Shown: in pieces, positions 1 to 64,000 of the stretch
Numbering within the stretch: position 1 is the stretch's first letter
Layout: each line of letters starts with the position of its first letter
Source of the DNA: Caldimicrobium sp.
GTDB taxonomy: Bacteria > Desulfobacterota > Thermodesulfobacteria > Thermodesulfobacteriales > Thermodesulfobacteriaceae
DNA length: 64,000 nt
Assembly: GCA_009903935.1 (NCBI GenBank)
Contig: WYEG01000026.1
Span: forward strand, 1 to 64,000
Reading direction: 5' to 3'
The notes under the pieces: model-generated
Told to the model about the DNA's origin: nothing
The model's database searches: none
What the model saw: only the letters and a program-made list of their open reading frames with translations
Program-made: the position numbers and the translations under genes

Positions 1-1
1 T

Positions 2-133
2 TTGCCTTGGGCTGAGGTAAAAGTTGAACATAATGGTGAAAAAATTGTTCTCTATACTCTAAACGAAGAAGCAGCCAAAAAAGTCCTACAGGAGGCACCT
101 AAAAGTCCTTCTCACTCTAAAAAAAAGAAGTAA
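2..133 (+). CDS. C-terminal end of an unknown protein (5' truncated by window edge)
   Basis: An open frame runs in from the left edge and stops at TAA 131-133, giving the last 43 residues. The tail is charged and ends in a run of lysines (KKKK) after a Pro/Ser-rich stretch, as in basic disordered C-termini. yajC often lies just upstream of secDF, but this tail does not look like YajC. I do not recognise the family from so short a piece. It runs in the same direction as the next gene, with 45 bases between them. Confidence 0.55.
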   Translation: MPWAEVKVEHNGEKIVLYTLNEEAAKKVLQEAPKSPSHSKKKK

Positions 134-178
134 AATAATTTAGCTTTTCACTAAGAGAAAAAAAGGGCAGTATTTATC

Positions 179-973
179 ATGAAAAAAAGGCTAATTTTTA
201 TCACCCTTTGTTTTTATCTACTTTTTAGTTTTGGGCCTCTTTTTGCCCAAAATTCTATCGTAGTTTCTGGTTATCCTTTGTTTAGCCTTGCAAATTTTCT
301 CTTCCCAAAGGCTAAAATATACTCCATACTGCCACCGAAAGGAGATTTTCATCACCACGAGCTAAAACCAAAGGACCTACAGGCTATCAAACAAGCAGAT
401 TTAGTAATCATTGTCGGGACAGAGCCCTGGGCAAAAAGGGTGTTTAGCTTAAAATCAGAGAAAATTTTAAGCTTAGCAAGACCCGAAGAGAAACCCAAGG
501 ACCCACATCTTTGGTTTAGCCTTGATAGAGTTGAAAGACTCGTAAAAGAGCTTTCCAGGTTTGCTGAGAAGAAAGAAGCAGAAAAGGTTTTAGCTGAAGT
601 TCAAGATTTAAAGAAGGAAAGGGCAAAGCTTGCCTCCTGCAAGAATAAAACTTTCTTCCATCTTGGACACCGGGTTTTTTATTATTTAGTTGAGGGGACA
701 GGAATTGAAGAGGTTCCTCTGGTTCCAGCACACCAACATGGGGAGGTTTCTCCTGGAACCCTAATGAAATTCCTTAAAGCCCTTGAAGCAAAAGGTATAA
801 AGCGAGTTCTTGTAAGCTCATCTGAGTTTAAGAACTATGAAAACTATTTTAAGACCAAGGGCTATGAAGTAATTCCTGCCTATTCAGGGGATGAGCCGAT
901 TATAATTTCTTATCAAGATTTTATTAAACATAACATACTTGCTATAAAAAAAGCTTTATACTGTGAGGAGTAG
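179..973 (+). CDS. ZnuA/TroA-like metal-binding periplasmic protein
   Basis: The 264-residue product has an N-terminal signal peptide (about residues 1-23, ending LFAQ), so it is periplasmic. It fits the ABC-transporter metal-binding lipoprotein family (TroA/ZnuA/PsaA, PF01297) and has likely metal ligands spaced as in that family: a His triplet at 58-60 in DFHHHELKP, DPH at 108-110, H161/H164 in HLGH, and a late acidic GDEP segment. Zn or Mn is the usual ligand; which one cannot be told here. There is no lipobox Cys. No ATPase or permease gene is adjacent; secDF follows after only two bases, so the protein is an orphan binding protein or works with a transporter encoded elsewhere. Confidence 0.8.
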   Translation: MKKRLIFITLCFYLLFSFGPLFAQNSIVVSGYPLFSLANFLFPKAKIYSILPPKGDFHHHELKPKDLQAIKQADLVIIVGTEPWAKRVFSLKSEKILSLARPEEKPKDPHLWFSLDRVERLVKELSRFAEKKEAEKVLAEVQDLKKERAKLASCKNKTFFHLGHRVFYYLVEGTGIEEVPLVPAHQHGEVSPGTLMKFLKALEAKGIKRVLVSSSEFKNYENYFKTKGYEVIPAYSGDEPIIISYQDFIKHNILAIKKALYCEE

Positions 974-975
974 AT

Positions 976-3573
976 ATGAGCACAAAGCTAAAGATTAAAA
1001 TCCTTTTGGTTATCCTTTTATCCCTTTTGGCTTTTATCCTTTTACTTCCCACCTTTGTTTTAGACCTTCCACCTTGGTTTACGAAGTATGTTTACCGAGG
1101 TGCTTTAAAGCTTGGGCTTGACCTGAAAGGTGGGGTTCATCTGGTCCTCAAGCCAGATTTTGATAAAGCTTTACAGAATCAGTTTGAAAGCTATCTTCAC
1201 GACCTTGGTAACTCTTTAAAAAAGCCTGGTTTTTCCTTTGAAGTTCAAAAGGAAGGGTTGCAAGCTATCATAAAGCTTAAAGATGATAAAGGAGCTAAAT
1301 ACCTAAAAGATGAGCTCTTGAAAGGACTTAAAGATTTAACCTTGGTTAGCGAAAAAAGGGTTGGGGATGAGGTCCATCTAACCCTTACTCTTTCTCCAGA
1401 AAGGATAAGCTTTATTCAAGAAAACTTAGTAAATCAAGTTCTTGAGGTTCTACGAAATCGTATTGACCAGTTTGGTGTGGCAGAGCCTATCATCACAAAA
1501 CAAGGAAAGGATAAGATCGTTGTCCAGCTACCAGGTGTTAAAGACCCAGAGAGGGCTTTACGGGTTATCGGTCAAACCGCTCAACTTGAGTTTAAGCTTG
1601 TTGACGATGAAGCCATGCAGAGGATAGACCTTACTTCCCTTATGAATTCTTTGCTTCAGAGCGGAAAAGTCAAGGACCCAGAAAACATAGAAGAATGGCG
1701 TAATACCTTAAGACCCTTTCTTCCACCAGATACTGAGTTTTACTTTCTTATCGAAAAGGATAGAGAAAAGAAAGGGCTAAAAAGGATTCCTATCCTTCTT
1801 AAAAAAGAAACTCTTCTTACCGGAGAATACATAAGGAATGCCCAAGTAAGGATCAATCCAGATTTTAACGAGCCCTACGTTTGGGTCCAGTTTAACGAGC
1901 GAGGGGCAAAGATCTTTGAAGCCATAACGAGCGTAAACGTTGGTAAGCGTTTAGCCATTGTGCTTGATGATGTAGTTCGTTCGGCACCTGTTATCAGAGA
2001 AAAGATCTCAGGTGGAGAGGCTCAGATAACTGGCTCTTTCACTATAGAGGAAGCTCAAGACTTAGCCATAGTTTTACGGGCAGGAGCCTTGCCAGCTCCA
2101 GTAAAAATCCTTTCAAACATAACCATTGGTCCATCCTTAGGAAGAGACGCCATTGAAAAGGGTATATTAGCTGGGCTTGTTGGGGCATCGGCTGTCATTC
2201 TTTTTACTATCATTTACTATCGTGTGTCTGGCGTGATCGCTGTCTTTGCCCTGCTTTTAAACATCTACTACCTTTTAGCTTTACTTTCTGCCTTTCAGGC
2301 TACGCTTACTCTTCCTGGCATTGCCGGAATAATCCTAAGCATCGGCATGGGCGTTGATTCAAACGTTCTTATTTTTGAAAGAATGAGGGATGAGTTTAGA
2401 ATAGGTAGAACAGGCTATTCAGCGATTTTTCATGGATATGCCAAAGCCTTTTGGACCATATTTGATGCCCACTTAACAGTCCTTCTAACCTCGTTGATTC
2501 TTTTTATTTTTGGCACAGGACCTATAAGAGGCTTTGCTGTCACTCTTTCGGTCTCGATCATTGTCAACCTCTTTACAGCCATTTTTGTAACCAAGCTTTT
2601 CTATGAATACTACTATGAAAAAGGGAAAAGCTTTAACCTCAAGTTTATGCAGATTTTGACTGAGCCCAACTTTGACTTTATGAGATGGAGAAAGTTTTTT
2701 GGTATCCTTTCAATAATCCTAAGCCTAATTGGGGTTGCGGGGGTTGTTTCTGCCTTTTTAGGTAAAGCTAACCTGGGCATAGATTTTACAGGGGGAACGA
2801 TCCTTTACCTAAAAACCGAAAAGGAACCTGAGCTTGACCGTATTCGCGAGGTGTTAGCTAAGGCTGGGCTAAAAGAATTTTCCCTTCAAGATGTCAAAGG
2901 AGAAAAACTGATACTACTAAAGTTTAAGAGCGAAAAGGAAAGTTTAACCGAAGAAGTGCAGAGAATCCTGAACGTTTTGACATCAGGACTACCTGAGTAT
3001 AAATTTCAGGTTTTAGCCAAAGAAGAAATCGGGGGAGTGATAAGCTCTGAGCTTAAGAACAAAGCCTTTTATGCTATCATTGGGGCTTTAATTGGGCTCA
3101 TCTTATATCTCACCTTTAGGTTTAACTTTTACTTTGGTTTAGCCGCGGGTTTAGCAACATTCCACGATGTTTTAGCCGTCTTTGCTATTTTCTATTTGCT
3201 TGGAAAAGAGATAAACCTTCTATTTATCACAGCCCTTCTTACTATTGCCGGATACTCGCTAACAGACACCGTGGTTATTTTCGATAGGATACGCGAAGTC
3301 ATTTTGAGGGGGGATAAGCTTAACTTTATCTCCTTGGTTAACAAAGCTTTAAACGAGGTTCTGTCAAGAACCATTATAACCACCCTGACCACCCTTTTTG
3401 GTTCGGTTGCTCTTCTGCTATTTGGAGGTGTAGCCTTAAGAGATTTTGCTTTAGCATTAACTTTTGGGTTTATCGTTGGGACTTATAGTTCAATATTCAT
3501 TGCCTCGCCTCTTTTAATGCTTTTCCATAAGGGTAGAGTGCCAGAGCTCAAACCTAAGGAAGAAATAGTGTAA
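976..3573 (+). CDS. secDF: SecD-SecF fusion protein translocase subunit
   Basis: SecDF uses the proton gradient to help SecYEG complete export of preproteins. At 865 residues this is a single-chain fusion; many bacteria have separate secD and secF. The SecD half has a first membrane helix (about 7-30), the LGLDLKGG motif at 46-53, a large periplasmic domain and a helix bundle (about 390-545). The SecF half starts near 570, carries GIDFTGG around 601-607 and ends in five more helices, including the SLTDTVVIFDRIRE motif. The ATG lies two bases after the ZnuA-like stop, with GAGGAG upstream, so the two are co-translated. Confidence 0.96.
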   Translation: MSTKLKIKILLVILLSLLAFILLLPTFVLDLPPWFTKYVYRGALKLGLDLKGGVHLVLKPDFDKALQNQFESYLHDLGNSLKKPGFSFEVQKEGLQAIIKLKDDKGAKYLKDELLKGLKDLTLVSEKRVGDEVHLTLTLSPERISFIQENLVNQVLEVLRNRIDQFGVAEPIITKQGKDKIVVQLPGVKDPERALRVIGQTAQLEFKLVDDEAMQRIDLTSLMNSLLQSGKVKDPENIEEWRNTLRPFLPPDTEFYFLIEKDREKKGLKRIPILLKKETLLTGEYIRNAQVRINPDFNEPYVWVQFNERGAKIFEAITSVNVGKRLAIVLDDVVRSAPVIREKISGGEAQITGSFTIEEAQDLAIVLRAGALPAPVKILSNITIGPSLGRDAIEKGILAGLVGASAVILFTIIYYRVSGVIAVFALLLNIYYLLALLSAFQATLTLPGIAGIILSIGMGVDSNVLIFERMRDEFRIGRTGYSAIFHGYAKAFWTIFDAHLTVLLTSLILFIFGTGPIRGFAVTLSVSIIVNLFTAIFVTKLFYEYYYEKGKSFNLKFMQILTEPNFDFMRWRKFFGILSIILSLIGVAGVVSAFLGKANLGIDFTGGTILYLKTEKEPELDRIREVLAKAGLKEFSLQDVKGEKLILLKFKSEKESLTEEVQRILNVLTSGLPEYKFQVLAKEEIGGVISSELKNKAFYAIIGALIGLILYLTFRFNFYFGLAAGLATFHDVLAVFAIFYLLGKEINLLFITALLTIAGYSLTDTVVIFDRIREVILRGDKLNFISLVNKALNEVLSRTIITTLTTLFGSVALLLFGGVALRDFALALTFGFIVGTYSSIFIASPLLMLFHKGRVPELKPKEEIV

Positions 3574-3614
3574 AATTAAACATAAATTTAAACTGAAAAA
3601 AGGAGGGGTAGGAG

Positions 3615-3833
3615 ATGCCAATCTATGAGTTTGAATGTGAAGAGTGCGGTAAGGTCTTTGAAGAGCTTGTTTTGGGAAGTAATGCCTCTAATGTAAAATG
3701 TAAAAACTGCGGGAGCCAAAAGATAAGGAAACTGATCTCCCAGGTTGCCTTTAAATCAAGCGGTAAATTTGTTTCGGCGTCCTCTTCAGGATGCAGTGGC
3801 TGCTCAGGTGGTTCTTGTAGCACCTGCAAATAG
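3615..3833 (+). CDS. FmdB-family zinc-ribbon protein
   Basis: This is a 72-residue protein starting MPIYEFECEECG, the signature of the FmdB putative regulatory family (PF09723). Two CxxC knuckles (C8/C11 and C29/C32) should bind one zinc. The C-terminus is a low-complexity Ser/Gly/Cys tail with five further cysteines, common in this family. AGGAGGGG precedes the ATG. The family's molecular role is not established; it is often found next to unrelated housekeeping genes, as here between secDF and hemC. Confidence 0.9.
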   Translation: MPIYEFECEECGKVFEELVLGSNASNVKCKNCGSQKIRKLISQVAFKSSGKFVSASSSGCSGCSGGSCSTCK

Positions 3834-3845
3834 GAGGTAAGCACA

Positions 3846-4757
3846 TTGCATTTACGAGTTGGCACAAGAGGTAGTAAACTTGCCCTTGCCCAAACTGATT
3901 GGGTGATTTCTAAATTAAAAAGCTTTTATCCTACCCTTGAGGTAGAAAAAGTCATCATTAAAACAACGGGTGACAAAATCCTTGATAGTCCTTTAAGTAA
4001 AATTGGGGGGAAGGGGCTTTTCGTAAAGGAAATCGAGGAAGCTCTTTTGCGAGGGAAGATAGATTTTGCAGTCCATAGCATGAAGGATGTCCCTTCACAA
4101 ATACCTAACGGTCTTGAAGTAAGCATCATTCCAAAGAGGGAATCTCCTTTTGATGTTTGGGTCTCAAAGTTTGACAGTGTAATGAGCCTTCCCTCTTCTG
4201 CTAAGGTTGGAACAAGTAGCCTTAGAAGAAGCGTTCAAATAAAAAGATTACGAAAGGATTTGGAAGTTCTGACCCTTCGAGGAAATGTTGATACAAGATT
4301 AAGAAAGGTTAATGAAGGCTCATATGATGGGATCATCCTTGCTGAGGCTGGTTTAAAAAGACTTGGAATAAAGGTAGAATATAAAAAATTTTCTTTAGAA
4401 GAAATGATCCCTGCCGTAGGGCAGGGCGCCTTAGGCATTGAGATAAGAAGTGAGGATAAGGAACTAAAGGAACTTTTGCTTAAAGCTTTACATTCACCTG
4501 AGACATCTCTTTGTGTTACTGCGGAAAGGGCTTTCCTTAGAGTCATGGAGGGAGGATGTCAAGTTCCTCTTGGGGCTTATGCCTATCTTAAAGACGGAGA
4601 GCTTTTCATAATTGGCTTTATCAGCGACTTACAAGCTGAGAGATTTTACCGAGAAGCTATGCAAGGTCCGGCGCACGAAGCAAACAAGCTTGGGGAAGCC
4701 TTGGCAAAAAGGCTATTAGACCTCGGGGGTAGGGATATTTTAAAGGAATTGATTTAA
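3846..4757 (+). CDS. hemC: Hydroxymethylbilane synthase (porphobilinogen deaminase)
   Basis: The enzyme polymerises four porphobilinogens into hydroxymethylbilane in tetrapyrrole synthesis. The 303 residues match the usual length. Visible are the N-terminal RVGTRGSKLALAQ motif, SLRRSVQ, and the EGGCQVPLGA motif whose C238 carries the dipyrromethane cofactor. Translation starts at TTG, placed by the AGGAGGTAA Shine-Dalgarno that overlaps the end of the FmdB gene. The next gene is the methyltransferase/synthase fusion acting on its product, so the two form a pathway pair. Confidence 0.96.
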   Translation: MHLRVGTRGSKLALAQTDWVISKLKSFYPTLEVEKVIIKTTGDKILDSPLSKIGGKGLFVKEIEEALLRGKIDFAVHSMKDVPSQIPNGLEVSIIPKRESPFDVWVSKFDSVMSLPSSAKVGTSSLRRSVQIKRLRKDLEVLTLRGNVDTRLRKVNEGSYDGIILAEAGLKRLGIKVEYKKFSLEEMIPAVGQGALGIEIRSEDKELKELLLKALHSPETSLCVTAERAFLRVMEGGCQVPLGAYAYLKDGELFIIGFISDLQAERFYREAMQGPAHEANKLGEALAKRLLDLGGRDILKELI

Positions 4758-4779
4758 TTTTTTTATAGGAGTTAAAGTT

Positions 4780-6294
4780 ATGCCCAAGAAAGGAAAAGTT
4801 TATCTTGTTGGGGCAGGCCCAGGGGACCCTGGTTTAATCACCCTCAAAGGGCTAAAAGTCTTAGAAAAAGCGGATACGGTGATCTATGATTATTTAGCAA
4901 ACCCTGAGCTTCTCTCCCATTGTCGTGAAGATGCGGAGCTAATCTATGTGGGTAAAAAAGGCGGAAGTCATACCATGTCTCAGGAGGAGATAAATAAACT
5001 CCTTGCGAAAAAAGCCCTTGAAGGAAAGCTTGTAGTTAGGCTAAAAGGGGGGGACCCCTTTCTATTTGGTAGGGGAGGGGAAGAAATTGAGGAGTTGATT
5101 AAACATGGCATTCCTTTTGAGGTTATCCCGGGAGTTACTTCTGCTATTGCTGTGCCAGCCTATGCAGGGATACCTGTTACCCACAGGAACTTTACTTCAA
5201 CTTTAGCCATAGTTACAGGGCACGAAGCTGAGGGCAAGGAAGAAAGTAGGATTGATTTTAGCGCCTTAGCTAAACTCGGCACCCTTGTCTTTCTTATGGG
5301 TGTTAAAAACTTGCCTTATATCGTAGGAAATTTGATCAAGGAAGGAAAGAGCCAAGATACCCCTTGTGCGGTTATTCAGTGGGGAACAACGCCAAAGCAA
5401 AAAGTAGCAACCGGCACCTTAGAAAACATAGTTGATAGAGTTGCCGAAGCTGGCATTACGGCTCCAGCCATTATCGTTGTGGGAGAGGTGGTGTCCCTTC
5501 GTGAGAAGTTTAAATGGTTTGAGAACAAGCCTCTTTTTGGGAAAAGGATCCTTGTTACGCGCACAAGAGAGCAGGCAAGTAGATTAAAAGAAGCCTTGGT
5601 TGAGCTTGGAGCTCAAGTCTTTGAAGTTCCAACCATAAGAGTAGAATACATCTTAAACGATGAAACCTTGACCAAACTTAAGGAACTTCCAAAATACGAT
5701 TGGTTGGTCTTTACTTCGGAAAACGGAGTTTTAGCCTTTTTCTCAGCCCTTGCTAAATTGGACCTTGACCTAAGGTTTATAGCAAATCAGAAGGTCGCCG
5801 TCATTGGACCAGGAACAGAGTCTGCATTAAAAAAATACTTTATTAAACCAGACCTTATACCTGAGAAAGATTACACCCAAGAGGGGCTTTTGTCAGCCTT
5901 TTCTTCAGTAGAATTAAAAGGAAAAAAAATACTTTTGCTCAGAGCAAAGGTAGCAAGAGATGTCTTGCCCAAGGGTTTAGCAGAGCTCGGTGCTAATGTA
6001 GAAATTTTACCCATCTATGAAACAAAGCTTCCCGAAGAAAGTAAAGAAAAGCTTTTATCGATCCTTAGGCAAGGGGTAGATGTTATCACTTTTACGAGCT
6101 CTTCCACAGTGGAGAACTTTTTTAAACTCTTAGAAGGCACGGAAGTTAAACCCTCTAAGGTTTTGTTTGCTGTGATAGGACCTATAACAGCAAACACTTT
6201 AAGACAGTATGGGTTTGAGCCAGAGATCATAGCTAAGGAAAACACTATACCAGGGCTTGTTTCCGCAATCCTTGAATATTTTGAAAGAGGGTAG
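4780..6294 (+). CDS. cobA-hemD: Uroporphyrinogen-III C-methyltransferase / uroporphyrinogen-III synthase fusion
   Basis: The protein has two domains in 504 residues. Residues 1-240 are a SUMT methyltransferase, with VGAGPGDPGLITLKG at the N-terminus and the RLKGGDPFLFGRGGEE motif, making precorrin-2 from uroporphyrinogen III. Residues from about 247 on form the HemD synthase (start GKRILVTRTREQA), which closes the hydroxymethylbilane made by HemC. The product can feed siroheme (for sulfite reductase), cobalamin or alternative heme synthesis; siroheme is likely in a sulfur-metabolising anaerobe, but that is inference. The fusion is known in clostridia and deltaproteobacteria. Confidence 0.94.
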   Translation: MPKKGKVYLVGAGPGDPGLITLKGLKVLEKADTVIYDYLANPELLSHCREDAELIYVGKKGGSHTMSQEEINKLLAKKALEGKLVVRLKGGDPFLFGRGGEEIEELIKHGIPFEVIPGVTSAIAVPAYAGIPVTHRNFTSTLAIVTGHEAEGKEESRIDFSALAKLGTLVFLMGVKNLPYIVGNLIKEGKSQDTPCAVIQWGTTPKQKVATGTLENIVDRVAEAGITAPAIIVVGEVVSLREKFKWFENKPLFGKRILVTRTREQASRLKEALVELGAQVFEVPTIRVEYILNDETLTKLKELPKYDWLVFTSENGVLAFFSALAKLDLDLRFIANQKVAVIGPGTESALKKYFIKPDLIPEKDYTQEGLLSAFSSVELKGKKILLLRAKVARDVLPKGLAELGANVEILPIYETKLPEESKEKLLSILRQGVDVITFTSSSTVENFFKLLEGTEVKPSKVLFAVIGPITANTLRQYGFEPEIIAKENTIPGLVSAILEYFERG

Positions 6295-6303
6295 GGACGA
6301 GGT

Positions 6304-7530
6304 ATGAAAGAGGAGATAAAAAAGGCTTTATCCATATTAAAAAGAGGGGTTGTTGACCTGATTGAAGAAGAGGAGCTTATCGCTAAGCTTGAGAGGTCAA
6401 TCAAAGAAGGTAAACCCCTTAGGATTAAGGCTGGTTTTGACCCGACCGCTCCGGACTTACACCTTGGGCATACTGTGCTTCTTCGAAAGCTTAAGCAATT
6501 TCAAGACCTTGGTCATGAGGTGTATTTCTTGATCGGAGACTTTACCGCCATGATCGGAGACCCAACCGGAAGGTCTGAAACACGAAAAGCCTTAAGCAGA
6601 GAACAGGTTTTGGAGAACGCAAAAACCTATAAAGAACAGGTTTTTAAGATCCTTGACCCAGAAAAGACTAAGGTTGTGTTTAATAGTAGTTGGTTTTCTC
6701 GCATGACCGCAGAGGATATCATAAGGCTTTGTGCAAAGTATACCTTAGCAAGGATCCTTGAAAGAGAAGATTTTAAAAAGCGTTATCAAGAGGGTATCCC
6801 CATCTGTCTTCATGAACTAATTTATCCTCTCTTCCAAGCCTATGATTCTGTGGCTTTACAAGCTGATGTAGAGCTTGGGGGAACAGACCAGCTTTTTAAC
6901 CTTCTTATCGGAAGAGACATCCAGCGGGAGTACGGGCAGGAGCCCCAGGTGGTTATGACTTTGCCCTTGCTTGAAGGTCTTGATGGCGTCCAGAAGATGA
7001 GCAAAAGCCTTGGAAACTATGTAGGTATTATGGAACCACCCTTTGAGATGTACGGAAAGCTTATGTCCATACCTGACCACTTAATGTGGAAGTATTTTGA
7101 GCTTTTGACGGATATCCCTCTTGAGGACGTGGCAAGGATGAAAGAGGAAGTAGAAAAAGGAGTTCTACATCCTAAAAAGGTCAAACAGCTCCTTGCGCGA
7201 ACGATCGTTTCTCAATACCATAGCAAAGAGGATGCTAAAAGGGCTGAAGAGGAGTTTGAACGTGTATTTAGTAGAAAAGAAGCCCCAACCGAAGTTGAAA
7301 CCGTTGAAGTTAAGGCCGGCACAATTTATTTGCCCAAGTTTTTAAAAGAGCTCGGAATTACTAAAAGTTCTTCCGAGGCAAAAAGATTAATTGCTCAGCG
7401 CGCCATAGACCTTGATCATAAAACAGTTGAATCAGAAGAGATTTCCCTAAGCCCTGGAACTTACTTCCTCCGTGTAGGAAAAAAGAGATTTTTAAAACTT
7501 GTAGTATCACCATCTCAGCCTGAGGGATAA
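6304..7530 (+). CDS. tyrS: Tyrosyl-tRNA synthetase
   Basis: This class I aminoacyl-tRNA synthetase of 408 residues has the ATP-binding HIGH-type motif HLGH at 53-56, a KMSKS motif exactly at 231-235, and a C-terminal S4-like RNA-binding domain (about 340-400, [20 protein letters not shown]). The tyrosine-site [14 protein letters not shown] segment is present. It starts nine bases after cobA-hemD and overlaps nothing. The sequence resembles the TyrZ/long-insert bacterial form. Confidence 0.96.
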
Positions 7531-7556
7531 CGCGGGAAGCTAACCAAACTTAGCAG

Positions 7557-8639
7557 ATGCCTATATTTACTCCCCTTCAGATTGAAAAGCTTGTCGACCT
7601 TGCGAGCCAAGGTAGGATCGCCCCGGTATACATCTTCATAGGTCCTTATCCTTTGATAGAGGAAAAGGCTAAAAGAATTTTAGATGTTCTTCTCAACCAA
7701 GGGTCTACGCTTGAGGTCTATGATTTAAGAACGCAAGAGGGGAAGAAGGAATTTTCTCAGATTAAAGGCTATCAAGAGGGATTGTTTGGTTTTAGAAAGG
7801 TTTATTTAGTCTATGGTGCTGAAGAGATCTCACAAAATAAGGCAAAGGAGATGATAGAAAATCTTTCCCGTTATGAAAAGCCACCTTTTAGTTGGTTTTT
7901 ACTTTCTGAGAATTTCACTGAGGCTCATCCTTTATACCAATACGCTACGGAAAAAGGGGCCATCATTCCTTTCCCCAGCCGAAGGAAGGAAGACCTTCTT
8001 GAGATGGAGCTCACCCATGAGCTTAAGAAGAATAACTGCACCATGAACAAAGAGGTAGCTCAGCTATTTTTATCCCTTGTCGGTGATGACTATCATCATT
8101 TCAAAAATGAACTCCAAAAATTACTCCTTTATGTTGGGCAGGGCACTGAGATTTCCGAGAGCGATGTTCTTCAAATCGTTGTCCCCTACTCAAGTTCAGC
8201 CCTTTTTTTGATTGGAGATGCCCTTTTTAACAAAGGACCAAATCAAACTCTCAAGCTAATCGAAGGTTTGCTCGATGCCAAAACAGAACCAACGGCTATA
8301 ATTGCCTATTTATACAAACACTTCAAAAAAATGGAAACTTTAAAAGAGTTTTTGGTCGAACATCCAGAGATTGAGAAGGAAAATTATTATTCTGCGTTTA
8401 TGAAGAAATGGCAAGAAATTAAGGGTAATCCTGCTATAAGCATATCTCCTATTCTTGCCGAAACCCATCCTTACAGTCTATTCACAATGAAAGCCCATCT
8501 CAAAAAAGTAAAAAACTTTGCCCCTTTATTTCAAGCCCTTTTCCAAGCAGAGCTCTCCTTTAAGCGTGAATTTAGAAAACCTGAAGAGGTTTTCCTTAAG
8601 CTAATTCTTGACTTATGGAGGTCAATAGAACCACATTAA
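7557..8639 (+). CDS. holA: DNA polymerase III delta subunit
   Basis: At 360 residues it is the size of HolA, the clamp-loader wrench that opens the beta clamp. The N-terminal half has the degenerate AAA+ fold pattern (PVYIFIGPYPLIEEKAKRIL, then VYLVYGAEEI) without Walker residues, as in the family, and a helical C-terminal collar. The assignment rests on overall pattern rather than a catalytic motif. Its stop codon TAA shares four bases (8636-8639) with the stop of the convergent Fe-S gene, leaving no room for a terminator. Confidence 0.85.
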   Translation: MPIFTPLQIEKLVDLASQGRIAPVYIFIGPYPLIEEKAKRILDVLLNQGSTLEVYDLRTQEGKKEFSQIKGYQEGLFGFRKVYLVYGAEEISQNKAKEMIENLSRYEKPPFSWFLLSENFTEAHPLYQYATEKGAIIPFPSRRKEDLLEMELTHELKKNNCTMNKEVAQLFLSLVGDDYHHFKNELQKLLLYVGQGTEISESDVLQIVVPYSSSALFLIGDALFNKGPNQTLKLIEGLLDAKTEPTAIIAYLYKHFKKMETLKEFLVEHPEIEKENYYSAFMKKWQEIKGNPAISISPILAETHPYSLFTMKAHLKKVKNFAPLFQALFQAELSFKREFRKPEEVFLKLILDLWRSIEPH

Positions 8640-9175
8640 CTTAATGTTTCCCTTAGAAATTTTTCAGTTTTATTATCCAAATAGGGACATTGCGCGGGGT
8701 CAGCATCTCCGGTTGTTAAGGCGCTGGCAAAGGCAAGACAACTCAGAAACCCGCATTCCTTGCAGTTAGTTTTAGGCAAAAGCTTATAGATTTCTAACGG
8801 GTTTGGTCTTTGAACAGGCTTAAAGCTTGGTTGAATTTCGGACCTCTTCTCCCAAATTCCCTCTAAATAATCTTTTAGGCTTTTCCAAACTTCACATGCC
8901 TCGTCTTTGTCAGAAACAAGGGCAAAGCTTACTTCATTTTTAGAAAGAAATACTTTATAATCCTTCCCATTATGCTGATATTTAAAGATGATCTTTTCTT
9001 GCGGTTCAAAGTATAAGGTTTTAGCTACTGCCCTTAGATAAGGAAAAAGAGGGGTTAAGTCTATGTCTAACTTGACTAGGCCTTTGTAGCATCCTTTAGC
9101 AGGATAGCAATAAGCTTGTTCTAAGCGAAGAAGCTCATCTTCATTCATCAAAGATGGAAAAAATTTCTCTTCCAT
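8636..9175 (-). CDS. Protein with a single [4Fe-4S] domain (PF04060 type)
   Basis: A protein of 179 residues whose C-terminal region reads KTNCKECGFLSCLAFA, a ten-residue gap, then QCPYL. This is the C-x2-C-x4-C-x16-C pattern of the FeS domain in RnfB and the corrinoid Fe-S protein AcsC. The first ~125 residues match nothing I know. An in-frame ATG at 9148 is an alternative start. The gene overlaps the end of the upstream ParB-like gene by 35 bases (8 with the later start), so translation is coupled. Function unknown; an electron-transfer or corrinoid-related role is only a guess. Confidence 0.75.
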   Translation of the reverse strand: MEEKFFPSLMNEDELLRLEQAYCYPAKGCYKGLVKLDIDLTPLFPYLRAVAKTLYFEPQEKIIFKYQHNGKDYKVFLSKNEVSFALVSDKDEACEVWKSLKDYLEGIWEKRSEIQPSFKPVQRPNPLEIYKLLPKTNCKECGFLSCLAFASALTTGDADPAQCPYLDNKTEKFLRETLS

Positions 9176-10061
9176 GGTTTCTCAAAAAATTAATCCTTTT
9201 TTCAAAGTCTTCAAGCCTCTCGACCTTAAATCTAATCTCTACATCCCTTTCCTCCAAGTACGGGACATACTGGACCTCAATACCCTTAGCCGTAAAAAGG
9301 CTTTTTATTTCCTTAAGCCTTTTCCATTTTTGACTATAAAAGGGATAACGAAATTTCATAAAAGCTTCTTTGTAAGCCTTCTTTTTCTGGTTGTAGTCTT
9401 CAAGGTCTAAAAGTTGAGATAATTCTTCTAAAAATTCTTCTAGCTTATCAACCCTCATTAAGTCATAGGCTAATTCAAAAAGCTCCCTTTGCTCACTAAA
9501 GCTTAAAGAAAGTTTTACACCAATGTTTAAAAGATTCAAAAAAGATTTTTCATCAAAATTTTCACAATACTTCAAAATTTGAGGATTAATCTTCTCATTT
9601 AAGATTAATTTTTTATAATCTTCATTTAACTTATTGATAACAAGTAAAGTTTGAATAGTATTTAGATGAGCTGGAAGGTTTAAAAGGTTTAAAGTTTTTG
9701 GTATTTCATCTTCAGATAAAAGGTGGTAAACTTTGTTGAAAAAAGTTGCCTTTTCTACAAGATTTAGAGGACGAAATAGATTAGACTGAAGAGAAATAAA
9801 AAACAAATCTTTATCCGAGTATCTATCCTTTAAGATTAGGCAAGGAAGATACTCAAATTCAAGCTCTAAACAAGCTTTAACCCTTCCTTCTCCACAGATG
9901 ATGATTAGTCCGTCAGGCTTCTCTAAAAGGAGAGGAGGCTGAAGAAGTCCAACCTCCTTTATGCTCTGAATGAGAAAAGAACTTCTCTCAGGGTAAGAGT
10001 GAAGGTAATCTCTATTTAAAAGATCAATAGAGGCAAGAGGAACCTCTTTATAACTCTTCAC
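9141..10061 (-). CDS. ParB/sulfiredoxin-fold protein
   Basis: The 306-residue product has an N-terminal ParB-like domain. The segment LLQPPLLLEKPDG is followed by CGEGRVKACLELE, matching the (G)(H/E)RR-type loop of ParB/Srx folds; the Arg/Glu are the usual nucleotide-contact residues. The rest is helical and charged, without an obvious helix-turn-helix, so it may not be a chromosome-partition ParB, which is normally next to parA. It overlaps purC by 14 bases and the Fe-S gene by 35. Role unknown; Arg-rich EGR rather than GERR is a variation. Confidence 0.65.
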   Translation of the reverse strand: MKSYKEVPLASIDLLNRDYLHSYPERSSFLIQSIKEVGLLQPPLLLEKPDGLIIICGEGRVKACLELEFEYLPCLILKDRYSDKDLFFISLQSNLFRPLNLVEKATFFNKVYHLLSEDEIPKTLNLLNLPAHLNTIQTLLVINKLNEDYKKLILNEKINPQILKYCENFDEKSFLNLLNIGVKLSLSFSEQRELFELAYDLMRVDKLEEFLEELSQLLDLEDYNQKKKAYKEAFMKFRYPFYSQKWKRLKEIKSLFTAKGIEVQYVPYLEERDVEIRFKVERLEDFEKRINFLRNHGREIFSIFDE

Positions 10062-10938
10062 CAGTAAGAACTTTTAAGGCAAGTAAATATTTTTCTCTTG
10101 TCTTTTCTACAACTTCGGTAGGAATTTCTGGGGGTGGCGTGCCTTCCTTCCAACCTGTGTTTTTTAGCCAATCCCTTATGTATTGTTTGTCAAAGCTTAC
10201 CTGAGGTTTTCCTGGCTCATAAGATTCTTTTGGCCAAAAACGGGAAGAATCGGGAGTTAAAACTTCATCAACAAGAATGACCTTCCCGTCATGCAAACCA
10301 AACTCAAACTTTGTATCGGCAATGATAATGCCTCTTTCTTCTGCGTAAGATGAGGCTGTTTTATAAAGTTTAAGAGAAAGTTCTTTCAAAGCCTCTGCTG
10401 TTTCTTTCCCAACTATTTTGATCATTTCTTCAAAGGTAATGTTTACATCGTGGCTTCCAAGCTCAGCCTTGGTTGAAGGGGTAAAGATTGGTTCAGGCAG
10501 TTTATCTGCCTCTTTGAGACCAGGGGGTAGGGGTATCCCGCAAACCATCCCTGTTTTAAGATATTCTTTCATCGCTGACCCAGTAATGTAGCCTCTAACA
10601 ATGCATTCAACCGGAAAGACCTTTGCTTTTTTAACGATCATGCTCCTTCCTTCAAGGACATCTCGATGCTTTTTTAATACCTCAGGATATTCATCAATGT
10701 TGGCAGTGATTAGATGGTTTTCAACTATGTCTTTGAGAAAGTTGAGCCAGAAGAGGGTGAGTTTAGTAAGGATTTTCCCTTTATCAGGGATAGGGGTAGG
10801 TAGAACGACATCAAAGGCGGAAATTCTGTCTGTCGCTACGATCAAAAGACTATCGCCAAGGTCATAAATATCCCGTACTTTTCCCCGGTGAAGGAGCGGA
10901 ACATCTGGTATGTTTGTATAGACCACAGGATTGGACAT
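10048..10938 (-). CDS. purC: Phosphoribosylaminoimidazole-succinocarboxamide synthase
   Basis: This ATP-dependent ligase of purine synthesis joins CAIR and aspartate to give SAICAR. The sequence shows the N-terminal HRGKVRDIYDLG motif, DRISAFDVVLP, the VRGYITGSA segment, and IADTKFEFG with VDEVLTPDSSRFW towards the C-terminus. The 296-residue length is that of the longer PurC subfamily (yeast Ade1-like) rather than the ~240-residue E. coli type. No other pur gene is adjacent. Confidence 0.96.
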   Translation of the reverse strand: MSNPVVYTNIPDVPLLHRGKVRDIYDLGDSLLIVATDRISAFDVVLPTPIPDKGKILTKLTLFWLNFLKDIVENHLITANIDEYPEVLKKHRDVLEGRSMIVKKAKVFPVECIVRGYITGSAMKEYLKTGMVCGIPLPPGLKEADKLPEPIFTPSTKAELGSHDVNITFEEMIKIVGKETAEALKELSLKLYKTASSYAEERGIIIADTKFEFGLHDGKVILVDEVLTPDSSRFWPKESYEPGKPQVSFDKQYIRDWLKNTGWKEGTPPPEIPTEVVEKTREKYLLALKVLTGEEL

Positions 10939-10956
10939 ATGTTTCCCACGGATAGT

Positions 10957-11301
10957 TTAGGACATTCTTGCTAATTTAGCAAGCTTTCTTGAGCGTTTCT
11001 TGAATTTACTTGCCAGTTTACGGTACCTTTCGTATTTTTCAAAATCCCTATTCTGCTTTGCCTCCTCTGCTAACTTTTTAAATTTTTTAATCTTACTTTT
11101 TACTTCTCTTAATGAAGCTCCAACTTTTTTAGGCTCTTCTGCGATGCCATATACTTTCTTTAGGGCAGAAATCAACTCCTCTTTTGTCATTCCATGAACG
11201 CCTTGAATTTCAGGGATCTGTAAGGCAATTTCCCGAAGTTCTTTAATCGTCATTTTTTCAAGCTTTTTTTCAAGCTTAGGAAGCTCCCTCGTTTCTTCCA
11301 T
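10957..11301 (-). CDS. Rho N-terminal (SAP-like) domain small basic protein
   Basis: A 114-residue protein. Residues 15-55 (KMTIKELREIALQIPE, then MTKEELISALKKVYGI) match the Rho N-terminal helix-extension-helix fold, a nucleic-acid-binding SAP-like motif. Residues 60-114 form a very basic, probably coiled-coil tail rich in Lys, Arg and Ala. There is no Rho ATPase domain, so it is not the terminator itself. AGGAGGGG sits just upstream of the ATG, and a sigma70-type promoter lies at 11337-11364. Stand-alone Rho-N proteins are common in deltaproteobacteria; their role is unclear. Confidence 0.75.
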   Translation of the reverse strand: MEETRELPKLEKKLEKMTIKELREIALQIPEIQGVHGMTKEELISALKKVYGIAEEPKKVGASLREVKSKIKKFKKLAEEAKQNRDFEKYERYRKLASKFKKRSRKLAKLARMS

Positions 11302-11336
11302 CTGCCCCTCCTGTATCTTTAAAATTGGTGCTACTT

Positions 11337-11364
11337 ATTTTACCAAAAAAAACGATTAATTCAA
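11337..11364 (-). promoter_or_regulatory. Sigma70-type promoter for the Rho-N protein gene
   Basis: On the minus strand TTGAAT (11359-11364) and TAAAAT (11337-11342) are separated by 16 bases, about 35 bases upstream of the start codon at 11301. The purC gene downstream may be co-transcribed. Confidence 0.5.
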
Positions 11365-11447
11365 ACTACCAAACAGGATAAGATGAAGTGTTTTAAGTCA
11401 ATGTTCGCTTAATAGTTCATCTATCGGGCTTCGGTAAAAATAAATTT

Positions 11448-12743
11448 TTAGTTTTTTTGATTTGATTTAAGCAATGAAGTAATAATTTCTAAAGTCTTTT
11501 TGCTCCCTCCCGTTAATCTCATGAACATAGCATAAGCTTTTTCGACAAGCCGTTCTCTGTATTCTTTATCCTTTAAAACTACATGAATTGCCTCAGTTAG
11601 CCCTTCAGGAGTTGTCTGAAGGATTGCTCCCTCTTTCACAAATTCTGCAACAAAAGGAAAATTATCCATATAAGGACCAACTATCACTGGGACTTTCCAG
11701 TAGATGGCTTCAAGCGGGTTTTGTCCTCCATGAGGAATGAAACTACCGCCTATTATAGCCACATCAGCAATTCGGTAAAGGCTTGCTAATATACCTATTT
11801 TATCAATTACGACCACCATTTTTTTTCCTTCTTGCCATTCCTTTAACATCTGCTGAGGTTTGTTCTTTAAAAGCTCTGAATACTTAAAAACGATCACATC
11901 TTCTGCATCTATAAACTCCTGACAAAGCTTATAAACTCTTTCAAACCTCTCAGGATGTCTTGGCACAAGGAGTAAGCTTGAAGCTTCTTTTATTTGAAGA
12001 AAGCTCGTTAGAATAATCTTTTCTTCGCCTTCATGCGTGCTTCCAGCAATGATTATAGGTCTTTTTAAGATTTCTAATTCTTCAAATTTTATAAAAGGTA
12101 TCGTAATATCAAACTTTAAATTTCCAGTTAGATATAATTTATCAGAAATTACACCTAATGATTTGAATTTATGTAAATAGTTTTCATTTTGAACGCAAAT
12201 GGCTGAAATTTTATTGAGGATTGGTTTAAAGAAAAAAGACAAAGCTTTATACTTTATAAAAGATTTATCGCTAAGGCGAGCGTTAATTAGAAAGACGGGG
12301 ATATAATTCGAGGAGACATAGATCATGTTTGGCCAAATCTCTGTTTCCACTAAGACTAAGGCTGCAGGGTTTAGGCTTTTTAAAAATCTCTTGATAACGA
12401 ATTCAAGGTCAAAGGGGCTGTAGTATACTTTAAGATTAGGATTTTTTCTCATGAGCTTTTCAGCAAAGCTTCTTCCTGTTTCTGTGGTCGTTGTGAGACA
12501 AATATTAAACTCCTGCGTTGCCAATTCTAAGAACTTTGTTATAGCCCTTACTTCTCCAAGAGAAACCGCATGAACCCATATAGTTTGCTTATTGTCTCTA
12601 AAGTTTGGTGAAGAAATAAAGCCAAATTTTTCTTTAAGCCAAACGAGCCTTCTTTTAGGGTCTCTTTTTCGCAACTCAAGGGGAAAAATCAGAGGCAATA
12701 GAAGGAGATGAATAAGACTATAAAATTCTAGTAGTAGCCACAT
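11448..12743 (-). CDS. waaA: 3-deoxy-D-manno-octulosonic acid (Kdo) transferase
   Basis: WaaA adds Kdo to lipid IV-A, so its presence indicates an LPS-bearing outer membrane. The 431 residues start with a membrane-anchoring helix (WLLLEFYSLIHLLLLPLIFPLEL), followed by the GT-B N-domain with WVHAVSLGEV and the late donor-site segment IGGSFIPHGGQNPLEAIYWKVPVIVGP, typical of the family. No other LPS gene lies beside it; pgeF is 12 bases upstream. Confidence 0.94.
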   Translation of the reverse strand: MWLLLEFYSLIHLLLLPLIFPLELRKRDPKRRLVWLKEKFGFISSPNFRDNKQTIWVHAVSLGEVRAITKFLELATQEFNICLTTTTETGRSFAEKLMRKNPNLKVYYSPFDLEFVIKRFLKSLNPAALVLVETEIWPNMIYVSSNYIPVFLINARLSDKSFIKYKALSFFFKPILNKISAICVQNENYLHKFKSLGVISDKLYLTGNLKFDITIPFIKFEELEILKRPIIIAGSTHEGEEKIILTSFLQIKEASSLLLVPRHPERFERVYKLCQEFIDAEDVIVFKYSELLKNKPQQMLKEWQEGKKMVVVIDKIGILASLYRIADVAIIGGSFIPHGGQNPLEAIYWKVPVIVGPYMDNFPFVAEFVKEGAILQTTPEGLTEAIHVVLKDKEYRERLVEKAYAMFMRLTGGSKKTLEIITSLLKSNQKN

Positions 12744-12755
12744 TCTATGCTTAGT

Positions 12756-13448
12756 TTATTCTTTAAAGATGATAGAAAGTTGGTAGCCTCTGGTTTTTCC
12801 GTGATAACGATAACTGTAGTATATATCATGTTGACAAAAGGTACAATCATTAGATACCCATATGTTTTCTTCTGGAACTTTGCTTACTAATGCTTGAAAT
12901 AGGTTTAACTTAGTAAGATTTAGATGAATCCTACCGTTCAGTCCTAAGATAAAATCCATAAAATTTGGAAAATTTTGCTTAAGCAGGTTTAGAACTTCAT
13001 TTCCTACTTCGTAGCAACAAGGTCTAATATGCGGACCAATGGCAATCAAAATATCCGTAGGTGTATATCCTAAAGTCAAAATTTTAAGTATAGCTTTATA
13101 AAGTATCTGTTTAATGCTTCCTCTCCAACCGGCATGGATGGCTCCAACCAGAGAATTATCCTTAGTAGCTATCAATATAGGGACACAGTCTGCAGTCTTT
13201 ACTCCAACTATCACCTTAGACAATCGAGTGATTATTCCATCACCTTGAAAGCTTTTCTTAAATGGCAAGGCATCTAAATAAAGCACATCTGCACTATGTA
13301 TTTGTGATGGCAAAAAAACCTCATACCCTGGATACATAGCTCTCAAAAGTAGGGTAGGGGCTATATTTGGAGCTATAGCCGTGCTAAAAAACCCCTTAAT
13401 TTTATATTTTTCAAACAATGGAGGATAGAAAAACCTTGGTTTATCCAT
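12756..13448 (-). CDS. pgeF: YfiH/LACC1-family purine nucleoside phosphorylase-type protein
   Basis: This 230-residue member of PF02578 (Cu-oxidase_4, YfiH/LACC1/YlmD) contains the family's metal-site motifs: KTADCVPI, AIHAGWRGS and IGPHIRPCCYEVG. Family members act on adenosine, inosine and methylthioadenosine; in E. coli the YfiH protein also affects peptidoglycan fidelity (PgeF). The start ATG has GAGGA upstream. It sits between rdgB and waaA, so a nucleotide-salvage grouping with RdgB is possible. Confidence 0.88.
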   Translation of the reverse strand: MDKPRFFYPPLFEKYKIKGFFSTAIAPNIAPTLLLRAMYPGYEVFLPSQIHSADVLYLDALPFKKSFQGDGIITRLSKVIVGVKTADCVPILIATKDNSLVGAIHAGWRGSIKQILYKAILKILTLGYTPTDILIAIGPHIRPCCYEVGNEVLNLLKQNFPNFMDFILGLNGRIHLNLTKLNLFQALVSKVPEENIWVSNDCTFCQHDIYYSYRYHGKTRGYQLSIIFKE

Positions 13449-13454
13449 GCGAAT

Positions 13455-14078
13455 TTAATCCTCGATCTTTTCCAAAAATTCTTTTAGTTTCGGAATAATA
13501 GCCCTTATAGCCTTTGCCCGATGACTTATCCTATTCTTTTCCTCCTTTGAAAGTTCAGCAGCTGTCCTTTCTAAATTATACTCAGGCACAAGAAACACTG
13601 GGTCATAGCCAAACCCCTGAGTGCCCCTTGGTTCTTCAGCGATGTAGCCTTGCCACTCTCCCTCAGCATAAATCCACTTGCCCGAAGGATGATAAACCAC
13701 GATTACGCAAACAAACCTTGCCTTTCGTTTTTCAAACGGCACCCCTTCAAGTAGTTTTAGAAGCTTTTTTATGTTTTCCTCGTCTGTTGCCTTATCACCA
13801 GCAAACCTGGAAGAGTGTATACCTGGTGCTCCGGAAAGGGCTTCAACCTCAAGCCCGGAATCATCAGCTAAAGTCAAAATATTGAAATGTTTAGCATAAT
13901 AGCTTGCCTTCTCTAAAGCATTTTCCAAGAAAGTGTTTCCTTTTTCTTCAGGAGACGGAATAGGGGGAAAATTTTTTAAGGTCTTTATCTCCAAGAACCC
14001 AAGGTCTTTGAGCATAGGCTCAATCTCCCGGACCTTTCCCAGGTTGGTGGTGGCGATCAAGATCTCTTTAGGCTTCAC
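13455..14078 (-). CDS. rdgB: XTP/dITP diphosphatase (non-canonical purine NTP pyrophosphatase)
   Basis: The enzyme removes dITP, ITP and XTP from the nucleotide pool. The sequence has the N-terminal ATTNLGKVREIEPML motif, DDSGLEVEAL, the GAPGIHSSRFAG segment and GFGYDPVFLVPE, all diagnostic of the HAM1/RdgB family, in about 207 residues. I chose the GTG at 14078: the GGAGG lies about seven bases upstream of it, whereas the TTG one codon earlier is too close. The start overlaps the end of rph, giving the frequent rph-rdgB pair. Confidence 0.94.
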   Translation of the reverse strand: MKPKEILIATTNLGKVREIEPMLKDLGFLEIKTLKNFPPIPSPEEKGNTFLENALEKASYYAKHFNILTLADDSGLEVEALSGAPGIHSSRFAGDKATDEENIKKLLKLLEGVPFEKRKARFVCVIVVYHPSGKWIYAEGEWQGYIAEEPRGTQGFGYDPVFLVPEYNLERTAAELSKEEKNRISHRAKAIRAIIPKLKEFLEKIED

Positions 14079-14781
14079 CAAGCACCTCCTTTTGCTTTTG
14101 AATAAGTTCAGTGATCCCTTTAAAGGCTAAATTTTTCATCGCTTCTAATTCTTCCCAACTGAAAAGAGATTTTTCTCCGCTTGCCTGTATCTCAGCGATT
14201 TTACCGGATTCGGTCATAAAAAAGTTAGCATCAACATCAACTATCGAATCTTCTTCATAGTTTAAATCCAACAAAAAATCGTTCCCAAGCTTTCCTACGC
14301 TTACGCCAGCTAAGTATTCAAGGGTTGGGTCCCTATCAATGAGCCCTTGTTCTATAAGTTTTTTAAAGGCTATTTTTAGAGCTACAAAGGCTCCGGTTGC
14401 CGAAGCTGACCTTGTTCCCCCATCAGCATTGAGGACATCGCAGTCAACCCATAGGGTTCTTTCTCCAAGGACGGTTAGGTCAACTACTGAACGCAGAACC
14501 CTCCCAAGCATCCTCTGAATTTCAAGAGACCTTCCTTTACGCTGAAGCACCTCCCGGGGAGTTCTGGTCTTGGTTGCCCCTGGCAAAAAGGCATACTCTA
14601 CCGTAATCCATCCTGTTCCCGTGCCTTTTAGAAAGGGTGGAACCTTATCATCTAAGGAGACAGTAATCAAAACCTTGGTGTTCCCAAACTCTATCAATAC
14701 AGAACTTAAGGGGTTGGGCAGAAAATCAGGAATAATTTTAACAGGGCGTAGCTTTTCAAAATCTTCCCTACTTCTTGGCAT
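14068..14781 (-). CDS. rph: Ribonuclease PH
   Basis: This phosphate-dependent 3' exoribonuclease trims tRNA precursors. The 237 residues show the expected GTGWITVEYAFLPGAT segment, the DCDVLNADGGTRSASATGA phosphate/active-site motif and LDLNYEEDS. The start overlaps the last codons of the polyferredoxin gene, and the stop overlaps rdgB, so four genes from glmM onward are tightly chained. Confidence 0.95.
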   Translation of the reverse strand: MPRSREDFEKLRPVKIIPDFLPNPLSSVLIEFGNTKVLITVSLDDKVPPFLKGTGTGWITVEYAFLPGATKTRTPREVLQRKGRSLEIQRMLGRVLRSVVDLTVLGERTLWVDCDVLNADGGTRSASATGAFVALKIAFKKLIEQGLIDRDPTLEYLAGVSVGKLGNDFLLDLNYEEDSIVDVDANFFMTESGKIAEIQASGEKSLFSWEELEAMKNLAFKGITELIQKQKEVLGEA

Positions 14782-15688
14782 GTTTCAACTCCTTTATGGT
14801 AATTGATTTTAAATCAACATGAGGAAGGTAAAATAGAGACCTCTCTAAAACTATCGCCTTACTTGGACAGATGCTTAAACAGTTTAAACATCTGATACAT
14901 TCTACAGAATTTAACTCCTTAGGGATGCGTAAACTCATTGGGCAGATTTTCTCACAGGCTCCACAGAGGGTACATTTCTTTTCGTTCCATCTAAGCCTAA
15001 ACAACCCATACTTGTTAAAAATCCCATATATCAAACCAAGCGGACATAAATTTTTGCAAAAAAACCTAAGGTCTACAATACATAGAATTAAAAATCCTAA
15101 TAATAATGCTGTTTTTAGATAAAAGGTTAAGCCTATATTCTTGGTCAAATGCGGCTGAAGTATTAAATTTAAATACCCAGCTTCCAAAGTCCCAGCTGGG
15201 CAAACAAACTTACAAAACCAAACTAAACCATAACCTATTTCAGTTAGGTATAAAAATGGTAGAAGAATAACAAAAAAAATCAAAAAAAGATGCTTTAAAT
15301 ATCTTTGTAAGGAGTAGGGGAGAAGGATTTCCCTTTTATAAAAGGGAATACGATACAAAAGCTCTTGAAAAAGCCCAAAAGGGCAAAGCCACCCGCAGAT
15401 CACCCTTCCCAAGGCAAGGCTCATCAAAAGTATCAAACCCAAGGAATAAGAAAAAGCTGAAATGAGAACCTGAGTTGGAAGCGTCCTAAGTGAGGCAAAA
15501 AGATTTTGGATAATACCTAAGGGGCAGGAAAACCAAGCCATAGGGCAAGAATAGCAATTCAACCCAAAGGAGCAGAAACTTTTAAGAAAACCTGTATAAG
15601 GACCCTTTGTGGTTAAAAATTGAAAGGAACTATTCTGAAAGAGCGTTGAAGCTACCTGAATAAGAAAGCGAAGCTTAAAAATCCTCAT
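14768..15688 (-). CDS. Membrane polyferredoxin (NapH/CcoG-like 4Fe-4S protein)
   Basis: A multi-helix membrane protein with cysteine motifs repeated at helix ends: CYSCPMAWFSCPLG, CGWLCPFGLFQ, CKFVCPAG, CKNLCPLG. A C-terminal cytoplasmic ferredoxin domain has two 4Fe-4S motifs (CTLCGACEKICP and CIRCLNCLSICP). This is the NapH/NosR-type quinol or electron-transfer architecture. The open frame reaches 15742, but ATG 15688 (MRIFKL) is the better start: it overlaps the stop of the 52-residue CxxC gene by 14 bases with GAAGAA upstream. Together they are probably one electron-transfer unit; the partner enzyme is unknown. Confidence 0.85.
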   Translation of the reverse strand: MRIFKLRFLIQVASTLFQNSSFQFLTTKGPYTGFLKSFCSFGLNCYSCPMAWFSCPLGIIQNLFASLRTLPTQVLISAFSYSLGLILLMSLALGRVICGWLCPFGLFQELLYRIPFYKREILLPYSLQRYLKHLFLIFFVILLPFLYLTEIGYGLVWFCKFVCPAGTLEAGYLNLILQPHLTKNIGLTFYLKTALLLGFLILCIVDLRFFCKNLCPLGLIYGIFNKYGLFRLRWNEKKCTLCGACEKICPMSLRIPKELNSVECIRCLNCLSICPSKAIVLERSLFYLPHVDLKSITIKELKHAKK

Positions 15689-15833
15689 TTTCTTCAAGTC
15701 CCATACAGGAAAGGCAAAGAATTGCACCTCGCGATTGAACAAACTGATAACCTGAGTTTAACAAACCAATTAAAAGGGCAGCTATAGCTATTATCCAAAA
15801 GAAGATAGGTATATATTTTAAAAACTTATTCAT
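15675..15833 (-). CDS. Small CxxC membrane protein coupled to the polyferredoxin
   Basis: This short frame encodes 52 residues: MNKFLKYIPIFFWIIAIAAL, then a short hydrophobic stretch, a juxtamembrane segment GYQFVQSRGA and a C-terminal CLSCMGLEENEDF. It has one membrane helix (about 8-27) and one CxxC motif (C41/C44). Its ATG overlaps the TGA of glmM (ATGA, 15830-15833) and its own stop lies inside the start of the polyferredoxin gene. Overlaps on both sides are strong evidence of a real, co-translated gene. The CxxC might bind a cluster with the polyferredoxin or act as a dithiol; neither is shown. Confidence 0.8.
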   Translation of the reverse strand: MNKFLKYIPIFFWIIAIAALLIGLLNSGYQFVQSRGAILCLSCMGLEENEDF

Positions 15834-17182
15834 TCTAACTTCCTCTGGATGTAGGTAGCAATTTCTTCAGCAAACTCTTTCGCCACATTGCTATCCTTTG
15901 CTTCAATCATAACTCGGTATTTAGGTTCGGTTCCCGAAGGACGAACTACCACTCTCCCTTCATCTCCGAGTTTTTTTTCTAATTTATTAATGAGGTCTAT
16001 GAGCCCTTCTATCTCATGAACAGGTCTTTTTTCTTTAACTTTAATGTTTACGATTATCTGCGGGAATTTTTCATAAAGACCTTGAAATTCCGAGAGGGTC
16101 TTCCCTTCTTCTTTTAGAATGGATAGGAGCCTTAGCGCTGTAAGCAATCCATCCCCAGTTGTGGTTTTGTCAAGAAATATGATATGTCCAGATGTCTCGC
16201 CACCAAGAAGACAACCCTTAGCCTTCATCTCTTGAACAACATACCGATCTCCAACAGAGGTCCTAATAAGCTCAATTCCAAGCTTTGAAAGATATACTTC
16301 TAACCCTTTATTCGTCATTACTGTCCCTACTACTATCTTTGGATTAAGCAAGCCCTTTCTAAGAAAATAGGTAGCAAAGATTGCCAAAAGGTCGTCTCCA
16401 TCGTAAAGGTTTCCCTTTTCATCGCAGATAGCAATCCTATCTCCGTCTCCATCAAGCGCAATCCCAACATGGCACTTTTCTTCCATCACCTTTTTTCGTA
16501 TTACTTCCGGATACAAGGCTCCACAGTTTTCGTTTATGTTTATCCCGTTTGGTTGGCATCCCACCCTAACAACCTCAGCACCTAATTCTTCAAGCACCAA
16601 AGGTCCAATATAATAACAGGCCCCGTTTGCACAATCGATAGCGATTTTAAGACCTTCGAAATCAATGTTTGGAGGGACGACAGATTTTAAATGAATAGCA
16701 TACCTTCCTATGGCATCCTTAATTCTAAAAGCTCTGCCAAGCTCTTCTTTAGTTGACCTTATCTCTTTAAATCCCTCATCTTCAAGCAAAGCTTCTATTC
16801 TTTCCTCAAGCTCATCGGGTAGCTTAAAGCCTGTATGGTCAAAGATTTTGATGCCGTTATCATAGTAGGGATTGTGGGAGGCTGAAATAACAATCCCCGC
16901 CCTTGCCCTCATGTCCTTAGTTAAAAAGGCAATAGCAGGCGTAGGGAGAGGACCTACCAGATAGACATCAATCCCCATAGAACATAGTCCTGCTGTTAGG
17001 GCAGACTCAAATATGTAGCCTGAGATTCGCGTATCCTTACCGATAATAACCTTTTGGTGCTGACCCAAAGTTCCCCTAAACAAATATCCTATAGCTCTAC
17101 CTACCTGAAGGGCTACCTCAGGGAGCATTGGGTAGATATTCGCTTCTCCTCTAATACCATCAGTGCCAAAAAGCTTCCGCAT
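15830..17182 (-). CDS. glmM: Phosphoglucosamine mutase
   Basis: GlmM converts glucosamine-6-phosphate to glucosamine-1-phosphate for peptidoglycan and LPS. Starting at ATG 17182 (GAGAGGGG eight bases upstream; the in-frame TTG at 17197 lies before that Shine-Dalgarno) it has 450 residues. Motifs in order: KLFGTDGIRGEAN, the phosphoserine loop GIVISASHNPYYDNGIK, the metal loop ALDGDGDR, GGETSGH, and the phosphate-binding RPSGTEPKYR. It follows folP-cdaA-cdaR in the conserved cdaA-cdaR-glmM order, which links c-di-AMP to wall precursor supply. Confidence 0.96.
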   Translation of the reverse strand: MRKLFGTDGIRGEANIYPMLPEVALQVGRAIGYLFRGTLGQHQKVIIGKDTRISGYIFESALTAGLCSMGIDVYLVGPLPTPAIAFLTKDMRARAGIVISASHNPYYDNGIKIFDHTGFKLPDELEERIEALLEDEGFKEIRSTKEELGRAFRIKDAIGRYAIHLKSVVPPNIDFEGLKIAIDCANGACYYIGPLVLEELGAEVVRVGCQPNGININENCGALYPEVIRKKVMEEKCHVGIALDGDGDRIAICDEKGNLYDGDDLLAIFATYFLRKGLLNPKIVVGTVMTNKGLEVYLSKLGIELIRTSVGDRYVVQEMKAKGCLLGGETSGHIIFLDKTTTGDGLLTALRLLSILKEEGKTLSEFQGLYEKFPQIIVNIKVKEKRPVHEIEGLIDLINKLEKKLGDEGRVVVRPSGTEPKYRVMIEAKDSNVAKEFAEEIATYIQRKLE

Positions 17183-17224
17183 GCTAACCCCTCTCAAGAA
17201 CTAAAGAACAGAGAAGGAAGAATT

Positions 17225-17836
17225 TTATCGTGATAGATAAACAATTTTAACTTTTTTTGGCTCAATCTCAACCCCATTTTCAAGATTTTCAAGCTCAACA
17301 TACATCACCTTTTCCTTTTTTAGTTCATCAAGCTCTATAGGAACTGTTTTTATTTGGTTTATATTTTTAATATCATCCCAGCTTCCTTTTACAGTTACAA
17401 AGCTTGGTTCAACAAGTAGTTTTGTTTTAACTACTATTTTTTGACTAAATTGTATCCTAACAGGAACTTTTTTAGAACTAATTTTCTTTATTACAACCAT
17501 AATGTATGATGGAGTGACTTCTTTTATTTTAATATTATTCATTTTTAAACTTTCAATAGGAACTCGCACTTGATATACTCCTTGAGAATATCTTGTAAGG
17601 TCGATCTGAAGTTTCAAATTTTTAATATCTGCATTTCTTAAATTACTTCTTGTGGCTTCTAATTTTACATCTACTTGAGATGGATTTAGCTCTACTATAT
17701 AATTTCCATCTGAAGATAGTCTTGGTTCAATAGGGACTTGGATGATTTTTTCGATGGGTTTTCCCCAGACCACAAAATACCATAGAATAAACGACAAAAT
17801 TAATGCTAAAATTTTGTATTTATGCTCTCTTTTCAT
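17225..17836 (-). CDS. cdaR: YbbR-domain protein, c-di-AMP cyclase regulator
   Basis: With the start at ATG 17836 the product is 203 residues: a short basic N-terminus, one membrane helix (ILALILSFILWYFVVWG) and tandem YbbR-like beta-rich domains on the far side of the membrane. YbbR proteins bind and modulate CdaA. The frame is open to 17881, but the internal ATG overlapping the 3' end of cdaA by 17 bases is the normal arrangement. Product length is shorter than the four-YbbR Gram-positive version. Confidence 0.85.
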   Translation of the reverse strand: MKREHKYKILALILSFILWYFVVWGKPIEKIIQVPIEPRLSSDGNYIVELNPSQVDVKLEATRSNLRNADIKNLKLQIDLTRYSQGVYQVRVPIESLKMNNIKIKEVTPSYIMVVIKKISSKKVPVRIQFSQKIVVKTKLLVEPSFVTVKGSWDDIKNINQIKTVPIELDELKKEKVMYVELENLENGVEIEPKKVKIVYLSR

Positions 17837-18659
17837 CTTCTTTAACCCGTAATCTTTTCCACCATGGCTGGAGAGTTTCAAATCCCAAAAGTTGAGAAAG
17901 CATCTTTCTTAATGTAGCTGGTGTTATGTCTCTCGAAATCTTTCCTCCAACTGCTAATGAGATTTCTCCTCTTTCCTCTGATACGATAACAGCGACAGCA
18001 TCAGATACCTCCGTTATCCCAATACCTGCTCGATGTCTTGTTCCTAAATCTTTAGCAATATCCGGATTTGTAGAAAGAGGAAGAACTACGCCGGCTGCAA
18101 CTATTTTTCCACCGCTTATAACAACTGCCCCATCATGAAGTGGGGATTTAGGATTGAATATGCTTATCAATAGCTCTTCAGAAACTTTAGCATCAAGGAG
18201 CACGGCTCCTTCAAGATAATCCTTAAGACTTATTTCCCTTTCAAACACGATTAAGGCGCCTACCTTTTTTTCAGCAAGTTTAGTAACAGCTTTTACCACT
18301 TCTTCTATACCAAATGAGTATTCAGTCTGAATCCTTGCGATAGGAACTGTTCCTATTTTAGCAAGAGCTTTTCTAATATCATCTTGAAAAACGATGATTA
18401 TGAGTATTAGTAATGAAGACATAAAAGTATGAAGTATCCAGTTTAATGTTAAAAGTTCTAAAATCTCCGAAAAAAAGTAAAGCAGAATAATAACAGTTAA
18501 GCCTGCTAACATTTGTAAGGCTTTTGTCCCTTGAAGCAAAAGAAGAATTCTATATATTAAAAAAGCGACAACTAAAATATCTATTACATCTTTCAACTGT
18601 ATAGAACGAAAAACACTAATAAAATGTTCAATTTCTTGGGGAAAATTTAAGGCAAACAA
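17820..18659 (-). CDS. cdaA: Diadenylate cyclase CdaA
   Basis: CdaA condenses two ATP into cyclic di-AMP. It has three N-terminal membrane helices (roughly 13-85) and a DAC domain with both catalytic signatures visible: DGA at 176-178 (PLHDGAVVI) and RHR at 208-210 (LGTRHRAG). Length 279 matches the family. It lies between folP (13-base overlap) and cdaR. A complete DAC domain indicates that this Gram-negative organism makes c-di-AMP, known from deltaproteobacteria though less studied than in Firmicutes. Confidence 0.95.
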   Translation of the reverse strand: MFALNFPQEIEHFISVFRSIQLKDVIDILVVAFLIYRILLLLQGTKALQMLAGLTVIILLYFFSEILELLTLNWILHTFMSSLLILIIIVFQDDIRKALAKIGTVPIARIQTEYSFGIEEVVKAVTKLAEKKVGALIVFEREISLKDYLEGAVLLDAKVSEELLISIFNPKSPLHDGAVVISGGKIVAAGVVLPLSTNPDIAKDLGTRHRAGIGITEVSDAVAVIVSEERGEISLAVGGKISRDITPATLRKMLSQLLGFETLQPWWKRLRVKEDEKRA

Positions 18660-19504
18660 GGTTTTCTCCCTTGTAAGGTCTTAAAAACGGCTAAAGCATC
18701 TTTATTTATGCTTATATTGTGGACACGGAAGATGTTTACACCCTGAAGGTAGCACCAAAGCGTAACCCCGGCAGTTCCTGCATCCCTTTCATAAGGGGGC
18801 TTTTTTATGATTTCACCTATGAACCCCTTTCTTGAAGCCCCAATAAGTATAGGTGAACCAAGCTCTTTAAAGGATGATAAATTCCTGAGAAGGGTAAGGT
18901 TGTGTTCAAAGGTTTTCCCAAAACCAATACCAGGGTCGATGATAATTTTTTCTTCCGATATTCCTTGGGAAATCAAGTAGTCTTTTCTCTGATATAGAAA
19001 GTCTTTAACTTCCTTTACGACATCATGATAGGTCGGTGAGACCTGCATGGTTTTTGGTGTTCCTTGCATATGCATTATGATAACGGGACAGGCAAAATCT
19101 TTAACTACATCGACCATTCTATTGTCAAACCTAAGAGCGCTTATGTCGTTTACTATGTCTGCTCCTTCTTTAAGGGCTAACTCTGCAACCTTAGCCTTAT
19201 AAGTATCAACGGATATAATCGCCTGGGGGAAGTTTTTTCTTAGTTCTCTTATAACAGGTATAACCCTTTTTAGCTCTTCCTCTTCTGAAACTGGGTCAGC
19301 AAAAGGTCTTGTAGATTCTCCGCCTACATCGATGATATCAGCTCCCTCCTGTAAAAGCCTTTCAGCTTGAACTAACGCTTTTTCAAGAGCTAAGTATCTT
19401 TCTCCATCTGAAAAAGAATCAGGAGTAACGTTTAATATTCCCATAAAAAAGGGACCTTCTTTCCAATCAAACAATTTGTCCCTAATTTTTAAAGGTTTCA
19501 GCAT
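18647..19504 (-). CDS. folP: Dihydropteroate synthase
   Basis: FolP joins p-aminobenzoate to hydroxymethyl-dihydropterin diphosphate in folate synthesis. The 285 residues show GILNVTPDSFSDG, ADIIDVGGESTRP, IISVDTYKAKVA, IIDPGIGFGKT and the C-terminal RVHN. No strong Shine-Dalgarno precedes the ATG. It is 32 bases downstream of ftsH and leads into cdaA; the ftsH-folP pairing is conserved in many bacteria. Confidence 0.95.
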   Translation of the reverse strand: MLKPLKIRDKLFDWKEGPFFMGILNVTPDSFSDGERYLALEKALVQAERLLQEGADIIDVGGESTRPFADPVSEEEELKRVIPVIRELRKNFPQAIISVDTYKAKVAELALKEGADIVNDISALRFDNRMVDVVKDFACPVIIMHMQGTPKTMQVSPTYHDVVKEVKDFLYQRKDYLISQGISEEKIIIDPGIGFGKTFEHNLTLLRNLSSFKELGSPILIGASRKGFIGEIIKKPPYERDAGTAGVTLWCYLQGVNIFRVHNISINKDALAVFKTLQGRKPCLP

Positions 19505-19536
19505 AAAATAAATAATAGCTTTCGAAGGGAATTTTT

Positions 19537-21330
19537 TTAATTTCCCTGCAGGAGAAGCTTAAACCTTTCAGCCTCTATAGTTTCCTCTTCAAGCAAGGTG
19601 TTTGCTACAAGGTGAAGCTTATCAACATAGGTTGTAAGAATAGTCTTAGCCTTTTGATAGCACTCAGTAATAATGTTTCGAATTTCTAAATCAATTAGCC
19701 TTGCTGTCTCTTCAGAATAATCTTTTAGCTGAAAAAGCTCCTTTCCGAGAAAGACCTGCTCCTCTGTTTTCCCATAGGTTAAAGGACCTAAGGTTTTACT
19801 CATGCCAAATTCACAGACCATTTTTCTGGCGATTTGGGTAGCCCGCTTAAGGTCATCCCTTGCACCTGAGGAAAGCATGTTAAAGATCAACTCCTCGCTT
19901 ACTCTTCCCCCAAGAAGCACGGTTATCTTTTTTAAAAGATAGTCTTCAGTGTAAATGTGCCTGTCGTCAATGGGCAGTTGTTGAGTAACCCCAAGAGCCA
20001 TTCCCCTTGGAATAATGCTGATCTTATGAACTGGGTCAGGGTCTGGTAAATAGTAAGCTACCAAGGCATGTCCTGCTTCGTGATAGGCAATAATCTTTTT
20101 TTCCTCTTCGCTCATAGCATATCCTTTTCTTTCCTTTCCCATCAATATCTTATCCTTTGCCTCCTCAAGGTCTTCCATATCAACTAATTCTTTTCCTTTT
20201 TTAGCCGCAATGAGTGCTGCCTCATTCATTAGATTTTCAAGATTTGCTCCTGTAAAACCAGGTGTGCTTTTAGCGATCACCCTTAAATCCACGTTTGGGG
20301 CAAGCTTTACTTTCTTAGCGTAAATTTTTAGGATTGCTTCCCTCCCGTTAACATCAGGAGGGGGAACATAAATATGCCTATCAAACCTTCCAGGTCTCAG
20401 CAGAGCTGGGTCAAGTATGTCAGGTCTATTCGTTGAAGCAAGAACAACGATACCTTCCGCGGTGTCAAATCCATCCATTTCTACAAGAAGCTGATTTAGC
20501 GTTTGTTCTCTTTCGTCATGACCACCCCCAAGCCCAGCCCCTCTCATCCTCCCCACCGCATCTATCTCATCAATGAAGATTATGCAGGGAGCATGAGCTT
20601 TAGCTTGAGCAAAAAGGTCCCTAACCCTTGCTGCTCCAACACCCACAAACATCTCTACAAAATCTGACCCGCTGATGCTAAAGAAAGGAACGCCAGCCTC
20701 GCCAGCAACAGCCTTAGCTAATAAGGTCTTCCCGGTCCCAGGCGGTCCAACAAGTAAGATACCTTTAGGAATTCTTGCTCCCAGACGGGTAAACTTGTGT
20801 GGGTTCTTTAAAAATTCAACAACTTCTTGCAGTTCCTCTTTAGCCTCTTCAACACCTGCTACATCCTTAAAAGTAACTTTGCTTTCCCCCTCCTTAATCA
20901 ATCTTGCACGGCTTTTAACAAAGGAGAAAGTGCGGTTTCCTGGTTGCACTTGGCGCATAAAAAGGACCCAAAGTATGATCAACACAAAAAATGGTAGCCA
21001 AGAAATAAGAAAGTTTGTGACCCATCCCCCTTGACCATCTGGTTTAACTGTAATCTTTACGTTTTTCTCTTTTAATTTGCTTATTAAATCTTTGTCCTCT
21101 GGGAGTATATAGGTTGAAAATTCTTTACCGTCCCTTAGCTTTCCAGTGACATGTTTACCTTCTATAACAACCTCTACGACCTCGTTATTTTCAAGCTTAG
21201 ACAAAAATTCAGAATAGTTAAGGTTTAAAGTTGGAGAAAGACTCAATTCCTGAAGGAAGTAATTATAACCTACGAGGATCAAGGCTCCAATTATTAACCA
21301 AACTAATAAAAGCTTAGATATCCCTTTCAT
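19537..21330 (-). CDS. ftsH: ATP-dependent zinc metalloprotease FtsH
   Basis: A membrane-anchored AAA+ protease of 597 residues. Two helices (about 7-25 and 107-126) flank a periplasmic domain. The AAA module has Walker A GPPGTGKT at 195-202, Walker [10 protein letters not shown] and the second region of homology (LLRPGRFDR). The zinc site HEAGH is at 417-421 with the third ligand further on in the peptidase domain. It degrades misfolded membrane proteins and regulators. It sits between tilS and folP, a frequent order (tilS-ftsH-folP). Confidence 0.97.
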
Positions 21331-21389
21331 TTTCTACCCTTTATAATTTTTTTTCTTTATAAAAATTCTATATCAATCTCTTCTCAAAT

Positions 21390-22775
21390 TCAAGCGTTAG
21401 AGTTTTCTAACCTTATAAGAAGCACATCCCCAGTAGTCTCTGTGGGTCTAAACATAGGATGAATATACAGCCCATAGACAGCGAGTATTTCCCCGTCCTT
21501 TTCAACGATTAATAAAGAGTCTCGTTTATAAGCAGGCACCCTTTTTTCCCACAAGAATTTTTTTAATTTTTTATGCCCTAAGCCAGGAATGGATATTCTA
21601 TCTCCTGGCCTCCGGTTTCTGATAATTATCGGAAAAGCAACCTTATTGGCATCAAGGAGGATAGCCCTTTGTAAAAAAGCGGAGTCAGGTAGGCTTTTTA
21701 TGCTAATTTTTTCAACTAAAACTTTACCTAAATTTTTAAAAGGCAAATCATAAATCCCAGGGGAGGAGATAACCAATTCAAAGGGTTCTGCAGTGGTTAT
21801 TCTTTGGCTTATTCTAATATATCCTGGACCCCGGTAGACACAAAAATTCCCGGGTAAACATACAGGACCTTTAGCTTTCCCAGTTAACAGTGTCTCAATT
21901 TGAAAAATATGTCGTGAGGTGATTCTAAAAAGGGGTAGCCCCCTCTCATGGAAGGCTAAAAAATATACCCTTCTCCTGATAACTGAAGGAAGTTTTTTTA
22001 ACTCTGCTAACTTAAGGGCTAAATCGTCATCGATAGTGGCTTTAACTTTATTAAAAGTTTCATGAGCTAAACCTTCTATAAGCTCTTCTTCCTCAGCGAT
22101 GATGACTGCAGTTTTTCTAACTGCCTCTTTAATCTTGGGATTAAACTCTTTAGCTAAAAAGGGGATTAAAACATGCCTCACTTTATTTCTCAAAAAACGA
22201 AGGTCTTCGTTGGTAGGGTCATCCCTCCAACTCAAACCCTTTTCTTGAGCGTATTTTTTAATCTCTTCTTTAGTGAGAAAAAGTAGGGGACGAACTATCA
22301 AATCCTCTCTTTTCAAAGGAATACCCGCAAGACCTCTTCTACCCGTGCCTCGGATAATTTTCATGAATATCTCTTCTGTCAGGTCATCAAGATGATGAGC
22401 AAGAGCAATCTTTTGAAAGTCATAGATCCTTGCTAATTCATACCAGGCTCGATATCTTAATTCTCGCCCCGCCATTTCAAGGCTTAATCCCTCTCGCTTA
22501 GCGTACATTGGAACTGGAGCAGAGGTGATAAAAAGCGGCAATCGTTTTTCTTTGCATAACCTGTATACAAAAAGAGCATCCTCAAGGGAATTTTTCCGAA
22601 TCCGATGGTCGTAATGAGAGACAAACAGCTTAAGGTTAAAGTGGTCTCTTAGCTCTAATAAAATGTCAAGGAGGGCAACAGAATCGAGCCCAGCTGATAC
22701 CGCAACAAGGACCCTGTCTCCAGGCTGAAAAAGATTGTTCTCTTCAATAAATCTTTTAATCCTTCGCAGTAGCAA
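21390..22775 (-). CDS. tilS: tRNA(Ile)-lysidine synthase
   Basis: TilS modifies C34 of the CAU-anticodon tRNA to lysidine so it reads AUA. The 461 residues have an N-terminal PP-loop ATPase domain and the C-terminal TilS domains (NRRPGDRISIPGLGHKKLKKFL). The PP-loop reads SAGLDS rather than the usual SGGxDS; a small-residue change likely tolerated but worth noting. The start overlaps the end of the upstream helical protein gene by 20 bases. AUA codons are used in this window, so the modification is needed. Confidence 0.93.
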   Translation of the reverse strand: MLLRRIKRFIEENNLFQPGDRVLVAVSAGLDSVALLDILLELRDHFNLKLFVSHYDHRIRKNSLEDALFVYRLCKEKRLPLFITSAPVPMYAKREGLSLEMAGRELRYRAWYELARIYDFQKIALAHHLDDLTEEIFMKIIRGTGRRGLAGIPLKREDLIVRPLLFLTKEEIKKYAQEKGLSWRDDPTNEDLRFLRNKVRHVLIPFLAKEFNPKIKEAVRKTAVIIAEEEELIEGLAHETFNKVKATIDDDLALKLAELKKLPSVIRRRVYFLAFHERGLPLFRITSRHIFQIETLLTGKAKGPVCLPGNFCVYRGPGYIRISQRITTAEPFELVISSPGIYDLPFKNLGKVLVEKISIKSLPDSAFLQRAILLDANKVAFPIIIRNRRPGDRISIPGLGHKKLKKFLWEKRVPAYKRDSLLIVEKDGEILAVYGLYIHPMFRPTETTGDVLLIRLENSNA

Positions 22776-23511
22776 GGTCTAAAAGTTCCTTTCCTTCCCT
22801 CTTATGCCTATTAAAAGCAGTCTTAGCAAGACGGATTAGCTCGCCAGAAATATCACGAAGAGGTCTTGGCTCGCCATATTCAGTGTATATAGCCGTAGGA
22901 GGAGGAGCTTTTTTAATTTTTAGTTTGGAAGAAAGCTCTTCATAGATTTGTCCTTTATCTTCAGTCTCACCAATCTCTGGTTGCTCACCACTTGATAACT
23001 TACTAAAAAAACCCAAAATAGCCGAAATATCAAAGCGTTTGTGAAAGGCTTCTGTATCTTTGACTAATTCTTCATAGTATTCTTGAAATGTCTTTAATTT
23101 TTCATTATAAGCCTTTGCTGATTCCTGCAAGTCTTTATAAATTTCTAAAAAGAGCTTAACAAATCTATTTTTAGTAGTAAATGCAAAAGGTGCCCCTAAT
23201 TTCTTAAACAGTATCTTTTTTATGTTTTCGGATTCCAAGATCTGTTGAAAATAGCATCCCTTTAAATCAAACCCCGTAATTTTTTTGAACTCTTCGATGA
23301 GGTCATCATCTCTTAACATCATAACAAGTCTACAAACATTTTTTAGTAATCTTTCTTCAAATTTATCCATTTCTTTGATATCTCTTTGATAGTTCTCCCA
23401 GCTTTCTTCTAAAAATTTTTTTTCAGAGAAATACTCTTCAGCAATTTCTCTTTTAACTTCAGAGCTTAAAGTTTCAGCTATATCTTCCCAACCTTTGATA
23501 GTACTCATCAT
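22756..23511 (-). CDS. Unknown predominantly helical protein next to FapA
   Basis: I do not recognise this 251-residue protein. It is charged, almost all predicted helix (long amphipathic stretches such as SWENYQRDIKEMDKFEERLL and LQESAKAYNEKLKTFQEYYE), followed by a Pro-rich linker (APPPTAIYTEYGEPRPL) and a helical tail. No signal peptide or membrane segment is seen. Its start overlaps the FapA-family gene stop (23508-23511) and its end overlaps tilS, so it is co-translated with both. The pairing suggests it works with the FapA-family protein, but that is inference. Confidence 0.7.
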   Translation of the reverse strand: MMSTIKGWEDIAETLSSEVKREIAEEYFSEKKFLEESWENYQRDIKEMDKFEERLLKNVCRLVMMLRDDDLIEEFKKITGFDLKGCYFQQILESENIKKILFKKLGAPFAFTTKNRFVKLFLEIYKDLQESAKAYNEKLKTFQEYYEELVKDTEAFHKRFDISAILGFFSKLSSGEQPEIGETEDKGQIYEELSSKLKIKKAPPPTAIYTEYGEPRPLRDISGELIRLAKTAFNRHKREGKELLDLATAKD

Positions 23512-24965
23512 TTTCCACCTTCTTTAAATTTAATTTCTGTCACATCTAAATAAAAAACAATCGGACCATTTAATTCTTCATTATTGGTATAAGTGAATTC
23601 AGCGATCCTAAGGATAACATTTGGATAAATTTTCTGTTGAATTTTTATGGTCTTCTTTCTATAATCTGTAAGTTTAGTTGATAGGTCTTTTAGAATAGGC
23701 TCAAGCTTTGCAATTTCTTCAGTTATTCTTTTTCTTTCATTAATCAGCTTTTCTACATACTTTAGCTTTTCTTCAGTTAACCTTCCCTCTTCTTTCAGCT
23801 TCGAAGCTAACTTCAATCCATCATCTATTTTTTTAAGAAACTTATTTAGAATTTCTATTCTTTCAAAAGTTACTAAATACTCGTTAACTATATCGGGATA
23901 ATAGCCTGCCCCAATTATGGTTAAGGTTTGAGCAGTATGTCCAACTATCTTAACCTCAACATTACCGATTGCCCTAACCTCGCCACCATAAATCAACCCC
24001 TTACCCTCAATGGCTATTAGGTCACCCTCCGCAAGAGTATCAGTAAACACTAAATAATCTTTTACATAGAGGTTTCCATGCACCAAAATTTTAGCAAATT
24101 CTGCCCCCCTGATTTTAGCCTCACCCCAAACCTCAACAGTTGTATCCTCACCTCTTATTACGCCCTCGGCTATGAAATTACCCTTAACTTCGATTTTAAC
24201 CTTATTTTCAGTGCATCCTCTTAATTCAAGGTCTCCTTCAACTATTACTTTAAAGCCAAACTTTACATCCCCTTGAATGGTTAGTTTTTTTCCATAAAAA
24301 TAGATATTGCCTACAGAAAAATCTACATCTCCCTTTAAAACATACTCCGGTAGTACATCAATCTTACCTTTTTCAAAAGTCACTACTCCACTAATCTTTG
24401 CCTTTATGAGCCTTTCTTTTTCATCAAGGTAAACATTATCTGAAAGTTCAAAGTTTTTTTCTTCCTTTAAAGGGGGTGGTTGGATCTCTTCTCCAAATAC
24501 ATTAATCCCTGGAGTTGGAGGGGTAAGAGGGTGCCATTTAGCTATCGCTTCTCCCTCTTTGACACAAAGGATTTTTTGAACCTTTTCCCTTAAATCTTCC
24601 GCTTTTCCTTCATCTTCAGGAATTTCTTTTATCAAGTCTTCTTCGGTTTTCTTTATCAATCTTTCAAATTTAGGCAGAAATTCTATTCTCTCAGGATGAC
24701 CTTCTCGTGGGGGATGCCCCATGGCTACGATAAGTTTTCCGTCGAGCTCATCAGGTTCTTCTAAGACAAATTGTATACCCTGAGATATAAGAAACTCTTT
24801 AATTTTGGGGTAGTTTTTAAGAAATTTTCGCTTATCCTCCCTTGTTACCAAAGGAGTTTCTAAAAGCACAACCATTTTATCTGAAGTTACTCTAAAGACA
24901 TAATTATCGTAGGTTAATCCTTCCTCTAGGAAAGTTTTTTTATCAGCTAATTCTTCCTTTTCCAA
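23508..24965 (-). CDS. FapA-family (DUF342) polymer-like beta-helix protein
   Basis: A 485-residue protein of the FapA/DUF342 family. The N-terminal ~170 residues form an alpha/beta region. Residues 200-370 are a run of short hydrophobic beta repeats with glycines and turns (KGDVDFSVGNIYFYGKKL, VEGDLELRGC, VKGNFIAEGVIRG), which fold as a right-handed beta-helix. The C-terminal ~100 residues are a coiled coil. The molecular role of most FapA-family proteins is unknown; some are tied to cell-surface or motility control. It overlaps plsY upstream and the helical protein downstream. Confidence 0.85.
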   Translation of the reverse strand: MEKEELADKKTFLEEGLTYDNYVFRVTSDKMVVLLETPLVTREDKRKFLKNYPKIKEFLISQGIQFVLEEPDELDGKLIVAMGHPPREGHPERIEFLPKFERLIKKTEEDLIKEIPEDEGKAEDLREKVQKILCVKEGEAIAKWHPLTPPTPGINVFGEEIQPPPLKEEKNFELSDNVYLDEKERLIKAKISGVVTFEKGKIDVLPEYVLKGDVDFSVGNIYFYGKKLTIQGDVKFGFKVIVEGDLELRGCTENKVKIEVKGNFIAEGVIRGEDTTVEVWGEAKIRGAEFAKILVHGNLYVKDYLVFTDTLAEGDLIAIEGKGLIYGGEVRAIGNVEVKIVGHTAQTLTIIGAGYYPDIVNEYLVTFERIEILNKFLKKIDDGLKLASKLKEEGRLTEEKLKYVEKLINERKRITEEIAKLEPILKDLSTKLTDYRKKTIKIQQKIYPNVILRIAEFTYTNNEELNGPIVFYLDVTEIKFKEGGK

Positions 24966-25549
24966 GGATTTTCCTCTCCCTTTATAAGTCTTTTAATATT
25001 ATCTCGGTGTTTTATCCAGATCAATAAAGTCAAAGCTAAGCTACTAAAGAAGTATTCTTTAGGGTAGTTAAAAAAATAGATCAAGATTGGAAGAACTAAG
25101 GAGAAGGCAAGCGAGCCTACGGATACATAGTTTGTTAAATATACCATTAAAAGAAAAAAAATAAGCGAAAGCAAAGAGGGTAGGGGAGTTAAAACTAAAA
25201 AAGTGCCAATGGTTGTAGCTACTCCTTTTCCACCTTTAAGTTTTAAAAATAGAGAATACATATGTCCAAGAACAGCAAAAAAAGCTACTCCAGCATAAAG
25301 GCTCGGTGCTTCGTGAAAGCTTAATCCGGTTGCAAATTTAGCGATGAAAAGGGCAATAATCCCCTTTCCGGCATCTCCAAGGAAAGTAATAACGCCCCAT
25401 TTTTTGCCAAGAAGCCTTGCTACATTCGTAGCCCCTGGATTTTTACTTCCAGCTTTCCGCGGGTCAACCCCTTGAGGAAGACTTACAACCAAGGCAAAGG
25501 GAATGGAACCTAAAAGATAGGCAAGTAAAAGGAAGGGGAGGGGGTTCAC
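24947..25549 (-). CDS. plsY: Glycerol-3-phosphate acyltransferase PlsY
   Basis: PlsY transfers an acyl group from acyl-phosphate to glycerol-3-phosphate, the first step in phospholipid synthesis. It is a 200-residue integral membrane protein with about five helices and the family motifs GSKNPGATN (34-42) and KLKGGKGVAT. It lies between rpmA and the FapA-family gene, with which it overlaps by 19 bases. Confidence 0.95.
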   Translation of the reverse strand: MNPLPFLLLAYLLGSIPFALVVSLPQGVDPRKAGSKNPGATNVARLLGKKWGVITFLGDAGKGIIALFIAKFATGLSFHEAPSLYAGVAFFAVLGHMYSLFLKLKGGKGVATTIGTFLVLTPLPSLLSLIFFLLMVYLTNYVSVGSLAFSLVLPILIYFFNYPKEYFFSSLALTLLIWIKHRDNIKRLIKGEENPWKRKN

Positions 25550-25570
25550 AAATTTTAACCCCCTATTGCC

Positions 25571-25831
25571 TTAGGCTTGAGATACCGGATAGACGCTTAC
25601 CACCTTTTTTCCGTGTCTGGTTTCAAACTTAACCACGCCGGGAATCTTAGCAAAGATTGTATAGTCTCTGCCAAGACCCACATTAAAACCTGGATGAACC
25701 TTAGTGCCTCTCTGACGAACGATAACCTCGCCAGCCTTCACAAATTGACCGTCAAACCTTTTTACTCCCAGGCGCTTTGATTCTGAATCTCGTCCGTTTC
25801 TTGAAGCACCACCCGATTTTTTATGAGCCAT
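25571..25831 (-). CDS. rpmA: Ribosomal protein L27
   Basis: An 86-residue basic protein starting [19 protein letters not shown], the bL27 signature, which places the flexible N-terminus near the peptidyl-transferase centre. [11 protein letters not shown] is also diagnostic. There is no N-terminal cleavage extension of the Firmicutes type. It follows rplU by 13 bases in the usual rplU-rpmA order. Confidence 0.97.
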
Positions 25832-25844
25832 GCTTTCTCACCCC

Positions 25845-26156
25845 CTAAACAACGATTTCTTTAATCTCTACCAGAGTATACCACTGTCTATGCCCCTTTT
25901 TTCTTTTATAACCCTTTTTGGGCTTCTTTTTGAAAACTATGACCTTAGGACCCCTTGAGTGTTCTAAAATTTTTGCTACAACTTTAGCCCCTTCCACTTT
26001 GGGTTGTCCAATCAAAACTTCATCTCCTTTGTTAACTAATAAAACCTCAGGGAACTCAATTTCTTGGGATACCTCTCCTTCTATCTTTTCGATGACAAGC
26101 TTCATGCCCGGCTCCACAACATACTGTTTCCCACCAGTCTTGATAACCGCAAACAC
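25845..26156 (-). CDS. rplU: Ribosomal protein L21
   Basis: bL21, a 23S-binding large-subunit protein, 103 residues starting FAVIKTGGKQYVVEPG after the initiator. The frame is open to 26264, but the real start is GTG 26156: GGGAGGTGG stands directly upstream, the promoter at 26185-26212 lies beyond it, and the usual protein begins there. C-terminal KKPKKGYKRKKGHRQ is the L21 RNA-binding motif. Confidence 0.96.
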   Translation of the reverse strand: MFAVIKTGGKQYVVEPGMKLVIEKIEGEVSQEIEFPEVLLVNKGDEVLIGQPKVEGAKVVAKILEHSRGPKVIVFKKKPKKGYKRKKGHRQWYTLVEIKEIVV

Positions 26157-26184
26157 AAGACCACCTCCCAATTTTTTCTTTTTT

Positions 26185-26212
26185 AATCTATAATAAAAGC
26201 AAAGGATGTCAA
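26185..26212 (-). promoter_or_regulatory. Sigma70-type promoter of rplU-rpmA
   Basis: On the minus strand TTGACA (26207-26212) and TAGATT (26185-26190) are spaced by 16 bases, about 29 bases upstream of the GTG start. The divergent gene to the right shows no comparable element. Confidence 0.65.
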
Positions 26213-26303
26213 GTAGTAAACTTTCATTAACTAAGAGTTCTAACCTATGAGCTATCGCTGGCAACCGCCAAGTAAAAACTTTAAACCACTTTGGGAGGGC
26301 AAA

Positions 26304-26735
26304 ATGCTTGAAAAGATCGACCTTGGCAACGGTTTAATTTTGGAAATTTGGGATTATTCAAGAAAGCTTGCTGGAGACCGCTGGTTGGTTGGTTTTCTCG
26401 CTCAAGTAGGAGTTAAACCAAGACGGGAGGATTTTTCATCAACCTTTTATTATGAACAGTTCCTTCAAAAAACAGATGGTTTCCTTTATTATCGCTATCA
26501 AAAGGAAAGAACCTTTATCCCTGAAGGAGAAGTCTCAGCTATCTATCAAAGCCTAAAAGAGAATTTTTTAAAGGCTGTGCTTCCATACATCACGAGACCA
26601 GGCTTTAAAGATAAGCTTATCGCCACTGAGGTAGCAAACTTTGAAAAAAGAGTAGACTGGGAGCTTTATCTTCAAAAAAAGGAAGAAGAGGAAGCAGAAT
26701 TAGAAGAAAAATATAAAAATAAAGAATTTATTTAA
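26304..26735 (+). CDS. Unknown conserved-looking small protein
   Basis: I do not recognise the family. The 143-residue product (from ATG 26304, GGGAGGG upstream; the frame is open from ATG 26247, adding 19 residues) is soluble, with an N-terminal part that looks beta-rich (MLEKIDLGNGLILEIWDYS) and a C-terminal helical, strongly acidic tail (KKEEEEAELEEKYKNK). It starts a run of three same-strand genes (flavodoxin-like, DUF429) that are nearly contiguous. Function unknown. Confidence 0.7.
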   Translation: MLEKIDLGNGLILEIWDYSRKLAGDRWLVGFLAQVGVKPRREDFSSTFYYEQFLQKTDGFLYYRYQKERTFIPEGEVSAIYQSLKENFLKAVLPYITRPGFKDKLIATEVANFEKRVDWELYLQKKEEEEAELEEKYKNKEFI

Positions 26736-26737
26736 AC

Positions 26738-27199
26738 TTGACAAAAGCAGAGGTTTTCTATTTTAGCTATACTGGAACCTGCAAAAAGATCGCCAAATTT
26801 TTAGGAACTGAGTTAAACCTACCAATTAAAGAAATTAAGCCACCGAGATTACCTTACTTAGCCTGGCTTGCCTTATCTTTTATCCCTGGGGTACCTATAC
26901 CCTCAAAAGTCCCCCTCCCTCAAAGCGAAAATTTAATCCTTGTCTTTCCGAAATGGACCATAAACTGTCCGCCCATCACCTATTTTTATTTTCTTTGTAA
27001 AAAAAGGGGCGTGAAATTAAAGAAAATTTTGCTCATTATTTCCTACGGAGGATTTAGAGAAGAGCCTTACGCTAAGCATTATGTAAGAAAGTTTAAAGAT
27101 TTAAGCGATGAGATTAAATTGTTCCTAATAAAAAGGAAGGAAACAGAAGAAAAACTACCATCCTTGCTGGAATGGATAAAGAAAAATTTAGAAATTTAG
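26738..27199 (+). CDS. Flavodoxin-like FMN-binding protein
   Basis: A 153-residue protein with the flavodoxin phosphate loop YFSYTGTCKKIAKFL near the N-terminus (SxTGTxxxxA pattern) and an alternating alpha/beta order through LILVFPKWTINCPPITYF. It lacks a ferredoxin domain, so it is not the EFR1 type. The start is TTG 26738, three bases after the previous stop, with no clear Shine-Dalgarno; re-initiation is likely. The start is the least certain part. The loop between strands is short, so the fold call is moderate. Confidence 0.65.
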   Translation: MTKAEVFYFSYTGTCKKIAKFLGTELNLPIKEIKPPRLPYLAWLALSFIPGVPIPSKVPLPQSENLILVFPKWTINCPPITYFYFLCKKRGVKLKKILLIISYGGFREEPYAKHYVRKFKDLSDEIKLFLIKRKETEEKLPSLLEWIKKNLEI

Positions 27200-27822
27200 C
27201 AACAGAGATTGATTATGAACTTTTCCTCGGGGTTGACCTTGCAGGCTCTGAAAAAAGGAATACTGGCATATCTTTTATAGAAAACAATTCGATCGTAACA
27301 TGTATTATTAGAAATGAAAAAGAATTATTTAAAATTATGCAAAAATTTCAGTTTATTTATATTGATGCCCCACTAACTCTTCCTCATGGAAGGAACTCGC
27401 TTGAGGTTAGGAACGAGCATCATTTTAGGGAGTGCGACCTACTTTTAAGAAAGAGGGGGATAAAATTTTTTCCCATTACCCTTGGTCCGATGAGGATGCT
27501 TACTCAGCGAGGTATGCAGCTTAGGGAAATGCTTTCTAAGCTTGGTAAAGAGGTCTATGAGGTATTTCCGGGAGCCTTCTACGATGTTTTTGGAGTAAAG
27601 CGTAAAGACAGAGATACCATACAGGCTCTCTATAAAACATTAAGCGGGTTTTTTGGTTTAAGCTTAAAAGTAGATTACCCATCGCAGGATGAACTTGATG
27701 CCATCGCCTGTCTATTTACAGGTTTTTTTCACAAATTAAACCTTGCAGAATGTCTAACAGGAATTGACGGAACTATCATTATTCCAGCCCTTGAGGTAAA
27801 AGAGCTTTTAATTTTTCGTTAA
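27172..27822 (+). CDS. DUF429-family protein (RNase H-like fold)
   Basis: The 216 residues begin with a GVDLAGSEKRNTGISF segment and continue with YIDAPLTLPHGR, then RECDLLLRKRGIKFFPITL, GPMRMLTQRGMQL and DELDAIACLFTGFF. These are hallmarks of DUF429, predicted RNase H-fold proteins with conserved Asp residues (GxDxAG, IDAP, DExDA). Biochemical function has not been established to my knowledge. The start overlaps the flavodoxin-like gene by 28 bases. It ends 180 bases before the TonB receptor operon. Confidence 0.8.
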   Translation: MDKEKFRNLATEIDYELFLGVDLAGSEKRNTGISFIENNSIVTCIIRNEKELFKIMQKFQFIYIDAPLTLPHGRNSLEVRNEHHFRECDLLLRKRGIKFFPITLGPMRMLTQRGMQLREMLSKLGKEVYEVFPGAFYDVFGVKRKDRDTIQALYKTLSGFFGLSLKVDYPSQDELDAIACLFTGFFHKLNLAECLTGIDGTIIIPALEVKELLIFR

Positions 27823-27945
27823 TCGTTATTTCCCAGTTTTTTTATCTCATGTTTCCGGGTCTTTATTTTTCTACCACTATTTTTACTACTAAGTAAAAAT
27901 CGATCAAACAGAAGTAATAAGAAAAATAAAAAATTCACACTATAC

Positions 27946-27974
27946 TTGACAAAAATTTAAAATCTTGTTATTCT
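27946..27974 (+). promoter_or_regulatory. Consensus sigma70-type promoter of the TonB receptor operon
   Basis: TTGACA (27946-27951) and TATTCT (27969-27974) are 17 bases apart, 29 bases before the ATG at 28003, and AGGAGGAGGG follows at the ribosome site. A loose 5-bp inverted repeat (TTGTT-N9-AACAA) overlaps the -10, a possible repressor site. The ~180-base leader region shows no B12-box-like sequence, so a cobalamin riboswitch is not supported. Confidence 0.7.
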
Positions 27975-28002
27975 ATTAAACAAATGTCCAAGGAGGAGGG
28001 TT

Positions 28003-30264
28003 ATGAAGGTTCCTACCTTTTTGCGCTTAGTTCAAGGGATTTCTGGACTTCTTTTATTTTCGAACCTTGCATATTCTGCGGAAGTTTCAAGCTTTGATAA
28101 AAGAGAGGTAGAACTCGAAGAGGTAGTAATTAAAGAAAAGAAGATAGTTCTTCCTACCAAACAAGCTGGAGAAACTGTTTACACTGGGGTTGAGGTAACT
28201 AAAAGAGGGATGGAACTTTCTGGGATAAAAGGAACGCTTAATGTGTATGAAGTTCTTAGCATCCTGCCTGGAGTTGTATTTGAAAGCTCTGACCCAAGCA
28301 ATCTCGCTGCTGAGAACACTAATGTAAGGATAAGGGGAATTAGAGGTTATCTTGGAGGGTTGACGGTTCAAGGCATCCCAAACTATGGGGCAAACCCCAT
28401 AGGTCCGCGGTCCTATGTCTATGACCTTGAGAATTTTGAAAGCATAGCGGTTTACAAGGGTGCTATTCCAGCTGATTTTGGGGTTGGAGTTGGCAACAGG
28501 GCTGGGGCAATCGAGCTCAGACCAGCTTGGGCTAAGGAAAAAACAGGTATAACATTATCGCAATCCTTTGGATCCTTTAACTTTTACAAGTCCTATGTAA
28601 GGGTAGACACAGGCAAGCTTCATAACCTTGGTTCAAGGTTATCCGCAGCTTATTCATATACAGAATCTGATAAATGGAAAGGACCAGGAAACCTTGGACC
28701 AAGAAACAACCTAAATTTAACCTTTGTTCAACCCATTGGAGAGCACCTTGAAGTGAAGATTTTTGCCAACTTCAACGAGATAAACTACGACAAGTATAGG
28801 TATTTAGATTATTCTCAGGCAAGAGATTTAGAGAAGCACCGTCGGCTTGATTTTAACAAATGGCTAACGGGTAATCCAACACAAGATTATCTTTATTACA
28901 AATACAATAAGGCCAAGCATCTTAACAGAGACCTATTTGCGGTGATAGATGGCAAGCTTTTGGAGAATGTGACCCTTACTCTTAAGCCATATTACTCAAG
29001 CGAGGATGCTAAAATTTGGGATGGAACCTCAAACCTTCAGGGTAGACCAGGCGTTCAAAAGAGAACAAGGGACATCGAAAGAAAGGGCTTTATTGGGAAC
29101 CTGAATTTAGCGATAAACAATCATTTTGCTGTTATCGGTTATCATTATGAATGCGCGGATATGGATATCTACACTGAAAACTACTTAATAGTAAACGGGA
29201 CAGGTGCTCTACTCTATCGCGGCTTTGGTGTTTTTGCTACTTCTGGGAAATCTTATATCCACTCGCCTTATATAAAGATTGCAGGGAACTTCGGCAATTT
29301 TAACTGGCAGGCAGGACTGAAATATTTCAAATTCAAAGACCCAAGCAGTGAAGGCTTTGTTACTAATACAACTACTTTAAAGCTTCAGAGAGCCCCAGAC
29401 CTTGATAGGGAAGCAAAAACCTACCACATCTTGCTTCCCACGGTAGGTTTATCCTATAGACTTAACGAAAACATTGAAGCATACTTTAGCTATGGAAGAA
29501 ATTTTATTAGACCTTATGCTTACTTACCCCTTGTATCCCTTTACAACAGGCTTAGACCTCAATTTAGGAGTGCTGGAATAACTTTGAACGACCTTTTTAA
29601 GGGTTTTGATATTGAAAGGTCTGATAACTTTGACTTAGGATTCCGCATGCATGGTAAATTTTTCGACATAACTTCAACGCTATTTTACTCAAAACATAGA
29701 AAACTTCTTACTACTATCTCAGACCCAAGAGTTATTGACCCCTCAACAGGGAAACCTGTAAACTATCAACAAAATGTAGGTAGGGCTAAAGGGTATGGGG
29801 TTGAAGTAGCAGGAAATCTCTATCTCAGAGATGGCTTGGTTTTTTACTTAAATCCAACTTACAACCACTTGACCTATGATAAAGACATTACCTATGCTGG
29901 TAAGACCTTGAAAAGTGAGGGAAAACAGGTTGTAGATGTTCCAAGATGGACAGTAGCTTCTGGTCTAATACTAAATTATAATAACTTCGAAATCATGCCC
30001 CAAGTAAGATTTCTAAGCAAACGTTACGGTAATGTCGAACATACTGAGAGAATACCATCGTTTTTAGTCTGTGATTTAAGGGTCAGTTATTTACGGGAAA
30101 GGATTGGATTTATAAAGAACTTTAAGGTGTCGGTTGAAGTTGATAATCTTTTTGATAAAAAGTATATTTCAGTGATCAATGCGATGGATGATGCGGTGAG
30201 TGAAACTACTTACGGAGTTGGTGCTCCGTTTACGGTAAGAGGAAGCCTCTCCTTTAGATTTTAA
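28003..30264 (+). CDS. TonB-dependent outer-membrane receptor
   Basis: A 753-residue receptor. It has a signal peptide (about 1-25, ending AYSA), then a TonB-box-like EEVVIK stretch, a plug domain (NVYEVLSILPGVVFES through RIRGIRGYLGG) and a 22-strand barrel ending in SFRF with terminal Phe, as outer-membrane proteins do. Barrel segments have alternating aromatic residues. It leads an operon with a CooC-like ATPase and a FecBCD-type importer, so its substrate is a metal complex or cobalamin-like ligand. Nothing in the sequence fixes which; see findings for the nickel argument. Confidence 0.93.
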   Translation: MKVPTFLRLVQGISGLLLFSNLAYSAEVSSFDKREVELEEVVIKEKKIVLPTKQAGETVYTGVEVTKRGMELSGIKGTLNVYEVLSILPGVVFESSDPSNLAAENTNVRIRGIRGYLGGLTVQGIPNYGANPIGPRSYVYDLENFESIAVYKGAIPADFGVGVGNRAGAIELRPAWAKEKTGITLSQSFGSFNFYKSYVRVDTGKLHNLGSRLSAAYSYTESDKWKGPGNLGPRNNLNLTFVQPIGEHLEVKIFANFNEINYDKYRYLDYSQARDLEKHRRLDFNKWLTGNPTQDYLYYKYNKAKHLNRDLFAVIDGKLLENVTLTLKPYYSSEDAKIWDGTSNLQGRPGVQKRTRDIERKGFIGNLNLAINNHFAVIGYHYECADMDIYTENYLIVNGTGALLYRGFGVFATSGKSYIHSPYIKIAGNFGNFNWQAGLKYFKFKDPSSEGFVTNTTTLKLQRAPDLDREAKTYHILLPTVGLSYRLNENIEAYFSYGRNFIRPYAYLPLVSLYNRLRPQFRSAGITLNDLFKGFDIERSDNFDLGFRMHGKFFDITSTLFYSKHRKLLTTISDPRVIDPSTGKPVNYQQNVGRAKGYGVEVAGNLYLRDGLVFYLNPTYNHLTYDKDITYAGKTLKSEGKQVVDVPRWTVASGLILNYNNFEIMPQVRFLSKRYGNVEHTERIPSFLVCDLRVSYLRERIGFIKNFKVSVEVDNLFDKKYISVINAMDDAVSETTYGVGAPFTVRGSLSFRF

Positions 30265-30299
30265 GCTAGATTAGGCTTAAGTAAGATTAGGAGGTAGAA

Positions 30300-31094
30300 A
30301 TGAAAAAGATTGCAATTTGCGGAAAGGGTGGGGTAGGGAAGAGCTTTCTTACCTATGTTTTAACTAATGCCTTTTTAGACCAAGGTTTTAAGGTTATCGT
30401 GGTTGATGGAGATGAGAGTAACTTTTCACTTCACAAATATTTTGGTTTTCCTTCAGCTCCTCAGCCCTTGGTTGACTTTCTGGGAGGAAAACCTGCTTTA
30501 AAGGAAGTTCTGAGGAAAAGTTTTCAGTCAAACACTGAACCAACGCTTGAGGAGGTCAACCCCTTCAACCAAAAGACCTTTAAGCTTTCTGATTTCCCAG
30601 AGGAGTATGTTTTAAAAAAAGGGAACATGGCTTTGGTTTCCATTGGAAAGATTAGAAAGTCCCTTGAAGGTTGTGCCTGTCCGTATGGATTTTTGACAAA
30701 AATGTTTCTTGAAAAAATCGCCCTTGAAGAAGGGGAAATACTTCTTCTTGACACAGAGGCGGGCGTAGAGCACTTTGGTAGGGGAATTGAAAAGGAAGTT
30801 GATGCTGTTATCGTCGTTGCCGAGCCTTATCTTGATTCCATTGAAGTAGCGAAAAGAGCTTACAATTTAGCAAAAGAGCTCAGTAAAAGAACCTTTTTTG
30901 TTTTGAACAAAGCACCAAATGAGCTTCGGGAAAAAGTTTTAGAATTATGCAAGGCCAATGGATTAGAGGTTGATGCAGTATTTCCTTATTCCTCCAAAGT
31001 ATATGAAGCTTCAATTTTAGGTAAATTTGGGTTAGTTGATGAAGTAATGGTTCCTGCAAAGGAACTTGCTTCAAGAATATTGCTTCCTACTTAA
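30300..31094 (+). CDS. CooC-like nickel-insertion-type P-loop ATPase
   Basis: 264 residues of the SIMIBI/MinD-like class with a deviant Walker A KGGVGKS (9-15), DGDESN as the A' motif and DTEAGVEHFGRG, the CooC/AcsF signature. EGCACPYG carries a CxC (C125/C127) at the place where CooC1 binds Ni or Zn at its dimer interface. CooC proteins mature carbon monoxide dehydrogenase. Here the gene sits 36 bases after a TonB receptor, not beside cooS, and just before an importer. A role in handling the imported metal is inference. Confidence 0.85.
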   Translation: MKKIAICGKGGVGKSFLTYVLTNAFLDQGFKVIVVDGDESNFSLHKYFGFPSAPQPLVDFLGGKPALKEVLRKSFQSNTEPTLEEVNPFNQKTFKLSDFPEEYVLKKGNMALVSIGKIRKSLEGCACPYGFLTKMFLEKIALEEGEILLLDTEAGVEHFGRGIEKEVDAVIVVAEPYLDSIEVAKRAYNLAKELSKRTFFVLNKAPNELREKVLELCKANGLEVDAVFPYSSKVYEASILGKFGLVDEVMVPAKELASRILLPT

Positions 31095-31104
31095 AGGGGG
31101 AACT

Positions 31105-32226
31105 ATGCAAGGAGCCTTGAGATTTAAATTAGCCAAGTTTTTTCTTAGTTGCCTCTTTGTCATCTACTTTTTTGGCGTTTCTCTTGCTAAAAATGAAACC
31201 ATCAAGATAACCGACCAAGCGGGTAGAGAGGTCGTCCTTCCCAAGAAAATCGAAAGGATAGTAGCCCTTCATGGGACCTTAAGATATATCGTCTATTTGA
31301 AAGCCTTTGATAAAGTGGTAGGCATAGAAGGCTTTGAAAAACAAAGGTCTATTCAAGGAAATCCAGCTGTAGGTCGAGCATACTGGAACGCCATAGCTGA
31401 TAGGATTGACAAGCTTCCAGTAATTGGAGAGGGCGGGCCGGGTAAACTTCCAGATTTTGAAAAATTAATAACAGTCAAACCGGATGTTATCTTCACCCAT
31501 GAGCCTGACCTTGCAGATATTATTCAAAAGCGAACAGGTATCCCTGTAGTAGTTTTAGCTTCAATAGGAACTCAAGGCTTTAAAATAGAAGATGTATATG
31601 AACTTTTAAGATTTTTGGGAATTTTATTAAACAAGGAAAAAAGGGCAGAAGAGCTAATACACTACCTAAGAGCCTGCATAGAAGACTTAAAGAAGCGTTC
31701 AGAAAGAAATGGAAGGATGCCAACTGTTTATGTTGGGGCAGTTAGCATGCGTGGCCATCACGGATTTACAAGCACGCAGGCTAACTATCCACCCTTACTT
31801 TGGTTAAACCTAAAAAATGTGGTTGATGAGTTAGGAGCAAAAGGACATGTTTTTGTCGACCGGGAAAAGCTACTTTTATGGAACCCTGATTACATTTTTA
31901 TCGATGCAAACGGTTTTTCGCTCGTTGCGGATGATTACCGTAAAAATAAGACTTTTTATCAACGGCTAAAGGCTGTAAAGAATGAAAAGGTCTACACGCT
32001 ACTTCCGTTTAATTTTTACAGGGCAAACATTGAGCTTATGCTAATCAACTCCTATTTTATCGGGAAAACGGTGCACGAAAAAGGCTTTGTTGACTTGAAC
32101 TTCGAGAGAAAAGCAAGGGAGATTTTAAAAACTTTTCTTGGGGTTGACCCCTATGATAACCTTGTAAGCACCTACCCAGCCTTTAAAAAAGTGAAATTTA
32201 CCGAAAGGGAAATCTTGTTAAAATAA
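31105..32226 (+). CDS. Periplasmic binding protein of a FecB/BtuF-type ABC importer
   Basis: From ATG 31105 (AAAGGGGG upstream; open frame from 31066) it is 373 residues. The signal peptide ends VSLA, with no lipobox. The PBP_like class (PF01497) pattern is clear: ITDQAGREVVLPKKIERIVAL, VKPDVIFTHEPDLAD and the late NPDYIFID. The internal SMRGHHGFTSTQ segment, with two histidines, appears in some archaeal and deltaproteobacterial members and may contact the ligand. It is followed without a gap by the permease (TAATG overlap). Confidence 0.88.
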   Translation: MQGALRFKLAKFFLSCLFVIYFFGVSLAKNETIKITDQAGREVVLPKKIERIVALHGTLRYIVYLKAFDKVVGIEGFEKQRSIQGNPAVGRAYWNAIADRIDKLPVIGEGGPGKLPDFEKLITVKPDVIFTHEPDLADIIQKRTGIPVVVLASIGTQGFKIEDVYELLRFLGILLNKEKRAEELIHYLRACIEDLKKRSERNGRMPTVYVGAVSMRGHHGFTSTQANYPPLLWLNLKNVVDELGAKGHVFVDREKLLLWNPDYIFIDANGFSLVADDYRKNKTFYQRLKAVKNEKVYTLLPFNFYRANIELMLINSYFIGKTVHEKGFVDLNFERKAREILKTFLGVDPYDNLVSTYPAFKKVKFTEREILLK

Positions 32227-33245
32227 TGTCTTTCAAGTGGAGTTTGGGGCTTTTTCTTCTTTTTCTCATGATTTTATTAGCGTTCTTATCCATAAGTTAT
32301 GGTTCGGTAAATATTTCTTTTTTAGATGTTATGCGTTTACTATTTCAAAAGGATAGAGAGGAGGCTTACATCGTTTGGGAGATAAGGCTTCCAAGAACTA
32401 TAGGTGGGATATTAACGGGAGCATCCTTAGGTGTTTCTGGGGCAGTGATGCAGAATGTTTTACAAAATCCTTTAGCCTCACCCTTTACCCTTGGTATCTC
32501 TCATGGTGCAGCCTTTGGGGCAGCCTTTGCCATAATTGTTCTTGGAGCAGGTAAAACCTTTAATGTAGGACCTGAAGGTTTTTCTATACTTCAGGGAGTG
32601 CCAGTAGTTTTTTCAGCCTTTTGCGGAGCTCTTCTTACAGTATTGATAATACTTGGGCTGTCCCTTTTGCGAAGTCTTTCACCTCAAGCCATCATCTTAG
32701 CTGGCGTTGCCTTAAGCAGTCTTTTTACTTCAGCGACCATGTTTCTTCAGTATTTTTCAGATGAAGTTAGAGTAGCCTCAACGGTTTTCTGGACATTTGG
32801 AGATGTGGGTAAGGCAGGTTGGCAGGAAAATAAAATTATGGCTCTCACTTTTTGTATAAGCTTTGCGTTATTGTGGGTAAATCGTTGGAATTATAACGCC
32901 ATGCTTTGGGGAGATGAAACAGCTAAAAATTTAGGAACAAATCCTAAATTTTTGAGAATCTTTTCTCTTTTGATTTGTGCCATACTGACAGCAGTGCCCA
33001 CAGCCTTTTTAGGCATAATTGGGTTTGTTGGTCTAATATCTCCTCATATCATTAGGCTTTTAATAGGAAATGATTATACTTTATTGATCCCTTTTTCAGC
33101 AATGGCAGGAGCTGGATTACTTCTTGCCTCAGATTTGTTAGCCCGAACGATCCTCTCTCCCATAGTTCTACCCGTAGGTATCATTACATCTTTCATAGGC
33201 GCTCCGGTATTTTTAACTTTATTATTAAGGAGGAATAGATTTTGA
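32226..33245 (+). CDS. FecCD-family ABC importer permease
   Basis: 339 residues with about ten membrane helices and the FecCD signatures RLPRTIGGILTGASLGVSGAVMQNVLQNPLASP at the first half (described here in parts) and FVGLISPHIIRL plus ADLLART-like ASDLLARTILSPIVLPVG in the second half. Transports iron-siderophore, heme, cobalamin or Ni/Co complexes depending on its partner. Start overlaps the binding-protein stop and the end overlaps the ATPase start. Confidence 0.93.
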   Translation: MSFKWSLGLFLLFLMILLAFLSISYGSVNISFLDVMRLLFQKDREEAYIVWEIRLPRTIGGILTGASLGVSGAVMQNVLQNPLASPFTLGISHGAAFGAAFAIIVLGAGKTFNVGPEGFSILQGVPVVFSAFCGALLTVLIILGLSLLRSLSPQAIILAGVALSSLFTSATMFLQYFSDEVRVASTVFWTFGDVGKAGWQENKIMALTFCISFALLWVNRWNYNAMLWGDETAKNLGTNPKFLRIFSLLICAILTAVPTAFLGIIGFVGLISPHIIRLLIGNDYTLLIPFSAMAGAGLLLASDLLARTILSPIVLPVGIITSFIGAPVFLTLLLRRNRF

Positions 33246-34039
33246 GTTTGGAGGTAAAAGGGTTATACGCAGGTTATGACAGAAGCTTAGTTATTCAGGG
33301 TATAGATGCAATTTTTTCAGAGGGAAGAGTTAACATAATCTTGGGTCCAAACGGGTCAGGGAAATCAACACTTTTAAAAACCATGGCTAAGGTTCTACTA
33401 CCAAGAGCAGGCACAATCCGTCTTTTTAACAAAGATTTGCAAAATCTCAGCTTAAAAGAAATAGCAAAGCTCATCGCATATTTACCCCAGCGGTCAAACA
33501 ACGTTCCTCGAATGACCGTTTTTGAAAGTATACTCCTTGGGAGAAAGCCTTATTTTACATTTGGGCCTGGGAATGGAGACTTAGAAATAGTTAACTCCAT
33601 CATTGAGGAGCTTAAACTTAGAGGATTTGAGAATAAGTTCGTTGATGAGCTTAGCGGAGGTGAGCTTCAAAAGGTTCTCCTTGCAAGATGCCTGGCTCAA
33701 ACACCTAAGGTGCTTCTTCTCGATGAGCCTATAAACCATTTAGACCCAAAGAACCAGATAGAGATCCTGGAGATTATTAAAACAACAACTTATAGGGTAA
33801 ACTTAATCACCTTGCTTGTGCTACACGACCTGAATTTAGCCCTAAGGTATGGCGATGAGCTTTTCTTCATGAAGGATGGCAAGCTCCTCTGGAAAGGATT
33901 TACAAGTGAGGTAATCTCTGAGGTCATCGAAATGGTGTTTGAGGTTGAGGGAGAATTAGCAGAATTTTCAAATCAAAGATTATTTATCATTAGCTCCTAT
34001 AGCACGCCATCTGAAAAAAGGGTTCCCAAAGCTCTGTAA
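33242..34039 (+). CDS. FepC/BtuD-family ABC importer ATPase
   Basis: The 265-residue ATPase has Walker A GPNGSGKST, Q-loop LPQRSN, signature LSGGELQKV, Walker B VLLLDEP, D-loop NHLDPKNQ and H-loop LVLHD. It starts at TTG 33242, overlapping the permease stop (TTGA). Last gene of the TonB receptor cluster. Confidence 0.93.
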   Translation: MSLEVKGLYAGYDRSLVIQGIDAIFSEGRVNIILGPNGSGKSTLLKTMAKVLLPRAGTIRLFNKDLQNLSLKEIAKLIAYLPQRSNNVPRMTVFESILLGRKPYFTFGPGNGDLEIVNSIIEELKLRGFENKFVDELSGGELQKVLLARCLAQTPKVLLLDEPINHLDPKNQIEILEIIKTTTYRVNLITLLVLHDLNLALRYGDELFFMKDGKLLWKGFTSEVISEVIEMVFEVEGELAEFSNQRLFIISSYSTPSEKRVPKAL

Positions 34040-34114
34040 AATTTATTTACAATTCCTATCCGTTAAGTTTTTTCGTTATGAATTTTACATAATATATCTT
34101 ATCGGAAGTTAAAT

Positions 34115-34146
34115 AAAAAGCGGGACTGCGTCCTGCCAAGCATCCC
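34115..34146. repeat. Fragment of the dispersed CTGCC-AAGCATCCC repeat
   Basis: A short stretch containing CTGCCAAGCATCCC directly before the -35 element. The same words (CTGCC(G/A)AGC and AAGCATCCC) occur in the MITE-like element near 55.55 kb and in degenerate form near 45.6 kb, so this looks like a remnant of the same family. Confidence 0.45.
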
Positions 34147-34174
34147 TTGACATATAGCTATATTGCTATATAGT
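34147..34174 (+). promoter_or_regulatory. Promoter with embedded ArsR-type operator
   Basis: TTGACA (34147-34152) and TATAGT (34169-34174) are 16 bases apart. Inside lies a perfect 7-bp inverted repeat, ATATAGC (34152-34158) and GCTATAT (34165-34171), with a 6-base centre. Palindromic AT-rich half-sites between -35 and -10 are typical of ArsR/SmtB repressors, and an ArsR gene lies downstream in the same operon. The start codon of the first gene is 38 bases further on. Confidence 0.75.
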
Positions 34175-34211
34175 ATTAAATAAAATTCTATGCTTTAATG
34201 GGAGGAAGTTT

Positions 34212-34952
34212 ATGAACAGTTTGATAATCCCCCTTGGTATTGCTGTCCTCTCTTTCATCTCTGGAATGCTTGGTTTAGGCGTTGCCTTTGCAGCCATTCC
34301 TTTTTTAGGGCTCTTTATGGAAGACCTTGTTCATCAAGTTCAACCATTAAGTCTCCTGTTAAACGGTGTTACAGCTCTTTTAAGCGCTATTGGCTTTGCT
34401 AAAAGCAGTTTGGTAGATTGGAGAAAAGCTATTTTACTCGCCATTATTACTACAGTTTCAGCCCCAGCTGGTGCACTCTTAGCTCACTATATCCCTCAAA
34501 CCATCATCTGGATCATCTATTTTTTTGCGGTGGTCTTCCTTGCTTATAGACTTTTTAAACCCATAAGACCAAAAGAGAAAGGTCAAGAAAATTTTAAGCT
34601 TGCTGCAATTTTGGCTATACCTATCTCAGTTTTAAGCGGACTTCTTGGAGTTGGGCCTGGTTTTCTCCTTATGCCAACCCTTATCCTGTGTGGGTTTGAC
34701 CCGAAACGAGCTGCAGGAATTAACGCCTTTGCAGTATGTCCTCCTTCCTTTTCAGCCCTTATACCCCATCTTAACACGGCTAAATGGGATTTTAATCTTA
34801 CTATGATTTTAGTAGGAGTGGGGGCAATATCCTCTTATCTTGGGGCAAGGGCAACAAGCCTTTATGTTCCAAGCGGGAGAATTAAGCAGATTTTTGCCCT
34901 TTTAATCGTAATCGTGACTGCTTATAAAGTAGCAACGATGATCCTAAAATAG
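34212..34952 (+). CDS. TauE/SafE-family membrane permease
   Basis: A 246-residue protein with about eight helices and the TauE/SafE (DUF81) repeats. Glycine-rich GMLGLGVAFAAIPFLGLFM in the first half recurs as GLLGVGPGFLLMPTLILCG in the second. The family is linked to export of sulfite, sulfonates and other sulfur anions; the substrate here is not fixed. GGGAGGAAG precedes the ATG. First gene under the ArsR-type operator; the repressor gene follows after 12 bases. Confidence 0.85.
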   Translation: MNSLIIPLGIAVLSFISGMLGLGVAFAAIPFLGLFMEDLVHQVQPLSLLLNGVTALLSAIGFAKSSLVDWRKAILLAIITTVSAPAGALLAHYIPQTIIWIIYFFAVVFLAYRLFKPIRPKEKGQENFKLAAILAIPISVLSGLLGVGPGFLLMPTLILCGFDPKRAAGINAFAVCPPSFSALIPHLNTAKWDFNLTMILVGVGAISSYLGARATSLYVPSGRIKQIFALLIVIVTAYKVATMILK

Positions 34953-34964
34953 GGGGAGAAAAAA

Positions 34965-35342
34965 ATGGATTTGATAAGGCTTACAAAGGTTTTGAAAGCC
35001 CTTTCTGACCCTACAAGGCTTGAAATAGTTGCCTTGCTTTCCTTTAGACCACATTGTGTTTGTGAGTTGGTAAACATCATCGGTTTTTCTCAGCCAACTA
35101 TTTCAAGGCACCTTCAGGTGTTAACAGATGCTGGGATAACCTCCTTTGAAAAATCTAAATTTTTCATCATCTACAAGCTTTCCCCAAAGGATGAGTTTAC
35201 TCACAAAATTTTAGATACTTTACTTGAAGAATTGAAAAAACAAGGTTTATACGATGAGATAATCTCTAAAACTACGCCAAATTCACAATTCTTATTCCAG
35301 AGCTTAAAAACCAATACTTTAAAGGAGGGGGGAAGTGCTTAA
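34965..35342 (+). CDS. arsR: ArsR/SmtB-family metal- or arsenite-sensing repressor
   Basis: A 125-residue winged-helix repressor. The family pattern KVLKALSDPTRLEIVALLS leads into CVCEL (C31/C33), the classic ELCVC-type alpha-3 metal/arsenite site, then the recognition helix SQPTISRHLQVL and a wing. It probably binds the palindrome at 34152-34171 and controls its own operon. The sensed ion (As(III) or a soft metal) is not determined by the two cysteines alone. GGGGGAG precedes the ATG. Confidence 0.9.
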   Translation: MDLIRLTKVLKALSDPTRLEIVALLSFRPHCVCELVNIIGFSQPTISRHLQVLTDAGITSFEKSKFFIIYKLSPKDEFTHKILDTLLEELKKQGLYDEIISKTTPNSQFLFQSLKTNTLKEGGSA

Positions 35343-36615
35343 AAAGGAGCTAAAGTATATAGTATCTGCACTTTTGATATTTCTATTTTTCTATTTTTTA
35401 CCCTTTGAAGAAAGGTTTTTACAAGGTTTAAAAGAAGCCGTATACCTTACCCATGAGTATGCAAGAGAACATGTAATCTTTTGTCTGATTCCTGCGCTTT
35501 TTATAGCCGGGGCAATAACCACATTTCTTTCGCAAGCCTCTGTGATGAAGTATCTTGGTGCTAACGCCCCTAAATATCTTTCCTACTCTGTGGCAAGCGT
35601 TTCCGGAACAATTTTAGCGGTTTGTTCATGCACCGTGCTTCCTATTTTTGCTGGGATTTATTTAAGAGGTGCTGGCATCGGTCCTGCTACTACCTTCCTT
35701 TACTCCGGTCCTGCGATAAATGTCTTAGCCATAGTGCTTACCGCCAAGATACTGGGCTCTGACCTTGGGTTAGCAAGGGCACTCGGAGCCATCCTTGGGG
35801 GCATAATCATTGGTTTAATCATGGAATTTATTTTTAGAAAAGAAGAAAAAACAAGGCTTGAAGGCATTGAATTTGAGGGGGAGAAAGAAAGCCTTCCGCT
35901 TTACAAAAGAATTTCAGTTCTTGCTCTATTAACAGGTATTTTAATTTTTGCAACCTGGGGTGGAAAGGAAGGAATAGCTTATACCATCTATTCCATAAAA
36001 TGGTATCTTGTTTCCTTGTTTGCAATAATTTTAGGAATAGTTCTTATTTTCTGGTTTAATGTATCGAAAATGAAGATTATTTTTACAGCATTCTCTGTAA
36101 TTATTTCATATCTTGTTATTTCTGAAAAAGAAATTTCATTCTTAATCGGGGTTTTAGGCTTTTCTTATGCGCTTTCAACGACCAAAGGCGAGATGTCAGA
36201 GTGGTTTCAAAATACTTATCTATTAGCAAAGCAGATATTTCCACTTCTTTTCCTCGGCGTTTTTATAGCTGGTTTATTCTTTGGAAGACCCGGTCATGAA
36301 GCAATCATTCCGTCCTCTTTTGTTTATGCTTTAGTTGGTGGAAATTCTATCTTTGCCAATTTCTTTGCTAGTTTGATCGGGGTATTGATGTACTTTGCCA
36401 CCTTAACCGAGGTGCCCATACTTCAGGGTTTGTTGGGTGCTGGCATGGGATATGGACCAGCTTTAGCCCTTCTTCTAACCGGTCCAGCCGTCAGCCTACC
36501 AAGCCTCTTGGTTCTAAAGAGCATTTGGGGTCCAAAAAAGACTTTAGTATACGGAGCCTTGGTATTGACCTTAGGTTCCATCTGCGGGTACTTATTTGGT
36601 TTGATTAGGGGATAA
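35335..36615 (+). CDS. UPF0718/ArsP-like permease
   Basis: 426 residues, about ten membrane helices in two repeats, each carrying the family motif TxLYSGPAINVLAI (first) and LLTGPAVSLPSLLVL (second). A CSC pair (AVCSCTVLPIF) lies in a membrane helix. The family (PF03773) includes ArsP, an exporter of methylated trivalent arsenicals, and other permeases next to ArsR genes. GTG start 35335 has GGAGGGGGG upstream and overlaps arsR by 8 bases. Confidence 0.85.
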   Translation: MLKKELKYIVSALLIFLFFYFLPFEERFLQGLKEAVYLTHEYAREHVIFCLIPALFIAGAITTFLSQASVMKYLGANAPKYLSYSVASVSGTILAVCSCTVLPIFAGIYLRGAGIGPATTFLYSGPAINVLAIVLTAKILGSDLGLARALGAILGGIIIGLIMEFIFRKEEKTRLEGIEFEGEKESLPLYKRISVLALLTGILIFATWGGKEGIAYTIYSIKWYLVSLFAIILGIVLIFWFNVSKMKIIFTAFSVIISYLVISEKEISFLIGVLGFSYALSTTKGEMSEWFQNTYLLAKQIFPLLFLGVFIAGLFFGRPGHEAIIPSSFVYALVGGNSIFANFFASLIGVLMYFATLTEVPILQGLLGAGMGYGPALALLLTGPAVSLPSLLVLKSIWGPKKTLVYGALVLTLGSICGYLFGLIRG

Positions 36616-36648
36616 AAACATATTAAAAACAAAGGAGGAGGTGGAAGG

Positions 36649-36885
36649 ATGAGAGTTATTAAAGTTTTCGGGCCAGGTTGTTTGAAATGCGAAGCTCTAT
36701 ACGAAAATGTTGTTAAAGCTTTGGAGGAATTAAAGATCGAAGCTCAGATAGAGTACATCAAAGACTTAAAACAGATGGCTCTTTACGGAGTATTTAAGAC
36801 ACCCGCCCTTTGGGTTGATGGAAGCGTAGTGTCCCAAGGAAAAGTGCTTTCGGTTGATGAGATAAAGCAGATCTTGACTACTTAG
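36649..36885 (+). CDS. Small thioredoxin-like redox protein (redox-active disulfide protein 2 family)
   Basis: A 78-residue thioredoxin-fold protein with CxxC at C11/C14 (GPGCLKCEALYENV) and a TPALWVDG segment with the cis-Pro of the fold. Similar MTH895-type proteins are found after ArsR-permease pairs and may keep the transported metalloid or a partner reduced. AGGAGGAGGTGG precedes the ATG. The stop overlaps the convergent oxidoreductase gene by 8 bases. Confidence 0.85.
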   Translation: MRVIKVFGPGCLKCEALYENVVKALEELKIEAQIEYIKDLKQMALYGVFKTPALWVDGSVVSQGKVLSVDEIKQILTT

Positions 36886-37468
36886 TTTTTTCCTTAGCTA
36901 GGAATTCTATTCCAGCCTTAAAGGCTTCCAAATTGGGGGCAAGGAGTCCTTCTTTGCCCCCTTTTAGCATCTTTTTTAAAGCCTCCTCGATGTATTTTTT
37001 GTCAAAAGGCTTAAGAGTTGCCCAAAGAGCACCTATAGCGACAATGTTCGCAAGCTGAGGATATCCAATGTTTTCTGAAAGGGAATTCATTGGAATTTTT
37101 AAAATCCTTTTTCCTTGGTTAAGCTTATCGTCCTTAAGGATTACCTCTTCAGGTATCAGGTCTAAATTTAAAATGGCAAGTCCCTTCTTTTTTAATCTTG
37201 GCATGAATTTCAGGTAAGATGGAAGATTTAAAAGCACTAATACATCGGGCTCCTTGACTACTGGAGAGGCTATTTCAGTTTGGGAGATAATCGTTGTGCA
37301 ATTGCAAGTTCCTCCCCTCATTTCAGGACCGTATACAGGAAGGAAGGTCGCATGATAACCAGCTAAAACTCCTGCTAAAGCAAAAAGGTTGCCAGCAAAG
37401 AGTATGCCCTGCCCGCCAAAGCCAGAAAATATTATCTCAATTTTGTAGTTCTTCGCTTTCTTCATCAA
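36878..37468 (-). CDS. korC: 2-oxoacid:ferredoxin oxidoreductase gamma subunit
   Basis: The gamma subunit (PF01558) of 196 residues has the GFGGQGILFAGNLFA motif near its N-terminus and a RGGTCNCTTIIS loop. It closes the oxidoreductase that reversibly converts a 2-oxoacid plus CoA to acyl-CoA, CO2 and reduced ferredoxin. Last gene of the delta-alpha-beta-gamma set, overlapping the beta subunit by four bases. Substrate: 2-oxoglutarate is most likely by gene order (KorDABC), but 3-methyl-2-oxobutanoate (Vor) cannot be excluded. Confidence 0.88.
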   Translation of the reverse strand: MMKKAKNYKIEIIFSGFGGQGILFAGNLFALAGVLAGYHATFLPVYGPEMRGGTCNCTTIISQTEIASPVVKEPDVLVLLNLPSYLKFMPRLKKKGLAILNLDLIPEEVILKDDKLNQGKRILKIPMNSLSENIGYPQLANIVAIGALWATLKPFDKKYIEEALKKMLKGGKEGLLAPNLEAFKAGIEFLAKEKTK

Positions 37469-38205
37469 AAAGTCTCCCGAAACACCCCGAGGGGGAAGAT
37501 TTCCGTTAGTTTATCCACATATTTTGTTGCAGAAACAGGGTCCATCTTCCAATTTATAGGACAGGCTGAGAGCACCTCCACATAGGCAAAACCCTTATCC
37601 TCAAGCTGAGCTAAGAAAGCTTTGGTTATAGCTTTTTTTGTTTCCATAACTCTCTTGGGGTTGTTAACTGCTACCCGGGCTGCGTAAGCAACCCCCTCAA
37701 AGTTAGACAAAATTTCTACCACCTTAAGAGGATAGCCTTGCTCCTCTGGTTTTCTTCCAAAGGGGGTTGTGGTTGTCTTCTGTCCAATAACGGTAGTAGG
37801 GGAAGCCTGCCCTCCCGTCATGCCATACACAGTGTTGTTGATCATAATAGCCGTAATCCGCTCACTACGAGATGCTGCATGAAGACTATCTCCAAGCCCT
37901 ATGGCTGCAAAGTCACCATCACCCTGATAAGTAAAAACTATAAGGTCAGGCCGAGCCCGTTTTATACCAGTTCCAGCAGAGCACGACCGACCGTGTGGGG
38001 CTTCAACCATGTCTACATCGATGTAGTTATAGATAAAACAAGCACACCCAATGGAGGCAATGCCTATCGTTCTTTCCCTTAAATTTAGCTCATCGATAAC
38101 CTCACAAAGTATGCGATGAACAAGGCTATGATGACATCCTGGACAGTAATGAAAGTTAGTTCTTTTTAAACTTTTGGGGAAACGAAATAAACTTTCCTTA
38201 AGCAT
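37465..38205 (-). CDS. korB: 2-oxoacid:ferredoxin oxidoreductase beta (TPP) subunit
   Basis: 246 residues with CPGCHH (C21/C24) for the proximal iron-sulfur cluster, the TPP-binding TYQGDGDFAAIGLGDSLHA (Mg-binding GDGD), and NNTVYGMTGGQASPTT, a motif of Kor/Vor beta subunits. Overlaps the alpha subunit by 40 bases. The set sits next to fabD but with no functional link that I can see. Confidence 0.9.
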   Translation of the reverse strand: MLKESLFRFPKSLKRTNFHYCPGCHHSLVHRILCEVIDELNLRERTIGIASIGCACFIYNYIDVDMVEAPHGRSCSAGTGIKRARPDLIVFTYQGDGDFAAIGLGDSLHAASRSERITAIMINNTVYGMTGGQASPTTVIGQKTTTTPFGRKPEEQGYPLKVVEILSNFEGVAYAARVAVNNPKRVMETKKAITKAFLAQLEDKGFAYVEVLSACPINWKMDPVSATKYVDKLTEIFPLGVFRETF

Positions 38206-39251
38206 TTTTTGATCTCCCTTTCAATATCTTCAGGAAAAGGAAGGACACTTGGAGGATAGAATTTGGATATTACTTCAGCCTTCCCACAAACTGAGATCAT
38301 TACATCTTCAACCATTTGCCCGCAGTTTAGCTCAAGAACGAGGATCTGTTTAAGAGAATTGTTTTTTTCAAAAATGCTTGATAGAGCTTTCTTAGGAAAA
38401 GGAAAAAGAGTGATTGGTCTAAAGTACCCTACTCTGTAGCCTTTTTCCCTAAGCTTAAGAACACTTTCCTTTGCTATCCTTCCCATTGACCCAAAGGCAC
38501 AAACTAAAACCTCTTCGTTCCCATCTAAAATGCTTTCAAAACGAACCTCTTTTTCCATTTGTTCGTATTTCTTTTTTAATTTTAGGTTCCTTTCGGCAAG
38601 CTCAGCAGAATCTAAAAAAAGGCTCTTTATAATCCGAGCTTCTCTTCCTTTAGCCCCAGTTAAAGCCCAATCATCCTTGGTTATGCTTTTAATGTTTAGC
38701 TTTTTTAATACAGTTGATTCTTTCATCTGTCCCAAGATAGCATCCATGAGTATCATCACTGGGTTCCGATACCTGTCAGCAAGCTCAAAGGCTTTAGCCG
38801 TGAGCTCGTAGGCTTCTTGACAGCTTGCAGGAGCAAGCACTAAAAACCTTCCGTCACCATGGCCTGGAGCCTTTACCGCCTGAAAATAATCTCCTTGAGA
38901 GGCTTCTATCCCCCCAAGCCCCGGACCACCCCTCATCACATTAACGATCACGCAGGGTAGCTCAAGGGCAATAAGATAGGAAAATCCCTCGCTCATCAAA
39001 GAGATCCCCGGACTTGAAGAGCTTGTCATAGCCCTTTTTCCTACAGCGCTTGCTCCAAGGACCATGTTGATGGCTGAGGTTTCGCTTTCTGCTTGGACAA
39101 AGGCTCCCCCCCTTTTGGGTAACTCAACAGACATTATCTCAGGAATTTCATTCTGAGGGGTTATAGGATATCCAAAATAACAGTCACATCCCCCTTCAAG
39201 GGCCCCTAAGGCAACCGCCTCAACTCCTTTGATCAAAACCCTATTCGTCAT
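38166..39251 (-). CDS. korA: 2-oxoacid:ferredoxin oxidoreductase alpha subunit
   Basis: 361 residues with the pyrimidine-binding domain motif CYFGYPITPQNEIPEIM, QAESETSAINMVLGASAVG, TSSSSPGISLM and a transketolase C-terminal domain. Similar alpha subunits are often annotated VorB, so the substrate is uncertain. It overlaps the ferredoxin subunit start by 11 bases. Confidence 0.9.
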   Translation of the reverse strand: MTNRVLIKGVEAVALGALEGGCDCYFGYPITPQNEIPEIMSVELPKRGGAFVQAESETSAINMVLGASAVGKRAMTSSSSPGISLMSEGFSYLIALELPCVIVNVMRGGPGLGGIEASQGDYFQAVKAPGHGDGRFLVLAPASCQEAYELTAKAFELADRYRNPVMILMDAILGQMKESTVLKKLNIKSITKDDWALTGAKGREARIIKSLFLDSAELAERNLKLKKKYEQMEKEVRFESILDGNEEVLVCAFGSMGRIAKESVLKLREKGYRVGYFRPITLFPFPKKALSSIFEKNNSLKQILVLELNCGQMVEDVMISVCGKAEVISKFYPPSVLPFPEDIEREIKKCLRKVYFVSPKV

Positions 39252-39462
39252 CCCCTACCCTTTCAAAAACGACATCCGGACACATAAGATAACAGACCCC
39301 ACAAAGGTTGCATTTCTCGGGATGCTTAAAGTAAACTACCTTGTATCCATGAAGGTTTCTCTTGTCAGAAATGGCAAGGACTTGCTTTGGACAAAAGGCT
39401 ACACAAAGTCCGCAGCTTTTGCATCTTTCTTCGTTGACCTTAATCTTCATAAGAAAGCCCAA
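39241..39462 (-). CDS. korD: 2-oxoacid:ferredoxin oxidoreductase delta (2x[4Fe-4S]) subunit
   Basis: A 73-residue ferredoxin with two CxxCxxCxxxCP motifs: CKSCGLCVAFCP and CNLCGVCYLMCP. It shuttles electrons from the TPP centre to soluble ferredoxin. First gene of the KorDABC set; its start overlaps the fabD end by 16 bases. Confidence 0.9.
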   Translation of the reverse strand: MGFLMKIKVNEERCKSCGLCVAFCPKQVLAISDKRNLHGYKVVYFKHPEKCNLCGVCYLMCPDVVFERVGDDE

Positions 39463-40391
39463 ACCTCTTTAGAAAATTGCTCTAATGTCCCTCTATCTTC
39501 AACATTAAAGACTTTATGTTCTTTATCCTTTAAGATTTGTGAAATAAGACCGCAGAGAACCTTTTTAGGTCCTACTTCTACGAATATCTTTACGCCTTTT
39601 TCATACATATACTCAACGGCGGATATCCATCTAACTGGGGATACAATCTGCTTAGTCATCACTTCAAAAATGCTCGTTGCTGAAGTTTCTTCTTTTCCGG
39701 TTACTGCGCTAATAAAGGAGACCTTAGGTTCAGACCAATGCAAGGTTTTTAAGAATTCGGTAAAAACCTGTTGCGCTCTTTCCATAAGAGGTGAATGGAA
39801 GCCTGCGCTTACTTTAAGCCTTACAACCTTTGCCGAGAGAGCTTTTGCCTTTTCTGCAACTTCAGTTAAATAGGGCTCTTCACCGCTTATAACAAATTGA
39901 TTAGGAGAATTATAATTAGAAATAACCACAAGCCCTTCCGCGGATTTCACAAGTTCCTCAAGCTTTTCTAAAGAGAGATTGATGACCGCATACATCCCGG
40001 AGGGCTTACTTGACCCAACTTCCCCCATCACCCGTCCACGGTCCTTTACCGCTAAAAGAGCCTCCTCCAAAGTTAAAACCCCGGCGGCATATAAGGCGCT
40101 AAACTCCCCTAAGCTATGACCAGCTACGAAACGAAGCTTAGACAAAATTTCTCCAAATTGATTTTTAATCACTTCAAAACAAGCAAGATTTACAGTTGTT
40201 ATGCAAACTTGCAAATTTTCTGTCTTGGTTAATTCCTCCAACGGTCCTTCAAAGGACAAAGCTTTAACTGGAATTCCCGTAATTTTTTCTGCCTTTTCAA
40301 AAATTGTCTGAGCTTCAAGGTAATTTTCATAGAAATCTTTGCCCATCCCTAGGTATTGAGAGCCTTGTCCCGGGAAGACAAAGGCAATCAA
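39447..40391 (-). CDS. fabD: Malonyl-CoA:ACP transacylase
   Basis: FabD loads malonyl groups on acyl carrier protein in fatty acid synthesis. From TTG 40391 it has 314 residues, starting near FVFPGQGSQYLGMG. The catalytic GHSLGE has its serine at about 93, with the usual Arg and His later. The frame is open to 40436, but the TTG start is indicated by the strong GAGGAGGAATAG just upstream and by the usual FabD N-terminus. The start is one base past the H-protein stop. Confidence 0.94.
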   Translation of the reverse strand: MIAFVFPGQGSQYLGMGKDFYENYLEAQTIFEKAEKITGIPVKALSFEGPLEELTKTENLQVCITTVNLACFEVIKNQFGEILSKLRFVAGHSLGEFSALYAAGVLTLEEALLAVKDRGRVMGEVGSSKPSGMYAVINLSLEKLEELVKSAEGLVVISNYNSPNQFVISGEEPYLTEVAEKAKALSAKVVRLKVSAGFHSPLMERAQQVFTEFLKTLHWSEPKVSFISAVTGKEETSATSIFEVMTKQIVSPVRWISAVEYMYEKGVKIFVEVGPKKVLCGLISQILKDKEHKVFNVEDRGTLEQFSKEVWAFL

Positions 40392-40392
40392 C

Positions 40393-40821
40393 CTATTCCT
40401 CCTCTTCCATAATCTTTTCTGGAATGATCTCTTCAAACTCCTTAGAAATTTTCAATTCGTAGTCTTCCGGGGGGAGAAGCTCATCAAGCTCGGAGGTGTC
40501 AGAAAGCTCAACTTTGATGAGCCAACCCTCATCGTAAGGGTCTTCGTTTAGAATATCAACATTATCTAAGACCTTTTCATTTACGGAAATAACAGTGCCA
40601 GAAACTGGCATTGCAAGGTCGTACACCTCTTCAACTGTTTCAAGGCTTCCAAAAATATCTTCTTTTTCAAACTCATCTCCTTCTTCCGGGAGGTCTATGT
40701 TTATAATCTCTTCTCCTTTTACAGAGAAAAACTCAGTAATTCCAATCTTAGCTTGCTTTTTTCTCTCCTTTTTCACCCAAAGATGGTTCTCAGAATAGAG
40801 CCTGTCGTCAAGTATCCGCAT
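40393..40821 (-). CDS. Glycine cleavage H-protein homologue lacking the lipoyl lysine
   Basis: 142 residues of the GcvH/lipoyl-domain fold: LWVKKERKKQAKIGITEFF, VNLP-like INIDLPEEG, and PVSGTVISVNEKVLDN with NEDPYDEGWLIKVE are all H-protein hallmarks. In place of the ESVKA lipoylation motif the sequence reads ETVEEVYDLAMPVSG, with Glu64 where E. coli GcvH carries lipoyl-Lys64. The fold is kept but it cannot be lipoylated there. No gcvT or gcvP is adjacent. The C-terminus is acidic (PEKIMEEEE). A scaffold or moonlighting role is possible. Confidence 0.8.
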   Translation of the reverse strand: MRILDDRLYSENHLWVKKERKKQAKIGITEFFSVKGEEIINIDLPEEGDEFEKEDIFGSLETVEEVYDLAMPVSGTVISVNEKVLDNVDILNEDPYDEGWLIKVELSDTSELDELLPPEDYELKISKEFEEIIPEKIMEEEE

Positions 40822-40869
40822 GCAAACCCCCTTAAGTTAATTTGAAGTTCTAAAAATTGTTAAAGGTCT

Positions 40870-40897
40870 TTTATAAACTCTTTTTTGAGTTTGACAA
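40870..40897 (-). promoter_or_regulatory. Sigma70-type promoter with embedded inverted repeat, upstream of the H-protein homologue
   Basis: On the minus strand TTGTCA (40892-40897) and TATAAA (40870-40875) are 16 bases apart. Between them lies AAACTC-N6-GAGTTT, a perfect 6-bp inverted repeat in a position where a repressor would bind. AAGGGGG stands before the start codon at 40821. It likely drives the H-like protein, fabD and the kor genes. Confidence 0.6.
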
Positions 40898-40914
40898 GAG
40901 CTTAAATGAAAATT

Positions 40915-41211
40915 CTATTCGCTTTTTTTTATTTGGGATAAAACCTTTTCTTGTAACCTTTTGTTTAACCTTATAGCCCAGGCTAAAACAGTAGCTACAG
41001 CATAATAAAGCTCAGGTGGAATGGGCTTGTTAAGCTCAAGTTTATAAAGCTCTTTTACAAGCTTATGGTCTTCCTTAATAGGTATATTGTGTTCTCGAGC
41101 GATCTGTAAAATAAGCTCTGCCAGTCTGCCCCTACCCTTTGCTACAACCTCTGGTGTCCCCTTTTCTACTTCATACTTTAAAGCAACGGTTAGCTTTTCT
41201 TCTTCCTTCAT
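40915..41211 (-). CDS. FlhB C-terminal-domain-like protein (FhlB type)
   Basis: A 98-residue stand-alone version of the FlhB/YscU cytoplasmic domain: AVALKY-like VALKYEV, VVAKGRGRLAELILQIAREHNIPI, and IPPELYYAVATVLAWAI are the conserved segments. The NPTH autocleavage motif is not retained. Such proteins occur in bacteria without a nearby flagellar operon; E. coli-type full FlhB has about 380 residues. No flagellar gene is seen in the window. The 93-base gap after it holds a promoter for the next gene. Confidence 0.8.
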   Translation of the reverse strand: MKEEEKLTVALKYEVEKGTPEVVAKGRGRLAELILQIAREHNIPIKEDHKLVKELYKLELNKPIPPELYYAVATVLAWAIRLNKRLQEKVLSQIKKSE

Positions 41212-41235
41212 TTGGAATTTATTGTCCCTTTGGTC

Positions 41236-41264
41236 TTGCTAAAATCCTTCATTATTATTATACT
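41236..41264 (+). promoter_or_regulatory. Sigma70-type promoter of the FBP aldolase/phosphatase gene
   Basis: TTGCTA (41236-41241) and TATACT (41259-41264) are spaced 17 bases, 36 bases before the ATG at 41301, with GGAGGG at the ribosome site. Confidence 0.65.
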
Positions 41265-41300
41265 TTTCGGAAAGAAGATATGATCCAAAAGGAGGGTTTT

Positions 41301-42443
41301 ATGGGCAAGATTACCTTGTCGGTGATTAAAGCAGATATTGGAGGATATGTGGGGCATTCCTCAGTTCATCCTGAAGTCTTGCAAAGAGTAAAAGAGGTGG
41401 TAGAGGAAGCCAAAGGTGATGGCAAAATAATTGATGTTTCTGTGCTTTCCTGCGGGGACGATATTGCTTTAGTTATGACCCATACCAAGGGCGTTGACTC
41501 TCCAGACATCCATGAGCTTGCTTGGAATGCCTTTGTTGCAGGCACCGAAGTCTCAAAGAAACTAAAGATGTACGGCGCAGGGCAAGACCTTCTTAGCGAC
41601 GCCTTTTCCGGTAATGTAAAAGGCATGGGGCCTGGTGTTGCGGAAATGGAATTCGTAGAGAGAAAAAGTGAGCCGGTGATCGTCTTTTTTGCAGATAAAA
41701 CCTCACCTAGCGCCTGGAACCTCCCTCTTTATGAAATGTTTGCCGACCCGATGAACACCGCTGGCTTAGTCATCGACCCCTCCATGCACGATGGCTTTAT
41801 CTTCGAAGTTTTTGATGTGTATAGTGGCATGTCAATCCAGCTTAAAGCACCTGAAGAGCTTTACGACCTTCTCGTCTTTATTGGAGCGACAAGCAGGTAT
41901 TGCGTGAGAGCAGTCTACCGCAAGAGGGATGGAGAAATAGCAGCCGTTGCTTCAACTCAGAAGCTCTCTCTAATGGCTGGAAGGTATGTGGGGAAGGATG
42001 ACCCGGTTCTTATCGTTAGATGCCAGAGCGGTTTCCCAGCAGTAGGAGAAGCCCTTGAACCCTTTGCAAGACCGTGGTTTGTTGAGGGATGGATGAGGGG
42101 CTCGCATGTTGGTCCCTTGATGCCGGTATCATTTGCTCAGGCGAAGCCAACAAGGTTTGATGGACCACCTCGAGTAATTGCCGCTGGTTATCAAATTTGT
42201 GAAGGGCAACTTATCGGTCCTAACGACCTTTTCGATGACCCTGCCTTTGATTATGCAAGACAAGAGGCAAGCGTAATGGCTAATCTTTTAAGACGCCAAG
42301 GTATATTTGAACCACACAGACTACCTCCAGAAGAAATGGAATACACTACTCTTCCCAAGGTTTTAGAAAAGCTTAAGGACCGCTTTAAGCTCGTAGACGA
42401 AAAGAAGCCCAAATTTTCCACAGAGGGTGAGGTTGCTGAATAA
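41301..42443 (+). CDS. Bifunctional fructose-1,6-bisphosphate aldolase/phosphatase
   Basis: Class V FBP aldolase/phosphatase of gluconeogenesis, an archaeal and thermophilic bacterial enzyme that first condenses triose phosphates and then removes the 1-phosphate. From ATG 41301 (GGAGGG upstream; open frame from 41139) it is 380 residues. Characteristic stretches are SVIKADIGGYVGHSS (metal-binding D12), LSCGDDIALVMTHTKG, KTSPSAWNLPLYEMFADP and GPLMPVS. The enzyme works one way, making sugar phosphate, and supports autotrophic or heat-adapted growth. Confidence 0.94.
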   Translation: MGKITLSVIKADIGGYVGHSSVHPEVLQRVKEVVEEAKGDGKIIDVSVLSCGDDIALVMTHTKGVDSPDIHELAWNAFVAGTEVSKKLKMYGAGQDLLSDAFSGNVKGMGPGVAEMEFVERKSEPVIVFFADKTSPSAWNLPLYEMFADPMNTAGLVIDPSMHDGFIFEVFDVYSGMSIQLKAPEELYDLLVFIGATSRYCVRAVYRKRDGEIAAVASTQKLSLMAGRYVGKDDPVLIVRCQSGFPAVGEALEPFARPWFVEGWMRGSHVGPLMPVSFAQAKPTRFDGPPRVIAAGYQICEGQLIGPNDLFDDPAFDYARQEASVMANLLRRQGIFEPHRLPPEEMEYTTLPKVLEKLKDRFKLVDEKKPKFSTEGEVAE

Positions 42444-43186
42444 TGCACATTCCCCATTACAACATCGTCTTAGACCCAAAGGATTTAACTTTAAATGATG
42501 CTTTTAACTTTAAATGTTATAAAGGAATCGTTTGCTTCAATAAGTGCTGTTATGATGTGAAGCTAATATTAACCCCCTACGATTTTCTAAGGCTTCGGAC
42601 CCATCTTGGTATGACTACTGAGGAATTTGTTGAAAAGTACGCCGAAGTTTACATCGGTGAAGTAACCCAGCTGCCAACTGTTTCCGTGAACATGCTACCC
42701 ATCGATTATGCTTGCCCCTTCCTCGATAAAGAGGAGGGGTGCAAGGTTTATCCAGCACGTCCAAGCTCCTGCAGGTTCTATCCCTTAGTAAGATATTTTG
42801 CTGTTTTGGAGAATGGAGAAAGGGTTGAAGTCTTCAAAATCTGGAGAGAAACTCATTGTAAAGGGCACTATGAAAACCGTCCCATTACCGTCCAAAACTA
42901 TCTGGAGGAACAAGGTTTAATTCCCAACTACATTTACTTTAACGACCTCTGGGGTGAGATTGTTTCCCAACGTCAAAAGATTAAGGATATCCCTTTAACT
43001 GGAGACCTTTTAGAGGAGATATTTCTTTTAGCTTACGACCTTGACACCTTAAAAGAAGTTATAAAGGAAGATGGACATCCTGCCTTTACTAAAGGAGATG
43101 CAGAGCTCCCAGCCGAGAAACTTTTAGAAAAAGGGCTTATCTACATAAGAGACGAATTGTTAAAAGAGGAAAACTTTAGGTTTTAA
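42443..43186 (+). CDS. YkgJ-family cysteine-cluster protein
   Basis: 247 residues with the CxxxxCCx cluster of PF03692 in the N-terminal part: FKCYKGIVCFNKCCYD, followed by CPFLDKEEGCKVYPARPSSCRFYPL. These conserved cysteines probably bind a metal or an iron-sulfur cluster. The C-terminal half is helical and unremarkable. Its ATG overlaps the TAA of the previous gene (TAATG). Function of the family is not established; it commonly neighbours motility or methylation genes. Confidence 0.85.
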   Translation: MHIPHYNIVLDPKDLTLNDAFNFKCYKGIVCFNKCCYDVKLILTPYDFLRLRTHLGMTTEEFVEKYAEVYIGEVTQLPTVSVNMLPIDYACPFLDKEEGCKVYPARPSSCRFYPLVRYFAVLENGERVEVFKIWRETHCKGHYENRPITVQNYLEEQGLIPNYIYFNDLWGEIVSQRQKIKDIPLTGDLLEEIFLLAYDLDTLKEVIKEDGHPAFTKGDAELPAEKLLEKGLIYIRDELLKEENFRF

Positions 43187-43187
43187 C

Positions 43188-43583
43188 ATGAAGTTAGTTC
43201 GTGAACCTCAAGCTGAGATAAACATTATCCCTCTTGTTGACATTGTCCTTGTAATCTTGATAATTTTTATGATTACAGCTCCTCTTATGACAGCTGGCAT
43301 CGAGGTAAATCTCCCTCAAACAAAAGACTCTCCCCTTAGTAGGCAGGAAGCCGAGCCCCTTAGAATTACCATTTTCAAAGACGGAACGATAAAGGTCTCA
43401 GGCGAGACGATGAGCCTTAACAAACTCTCAGCTTGGCTTGCAGAGGCTAAAGAAAGAGGCGTTATTAAAGAGGTTCAAATAGAGGCAGACAGAGAGGCAA
43501 ACTACGGTCTTGTAGCCAAAGTTTTATCTGAGGTAAAAAGGGCAGGATTTACCCAAGTAGGTTTGCTCACTATCCCTGAGTGA
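43188..43583 (+). CDS. exbD: ExbD/TolR-family biopolymer transport protein
   Basis: 131 residues with one N-terminal membrane helix (about 13-35, INIIPLVDIVLVILIIFMIT) that has the conserved Asp18, and a periplasmic ExbD domain ending near VGLLTIPE. It forms the proton-driven motor with ExbB/TolQ to energise TonB or TolA. No exbB/tolQ is adjacent, which is unusual. It begins two bases after the YkgJ-like stop and is followed by a TonB/TolA-like gene one base later. Confidence 0.92.
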   Translation: MKLVREPQAEINIIPLVDIVLVILIIFMITAPLMTAGIEVNLPQTKDSPLSRQEAEPLRITIFKDGTIKVSGETMSLNKLSAWLAEAKERGVIKEVQIEADREANYGLVAKVLSEVKRAGFTQVGLLTIPE

Positions 43584-43584
43584 A

Positions 43585-44367
43585 ATGCAAGCCCTTCTAT
43601 CCGCAGGATTTTCCTTAGTTATTCATCTCCTATTCCTAACTTTTATTCTTCTTTCTGCCTATACTTTAAAAAACAAAAAACAAGAAGAGGTTAAGGTCTT
43701 ACTTCTTGAACCACGAACCAAAGAAGTGATCACTAAAGCCTTACCATCCCTACCCTATTCCTTAGACAGCACACAAACTCAACTTAAAGAAGAGAAACCT
43801 CTAAAGGAGCGCATTTCAAAAAACGATGTTCCAAAACAAATAGCTAAAAAAGAGAAGTTTCTTACCAAAAATGAAGAAGAATTTTTAAAGCGGAAAATTC
43901 AAGCCTTAAAACAAGAAAAAAATAAGGGTAAAGAGCAAGCCCTTACTGAAGAAGAGTTAAACTACTTACAAAATCGTTTAGCAAAGCTTAAAAAGGAAGG
44001 AGGAGAAAGCTCCTCGCAATCTACGACCGGCGGAAAAATAGGTTCACAGGCTGAATCCTCGGCTTCTACTCCAAGTTCTTCCACAAAATTATCGACCGAA
44101 TTTTTACTCCTTGTTAAAAGAAAGCTTCAAGCTAACTTTGAGATACCTATTTATCTTAGAGCAAAGTCTGAGCTCAAAGCAAGAGTTTTAATTGAAGTTG
44201 ATAGTTCTGGGCGTATTTTAAGCTATCACTTTGTCCAAGCCTCGGGAGTTAGCGAATTTGACCGAGCGGTTGAGAGATGTATAAGAGTATCAACCCCCCT
44301 TCCCGTTGATAGAGCAACCAAAATAATTGTAGAATTTTACGGGACTGGAGTAGGAAAAGTCTCTTAG
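43585..44367 (+). CDS. TonB/TolA-family energy-transducing protein
   Basis: A 260-residue protein with one membrane helix (about 5-27), a long Lys/Glu-rich linker with repeated LKKE patterns and a Ser-rich stretch, and a C-terminal TonB/TolA-like domain (LLVKRKLQANFEIP, then RVLIEVDSSGRILSYHF and a final STPLPVD segment). It could serve the TonB receptor at 28 kb or act as TolA. TolA-like features (Lys-rich helical linker) are stronger than a Pro-rich TonB linker. It ends sharing TTAG with the hisC stop. Confidence 0.85.
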   Translation: MQALLSAGFSLVIHLLFLTFILLSAYTLKNKKQEEVKVLLLEPRTKEVITKALPSLPYSLDSTQTQLKEEKPLKERISKNDVPKQIAKKEKFLTKNEEEFLKRKIQALKQEKNKGKEQALTEEELNYLQNRLAKLKKEGGESSSQSTTGGKIGSQAESSASTPSSSTKLSTEFLLLVKRKLQANFEIPIYLRAKSELKARVLIEVDSSGRILSYHFVQASGVSEFDRAVERCIRVSTPLPVDRATKIIVEFYGTGVGKVS

Positions 44368-45467
44368 AGTTTGAGTATCTCTCTTAAGTTTGAAATCAGA
44401 ACTTCGTTCTCTTCTGGAAGCCCGATGGTGATGCGAAGACAAGTTGTAAATCCGTAAGCTTTAAGCGGTCGCAAAAGTATCCCTCGGTGAAGCAATTCTT
44501 GATAGATGGCGTCGCATTTTTCTCCAAAGTCAACCATGATAAAATTTGCCTGAGAGGGATAAACCCTAAAACCGAACTTGGTTAAGATTTCGGTTAGATA
44601 TTTTCTACCTTGTAAAGTTAAGTCTATGGTTTTGCGAAGGTACTCCCCATCTTCAAGAGCAGCAAGCCCTGCAATCACCGCTAAAGTATTAACATTAAAA
44701 GGTTGTCTAACCTTTTCAAGCGTGTTAGCTATTTCCTCGGAAGCTATCCCGTAGCCTAGCCTTAGCCCAGCAAGACCGTATGCCTTGGAGAAGGTTCTTA
44801 GGATCAAGGCTGCTTTTCTTTTTTTAAGAAATTCAAGCCCACTTGGGACGGACGGATCATCTATAAACTCTCCATAAGCTTCATCTATCACTAAGAGCAC
44901 ATCATCCTCTAATTTTTCTAAGAACTCATCCCATTCTTCTCTGCTTAGCGTTGAACCCGTTGGATTGTGAGGATGGTCAAGGAATATGGCTTTAATCTTT
45001 GAGGATAACGCTTTGATTATGCCCTTTAAATCATGCTTTAGCTCCTTTGTTAAGGGGACCTCTTTTATTGAAACTCCGTATATTTGGGCAAACTTTTCAT
45101 ACATCAAGAAGCTTGGCTTGGAGACTATGATTTCGTCTCCTTCAGAAAGATAGGCTTTGAAAACAAACTCTATGACCTCGTTTGAACCATTGCCGAGGAC
45201 AACCTGAGTTGGGAAAACACTCCAGCGTTTAGCTATGGCTTCTTTGAGAGTAAAATAGCTTGCTTGAGGGTATAGGTTAATTTGAGAGAGATGCTCTTTT
45301 AGAGCTGATAACACTTTTGGAGAAGGACCGAGTGGGTTTTCATTGGAATTAAGCTTGATAATTTTCCCAGTTATGCCAAGCTCTTTTTTTACCTCTTCGA
45401 GGCTTTTCCCTGGAGGATAGGGAACAATTCTTTGAAGATATTTTTTAGGGATAGGCATAGTGCTCAC
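44364..45467 (-). CDS. hisC: Histidinol-phosphate aminotransferase
   Basis: A fold-type I PLP enzyme of 367 residues: NSNENPLGPSPKVL at the N-terminus, LGNGSNEVIEFVF, the DHPHNPTG motif, DEAYGEF and FSKAYGLAGLRLGYG, whose Lys binds PLP. It aminates imidazole-acetol phosphate in histidine synthesis and may also serve aromatic amino acids. It stands alone, with no other his gene in the window. Confidence 0.93.
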   Translation of the reverse strand: MSTMPIPKKYLQRIVPYPPGKSLEEVKKELGITGKIIKLNSNENPLGPSPKVLSALKEHLSQINLYPQASYFTLKEAIAKRWSVFPTQVVLGNGSNEVIEFVFKAYLSEGDEIIVSKPSFLMYEKFAQIYGVSIKEVPLTKELKHDLKGIIKALSSKIKAIFLDHPHNPTGSTLSREEWDEFLEKLEDDVLLVIDEAYGEFIDDPSVPSGLEFLKKRKAALILRTFSKAYGLAGLRLGYGIASEEIANTLEKVRQPFNVNTLAVIAGLAALEDGEYLRKTIDLTLQGRKYLTEILTKFGFRVYPSQANFIMVDFGEKCDAIYQELLHRGILLRPLKAYGFTTCLRITIGLPEENEVLISNLREILKL

Positions 45468-45588
45468 TTATTATAGTATAAAAATTTAAAAAATCTAACC
45501 ATCCTTAGCGGTTCTTAAGGTCCTTAGGCACCCTCATGGTTCCTTAAAATGCTTGCCCCTTACAAAGTTTTTTCTTCCTTGACATGCC

Positions 45589-45631
45589 AAGGAGTAGCAA
45601 AGTATCTCCCTCGGAGACTCTTTCTTTCGGT
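45589..45631. repeat. Degenerate copy of the dispersed repeat family
   Basis: GACATGCCAAGGAGTAGC and TATCTCCCTCGGAGAC parallel GTCCTGCCGAGCGTGAGC and CATCCCTCGCTTCG of the element at 55.5 kb with scattered substitutions. Ends could not be defined. Confidence 0.4.
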
Positions 45632-46176
45632 TGGAAAAACAAAAAGGTTGGTCTATGTCCTTATTAAATGTTAAACATTTTCGAGAATTTAATGCAGGCT
45701 ATACTCTTTGACCTTTAGAAGATCTTGAAAGTTTAGACCGAACGACTAAATCCCCCTTACTTAAGCTTATTCAAGTATTTAGGGAAAATTGTGACGAGGG
45801 ATGACTTTTAGAAGCAAAGCTAAAGGGTAGAAAATTTCCCGAAACCATGGCATAGTTTGCTTAGGCTCAAGTGAGGAGTGATTAAACGATTGCAAAGTTT
45901 GCTATAGCTGTTACGAAGTAAAGAGCTTTAAAGTCTTTACCAAAGCTTCTTGGAGAAGACTTCGGGCTTAAGGTGGAAGGTAGGTTGATTAGAAAATACT
46001 GAAAGGTGGCTGTAAAAAGGTTCTTGTAGTTGTGACCTATCAAACTTCATCTCAGGTTGAGTTATATCAAAGAGAGGGTTATAAAAGTTTACTATTCCTA
46101 CGAAATTGATTGATTTTGATATAGAGAAAGTTATTGACTAATCGGTTGTCCTCAAAGACTTATATAAAATAGGGGC

Positions 46177-46205
46177 TCGACATATCTTATAGTTTTTGTT
46201 AAAAT
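46177..46205 (+). promoter_or_regulatory. Sigma70-type promoter of the MSHA-like operon
   Basis: TCGACA (46177-46182) and TAAAAT (46200-46205) are separated by 17 bases, 33 bases before the GTG start of the first operon gene. Confidence 0.55.
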
Positions 46206-46238
46206 ATATAATTAAAACATCTTTTGGGAGTGATGGTT

Positions 46239-47234
46239 GTGGAAAATTATGACTCTTCTTTTTTATATCTTTCCTTCTTTAACTTAAGGAAGCCCCCTTT
46301 TAGCCTTGTGCCGGACCCACGGCTTTTTTTTCCATCAAGGAGACATCTGCAGATCCTTGATATCCTCAAATTTTCCATCCTTCAGGGGAGCCTGATTTCG
46401 GTAATCGTGGGGGAGCCTGGGGTTGGCAAGACACAGGCTCTTCTTACGCTTCTTGAAAGGCTCCCGCAAGATAGCTATCATAAGGTTGAGATTTTAAACC
46501 CTGCATTAAGCCCGGAAGAGTTTCTAAAGAGCATCTTTTGGGGTATGGAGACCTCTCACTACGCTCGGGGTAACAATCAACACCCTATCATCCCTCGGCC
46601 TGTAAGAGTCGAAGAATCTCAAGAAACGAGCCACATTGGGGTAATGGAAAGAAAGAATCTAGGTGACATAAGTAAAGAAGAAACCTCTCGCGCAAACAAT
46701 GTGACTTTGCAAGATTTAGGATTAACAAAGGACTTGGTGTTAAAATTTCTAAAAGAAAAGCTAACGGAGCTTAAGACAAAACAAGCTAAGCTTCTTCTCA
46801 TCATAGATGAGGCTCAGCTTTTGCCGGATGAAACTTTAGAAGAGCTTAGGCTAATCACCAACCTTAACGAAGGGACGGATCCGGTAATTCAAATCCTACT
46901 CATCGGGCAACCAAACCTGCGAGAAAGGCTTGCAAGCCCAAAGTTCTTGCCTTTAAGACAAAGGATTTCTGTATTTGAGGAGCTAAAACCCTTGGATAAG
47001 GATGAAATTTTGCCTTATCTGTGGTTCCGTATAAACCAGGTAAGCGACCGACCAGAGATAAATTTTCACAAAAACATCTTGAGGACCCTTTACAAGTCCT
47101 CAAAAGGCATTCCAAGGCTTATCAACAAGCTTATGGACCGCGCGCTCTTCCTCGCCTACACTAAAGGAGAAAGAGTTATAACTAAGAAGCATCTGAAAGA
47201 AGCCAAGGCAACCTTTGAAAACCTGATAATATGA
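46239..47234 (+). CDS. MshM/ExeA-like AAA ATPase
   Basis: 331 residues of the AAA_22 ExeA/MshM class. Opening RKPPFSLVPDPRLFFPSRRH is the GspA/ExeA N-terminus; Walker A GEPGVGKT and Walker B LLIIDEAQLL are clear, with RLINKLMDRALFLA at the end. Family members assist secretin assembly at the cell wall or MSHA pilus biogenesis. I favour GTG 46239, with GGGAG eight bases upstream; TTG 46224 and ATG 46233 lie in the same frame. A region between the walkers is unusually rich in charged residues. First of eight genes. Confidence 0.85.
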   Translation: MENYDSSFLYLSFFNLRKPPFSLVPDPRLFFPSRRHLQILDILKFSILQGSLISVIVGEPGVGKTQALLTLLERLPQDSYHKVEILNPALSPEEFLKSIFWGMETSHYARGNNQHPIIPRPVRVEESQETSHIGVMERKNLGDISKEETSRANNVTLQDLGLTKDLVLKFLKEKLTELKTKQAKLLLIIDEAQLLPDETLEELRLITNLNEGTDPVIQILLIGQPNLRERLASPKFLPLRQRISVFEELKPLDKDEILPYLWFRINQVSDRPEINFHKNILRTLYKSSKGIPRLINKLMDRALFLAYTKGERVITKKHLKEAKATFENLII

Positions 47235-47292
47235 AAGGTAATCCATGATTTGTCTTGATTTTTTAAATTAAACTGAGTAAGATTTTTTAAAA

Positions 47293-48579
47293 ATGAAAGA
47301 AAGTTTTAAAAATTACATTTTAAAACCAACCTATACAGGCTTTTTTGAAGGTGTTACCTTTGAGGGTAAGCCTGGCAAGCTTGTGTTCGAAGAATTTCCC
47401 TCCTTGACTGTAGAGGACCTTAGGGGAAAATATGTCTATCTTATTCTAAAACCAAAGACCTTCTACTTTGAAATCTACCGAGTAAACATGCCGGTATTTA
47501 ATAAGCAGGCTATGACCTTGAGGTTAAGAGACCGAATAGATACCCAGGGCTTCTTGAGCGGACCATATAAGCTCTTTTGGCAGGTTTTAGAAAAGACAGA
47601 CTCAATTTACACTGTTTTTTTGCTTGCTATCCCTGTAAACGAATTTGACCCAATTGTTATTCCTCTTAAAGAGGTTGCAAAAGCAAGAATTAAGTTCATT
47701 ACCTTTCTACCCTTTTTGCTTGCAAGGCTCTCAAGTGCTGAGCCCCAAATCATCGTCCATAAAGAAAAGGAAGGATTATGGCTTACCCTTGCAGAAAAGG
47801 CTATACCTTATTATGTAGAATTTATCCCTGTTGATGAAATGGTAGGGGTTGATTATGCTATATTGAGCTCCCGTATTAACTTTTTCCAAAGGCTTTACCG
47901 GGGTGATACCGGAAAGGAGGCTAATATCGTATCGGTGACCTCACCTGAATTAAAAGAAGGTTTGGAAGGCGTTGGATCTCAAAACATTTCTTTAGCTGAA
48001 AACTTTAACCTCTACTTGACTATATTTGAAGTATCACAGAAGTTTAACCTCCTTTCCGAGGAAGAGCTTTCAGTCTTAAGGTTTATGGAGATAAACAAAA
48101 AATTAGCCTACGGCATGTATGGGTTATCCATAATCTTTCTTTCCCTTTTTTGTGCCTTTTGGTATTGGAATAGAAACATTGAACGAGAGATAAGCCACAA
48201 AGAGGGGTTGACTATCCAAAGCATTAACCAACTGTTAAGCCAATATCCGTCGGAAAAAATCAAAGAATTTGAAAATTATGTTCTGCAAAAAAAAGAAGTT
48301 CAAACCTATCCTTCTATTAGCGAAATACTTTATAATTTAGCAAACCTTGATACAGATTATAGAATAAACGAACTAACGGTAGGACGAGTAGGTAAGGATT
48401 ATCAAATCCGGGTTCAACTTGAAAAAAAAGTTGAGCCTGAGGGTATAACCAATTTTTATCAAAATATTTTGAATAAAATGAGTAGCTTTATAATCATAAA
48501 TAACAGCACAAATCATTATAATGTAGAAAATAATACTTTTACCCTAAATATCCAAGGGATAATAAAGTCAAAGAAGTAG
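47293..48579 (+). CDS. MshI/PilM-PilN-like inner-membrane assembly protein
   Basis: 428 residues: an N-terminal cytoplasmic part (about 1-275), which by position should be PilM/GspL-like actin fold, one membrane helix (about 276-297, YGLSIIFLSLFCAFWYWN) and a periplasmic ferredoxin-like PilN domain. Sequence identity with named families is not obvious, so it is assigned from topology, length and place in the operon (MshI or GspL counterpart). It would couple the ATPase to the periplasmic platform. Confidence 0.6.
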   Translation: MKESFKNYILKPTYTGFFEGVTFEGKPGKLVFEEFPSLTVEDLRGKYVYLILKPKTFYFEIYRVNMPVFNKQAMTLRLRDRIDTQGFLSGPYKLFWQVLEKTDSIYTVFLLAIPVNEFDPIVIPLKEVAKARIKFITFLPFLLARLSSAEPQIIVHKEKEGLWLTLAEKAIPYYVEFIPVDEMVGVDYAILSSRINFFQRLYRGDTGKEANIVSVTSPELKEGLEGVGSQNISLAENFNLYLTIFEVSQKFNLLSEEELSVLRFMEINKKLAYGMYGLSIIFLSLFCAFWYWNRNIEREISHKEGLTIQSINQLLSQYPSEKIKEFENYVLQKKEVQTYPSISEILYNLANLDTDYRINELTVGRVGKDYQIRVQLEKKVEPEGITNFYQNILNKMSSFIIINNSTNHYNVENNTFTLNIQGIIKSKK

Positions 48580-48586
48580 AAAGGAT

Positions 48587-49018
48587 ATGATTAGGAATCT
48601 AATCAAACAGGAAGTTTTAAGGTACTACAAAAAGGAGTTTTATCTATGGTTAGGTGCGGTTTTGTTATTAGGTTTAAGCTTATCTTTAAGTATAAAAGAG
48701 TATAAAAAATTAACAATTAATCTACAAAGTCAAGCGACTGTAGAAGAAAGTTATTACAAATTATCTAAGGAGATTGTGAGACTAAAAGAAGTATTAAAAA
48801 GGATAAATTTAAAGGCTACTCAAACAATGATTAGTATACCATTTAACGGAACCTATGATTTAAGAGATTTAAACAAAGCAATCTTTAATGTTAAAAATCT
48901 TACTCAATCAAATGCAAGTTTTTTAGTAATACGCGAGTTAAAGCTGATAAAGGAAAATGATATACCAAAGCTCAAATTAACTGGGGAAATTGTGGTCTTT
49001 CAGAGTGAAGGGTCCTAA
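48587..49018 (+). CDS. MshJ/PilO/GspM-like platform protein
   Basis: 143 residues with a single membrane helix near the N-terminus (LWLGAVLLLGLSLSLSI) and a periplasmic coiled-coil (ESYYKLSKEIVRLKEVLKRI) then a small domain. This matches PilO/GspM topology and its position after the MshI-like gene. The sequence alone is weak evidence; the operon order carries the assignment. Confidence 0.55.
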   Translation: MIRNLIKQEVLRYYKKEFYLWLGAVLLLGLSLSLSIKEYKKLTINLQSQATVEESYYKLSKEIVRLKEVLKRINLKATQTMISIPFNGTYDLRDLNKAIFNVKNLTQSNASFLVIRELKLIKENDIPKLKLTGEIVVFQSEGS

Positions 49019-49026
49019 AGGGTGGT

Positions 49027-49497
49027 ATGAAGTTTACGTTTAACCTGTTCCAAAAGCTAGTTTTAATCTTCTGGGGTCCAGCTTTAATCTACATTCTTTT
49101 TATGGTTTACCTCCCCATAAAATATGTAAAATATAATCCAAAAACTCAGCTAAACTTGCCAGAGGAGCATAAACAGCTTCTAAGCGTTGTTCAGGAGGTT
49201 GAAGCTTCAGTTAAACCTAAAGAAGTAAAATTAGCGGTGTTAAAGACTAATCCTTTTTACAAGGAGTCTTCAAAGTTAGGTATATCAGATACTCAATCTT
49301 TACCTAAAACTATTCTAAGATTATCAAGCATCATCCAAATGCCTGAAAGAAAGGTATGCATAATTAACAATAAACCCTATTATGTAGGAAGTGTAGTTGA
49401 AGGGTATAAAATTTATAAAATAGGGGAATACTATGTTGAGCTTAAGGGACCTAAAGGGCGGGTTAAGCTTGAGGTGGGGGGCGTTTTGGCTCTTTAG
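49027..49497 (+). CDS. MshK/PilP/GspC-like periplasmic linker protein
   Basis: 156 residues: one membrane helix (about 11-30, LVLIFWGPALIYILFMVYL), a flexible stretch, and a C-terminal beta domain (KPYYVGSVVEGYKIYKIGEYYVEL, ending in KLEVGGVLAL) resembling the HR/PilP-type domain that binds the secretin N-domain. It overlaps the secretin gene by 65 bases. Confidence 0.6.
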   Translation: MKFTFNLFQKLVLIFWGPALIYILFMVYLPIKYVKYNPKTQLNLPEEHKQLLSVVQEVEASVKPKEVKLAVLKTNPFYKESSKLGISDTQSLPKTILRLSSIIQMPERKVCIINNKPYYVGSVVEGYKIYKIGEYYVELKGPKGRVKLEVGGVLAL

Positions 49498-50971
49498 CCT
49501 CTTTATTTTCATTTCCTGCACGGCTAAAGTGCCAAGTTTAGAAACAAAAGAAACCTACAATAAATGGAGGGAAATTTTAGAAAACCAAACTACCCCACAA
49601 CCAAAGGAAGAAAGAAAAGAAGAAAGGATTGAGCTTAAGCCAAAGTTTGTTCCGGCTTCTCCTTTACAAAAGCGGATAAATGTAGCTTTTCATCAGGAAT
49701 ACTATGAAAACATCCTTTCTTTTTTAAGTATCCAAGCAGGGCTTAGCTTTATCCTTGACCCAGAGGTAAAAAAGGTCATCCCTGAGGATAAAGCAAGGCT
49801 ATCCTTTCAGTTTGTAAACCAACCCTTGGAAGAGGTTATAAAAAAGGTCTGCGAGGTCTTGGATGTATATCCAAAGATTGAAAAGGGGGTTCTTTACATT
49901 TTGCCCTATGAGGAACGGATCTTTAATCTTGGTTTTCTGCCTGTGGTAAAAGAAAGCAGAGCAAACCTTGGTGGCGATGTGTTAGGCAACATAGCAACCA
50001 CTACAGGTGGCGGAGGAGCAAGCCTACCCTCCCCCTTAAAAGGAGAATTTTCCGTTTCTTCGGAGCTTTCTCGAAGCTATCTTGAAGTTTATAAAAACCT
50101 TGAACAAACTGTGAAGGGGATGCTCTCTAAATCTGGTATGTATCAATTAAACCTCTCAGCTGGTATTTTGTATGTTAAGGATAGACCAAGCAATGTTAAA
50201 GCGATAGACAGGTTTATTAAAGAATTTTCGGCAAAGTATAGGAAACAAATTGTTCTTGATGCTCAAATTATCGAGGTGGAACTAAATAAAGAACATACTC
50301 TTGGGATAGATTGGTTTCAAATCACCAACTATCTTATGGGGAATAACAGGGTATCATTTAACACCCTTGACCTAGGTATAACTACGAGAACGGACCAGCC
50401 TTCGGTAAGCTTAACCATAAGCGGGCAACCTAATGTTAATGTGCTTCTAAACCTTCTTAAACAATATGGAGAGCTCAAAGTCTTACAGAATCCTAAGCTC
50501 AGGGTTTTACATTCTCAACCAGCCATAATAAGCGTTGGCACAACCTTTTCTTACATCAAAGAATTCAAAAGGGATATAACAACTGGAACTACTACCGGAG
50601 TTATTACTTACACTACTCAAACTTCATCAGTGTTTGATGGAGTTTTGCTTGGTATCGTGCCCTATCTTTTAGATAATGAAGACATATATCTACACATTGT
50701 CCCTATCAAAAGCGAATTAGTCGAGTTAAAGGATGTAAAGTTTGGCGTTGATTACTTTATTACCCTTCCTACTGTAAATCTAAGAGAGATGAGTTCTATT
50801 GTTAAGGCAAGACCGGGGGACTTGATAGTAATAGGGGGGCTAATTTTAGACAAGCAAAGGAACACCGAAAGACGGGTTGCAATACCTCTGCTTGAGAATA
50901 TTTTTCGTTCTCAAGTAGGTGGGGGTAAACTTTCAGAGCTTGTAATCGTAATAAGGTTGATGGTAGACTGA
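49433..50971 (+). CDS. MshL/PilQ-type secretin
   Basis: 512-residue outer-membrane secretin. The signal ends in a lipobox-like FIFISC, so a lipoprotein N-terminus is possible. N-terminal STN/N-domain FLSIQAGLSFILDPEVK is followed by a secretin core with VNLREMSSIVKARPGD and LIVIGGLILDKQRNTE, then LLENIFR. The 12-subunit ring passes pilus or protein cargo. ATG 49433 has AGGGGAA five bases upstream, supporting a 65-base overlap with the previous gene. A GGGG-rich region occurs between. Confidence 0.85.
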   Translation: MLSLRDLKGGLSLRWGAFWLFSLFIFISCTAKVPSLETKETYNKWREILENQTTPQPKEERKEERIELKPKFVPASPLQKRINVAFHQEYYENILSFLSIQAGLSFILDPEVKKVIPEDKARLSFQFVNQPLEEVIKKVCEVLDVYPKIEKGVLYILPYEERIFNLGFLPVVKESRANLGGDVLGNIATTTGGGGASLPSPLKGEFSVSSELSRSYLEVYKNLEQTVKGMLSKSGMYQLNLSAGILYVKDRPSNVKAIDRFIKEFSAKYRKQIVLDAQIIEVELNKEHTLGIDWFQITNYLMGNNRVSFNTLDLGITTRTDQPSVSLTISGQPNVNVLLNLLKQYGELKVLQNPKLRVLHSQPAIISVGTTFSYIKEFKRDITTGTTTGVITYTTQTSSVFDGVLLGIVPYLLDNEDIYLHIVPIKSELVELKDVKFGVDYFITLPTVNLREMSSIVKARPGDLIVIGGLILDKQRNTERRVAIPLLENIFRSQVGGGKLSELVIVIRLMVD

Positions 50972-51852
50972 TGAGCAAGCTTGGTGAAATCTTAGAAAAG
51001 TTAAGAGAAAAGAAAATTGATAAAAGATTCTCTAGGAACATATTTGAACATCAAATTGAAGAATTTTCCTATCAAAGAAAGAAAAATATAGCTCTTCGAA
51101 TATTACTAATCCTTCTCTTTTTTAGTTCAGTAATAGGAGGTTATTTAACGGTAAAAATATTAGAAAACTTTGTATCTATAAAAAAGAACAATTTAGGGCA
51201 AAAAGAAGCTCTCCTTCAACGAAATGCTTTAACAAAATCAAAGGAGGCCTTAAATGTAACACACACTAACATGGAAGATACAAAAAAAGAAAGCGTTAAA
51301 GCTAACGAAGGGACCAAGACTGCAATAGCTACAAATACAACCAAAAGAACAACTCCTACTAAATTTCCTACAAAAACTGAAGAAGGAAAAAAAGAGATAA
51401 AACCAACAAAGAAAACTAAAGAAAAGCCTCTATTTGCTAAAAAACCTCATACAGATGTCTATTCTCCTCAAGAAGGTCCGCCCATACTTCGGGAAGAGGG
51501 CTTGTTGAAAAATCTTCTTTTAAACGCTGAGGAAGAAGTTGCTAAGGGAAACTATCAATCGGCTAAAGTTTTCTACGAGAGATACTTAGCTTATAGACAA
51601 GAACCTGAAGTTTACAACAACTATGGAAGCGTTCTCTTTTTGCTTGGGGATTATAAATCAGCAGAAAAAGCCTTTGCCAAGGCTTTATCTTTACGACAAG
51701 ACCCAACCTTCAAGCTTAACCTGATTATGGCTAAGCTAAAGCTTAACCAGTATGGATTTGCCTGTCAAATGTTTAGAGAATCACAAAAGGAGTTAGAAAA
51801 GTTAGAGGAGGCAACCTTGGTCAAGGATATCTGTTCTTCGAGGGGATTTTAA
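50971..51852 (+). CDS. MshN-like TPR membrane protein
   Basis: 293 residues: a cytoplasmic N-terminus, a membrane helix (about 42-64, ALRILLILLFFSSVIGGYLTV), a Lys/Thr-rich disordered linker (about 90-170), and a C-terminal TPR region with motifs NYQSAKVFYERYLAYRQEPEV and NNYGSVLFLLGDYKSAEKAF (quoted in parts). This is the layout of MshN, whose TPR domain is periplasmic. ATG overlaps the secretin stop by one base. Confidence 0.75.
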   Translation: MSKLGEILEKLREKKIDKRFSRNIFEHQIEEFSYQRKKNIALRILLILLFFSSVIGGYLTVKILENFVSIKKNNLGQKEALLQRNALTKSKEALNVTHTNMEDTKKESVKANEGTKTAIATNTTKRTTPTKFPTKTEEGKKEIKPTKKTKEKPLFAKKPHTDVYSPQEGPPILREEGLLKNLLLNAEEEVAKGNYQSAKVFYERYLAYRQEPEVYNNYGSVLFLLGDYKSAEKAFAKALSLRQDPTFKLNLIMAKLKLNQYGFACQMFRESQKELEKLEEATLVKDICSSRGF

Positions 51853-51854
51853 TC

Positions 51855-53492
51855 GTGGAAAGAAAACCTCTTGGTCAAATTCTAAAGGAAAAGGGCTATC
51901 TCACGGACCAAGCTTTAAACTTTGCCCTTCTTGAACAAAAGGCAACAGGAGAAAAGCTTGGAGAGATCCTAATCAGGATGGGTATCACCACTGATTTAGA
52001 GATAGCAGTAGCTCTGGCAGAGCAGGCAAATTTCCCCTTTATAGACCTGGCTCTTATCCAGCCTGATTATCAAGCTCTATCTCTCATCCCCTATAATTTT
52101 GCCATCAACAACTTAGTCTGCCCCTTTGCCATGGAGGGGGATAAACTTAAAGTAGCGATTTCTGATCCCTTTAATCATCATCTGATGAACGCTGTTTATA
52201 GGGTAGCTGGAAGGCAAATTGAATTTTACATTTCTGGGCAGAAAAGTCTGCAAAAGGCTATATCACAATTCTACTTTTTCAAAGAAAACCCTATTGAAGA
52301 GAAGATCTTTTCTTTGGTTGAAAGGTTACGTCTTAATCCTACACTTGAGTTTGATGTGGATGAGCTTTTCAACAATCTTTTGATCCTTGGTATTTCAAAA
52401 AGAGCAACGGACCTTCATTTAATCCCAACGCAAAAGAGCTTACAGGTCTTTTACCGAATTGACGGTGTTCTTGAACCAACGGTAGTTTTCCCAGCAGCGA
52501 TCTTAAGAAGACTGATAAATGTAATTAAAATCAAGTCGCAAATGGACATTGCTGAAACACGCAGACCTCAGGATGGTAGAACCACCTTTACCTTTTTAGA
52601 GGAAAGGTACGATTTAAGGGTGGCAACTGCCCCGACATCCTTTGGAGAAACGGTGGTCATAAGGTATCTTCCAACTGGGGCTCAGGTGCAAAACCTCGAA
52701 TACCTTGGGTTTGACCCTGAGGAAATTAAGATGATTGATGAAATCTTAGCTAAACCTTATGGGATGTTTCTAATTACCGGACCAACTGGGTCCGGAAAGA
52801 CTACTACTCTATTTTCAAGTTTAAGAAGAATAAATCTTTTTGAAAAGAATGTGCTAACCTGTGAAGACCCGATAGAGTATCTTTTGCCCCTCACAAGACA
52901 AACTCAGGTAAACGAAGAAATAGGCTATACTTTTGCCAGAGCGATAAGAAGCTTTCTTAGACTTGACCCTGATGTCATCCTTGTAGGTGAGGTAAGGGAT
53001 GAAGAAACAGCAGAGATGGCAGTAAGAGCTGCGCTTACCGGCCATTTATTCCTTTCTACCCTTCACACAAACGACTCCATCTCAAGCATATCCCGTCTGA
53101 GGGACATGAAGGTTCCTTTAGACCTTTTAGCAAGTTCTTTAAAAGGGGTGATTGCCCAAAGGTTAGTCCGAAGGATATGTCCCTACTGTAAAGAAGAGTA
53201 TAGCCCTTCCGCCTCGCTTCTTGAGTATTATAAACTACCTAAGGACCATGTTTACTATCGAGGGAGAGGATGCCCTCATTGCCGTGGCAAGGGATACTTG
53301 GGTAGAACGGTAGTTTGTGAAATTTTTTACATAGATGAAGAAATATCAAACAAGATTGCTAATGGTCATTCTCTGTTTGAACTATATGCTCTTTCTAAGG
53401 CTAAAGGTTTTAAAACTTTACAAGAAGATGCAGCTGATAAGGTGCTAAAAGGAATAACAACGGTAGAAGAGATTAAGAGAGTCGTCGGATAG
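51855..53492 (+). CDS. MshE/GspE/PilB-type secretion ATPase
   Basis: 545 residues: an MshEN domain at the N-terminus (LGQILKEKGYLTDQALNFAL), a GSPII_E N-domain and the RecA-like core with Walker A GPTGSGK at 309-315, Asp box TCEDPIEY, Walker B DPDVILVGEVRDEET, His box HLFLSTLHTNDS. A C-terminal four-Cys zinc knuckle (CPYC and CPHCRGKG) matches PilB/GspE. MshEN domains bind c-di-GMP, so c-di-GMP control of assembly is plausible but not shown here. Start is GTG. Confidence 0.94.
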   Translation: MERKPLGQILKEKGYLTDQALNFALLEQKATGEKLGEILIRMGITTDLEIAVALAEQANFPFIDLALIQPDYQALSLIPYNFAINNLVCPFAMEGDKLKVAISDPFNHHLMNAVYRVAGRQIEFYISGQKSLQKAISQFYFFKENPIEEKIFSLVERLRLNPTLEFDVDELFNNLLILGISKRATDLHLIPTQKSLQVFYRIDGVLEPTVVFPAAILRRLINVIKIKSQMDIAETRRPQDGRTTFTFLEERYDLRVATAPTSFGETVVIRYLPTGAQVQNLEYLGFDPEEIKMIDEILAKPYGMFLITGPTGSGKTTTLFSSLRRINLFEKNVLTCEDPIEYLLPLTRQTQVNEEIGYTFARAIRSFLRLDPDVILVGEVRDEETAEMAVRAALTGHLFLSTLHTNDSISSISRLRDMKVPLDLLASSLKGVIAQRLVRRICPYCKEEYSPSASLLEYYKLPKDHVYYRGRGCPHCRGKGYLGRTVVCEIFYIDEEISNKIANGHSLFELYALSKAKGFKTLQEDAADKVLKGITTVEEIKRVVG

Positions 53493-53512
53493 ACAACTAA
53501 AAGGTCTTAAAG

Positions 53513-54718
53513 ATGCCTCTATACAGATTTAAGGCCTTGCTACCTGATGGAAGTATAGCTGAGGATGAGGGCATATACGAGAACCCTGAACAGCTTTTTA
53601 ATGAGCTAAGGGCTGAAGGTGCCTTTTTACTCGAATACACTGAAAAACGCAGCCTCCTCCCAAAGTTCTTCTCAAGAAGAGTAAAAAGAAAGGAGATAGC
53701 AGAGCTTCTTCATCAACTTTCGATTACCTTAAAAAGCGGAATTCCCTTAATTTCAGCCCTTGAGGATTTAGAACCAGAGATAAAAAATAAAATCTTAAAA
53801 GAAGTTGTGCGAAATATCAGGCAATCTTTACGAAGGGGGGCAACCGTTCGAGAAGCCTTTGAAAGAACGGGAGTTTTCAGCGGCATCGTCCTTTCCCTAA
53901 TCCAGATCGGCGAGGAATCGGGAACGCTTGACAGGACTTTTGAAGAGGCTTCTCAACATCTCTACCGCATAGAAGAGATTATGTCCCAAACTAAAAGGGC
54001 TTTAATCTATCCTTCCTTTGTCCTCCTTGCCATGACTGGAGCCTTCTCCTTCTGGATGTTCTATGTTCTTCCACAAATACTTAAGGTATTTACCGAGATG
54101 AACATTAAGCTTCCCACGCCAACGATCCTACTAATGAACATCGTCAACTTTTTTCTGCGCATAAAGTTTATTTTACCCTTCATCTTTATCGGTGCTATTT
54201 TCTTGTTTGTTTTTCTCTATCGGCACCCCAAAACTCAGGCTCCTATGGAAAGGTTTCTACTCAAAACTCCAATCCTCGGACGGGTCAAAAGGACAAGCTT
54301 TCTTGCCTTCTTTTTTGAGCATTTTTCCCTTTTGCTTTCTGCAGGGCTTGATTTAAGACGGATACTCTATCTTTTGAAATCAGCCTTTCCCAACAGATAT
54401 TATCAAAGGATAGTCCTGTCGATGGAGGAAGGCATAACTAGAGGAGAAACCATTACTGATACTCTAAAAAAGCATGAAGTATTTCGACCGATTGACATAA
54501 GGATGGTGGCAGTGGGAGAGAGAACTGGAAGGCTTGATACTCAGATGAAGATGCTTTCCGCTTTTTACTTTGAGGAAGTTAAGAACCTAATGGACCAGTT
54601 AACCAAAATACTTGAACCGGTCATTCTTACCATCTCAGGGATAATTTTTCTTCTTATCATCATAGCCCTTATCGGACCTGTGTATGAGCTTATCTCTCAG
54701 GTCGGTAAGGCCTATTAA
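53513..54718 (+). CDS. MshG/GspF/PilC-type platform protein
   Basis: 401 residues with two T2SSF repeats, each a cytoplasmic four-helix bundle (FFSRRVKRKEIAELLHQLS and RTSFLAFFFEHFSLLLSAG as start segments) and membrane helices at about 165-190, 215-235 and 370-395. It anchors the extension ATPase. Last gene of the operon; its stop TAA shares four bases with that of the creatininase-family gene. Confidence 0.93.
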   Translation: MPLYRFKALLPDGSIAEDEGIYENPEQLFNELRAEGAFLLEYTEKRSLLPKFFSRRVKRKEIAELLHQLSITLKSGIPLISALEDLEPEIKNKILKEVVRNIRQSLRRGATVREAFERTGVFSGIVLSLIQIGEESGTLDRTFEEASQHLYRIEEIMSQTKRALIYPSFVLLAMTGAFSFWMFYVLPQILKVFTEMNIKLPTPTILLMNIVNFFLRIKFILPFIFIGAIFLFVFLYRHPKTQAPMERFLLKTPILGRVKRTSFLAFFFEHFSLLLSAGLDLRRILYLLKSAFPNRYYQRIVLSMEEGITRGETITDTLKKHEVFRPIDIRMVAVGERTGRLDTQMKMLSAFYFEEVKNLMDQLTKILEPVILTISGIIFLLIIIALIGPVYELISQVGKAY

Positions 54719-55431
54719 AAACCAGCCAAGGCTTGCTTTAAAGCCAAAATAAACCTTTGAGCTAAAATTTCCCCTTTCTTTGCACTGGCAAGATTTGGTC
54801 TTCCCCAGATGCCAGAGCTCCAATATTCTTTTTTGTTGGCAACAACCCAATGCCTTGGAAACTTGGGATAATCCTCAAAACCACCTTCTTTAACTAAATG
54901 AGGCTTAAGATAGAGGATTAGAGAGGTTTCCCATTCGCCGGCATGAGAATCTGAAGAGGGGATGTTTAACTCAGAAAAGGCTTCTTTTAAGAGGTCACAG
55001 ATGTTCGCAACGAAAGCCTTGGTTTCTGGATGATTTCTTACGAATTCTTCGCAGGCATCAACAAGATAGCAAAGATGAGTTCCGCCTGCATGTCCAGAAA
55101 GGATGATAAATTTTTTCAAGCCAAAATGATGAAGCTCACAAAGAATATCAAGAAGAAGTTGTTTTAAAGTTTCTCCTCTTATGCTGATCGTTCCGGGTAG
55201 CCCATGAGTGCTTCGACAAAGCCCATAATAGATAGGGGGGGCAAGTAGAGCTTTGACCTCTTTTATGGCAAGCTTGCAGAGCTCATAAATAGTATAAAGG
55301 TCTGTGGCTAAGGGGAGATGTGGACCGTGGGCTTCGACCGAACCAACAGGAATAATCACTTTATCAGTCTGCTGAAGAGAAGCGCTAAACTCTTCAGATG
55401 TCATCTCCTCGATGAGCATGGATATTTTCAT
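54715..55431 (-). CDS. Creatininase-family amidohydrolase-fold protein
   Basis: 238 residues with the creatininase (PF02633) metal motifs: PVGSVEAHGPHLPLATD near residues 27-43, LSGHAGGTH and DSHAGEWET. Zinc or manganese ligands are the Glu/His/Asp of these motifs. Members act on creatinine, formamide precursors of riboflavin/F420 (ArfB) or mycofactocin precursors (MftE). Which one applies is not decided by sequence. GAGGTTT precedes the ATG and a near-consensus promoter lies upstream. Confidence 0.85.
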   Translation of the reverse strand: MKISMLIEEMTSEEFSASLQQTDKVIIPVGSVEAHGPHLPLATDLYTIYELCKLAIKEVKALLAPPIYYGLCRSTHGLPGTISIRGETLKQLLLDILCELHHFGLKKFIILSGHAGGTHLCYLVDACEEFVRNHPETKAFVANICDLLKEAFSELNIPSSDSHAGEWETSLILYLKPHLVKEGGFEDYPKFPRHWVVANKKEYWSSGIWGRPNLASAKKGEILAQRFILALKQALAGF

Positions 55432-55475
55432 AGAAACCTCAACAAAAATGGATGCAGTAGGTTTAGTAAAAAATA

Positions 55476-55504
55476 ATTATAAAATTAACCTTTCTAAAGG
55501 TCAA
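55476..55504 (-). promoter_or_regulatory. Sigma70-type promoter of the creatininase-family gene
   Basis: Minus-strand TTGACC (55499-55504) and TATAAT (55476-55481) with 17-base spacing. The MITE-like element begins 11 bases upstream of the -35 and its target duplication touches it, so the insertion could alter upstream activation. Confidence 0.7.
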
Positions 55505-55735
55505 GAAATTTCAAGAGGCTGTTCAAAAAAGTCCCCCTACTTTGTCCTGCCGAGCGTGAGCTAAGCATCCCTCGCTTCGTTCGGGACGGCGTCCCTCCTC
55601 ACTTCGTTCGGGACAGTGCTTCGGGATGTCCTCCCGAGGCACGCAAGTGCCGAGGGACCCCTCGGCTGACGCCTCGGGGCGACAGCAGGAGAGCTTGCAC
55701 AAAAAACATTTTTAGTACAGCCTCAGAAATTTCAA
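55504..55735. mobile_element. MITE-like element with terminal inverted repeats and 11-bp target duplication
   Basis: A 210-bp GC-rich insert (55515-55724) begins GAGGCTGTTCAAAAAAG and ends with ACAGCCTC, the reverse complement of its first eight bases; the next bases also pair with A-rich symmetry. It is flanked by perfect 11-bp direct repeats AGAAATTTCAA at 55504-55514 and 55725-55735. It has no ORF. Internal structure: a repeated CTTCGTTCGGGAC (55575-55587 and 55602-55614), a GGCAC-GCAA-GTGCC hairpin with GNRA-type loop, and imperfect CCCCTCGGC/GCCTCGGGG pairing. Its autonomous parent is unknown. Confidence 0.85.
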
Positions 55736-55842
55736 AGGGTAATTGTTCCCATAATTTCACCAAAGAAGTATGAATAAATTAACTTTGTGCAAATATTCTC
55801 ATATAGGTTTTACTTTTACCTAAACCCCTTAGCTTTAAATTT

Positions 55843-57207
55843 ATGTTAAAAAAGCTCCGGTCTATACTTTTTCCAGATAACATAGCAGAGGTTAGATGGG
55901 ATCTATTTCGATTTCAAAGAATTAAAAGCTTTTTCTATAACCGTAAGAACTTTGCTTACATCAGGACCTTTGGGGACATCGTTTTTATTTTTATAATTCT
56001 TTACGGTCTTTTTGGACCTCAATCTAAAGAGGAAAATCCGGTTATTTTTTTAACCTGGGGAATCTGGTGGCCCTCCGTTGTGCTTTCTTGGTTTTTTCTC
56101 GGTAGAATGTGGTGCGCCTTTTGCCCCTTCCCAGGCGTGGCAAGGCTCTTTCAAAGATTGAAACTTTCTCTTGAAAAAGAACCCCCTTTATGGCTTAAAA
56201 AATACGGCATCCACCTTGCCACTACCTTCTTTTTTGTCATCATCTGGCTTGAAACAGCTACCCCATTAGCTCAAGTTCCTCGATATACTGCCCTCCTCAT
56301 ACTTTCCGTAGTAGGATTTGCGGGCTTGTTCGGAATTTTATACAAAGGCTATGCTTGGTGTAGATATCTTTGCCCTTTGGGTAGAATAACCGGTGTTTCA
56401 GCTACCATGGCTTTAATTGAATTTCGTCCAAATCATAGCGTTTGTAAGGGTTGTAAGGGTGCATACTGTAAAAAATCAACTCCAAACATCTCCCCTTGTC
56501 CAGTCTATCTGGGAGCCATATCCGTGCAGAATAATCTTAATTGTTTTATCTGCGGACATTGTCTTCTTCTTTGTCCTAATGATTCCCCAAGGGTTTACTT
56601 GAGGCATCCTTTAAAGGAAATTATCTCAAACAAAGGTAAAGGTATTACCTGCTCTTATATTGTCCCCTTTCTTATTGGTTCTCAGATTTCAAGGTTTTTA
56701 GTGGAATCTTCTTCTTGGAAAGCCTTTTTAAGCCAGATTTATTTAGACGAAAAGATAGCTTTTACTTTGCTTTTTCTATTCCTTTCCTTTGCTATTTTAA
56801 TGCTTTCTCGTTTAACCATTCTTATTCTTGGAGTCTTTGAAGACCCAATCTTTGGCAGATTTAACCTTGCTATAGCAAGTATAATCCCTCTTGCTTTTAC
56901 AGGGGAGCTTATCTTTCGCTTAAAGTATTTCTTACAAGAATTGGATGAATTTTTAAATACTATAACTAATCTGTTAGAACTTAAATTTCTACAAGCATTA
57001 AATTTACAAATTTCAAATGTTTATATATTAATTATAAGCTATTTTCTTCTCTTTATTGCCTTTATTGCTACGCTTTATATCATTTACTACTTTTATTCTA
57101 AAGAGTTCGAACATGAAATACCTTTTAAAAATTTTACAGGCATAATATTTTTTGACTTTTGTCTTTTCTTTATTTATTTCATTATTATACCTCTTTCTTT
57201 ACATTAA
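55843..57207 (+). CDS. NosR/NapH-like membrane polyferredoxin
   Basis: A 454-residue membrane protein with Cys motifs WCAFCPFPG, WCRYLCPLGR and two C-terminal-half clusters CKGCKGAYCKKS...SPCP and CFICGHCLLLCPNDSP, 4Fe-4S type. About seven helices. The last third (after residue 280) is a helix-rich extension without Cys, longer than NapH. It likely passes electrons between the quinone pool and a periplasmic or cytoplasmic partner. No reductase gene is adjacent. A convergent ferredoxin gene ends nine bases away, suggesting related function. No clear Shine-Dalgarno. Confidence 0.82.
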   Translation: MLKKLRSILFPDNIAEVRWDLFRFQRIKSFFYNRKNFAYIRTFGDIVFIFIILYGLFGPQSKEENPVIFLTWGIWWPSVVLSWFFLGRMWCAFCPFPGVARLFQRLKLSLEKEPPLWLKKYGIHLATTFFFVIIWLETATPLAQVPRYTALLILSVVGFAGLFGILYKGYAWCRYLCPLGRITGVSATMALIEFRPNHSVCKGCKGAYCKKSTPNISPCPVYLGAISVQNNLNCFICGHCLLLCPNDSPRVYLRHPLKEIISNKGKGITCSYIVPFLIGSQISRFLVESSSWKAFLSQIYLDEKIAFTLLFLFLSFAILMLSRLTILILGVFEDPIFGRFNLAIASIIPLAFTGELIFRLKYFLQELDEFLNTITNLLELKFLQALNLQISNVYILIISYFLLFIAFIATLYIIYYFYSKEFEHEIPFKNFTGIIFFDFCLFFIYFIIIPLSLH

Positions 57208-57216
57208 TCCTTTACA

Positions 57217-57402
57217 CTAATCCCAAGATATAGCAGAAACAGGACAACTATTTATCGCCTCTTCGCAATTACAAGTTGAGCATCCCTCTTGGTTCTTAAC
57301 ATAAGCCTTGCCTTCTTCGTTTAAAGCAAAGACTTCTGGACAAATTTCAACGCAAGTCCCGCAACCAATGCAAAGTTCATCATCAACCTTAAGTTCTGCC
57401 AT
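57217..57402 (-). CDS. Small 4Fe-4S ferredoxin
   Basis: 61 residues with one cluster: CIGCGTCVEICPEVF and the distal CP in NSCPVSAI, plus two extra cysteines (CSTCNC) in the middle that often form a disulfide in single-cluster ferredoxins of the Thermotoga/Desulfovibrio type. AGGAGGGTAGG precedes the ATG. An FNR/CRP-type box lies ahead of its promoter. Electron donor or acceptor for redox enzymes; specific partner unknown. Confidence 0.9.
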   Translation of the reverse strand: MAELKVDDELCIGCGTCVEICPEVFALNEEGKAYVKNQEGCSTCNCEEAINSCPVSAISWD

Positions 57403-57430
57403 GACCTACCCTCCTTTAAATTTTTTATAA

Positions 57431-57475
57431 ATTATAATATAGCACATGCTTTTTATTTTACTTGACCTAAATCAA
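57431..57475 (-). promoter_or_regulatory. FNR/CRP-type regulated promoter of the ferredoxin gene
   Basis: TTGACCTAAATCAA (57462-57475, + strand) is TTGAC-N4-ATCAA, one base from the FNR palindrome TTGAT-N4-ATCAA. Minus-strand TATAAT is at 57431-57436 and there is no -35 hexamer at the right place. The box centres at about -40 to -45 from the expected start, the class II activator position. The regulator is not encoded in the window. Confidence 0.65.
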
Positions 57476-57529
57476 GCTTCAAAATGTGGAGGGAAACGGC
57501 GTTTGGCTATAAAAATAGCAATCGGAGAT

Positions 57530-57712
57530 ACGACCAGCTGGTCGTCTAATTTTTTAGGAAAACGCTCACTGAGGCTCGGGGTGACACCTCCCACTGTGGC
57601 ATCAAGAGGTACGCACTGCCAAGCGATGCCTCACTTCTTTCGGAAAGGCACCTTAGGGACGCTCCTTAGGCAAAGCCCAAGGGGTGACAAGCCACGGGGA
57701 TACTCAGGGCTA
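57530..57712. repeat. GC-rich intergenic repeat region with a perfect 16-bp palindrome
   Basis: This non-coding stretch is richer in G+C than the surrounding genes. It opens with ACGACCAGCTGGTCGT (57530-57545), a perfect palindrome, followed by segments such as GGGGTGACA repeated twice (near 57578 and 57681), resembling the dispersed repeats elsewhere in the window. A 103-codon open frame crosses it but has repeat-like composition and no Shine-Dalgarno, so it is not called as a gene. Ends of an element could not be defined. Confidence 0.5.
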
Positions 57713-57727
57713 CAAAACGATAATAGA

Positions 57728-57755
57728 TTGCCTTCCCAAATTTCAATACTATATT
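57728..57755 (+). promoter_or_regulatory. Sigma70-type promoter giving a near-leaderless moaB/mogA transcript
   Basis: TTGCCT (57728-57733) and TATATT (57750-57755), 16 apart; ATG follows seven bases after the -10, so a transcript would start at or near the start codon, and no Shine-Dalgarno is visible. Confidence 0.45.
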
Positions 57756-57762
57756 AATAAAC

Positions 57763-58266
57763 ATGAACAAACTTCACCCATCCGTTGCTATTCTTACCCT
57801 AAGCGACAAAGGTAGCCGTGGAGAAAGGGAAGACCTATCGGGGAAACTCCTTCTAAAATTCTGCCAAGCACTTAACTGGGAGGTAAAGCACTACGAAATC
57901 CTTCCCGATGAAAAGGATTTGATCGCTGAAAAGCTCATCTTTTTAGCGGACCATCTAAAGGCTGACCTAATTCTTACCACAGGTGGGACGGGCGTTCATC
58001 CTCGGGATGTAACCCCTGATGCTACCTCTCAGGTAATAGAAAAGGAAGTTCCAGGACTTGCTGAATTCATACGCTTTCTCAGCTTTCAAAGGACTCCCCT
58101 TGCAGCGCTTAGCCGAGCAAGGACTGGGATCCGCGGAGAAACTTTGATCATTAATCTTCCCGGCAGCCCAAAAGCCATAGAGGAGATCTTCCCCCACCTT
58201 ACAGAAATCATTGAACATGCCGTAAGAAAGATTAAGGGCGACACGTATGAGTGCGCAAGAGGTTAA
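57763..58266 (+). CDS. mogA: MogA/MoaB-family molybdenum cofactor protein
   Basis: 167 residues: VAILTLSDKGSRGEREDLSG at the N-terminus, TTGGTGVHPRDVTPDAT (quoted as the family loop) in the middle and NLPGSPKAIEE near the C-terminus. These proteins adenylate molybdopterin to prepare molybdate or tungstate insertion. MoaB and MogA are closely related; the length suits either. It overlaps the true start of selD by 20 bases; both support selenium/molybdenum or tungsten enzymes such as formate dehydrogenase. Confidence 0.88.
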   Translation: MNKLHPSVAILTLSDKGSRGEREDLSGKLLLKFCQALNWEVKHYEILPDEKDLIAEKLIFLADHLKADLILTTGGTGVHPRDVTPDATSQVIEKEVPGLAEFIRFLSFQRTPLAALSRARTGIRGETLIINLPGSPKAIEEIFPHLTEIIEHAVRKIKGDTYECARG

Positions 58267-59299
58267 GCTCACGCAAATGGTTAAGGCTTCGGGCTGAGCA
58301 AGCAAGCTCCCACAAGGGTTCCTTGTGGAGATACTTAAGGAGCTCCCCCTTCCCTATCACCCTGACCTTATCCAAAGCTTTGAGCATGGAGCTGATGCCG
58401 CAGTCTATCGCCTAACCCCAGATATAGCCTTAGTCTTTAGCGCAGACTTTTTTACTCCTGTAGTTGATGACCCATTTGTGTTCGGACAGATTGCGGTAGC
58501 AAACTCCCTTTCTGATATCTATGTGGCAGGAGCGAAGCCCCTTCTTGCCCTAAACCTCATAAGCTTTCCCAAGAAAGGGCTTTCACGGGAGATTTTGAAG
58601 AGGATTTTAGAAGGAGGGCTAACTAAGCTCAAGGAAGCTGAAGCTCTTTTAGTTGGGGGGCATAGCGTTGATGACCCGGAGCCTAAGTATGGACTTGCGG
58701 TAGTTGGCATAATCCATCCGGATAAGGTTATCACAAACAGGGAGGCAAAGGAAGGGGACCTCCTTTACCTTACTAAACCCTTAGGCACGGGGATCTTGGC
58801 TACAGCTTTTAAGGGTAAGCTTTTTAGCGAAAACGACCCACCTTACCGCGAGATGGTTAGCATCATGACCTCTTTGAACAAAGAGATCTCTGAAATAATG
58901 GTTAAGGTAGGCGTAAGATGCGCAACTGACATTACAGGGTTTGGGCTGCTTGGACATGCCTTGGAGATGGCTTTTGCAAGCCAGAAAAAGCTCATCATCT
59001 TCGCAAGCAAAGTCCCCTATCTTAAAAGCGCCTTAGAGTTTGCAAGGATGGGTATAATACCTGAAGGAGATTACGAAAACCTTAACTTCTGCGAAAATCT
59101 TGTAAAAATCTCAACTGAAATAAAGGACGAAATTAGGATCCTTCTTGCCGATGCTCAAACCTCAGGCGGGGTTTTGCTCTGCGTCCCAAGAGAGCTAAAA
59201 GAAAAATTTGAAAAAACTGCTATTGAGAGGGGTTTTTATTCTTTCTATCAGATAGGAGAGGTCGTTTCCGGAGCTCCTTCAATAGAGGTCTTACCTTAG
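58247..59299 (+). CDS. selD: Selenide, water dikinase containing selenocysteine
   Basis: SelD makes selenophosphate, the selenium donor for Sec-tRNA and selenouridine. Read from ATG 58247 (AAGGG upstream, 20-base overlap with mogA) the frame gives MSAQEVKLTQMVKASG, then in-frame UGA at 58295-58297 as codon 17, then ASKLPQGFL. Residue 17 and Lys20 coincide with the essential Cys17 and Lys20 of E. coli SelD, so UGA is selenocysteine. A SECIS-like hairpin follows. The remainder has the GADAAVY, DFFTPVVDDP and GHSVDDPEP motifs. Total 350 residues including Sec. An apparent GTG start at 58325 would lose the catalytic residues. Confidence 0.93.
58307..58330 (+). promoter_or_regulatory. Bacterial SECIS-like hairpin in selD
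   Basis: Starting nine bases after the UGA, CTC-C-CACAAGG and CCTTGTG-GAG form a 10-bp stem with one bulged C and a small G-U-U apical loop, the loop beginning with G as in known bacterial SECIS elements. The distance from UGA to the loop (~20 bases) fits SelB-dependent recoding. Confidence 0.8.
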
Positions 59300-59775
59300 T
59301 TGCATTTTACTAAGCTTGAAAGGGTCTTCTTCCACTCTTCAAAGCTTTGATAGCCCACGACCTTATTAGCAAGGTTCCCTTTTTGGTCAAACACATAAGT
59401 TGTGGGCGTAGTAGAAAAATCTTTAAAGGTTTCAAAAACAGCCTTATTTGCTAAACCAACAGGATAAGTAAGGTTTCTTGATTTTATTATCCGGGGAAGA
59501 AGGGGGGCACCGTCTAAATCAACCATAAGGGAGACCACCTGAAGCCCCTTTACGCTGCAGGTCTCATGTAATTTTTGTAAAACCTTTAGCTCAATCATGC
59601 AGGGAGGGCAATACGAAGCAAAAAGATTTACGAGAACGACCTTCCCGTTAAAGTTAGAAAGCTTATAGACTTTTCCATCGATGGTTTGGAAACTAAAATC
59701 AACTCTACTTTGAGCGTAGGTCAAACTGAACAGAATAAGTAAGATAAGGGAAAATAAAATAAAAGTTTTTTTCAT
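59296..59775 (-). CDS. TlpA/ResA-like thioredoxin-fold periplasmic protein
   Basis: 159 residues with a signal peptide (1-21, ending TYA), then the TlpA-like N-terminal strand and FASYCPPC (C56/C59), a CPPC active site rather than WCGPC. A cis-Pro segment (FSTTPTTYVFDQKG) completes the fold. It would reduce periplasmic cysteines, for example in c-type cytochrome maturation. GGAGG precedes the ATG; a strong promoter lies upstream. Stop shares four bases with that of selD. Confidence 0.9.
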   Translation of the reverse strand: MKKTFILFSLILLILFSLTYAQSRVDFSFQTIDGKVYKLSNFNGKVVLVNLFASYCPPCMIELKVLQKLHETCSVKGLQVVSLMVDLDGAPLLPRIIKSRNLTYPVGLANKAVFETFKDFSTTPTTYVFDQKGNLANKVVGYQSFEEWKKTLSSLVKCN

Positions 59776-59801
59776 CCTCGTCCTCCGCTAAGCTTTTAAA
59801 A

Positions 59802-59830
59802 AATATATAATTCTTTATAAGATTTGTCAA
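59802..59830 (-). promoter_or_regulatory. Consensus sigma70-type promoter of the TlpA-like gene
   Basis: Minus strand: TTGACA (59825-59830), 17-base spacer, TATATT (59802-59807). The -35 is part of TTTGTC-AA-GACAAA (59823-59836, + strand), a 6-bp inverted repeat that could bind a regulator. Confidence 0.7.
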
Positions 59831-59840
59831 GACAAATGGA

Positions 59841-59950
59841 GAAGCTGTTTCATAAAGACCCTCCCTCCATATCTTCTCAAACGTAGGAGGAGACCCTAGG
59901 GTTAGCGAGGAATCTCCACTGGAGACCCTTGCTTGCCCTCGGGGAGACAA
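59841..59950. repeat. Degenerate MITE-family relic
   Basis: The left end GAAGCTGTTTCATAAAGACC parallels GAGGCTGTTCAAAAAAGTCC of the intact element at 55515, and TTAGCGAGGAATCTCC parallels the dispersed repeat. No matching right end or target duplication was found, so it appears decayed. Nothing else is seen in the remaining bases up to the promoter at 60043 apart from a direct repeat CTTGAGT(A/G)TAAAA. Confidence 0.5.
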
Positions 59951-60042
59951 AAAAAGGCAGCGGACGAAAAAAAGGAACTTGAGTATAAAAAGAAGGCTTG
60001 AGTGTAAAAGAGAGCGTAAAAATGTATGTTCTCATTTCTTCC

Positions 60043-60070
60043 TTGCATAAAGATTTATCAATGGTATAAT
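60043..60070 (+). promoter_or_regulatory. Sigma70-type promoter of the PpiD-like gene
   Basis: TTGCAT (60043-60048) and a consensus TATAAT (60065-60070) with 16-base spacing, 25 bases before the ATG at 60096. No Shine-Dalgarno of note follows (GGTGTTAA). Confidence 0.65.
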
Positions 60071-60095
60071 TAGCAAAATTCGATTTTGGTGTTAA

Positions 60096-61889
60096 ATGTT
60101 TGAATTCCTAAGAAAAGGCGCAACCTCAATCTTTGCCAAAATCTTCCTTGCGGTTATCATCATAGTATTTGTCTTTTGGGGGATAGGCACCTTTACTGGA
60201 GATAGGTCTCAAGTTGTGGCTGAAATCTCAGGAGAAAAAATCACCGCCAAAGAGTTTCGCGAATACTACAACTACCAGCTCTATCAACTAAAGCTTGCCT
60301 TTGGGGAGGGCTCCCAAGAGATAGCCAAGGACCCAAAGTTTAAAGAAGAGGTCCTGTTTGACCTTATCAGAAAAAGGCTTCTTCGCAAGTATGCTGAAAG
60401 TCTTGGTCTTTCGGTAAGCGAAAAAGAGGTTGAAATGTATCTTGCCCAAATACCAGCCTTCCAGGATAGAGGCGCCTTTAACCCTGCGAAGTATCAAACC
60501 CTTCTTAGGGAAGTAGGCGTTACTCCTAAGTTCTTTGAAGAGCTCTTAAAGCAAGACCTTTTAGAGCAAAAGCTTTCTTCCCTTCTCAACTCAGCCCTTT
60601 TTACCACAAAAAAAGAAGCCGAAGACTTTGCTAAGTTTTATTTTCAAACCCTTCATTTTAAATTGGCAGAGCTCCCTTATAGTTCTTGCGCGAAAGAGCT
60701 TAAACCAACGGATTCCGACCTTGAAAACTTCTTCCTCACAAGAAGAGATTTATACACTGAAGAAGAAAAGGTAAAGCTTGTCTATCACTTCTTACCCTTT
60801 GAAGGACAAACCGAGGTAAGCGAAAAAGAAATAAAAGATTATTACGAAAAAAATCTCACAAGGTTTAAAGAACCCTTCAAGGTGAAGCTTAGAGAAATTT
60901 TTATCGAAGGGACAGACCAATCTGCCTTTACTAAAGCCCAAAGCTTAAGAGCCGAGATAAAGGACCTTAAAGATTTTGCAAAGCACAGGAGCATCTCCCA
61001 ATGGTATGATGAAAATTCTCTTCCTCCGGAGCTAAGAAATCTTATCAAATCTGCCAAACCCGGTCTAATTTTAGGTCCTCTTAAGGTTGAGGGGGGCTAC
61101 CTCATCGTTGGTGTAGAAGAAATATCACCTGAGAGGCTCTTAAAGCTTGAAGAGGTTAAAAGCAGGATTATCTCTGAGTTAAAGCAGGAAAAGATAAAGG
61201 CTAATGTTATAGCTAAGGCAAATGAGCTTTATACCAAAGTGGTCAAAGAGGACGGGCTAACAAACCTTTCCCAAAAAGAAGGATTAAAACTTATGGAAAC
61301 ACCTTACATGACAAGAAAGGAGCTTCTAAACCTTATCCAAGATCCGCAGACATTGGATAAGGTCTTTAAGGAAAAGAAAGGGGCCTATCTTCCTCCCGTT
61401 CAAACTCCAAAAGGTGTTTTTCTTATAGAAATAAAGGATAAAAAAGAAAGGAGGAACTTGGAGTTTTCCGAGGTAAAAGAGAAGGTAAAAGAGGACTATC
61501 TCAAAGAGAAGGGAAAAGCCCTCTGTGAAGATAAGGCTAAGAGCTTGATTGCCTTAGCTAAGAAAGGTGAAGATTTTGTCAAAACAGCCCAAGCTAAGGG
61601 TTTTAAGATTTTGGAATCTACGGTAAAGAGAAAGGATTTCGACCCACAGATAGGTCTAAGAAAGGACCTAAAGCTTGGGATTATCGAAGAGCCAAGGGTC
61701 TTAGAGGATAGAACTCAAGTGCTTTATCTTGAAAGGGTAGTAAACCCGGCCAATCTTAAGCCAGAGGAAATTTCCTTAGCTAAAGAGGCTTTAATCTCGC
61801 TTAAGAAAGAGGTTATTCAGCGTGCCCTTTTTAAAGACCTTCAGGACAAAAAGAGCATAAAGATCTATCCTTTGTTTAAACAGCTTTAA
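60096..61889 (+). CDS. PpiD/SurA-like periplasmic foldase
   Basis: 597 residues: an N-terminal membrane anchor (about 12-32, [22 protein letters not shown]) as in PpiD, a SurA_N_3-type domain ([22 protein letters not shown]), a parvulin-type PPIase domain roughly 225-345 ([22 protein letters not shown]-like core [13 protein letters not shown]), and a second degenerate parvulin-like domain further on. It helps outer-membrane and periplasmic proteins fold. It precedes carB by 41 bases. Confidence 0.88.
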
Positions 61890-61930
61890 AAAAGGCTTTT
61901 TTATTTTTTAGAGGGGTTTTAGGGGGTAGT

Positions 61931-64000
61931 ATGCCAAAAAGGACGGATATAAAAAAGATCCTGATCATCGGCTCTGGACCGATAGTTATCGGTCAGGCGT
62001 GCGAGTTTGATTATTCTGGAAGTCAAGCTTGCAAAGCCCTGCGGGAAGAAGGATATGAAATCGTTCTTGTTAACTCAAACCCTGCAACCATCATGACCGA
62101 CCCTGAAATGGCTGACCGCACCTACATAGAACCGCTTATCCCCGAGGTCTTGGAATACATCATCAAAGAGGAGAGGCCGGATGCCCTTTTACCAACCCTT
62201 GGTGGACAAACAGGCTTAAACTTGGCCTTTGCCTTAGCAAGAAAGGGCGTATTAGAAAAATACAAGGTTGAGCTTATCGGAGCCAAGGAATCTGCCATTG
62301 AGAAGGCAGAAAGCAGGGAACATTTCAAAAAGGCGATGGAAAGGATCGGGCTAAAGGTTCCAAAAAGCGCAATTGTTAAATCTTTAGCAGAGGCGGAAAA
62401 GGCGATTAAAGAAATAGGTTTTCCGGTAATCGTTAGACCGAGCTTTACTCTTGGGGGGACAGGGGGCGGTGTAGCCTACAACATTGAAGAGCTAAGGGAA
62501 ATAGTGTCTGCAGGGCTTGAAGCTTCGCTTATTCACGAAGTAATGCTAGAGGAGTCAGTCCTTGGATGGAAAGAGTATGAGCTTGAGGTGATGAGGGATT
62601 TCAAGGATAATGTGGTTATCATCTGCTCCATCGAGAACTTTGACCCTATGGGGGTTCATACTGGTGATTCTATAACCGTTGCCCCTTCGCAAACCCTTTC
62701 AGATGTAGAATACCAAAGGATGAGGGTTGCTGCTCAAGCGGTTATTCGAGAGATCGGCGTTGAAACAGGGGGCTCAAACATTCAATTTGCCATAAACCCG
62801 GATACTGGCGAGATGGTCGTGATTGAGATGAACCCAAGGGTTTCCCGTTCTTCAGCCTTAGCCAGTAAAGCAACGGGTTATCCTATCGCGAAGATCGCGG
62901 CCAAGCTTGCTGTAGGATATACGCTTGATGAGCTGGCAAACGACATAACCAAAGAAACCAAAGCCGCCTTCGAGCCAACCATCGACTATGTGGTGGTAAA
63001 GATCCCTCGGTTCACCTTTGAGAAATTCCCAGAGGCTAAGGATGAGCTAACAACCTCCATGCGGTCTGTAGGGGAAACGATGGCCATCGGGAGGACCTTT
63101 AAGGAGGCTTTACAGAAGGCCATCGCAGGGCTTGAGATAGGGAGGTTTGGCTTTGGTGCTGACGGAAAATCCCCTTCAGACATAGGAGAATTCCTACCCC
63201 TTGAGCTTATCAAGGAAAAACTTGCCCGTCCAAACAGCCAAAGGCTTTTTTACATCAGAGAAGCCTTTAAAGCTGGGCTAACCATTGATGAAATATACAG
63301 GCTTACCTACATTGACCGCTGGTTTCTCTACAACCTTTGGCAGGTCTTTACTGTTAGCGAGGAGCTAAAAGGCAGACCTCTTGAAACCATCTCTTCGGAA
63401 GATTTAAAGGAACTAAAACAGATGGGCTTTACAGATTATCAGATTGCCTTTTTAACCGGCTCAACCGAGATAGAAGTTAGAAAAAGAAGGTTAGCTCTTG
63501 GGATTAAGCCAACCTATAAGCTTATTGATACCTGCGCGGCTGAGTTTGAGGCTTACACTCCTTACTTTTATTCCACCTATGAAGTAGAAAACGAAAGCCG
63601 GGCAAGGCTTTCCAAAAATAAAAAGGTCATCATCATTGGAGGGGGACCAAACCGCATCGGTCAAGGCATTGAGTTTGACTACTGCTGTGTTCATGCCGTT
63701 AAAGCCTTAAGGGAACGCGGCATAGACGCTATTATGATCAACTCAAACCCTGAGACGGTGTCCACAGACTACGATGTCTCAACAAGGCTTTACTTTGAGC
63801 CCTTAACCTTTGAGCATGTGCTTAACATCTACGAGGAAGAAGAGCCAGACGGAGTAATAGTTCAGTTTGGCGGTCAAACCCCACTTAACCTTGCCATGCC
63901 CCTCTACAAAGCTGGCGTCAAAATCCTTGGAACAAGCCCCCTTCAGATAGACAGAGCAGAAGACAGAGAAAAATTTGACGCCCTTTTGGAAAAGGTAGGT
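61931..64000 (+). CDS. carB: Carbamoyl-phosphate synthase large subunit (3' end beyond window)
   Basis: The frame is open from ATG 61931 to the right edge, 690 codons of a ~1070-residue protein. The N-terminus [20 protein letters not shown] begins the first PreATP-grasp domain; the ATP-grasp half has [13 protein letters not shown]-type and [21 protein letters not shown] motifs; the second half starts near residue 550 with [20 protein letters not shown]. It makes carbamoyl phosphate for pyrimidines and arginine. GGGGG precedes the ATG. Confidence 0.96.

Follow-up and report, generated by a model that had tools for sequence, protein, structure and literature searches.

Structure of the insert and the adjoining predicted promoter

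In the 64,000-nucleotide stretch of Caldimicrobium sp. DNA that we analysed (hereafter the window), a GC-rich insert of 210 bp built of hairpin modules (55515..55724) lies upstream of a minus-strand gene of the creatinine amidohydrolase (creatininase) family (54715..55431, 238 aa; PF02633, E 3.9e-56). Its left terminal inverted repeat, GAGGCTGTTCAAAAAA (55515..55530, plus strand; family consensus GRGGCTGTTCAAAAA), is the promoter-facing end, and its right terminal inverted repeat (55709..55724, minus strand) reads GAGGCTGTACTAAAAA on the minus strand and continues inward as TGTTTTTTGTGC. The outer 8 bp of the two repeats match exactly (GAGGCTGT/ACAGCCTC), and the match extends imperfectly to 16 bp, 14 of which are complementary. 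The 11-bp target duplication, AGAAATTTCAA, is exact on both the promoter side (55504..55514) and the distal side (55725..55735).

The insert overlaps none of the listed ORFs (60 aa or longer), and an Rfam search of 53500-58500 matched no family. Folded as DNA, the insert performed better than 200 of 200 shuffles (z = -4.3); its several palindromic modules include GTGCTTCGGGA/TCCCGAGGCAC (55616..55642, plus strand) and TCCCGAGGCACGCAAGTGCCGAGGGACC (55631..55658, plus strand, coordinates approximate by one base), the latter recurring in many copies with one stem pair that is G-C in some and A-T in others.

On the minus strand, a predicted -35 hexamer TTGACC (55499..55504) is separated by 17 bp from a predicted -10 hexamer TATAAT (55476..55481), and this pair is likely the promoter of the creatininase-like gene, whose ORF starts at 55431. 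The duplication stops after the first T of the -35 hexamer; base 55504 is the first base of both, so the element abuts the promoter with one shared base and is not merely near it. The first-pass annotation had described the exact 8-bp terminal repeats, the identical 11-bp flanks, a GC-rich insert with hairpins and no ORF, and the closeness to a -35 element; all of these hold, and the last recurs at a fixed register family-wide, which is our main finding. Elsewhere in the window, a decayed stretch resembling the GC-rich modules of the element (GGCTCGGGGTGACACC..., ...GCGATGCCTCACTTC; 57560-57720) sits between a ferredoxin-like ORF and a molybdopterin-binding-domain gene, and the ORF listed there (57446-57757) is probably not a gene.

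A multi-copy MITE family with a modular interior

We then considered the element in its own genome (G000), a draft assembly of 1.56 Mb in 68 contigs and the sole genome of its genus among those searched. BLAST with the full 210-bp query returned 96 pieces at about 40-50 places, and we compiled 51 copies of about 150-460 bp, 37 of them two-ended. The end consensus GRGGCTGTTCAAAAA, with two mismatches allowed, matched at 41 forward and 35 reverse positions, versus 4 and 3 for a reversed-pattern control. One end of the element goes on as GTCCCC..CTTTGTCCTGCCGAG, and the other as TGTTTTTGTGCAAGCC or TTTGTGCAAGCC. A target duplication with at most one mismatch, mostly 9-11 bp long, is kept in 18 of the 37 two-ended copies, and many independent copies bear their own, different duplications of 9-12 bp. 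These numerous matches with independent, differing duplications indicate that the observation in the window is not due to chance. The copies are short and numerous, carry terminal inverted repeats and no transposase ORF, and are flanked by duplications at independent sites; by its sequence, the insert is a copy of a non-autonomous DNA transposon (MITE) family, as the first-pass annotation had supposed in calling it a MITE-like product of transposition. An autonomous partner with the same ends is usual for a MITE, although the label does not require one. At one locus (L039, 1740-1775, contig C1 of G000), two copies of the element adjoin end to end with a gap of about 10 bases.

The interior of the element varies from copy to copy and is built as an array of palindromic, GC-rich modules: GTCCTGCCGAGC.., CACTTCGTTCGGGAC, TCCCGAGG-CGCGTAAGCG-CCGAGGGACC, and a unit GGCTCGGGGCGACA.. 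that occurs 0 to 10 times per copy. One stem pair of the TCCCGAGG-CGCGTAAGCG-CCGAGGGACC module reads G-C in 16 distinct sequences, A-T in 7, A-C in 3 and G-T in 2; this single covarying pair hints at selection for the hairpin, without proving it. Four copies (L046, L050, L056 and L063) each contain at least 5 tandem units of about 19-21 bp (GTCGCCCCGAGCCCCTTTTTT and variants), forming a minisatellite within a MITE.

Distribution beyond this genome

We compared 59 related genomes, 29 from the same family, and obtained matches in G017 alone. These consist of internal palindromic modules without the terminal repeats (L031, G017:C31:7499-7653); the modules may thus be an older repeat family that the element captured. 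The exact terminal repeat pattern is nearly absent from the family outside G000, and plasmid and phage collections yielded no match to the element. In viral contigs, a terminal repeat 17-mer had 13 matches, none convincingly paired with a second end, while a left-end 19-mer had 30 matches in species genomes, with pairs about 124-182 bp apart and no duplications at the tested boundaries. Phylum genomes rich in terminal repeat-like matches (G041, G080, G098 and others) contained mostly other short repeats, with no matching duplications. One of these repeats, distinct from the element and about 124 bp long, has ends like GRGGCTGTTCAAAAAGTTCCAGATGCAAGG and is multi-copy in other phylum genomes (L132-L139, L143, L151 and others), again with no duplications at the tested boundaries. 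The expansion of the element is thus lineage-specific as far as these collections show. The first-pass annotation had named two observations that would speak against it, a genome holding no other copy and conservation of the same sequence in related species without flanking repeats; we found about 50 copies in the same genome, and the element is absent from the 59 related genomes except for the internal modules in one.

Insertion in fixed register with the -35 hexamer

In the flanks of 88 element ends, read outward, TTGAC stood at offsets 8-11 in 29 cases (6, 15, 7 and 1, respectively) and occurred only 6 times at all other offsets between 0 and 44. By rules for element ends and -35 position that were set after the pattern had been seen, 37 of the 51 copies have at least 5/6 matches to TTGACA at 6-12 nt outside one end (8.2% in random placements). 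With a -10 added (at least 4/6 of TATAAT at 16-18 bp spacing), the count is 30 of 51, versus 1.2% in random placements scored alike, the scoring taking the best position among several in each case. An ORF on the same strand starts within 400 bp downstream in 24 of the 30 copies with both boxes.

The duplications place the cut more closely. Of the 18 copies with clean duplications, 15 were cut on the promoter side exactly after the initial T of the -35 hexamer and before the second (..T^TGAC, with T^TGCC, T^TGAT and T^TGCT in weaker boxes). The position is uncertain by one or two bases in two of the remaining three copies, and the third has TACT^GACA. About 14 of the 51 copies have no recognisable -35 at the register, some of these being one-ended or decayed. 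The flanks of a copy have only the duplication in common, and the hexamer lies on one side, outside the element, with sequence beyond it that differs between copies; the hexamer is therefore part of the target rather than of the element. The end facing the predicted promoter is the left one in 26 copies and the right one in 14, with 3 copies unassigned. At the level of sequence comparison, these results show that most of the family was inserted in a fixed register relative to the -35 hexamer; given this shared position, the mobilising enzyme seems to have targeted promoters.

Promoter or motif as the target

A transposase guided by a DNA motif alone (about CTTGACA), with no regard to promoters or RNA polymerase, could have produced the same pattern if promoters were struck through the motif and insertions within genes were then lost. 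This alternative concerns only the means of targeting; it has the MITE family and the register in common with our best explanation, and the confidences in the two are not additive. A -10 follows TTGAC at 29 of 57 sites beside element-like ends versus 76 of 490 elsewhere (p = 9e-9). Outside the element-associated sites, a -10 follows 28 of 64 intergenic TTGAC sites and 12% of those in coding DNA, which indicates that loss of in-gene insertions explains part of the enrichment, as the motif reading would have it. The -35 match at insertion sites is also very strict (T 36/37, T 37/37, G 36/37 and C 36/37, among sites chosen for having a good -35), and TTGAC has a C before it at 27 of 37 insertion sites compared with 29 of 76 other TTGAC sites with a -10. 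This C preference fits an additional sequence preference of the enzyme, or else stronger promoters. However, of the 37 insertion sites that have a -35, 30 also have a -10, a frequency still above the 28 of 64, with a scoring that picks the best of several positions; furthermore, several copies have a weak -35 yet a strong, well-spaced -10 (TATAAT in L053, TATAAA in L047, TATTAT in L056 and TATGAT in L046). Weighing these points, we give targeting by motif alone slightly less than an even chance.

Search for a parent transposase

The first-pass annotation had proposed searching the genome for the element ends with a transposase between them. That search uncovered many copies, but no transposase-bearing parent with these ends was found in G000 or its family, the G000 draft assembly being broken at several copies, where a parent may have been collapsed or lost. 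We searched the own genome with the profiles PF01609, PF06782, PF00872, PF12762 and PF13737, and relatives with NF033572; G000 gave no DDE_Tnp_1, UPF0236, DDE_Tnp_1_5 or ISKra4 match. The search yielded only broken IS256-like relics and one IS1595-like relic of 29 residues. The IS256-type transposase genes, on contigs C19 and C46 (L091, L092 and L093), are interrupted by stops, and no matching element ends lie near them. The IS1595-like relic (MDESYFGGRRKVKRGRG, with a DESYFGGRRK motif) lies at L068 889-950 (contig C1; also L176), about 170 bp beyond an element copy. One-ended copies, read onward for hidden long elements, held only hairpin modules where readable.

Derivation from a Mutator-type promoter-targeting element of the ISLre2 or ISKra4 group would account for the choice of target, since members of both groups are reported upstream of sigma-A promoters, in some cases in either orientation (PMC3942029). 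We consider it improbable: the published repeats are 8 or 9 bp, the -35 of ISLre2/TnGBS targets is about 16 bp away, G000 gave no UPF0236 or ISKra4 match, and the three ISKra4 elements of the phylum with delimitable ends and duplications have ends unlike those of the family, for example GGGTGTGGCTCTTTT and GGGAGCATTCGC. Against an ISLre2/TnGBS derivative in particular stand the element's offset of 8-10, its duplications of mostly 9-11 bp and the lack of a UPF0236 match in G000.

The IS4-type transposition suggested by the first-pass annotation from the length of the 11-bp duplication did not gain support. Some IS4 subgroups make duplications of 9-12 bp, a length that fits, but a MITE of an IS4-family transposon is quite unlikely here, as the genome contains no DDE_Tnp_1 (PF01609), a profile that was positive in 9 of 14 well-known genomes in our control search, and no full-length parent or end match was found. 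Random insertion followed by selection retaining only copies upstream of promoters is hardly credible: the copies are mostly intergenic, as it would predict, but it is contradicted by the fixed register, because selection against damage cannot confine insertions to offsets 8-10, with only 1-2 bases of play relative to the -35.

Proposed mechanism

As a whole, the data are very probably best explained by a lineage-specific MITE family mobilised by a DDE-type transposase that made a staggered cut in the -35 of sigma-70 promoters. Within this explanation, the family, its ends and duplications, the fixed register, the -10 boxes and both orientations are read directly from the DNA. A DDE-type transposase, now lost or missing from the assembly, would have recognised the GRGGCTGTTCAAAAA ends and made a staggered cut, usually of 9-11 bp, with the promoter-side nick inside the sigma-70 -35 hexamer (T^TGACA), and the element would have been inserted in either orientation. 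Gap repair would then duplicate the bases just upstream of the -35, its first T included; with that T inside the duplicated block, the outward-facing promoter would be rebuilt whole and the gene would stay expressible. Targeting could come about through a transposase that reads CTTGAC or through contact with promoter-bound RNA polymerase. Regulatory DNA lying beyond about 10 bp on the upstream side of the -35 would be displaced by 150-460 bp, and the hairpin-rich DNA taking the place of the native upstream DNA may insulate the core promoter or alter its activation.

A bolder version, which we regard as possible but rather doubtful, holds that an undescribed transposase docks on the promoter-bound sigma-70 holoenzyme, cuts inside the -35 and rebuilds the promoter, and that its MITEs have in this way substituted arrays of hairpin modules for the regulatory DNA upstream of dozens of genes.

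Comparison with known systems

Transposons that aim at promoters in a fixed register are rare in bacteria, and the known cases that we found are Mutator-type elements. If our reading is true, a second type, cutting in the -35 and present in about 50 copies per 1.56 Mb, would suggest that safe promoter-side insertion arose more than once; the family would also flag probable promoters in an unstudied organism, and would lead towards a transposase of use for promoter-directed integration once an autonomous relative is found. The yeast elements Ty1 and Ty3 insert in a set position with respect to a promoter complex; these are retrotransposons associated with RNA polymerase III, and the likeness is an analogy only.

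Among MITEs, BrickBuilt of Porphyromonas gingivalis is likewise intergenic with an internal tandem repeat array; our element differs in its palindromic modules and mixed array, and the available part of the BrickBuilt description reports no -35 register (PMC4596501). MITEAba12 is also a short MITE, with 9-bp duplications, and is mobilised in trans by an IS, the ends of related IS beginning GGCT; unlike the present family, its targets show no sequence trend and its parent, ISAba12, is known (PMC6382973). In a limited literature check, the available part of a 2024 review of prokaryotic MITEs mentions no MITE with such a register (PMC10969869).

The closest behaviour is that described by Guerillot et al. 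in 2014, in which TnGBS/ISLre2 elements insert upstream of sigma-A promoters with the -35 about 16 bp from the right end, and 13 ISKra4-group elements also lie upstream of such promoters, the repeats of these elements being 8-9 bp (PMC3942029). Our family resembles TnGBS/ISLre2 (p-MULT 3) and ISKra4 (p-MULT 4) in inserting at a fixed distance just upstream of promoters and in having ends that terminate with a conserved C (G on the complementary strand), and resembles ISKra4-type elements in having copies in both orientations (PMC3942029). Unlike these autonomous elements with 8-9 bp repeats, it is a MITE family without a transposase and with duplications of mostly 9-11 bp; and unlike p-MULT 3, with its -35 about 16 bp from the end, the cut falls inside the -35, about 9 bp separating end from hexamer. 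We call it a new MITE family that targets promoters in a new way, its behaviour being of the same kind as that of TnGBS, ISLre2 and ISKra4.

Follow-up and report, generated by a model that had tools for sequence, protein, structure and literature searches.

A UGA-containing selD gene, predicted to encode a selenocysteine-containing selenophosphate synthetase, in Caldimicrobium sp.

The mog-selD locus and conservation of its in-frame UGA

The 64,000-nucleotide stretch of Caldimicrobium sp. DNA analysed here (contig WYEG01000026.1, positions 1 to 64,000; hereafter the window) carries a selD gene whose start is overlapped by the last 20 bases of mog. The features of the locus, with the evidence for each in brackets, are as follows.

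57763-58266, + strand: mog, molybdopterin adenylyltransferase-like, upstream of selD (ORF listing, profile match)
58247-59299, + strand: selD, predicted Sec-containing selenophosphate synthetase (selenide, water dikinase) with Sec17 (TIGR00476, alignment, relatives)
58295-58297, + strand: UGA, predicted to encode selenocysteine 17 at the active-site position, Cys17 in E. coli (alignment; 54 of 55 relatives)
58304-58306, + strand: codon for the catalytic Lys20, invariant in the family (alignment)
58310-58328, + strand: putative bacterial SECIS hairpin, stem CCACAAG/CUUGUGG, loop GGUUC (folding, covariation, bSECIS model)
58325-58327, + strand: GTG chosen as start by the table-11 ORF caller, here read as an internal Val codon in the 3' arm of the SECIS (ORF listing, relatives)

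Read from ATG 58247 to TAG 59297-59299, the selD frame contains a single UGA (58295-58297) and gives a product of 350 residues when the UGA is counted as a residue. This product matched the TIGR00476 profile with 334.4 bits (cut-off 125), covering profile positions 1-308 of 311. When it was aligned with E. coli SelD (PDB 3u0o), the UGA-encoded residue 17 fell opposite Cys17 and Lys20 opposite Lys20, and a preliminary description of the locus, which had placed the UGA at the position of E. coli Cys17 with Lys20 three residues on and a full SelD beyond, is thereby borne out. Numbered as in E. coli, a SelD is expected to have Sec or Cys as residue 17 and Lys as residue 20; this combination is present in the product and invariant in the family loci, and the N-terminal extension aligned throughout with the N-termini of both Sec-SelD and Cys-SelD proteins. 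The SelD proteins of PDB 3u0o and 2yye/2zod resemble the Caldimicrobium protein in aligning over nearly their full length and in conserving the catalytic Lys; they differ in that both PDB sequences show C for the residue encoded here by UGA.

We searched for SelD in 60 genomes, comprising that of the window and 59 relatives. Among the 55 relatives with a clear match, 54 carried exactly one in-frame TGA in SelD, and one (G058) carried none; in the remaining four, a clear match was absent, with only weak or partial matches in G021, G027 and G043 and none in G044. Among the named organisms of a public genome collection, those with the nearest SelD loci belong to Thermodesulfobacteriaceae and Thermodesulfobacterium; Bacillota, Chloroflexota, Gemmatimonadetes and other groups supplied more distant loci. 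The protein shares about 63-74% identity with the closest of its relatives. Across loci from many phyla the active-site codon is either TGA or a Cys codon, followed three residues later by Lys. This tally leaves out four rows in which the pattern was off-target (L020, L035, L047 and L048), and the TGA of L035, L048 and L020 was established in separate comparisons of the same loci. Within the family, the UGA occupies the same codon in all aligned loci. On both sides of it the protein is strongly conserved and third codon positions vary, the pattern expected where a sequence is coding.

A putative SECIS hairpin downstream of the UGA

Immediately after the UGA, the sequence can form a hairpin with a 7-bp stem (CCACAAG, 58310-58316, pairing with CUUGUGG, 58322-58328) and the loop GGUUC (58317-58321); an optional eighth G-C pair would reduce the loop to GUU. 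The loop starts 19 bases from the UGA in the first form and 20 bases in the second, in agreement with the earlier proposal of a SECIS-like stem-loop with G at the loop start some 20 bases downstream. Published limits for bacterial SECIS elements (bSECIS) are a loop of 3-9 nt with a G among its first two positions, a spacing of 16-37 nt and a minimum free energy of -7.5 kcal/mol or lower (PMC13188914), and the selD hairpin lies within all of them, with no feature outside the model. An Rfam search of the window at the gathering level returned no match, and the element was therefore judged by its geometry and by covariation.

The folding of the hairpin is only mildly unusual (z = -2.06), and when every TGA triplet of the window was examined with identical limits on loop and spacing, 7.8% had a stem of at least 7 bp. 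The hairpin is rarer among synonymous recodings that leave the peptide unchanged, of which 0.54% fold equally well and 2.8% allow the whole stem to form. Across 27 non-identical sequences of the family, 94.7% of stem cells were paired; the figure was 84.8% for shuffled sequences and no more than 63.5% for a stem slid along the alignment. Three stem pairs had both partners changed, and none of the 500 shuffles or of the slid versions came up to the observed covariation score; these counts are not independent events, because the sequences are related, and some of the covariation falls together with replacements in the protein (Val/Ala at codon 27). In the clearest covarying pair, the third base of the Pro22 codon, a synonymous site, pairs with the middle base of codon 27, with A-U found mostly with Val and G-C with Ala. 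Taken alone, the hairpin is modest to weak evidence for a SECIS, although in relatives it is conserved and covaries.

Comparison with other bacterial Sec-SelD genes, including those of the Thermodesulfobacterium relatives, showed the same TIGR00476 membership, the same Sec position, Lys20 and a SECIS right after the UGA, and the only difference was one of sequence divergence. Most close relatives have the loop AGUUY where the Caldimicrobium loop reads GGUUC, because codon 23 is GGG (Gly) here and not GAG (Glu).

Selenocysteine machinery and further UGA-containing genes

The genome carries a complete selB (651 residues; 375 bits, cut-off 242) and a tRNA-Sec with the anticodon UCA (82 bits). It also carries selA (328 bits, cut-off 268), whose frame is intact and runs past the end of contig C24 (locus L008); its 3' half was not found elsewhere in the assembly. 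Since 55 of the 60 genomes, including this one, have selA above the cut-off, mostly at full length, the truncation is most simply explained as an assembly gap. A search for selA, selB and selC, a check proposed at the outset, has thus recovered all three components, with selA cut only by the contig end. Neither of the observations named there as refuting the reading, absence of these genes or an N-terminus unlike those of other SelD proteins, was made, and the proposed checks that can be done by computation all came out in its favour.

At least two selenoprotein genes are predicted in addition to selD. An in-frame UGA is present in fdhA, encoding the alpha subunit of formate dehydrogenase (motif ARVUHAPSVAG), and another in a gene of the FlpD/MvhD type (flpD/mvhD; motif CHWUCYAA), and a hairpin is predicted after the UGA in both. 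In each case the UGA stands at what we take to be the Sec position of the family, by reference to E. coli FdhF and to FrhD/MvhD. These two genes lie about 11 kb apart on contig C16 (L128 and L133). With the machinery described above, they support the earlier claim that the organism decodes selenocysteine.

FrhD/MvhD is among the listed selenoprotein families (PMC1794560), and Sec-SelD likewise counts as a standard one (PMC1794560, PMC13188914). The Sec-SelD arrangement seen here is an ordinary one, common and well known in selenium-using anaerobic bacteria. SelU/MnmH (TIGR03167), which would be a further consumer of selenophosphate, was not found above the cut-off in this genome, where there was only a weak match (20 bits against 220), and selenophosphate therefore probably serves selenoprotein synthesis.

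Alternative readings, proposed mechanism and meaning

Three other readings of the UGA were weighed. Gene callers would pick the GTG at 58325 as the start, and the table-11 ORF listing does so, as had been anticipated; AAGGG stands just upstream of it. Were this the true start, the gene would encode a shorter SelD-like protein and the UGA would merely end a short leader frame. However, the 26 residues preceding the GTG, which include the motif SGUxxKLP, show protein-level conservation in many phyla, and a protein started at the GTG would have neither Sec17 nor Lys20. In many relatives, moreover, codon 58325 specifies Ala or Glu, so that the GTG is not a conserved start, and we consider this reading very improbable.

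Two further readings strike us as even less credible than the GTG start, and about equally so. A frame that is open but for one TGA might be taken for a decaying selD with a nonsense mutation, or for the result of a sequencing error, but a lone in-frame TGA recurs in 54 of the 55 relatives with SelD, spread over many genera, at an identical codon in all aligned family loci, and the rest of the selD frame is intact. A chance stop or sequencing error was excluded on the conservation of the UGA site and of its flanks as coding sequence. General reassignment of UGA in this genome, for example to Trp or Gly, would account for its being read through in selD, fdhA and flpD. Against this, the UGA of all three genes stands only at known Sec positions, the other large ORFs that we read are open under table 11, and tRNA-Sec, SelB and SelA are present; among the genes read, we saw no housekeeping gene with UGA at a Trp or Gly position.

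What is found instead is an in-frame UGA at a redox-active site where homologues have Cys or Sec, in a genome with selB, tRNA-Sec and a selA cut by a contig end. On the evidence as a whole, we put the probability at about 0.97 that this is a canonical Sec-containing selD, decoded through its UGA by a SECIS and SelB. Under this reading, the selD mRNA would be translated from ATG 58247, probably in a manner coupled to translation of the overlapping upstream mog, and the SECIS at 58310-58328 would recruit SelB, GTP and Sec-tRNA(UCA) at the UGA at 58295. Selenocysteine would then be inserted by the SelB complex at position 17, and the predicted activity of the 350-residue SelD would be to convert selenide and ATP to selenophosphate by way of Sec17, in a presumed catalytic role, and Lys20. 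SelA would use the selenophosphate to produce the charged tRNA-Sec needed to make SelD and further selenoproteins, the latter including at least the formate dehydrogenase alpha subunit and the FlpD/MvhD-type subunit.

The arrangement of mog and selD is conserved in Thermodesulfobacteriaceae: in each locus of this family that we examined, a mog homologue ends at or beside the start of selD. The next-family loci L037-L041 and L044 have no such homologue. In one relative (L032, same region as L051; UGA codons at 1132 and 1546), a degenerate second selD with an internal deletion lies between mog and the intact gene; the decayed copy consists of the start, the UGA and part of the hairpin, followed by an internal piece of SelD and stops. 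Upstream of mog in the window, the intergenic segment 57475-57735 is without an obvious gene, and short pieces of it that recur at 72-78% identity elsewhere in the genome, in contigs C9 and C5, are perhaps a degenerate repeat.

The mog-selD overlap suggests coupled translation of a molybdenum and a selenium cofactor gene, an arrangement that would make sense because the Mo/W formate dehydrogenase needs molybdopterin and, here, Sec. A stronger proposal, to which we give only limited credence, is that in Thermodesulfobacteriaceae the conserved 20-base overlap ties the maturation of molybdopterin to the activation of selenium, and that the Sec-containing Mo/W formate dehydrogenase thereby has its two cofactors made in step.

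The gene introduces no new principle; it is a reminder that table-11 gene callers cut Sec-SelD short at the active site, and the Sec-SelD is a reliable marker of selenocysteine use by this thermophile.
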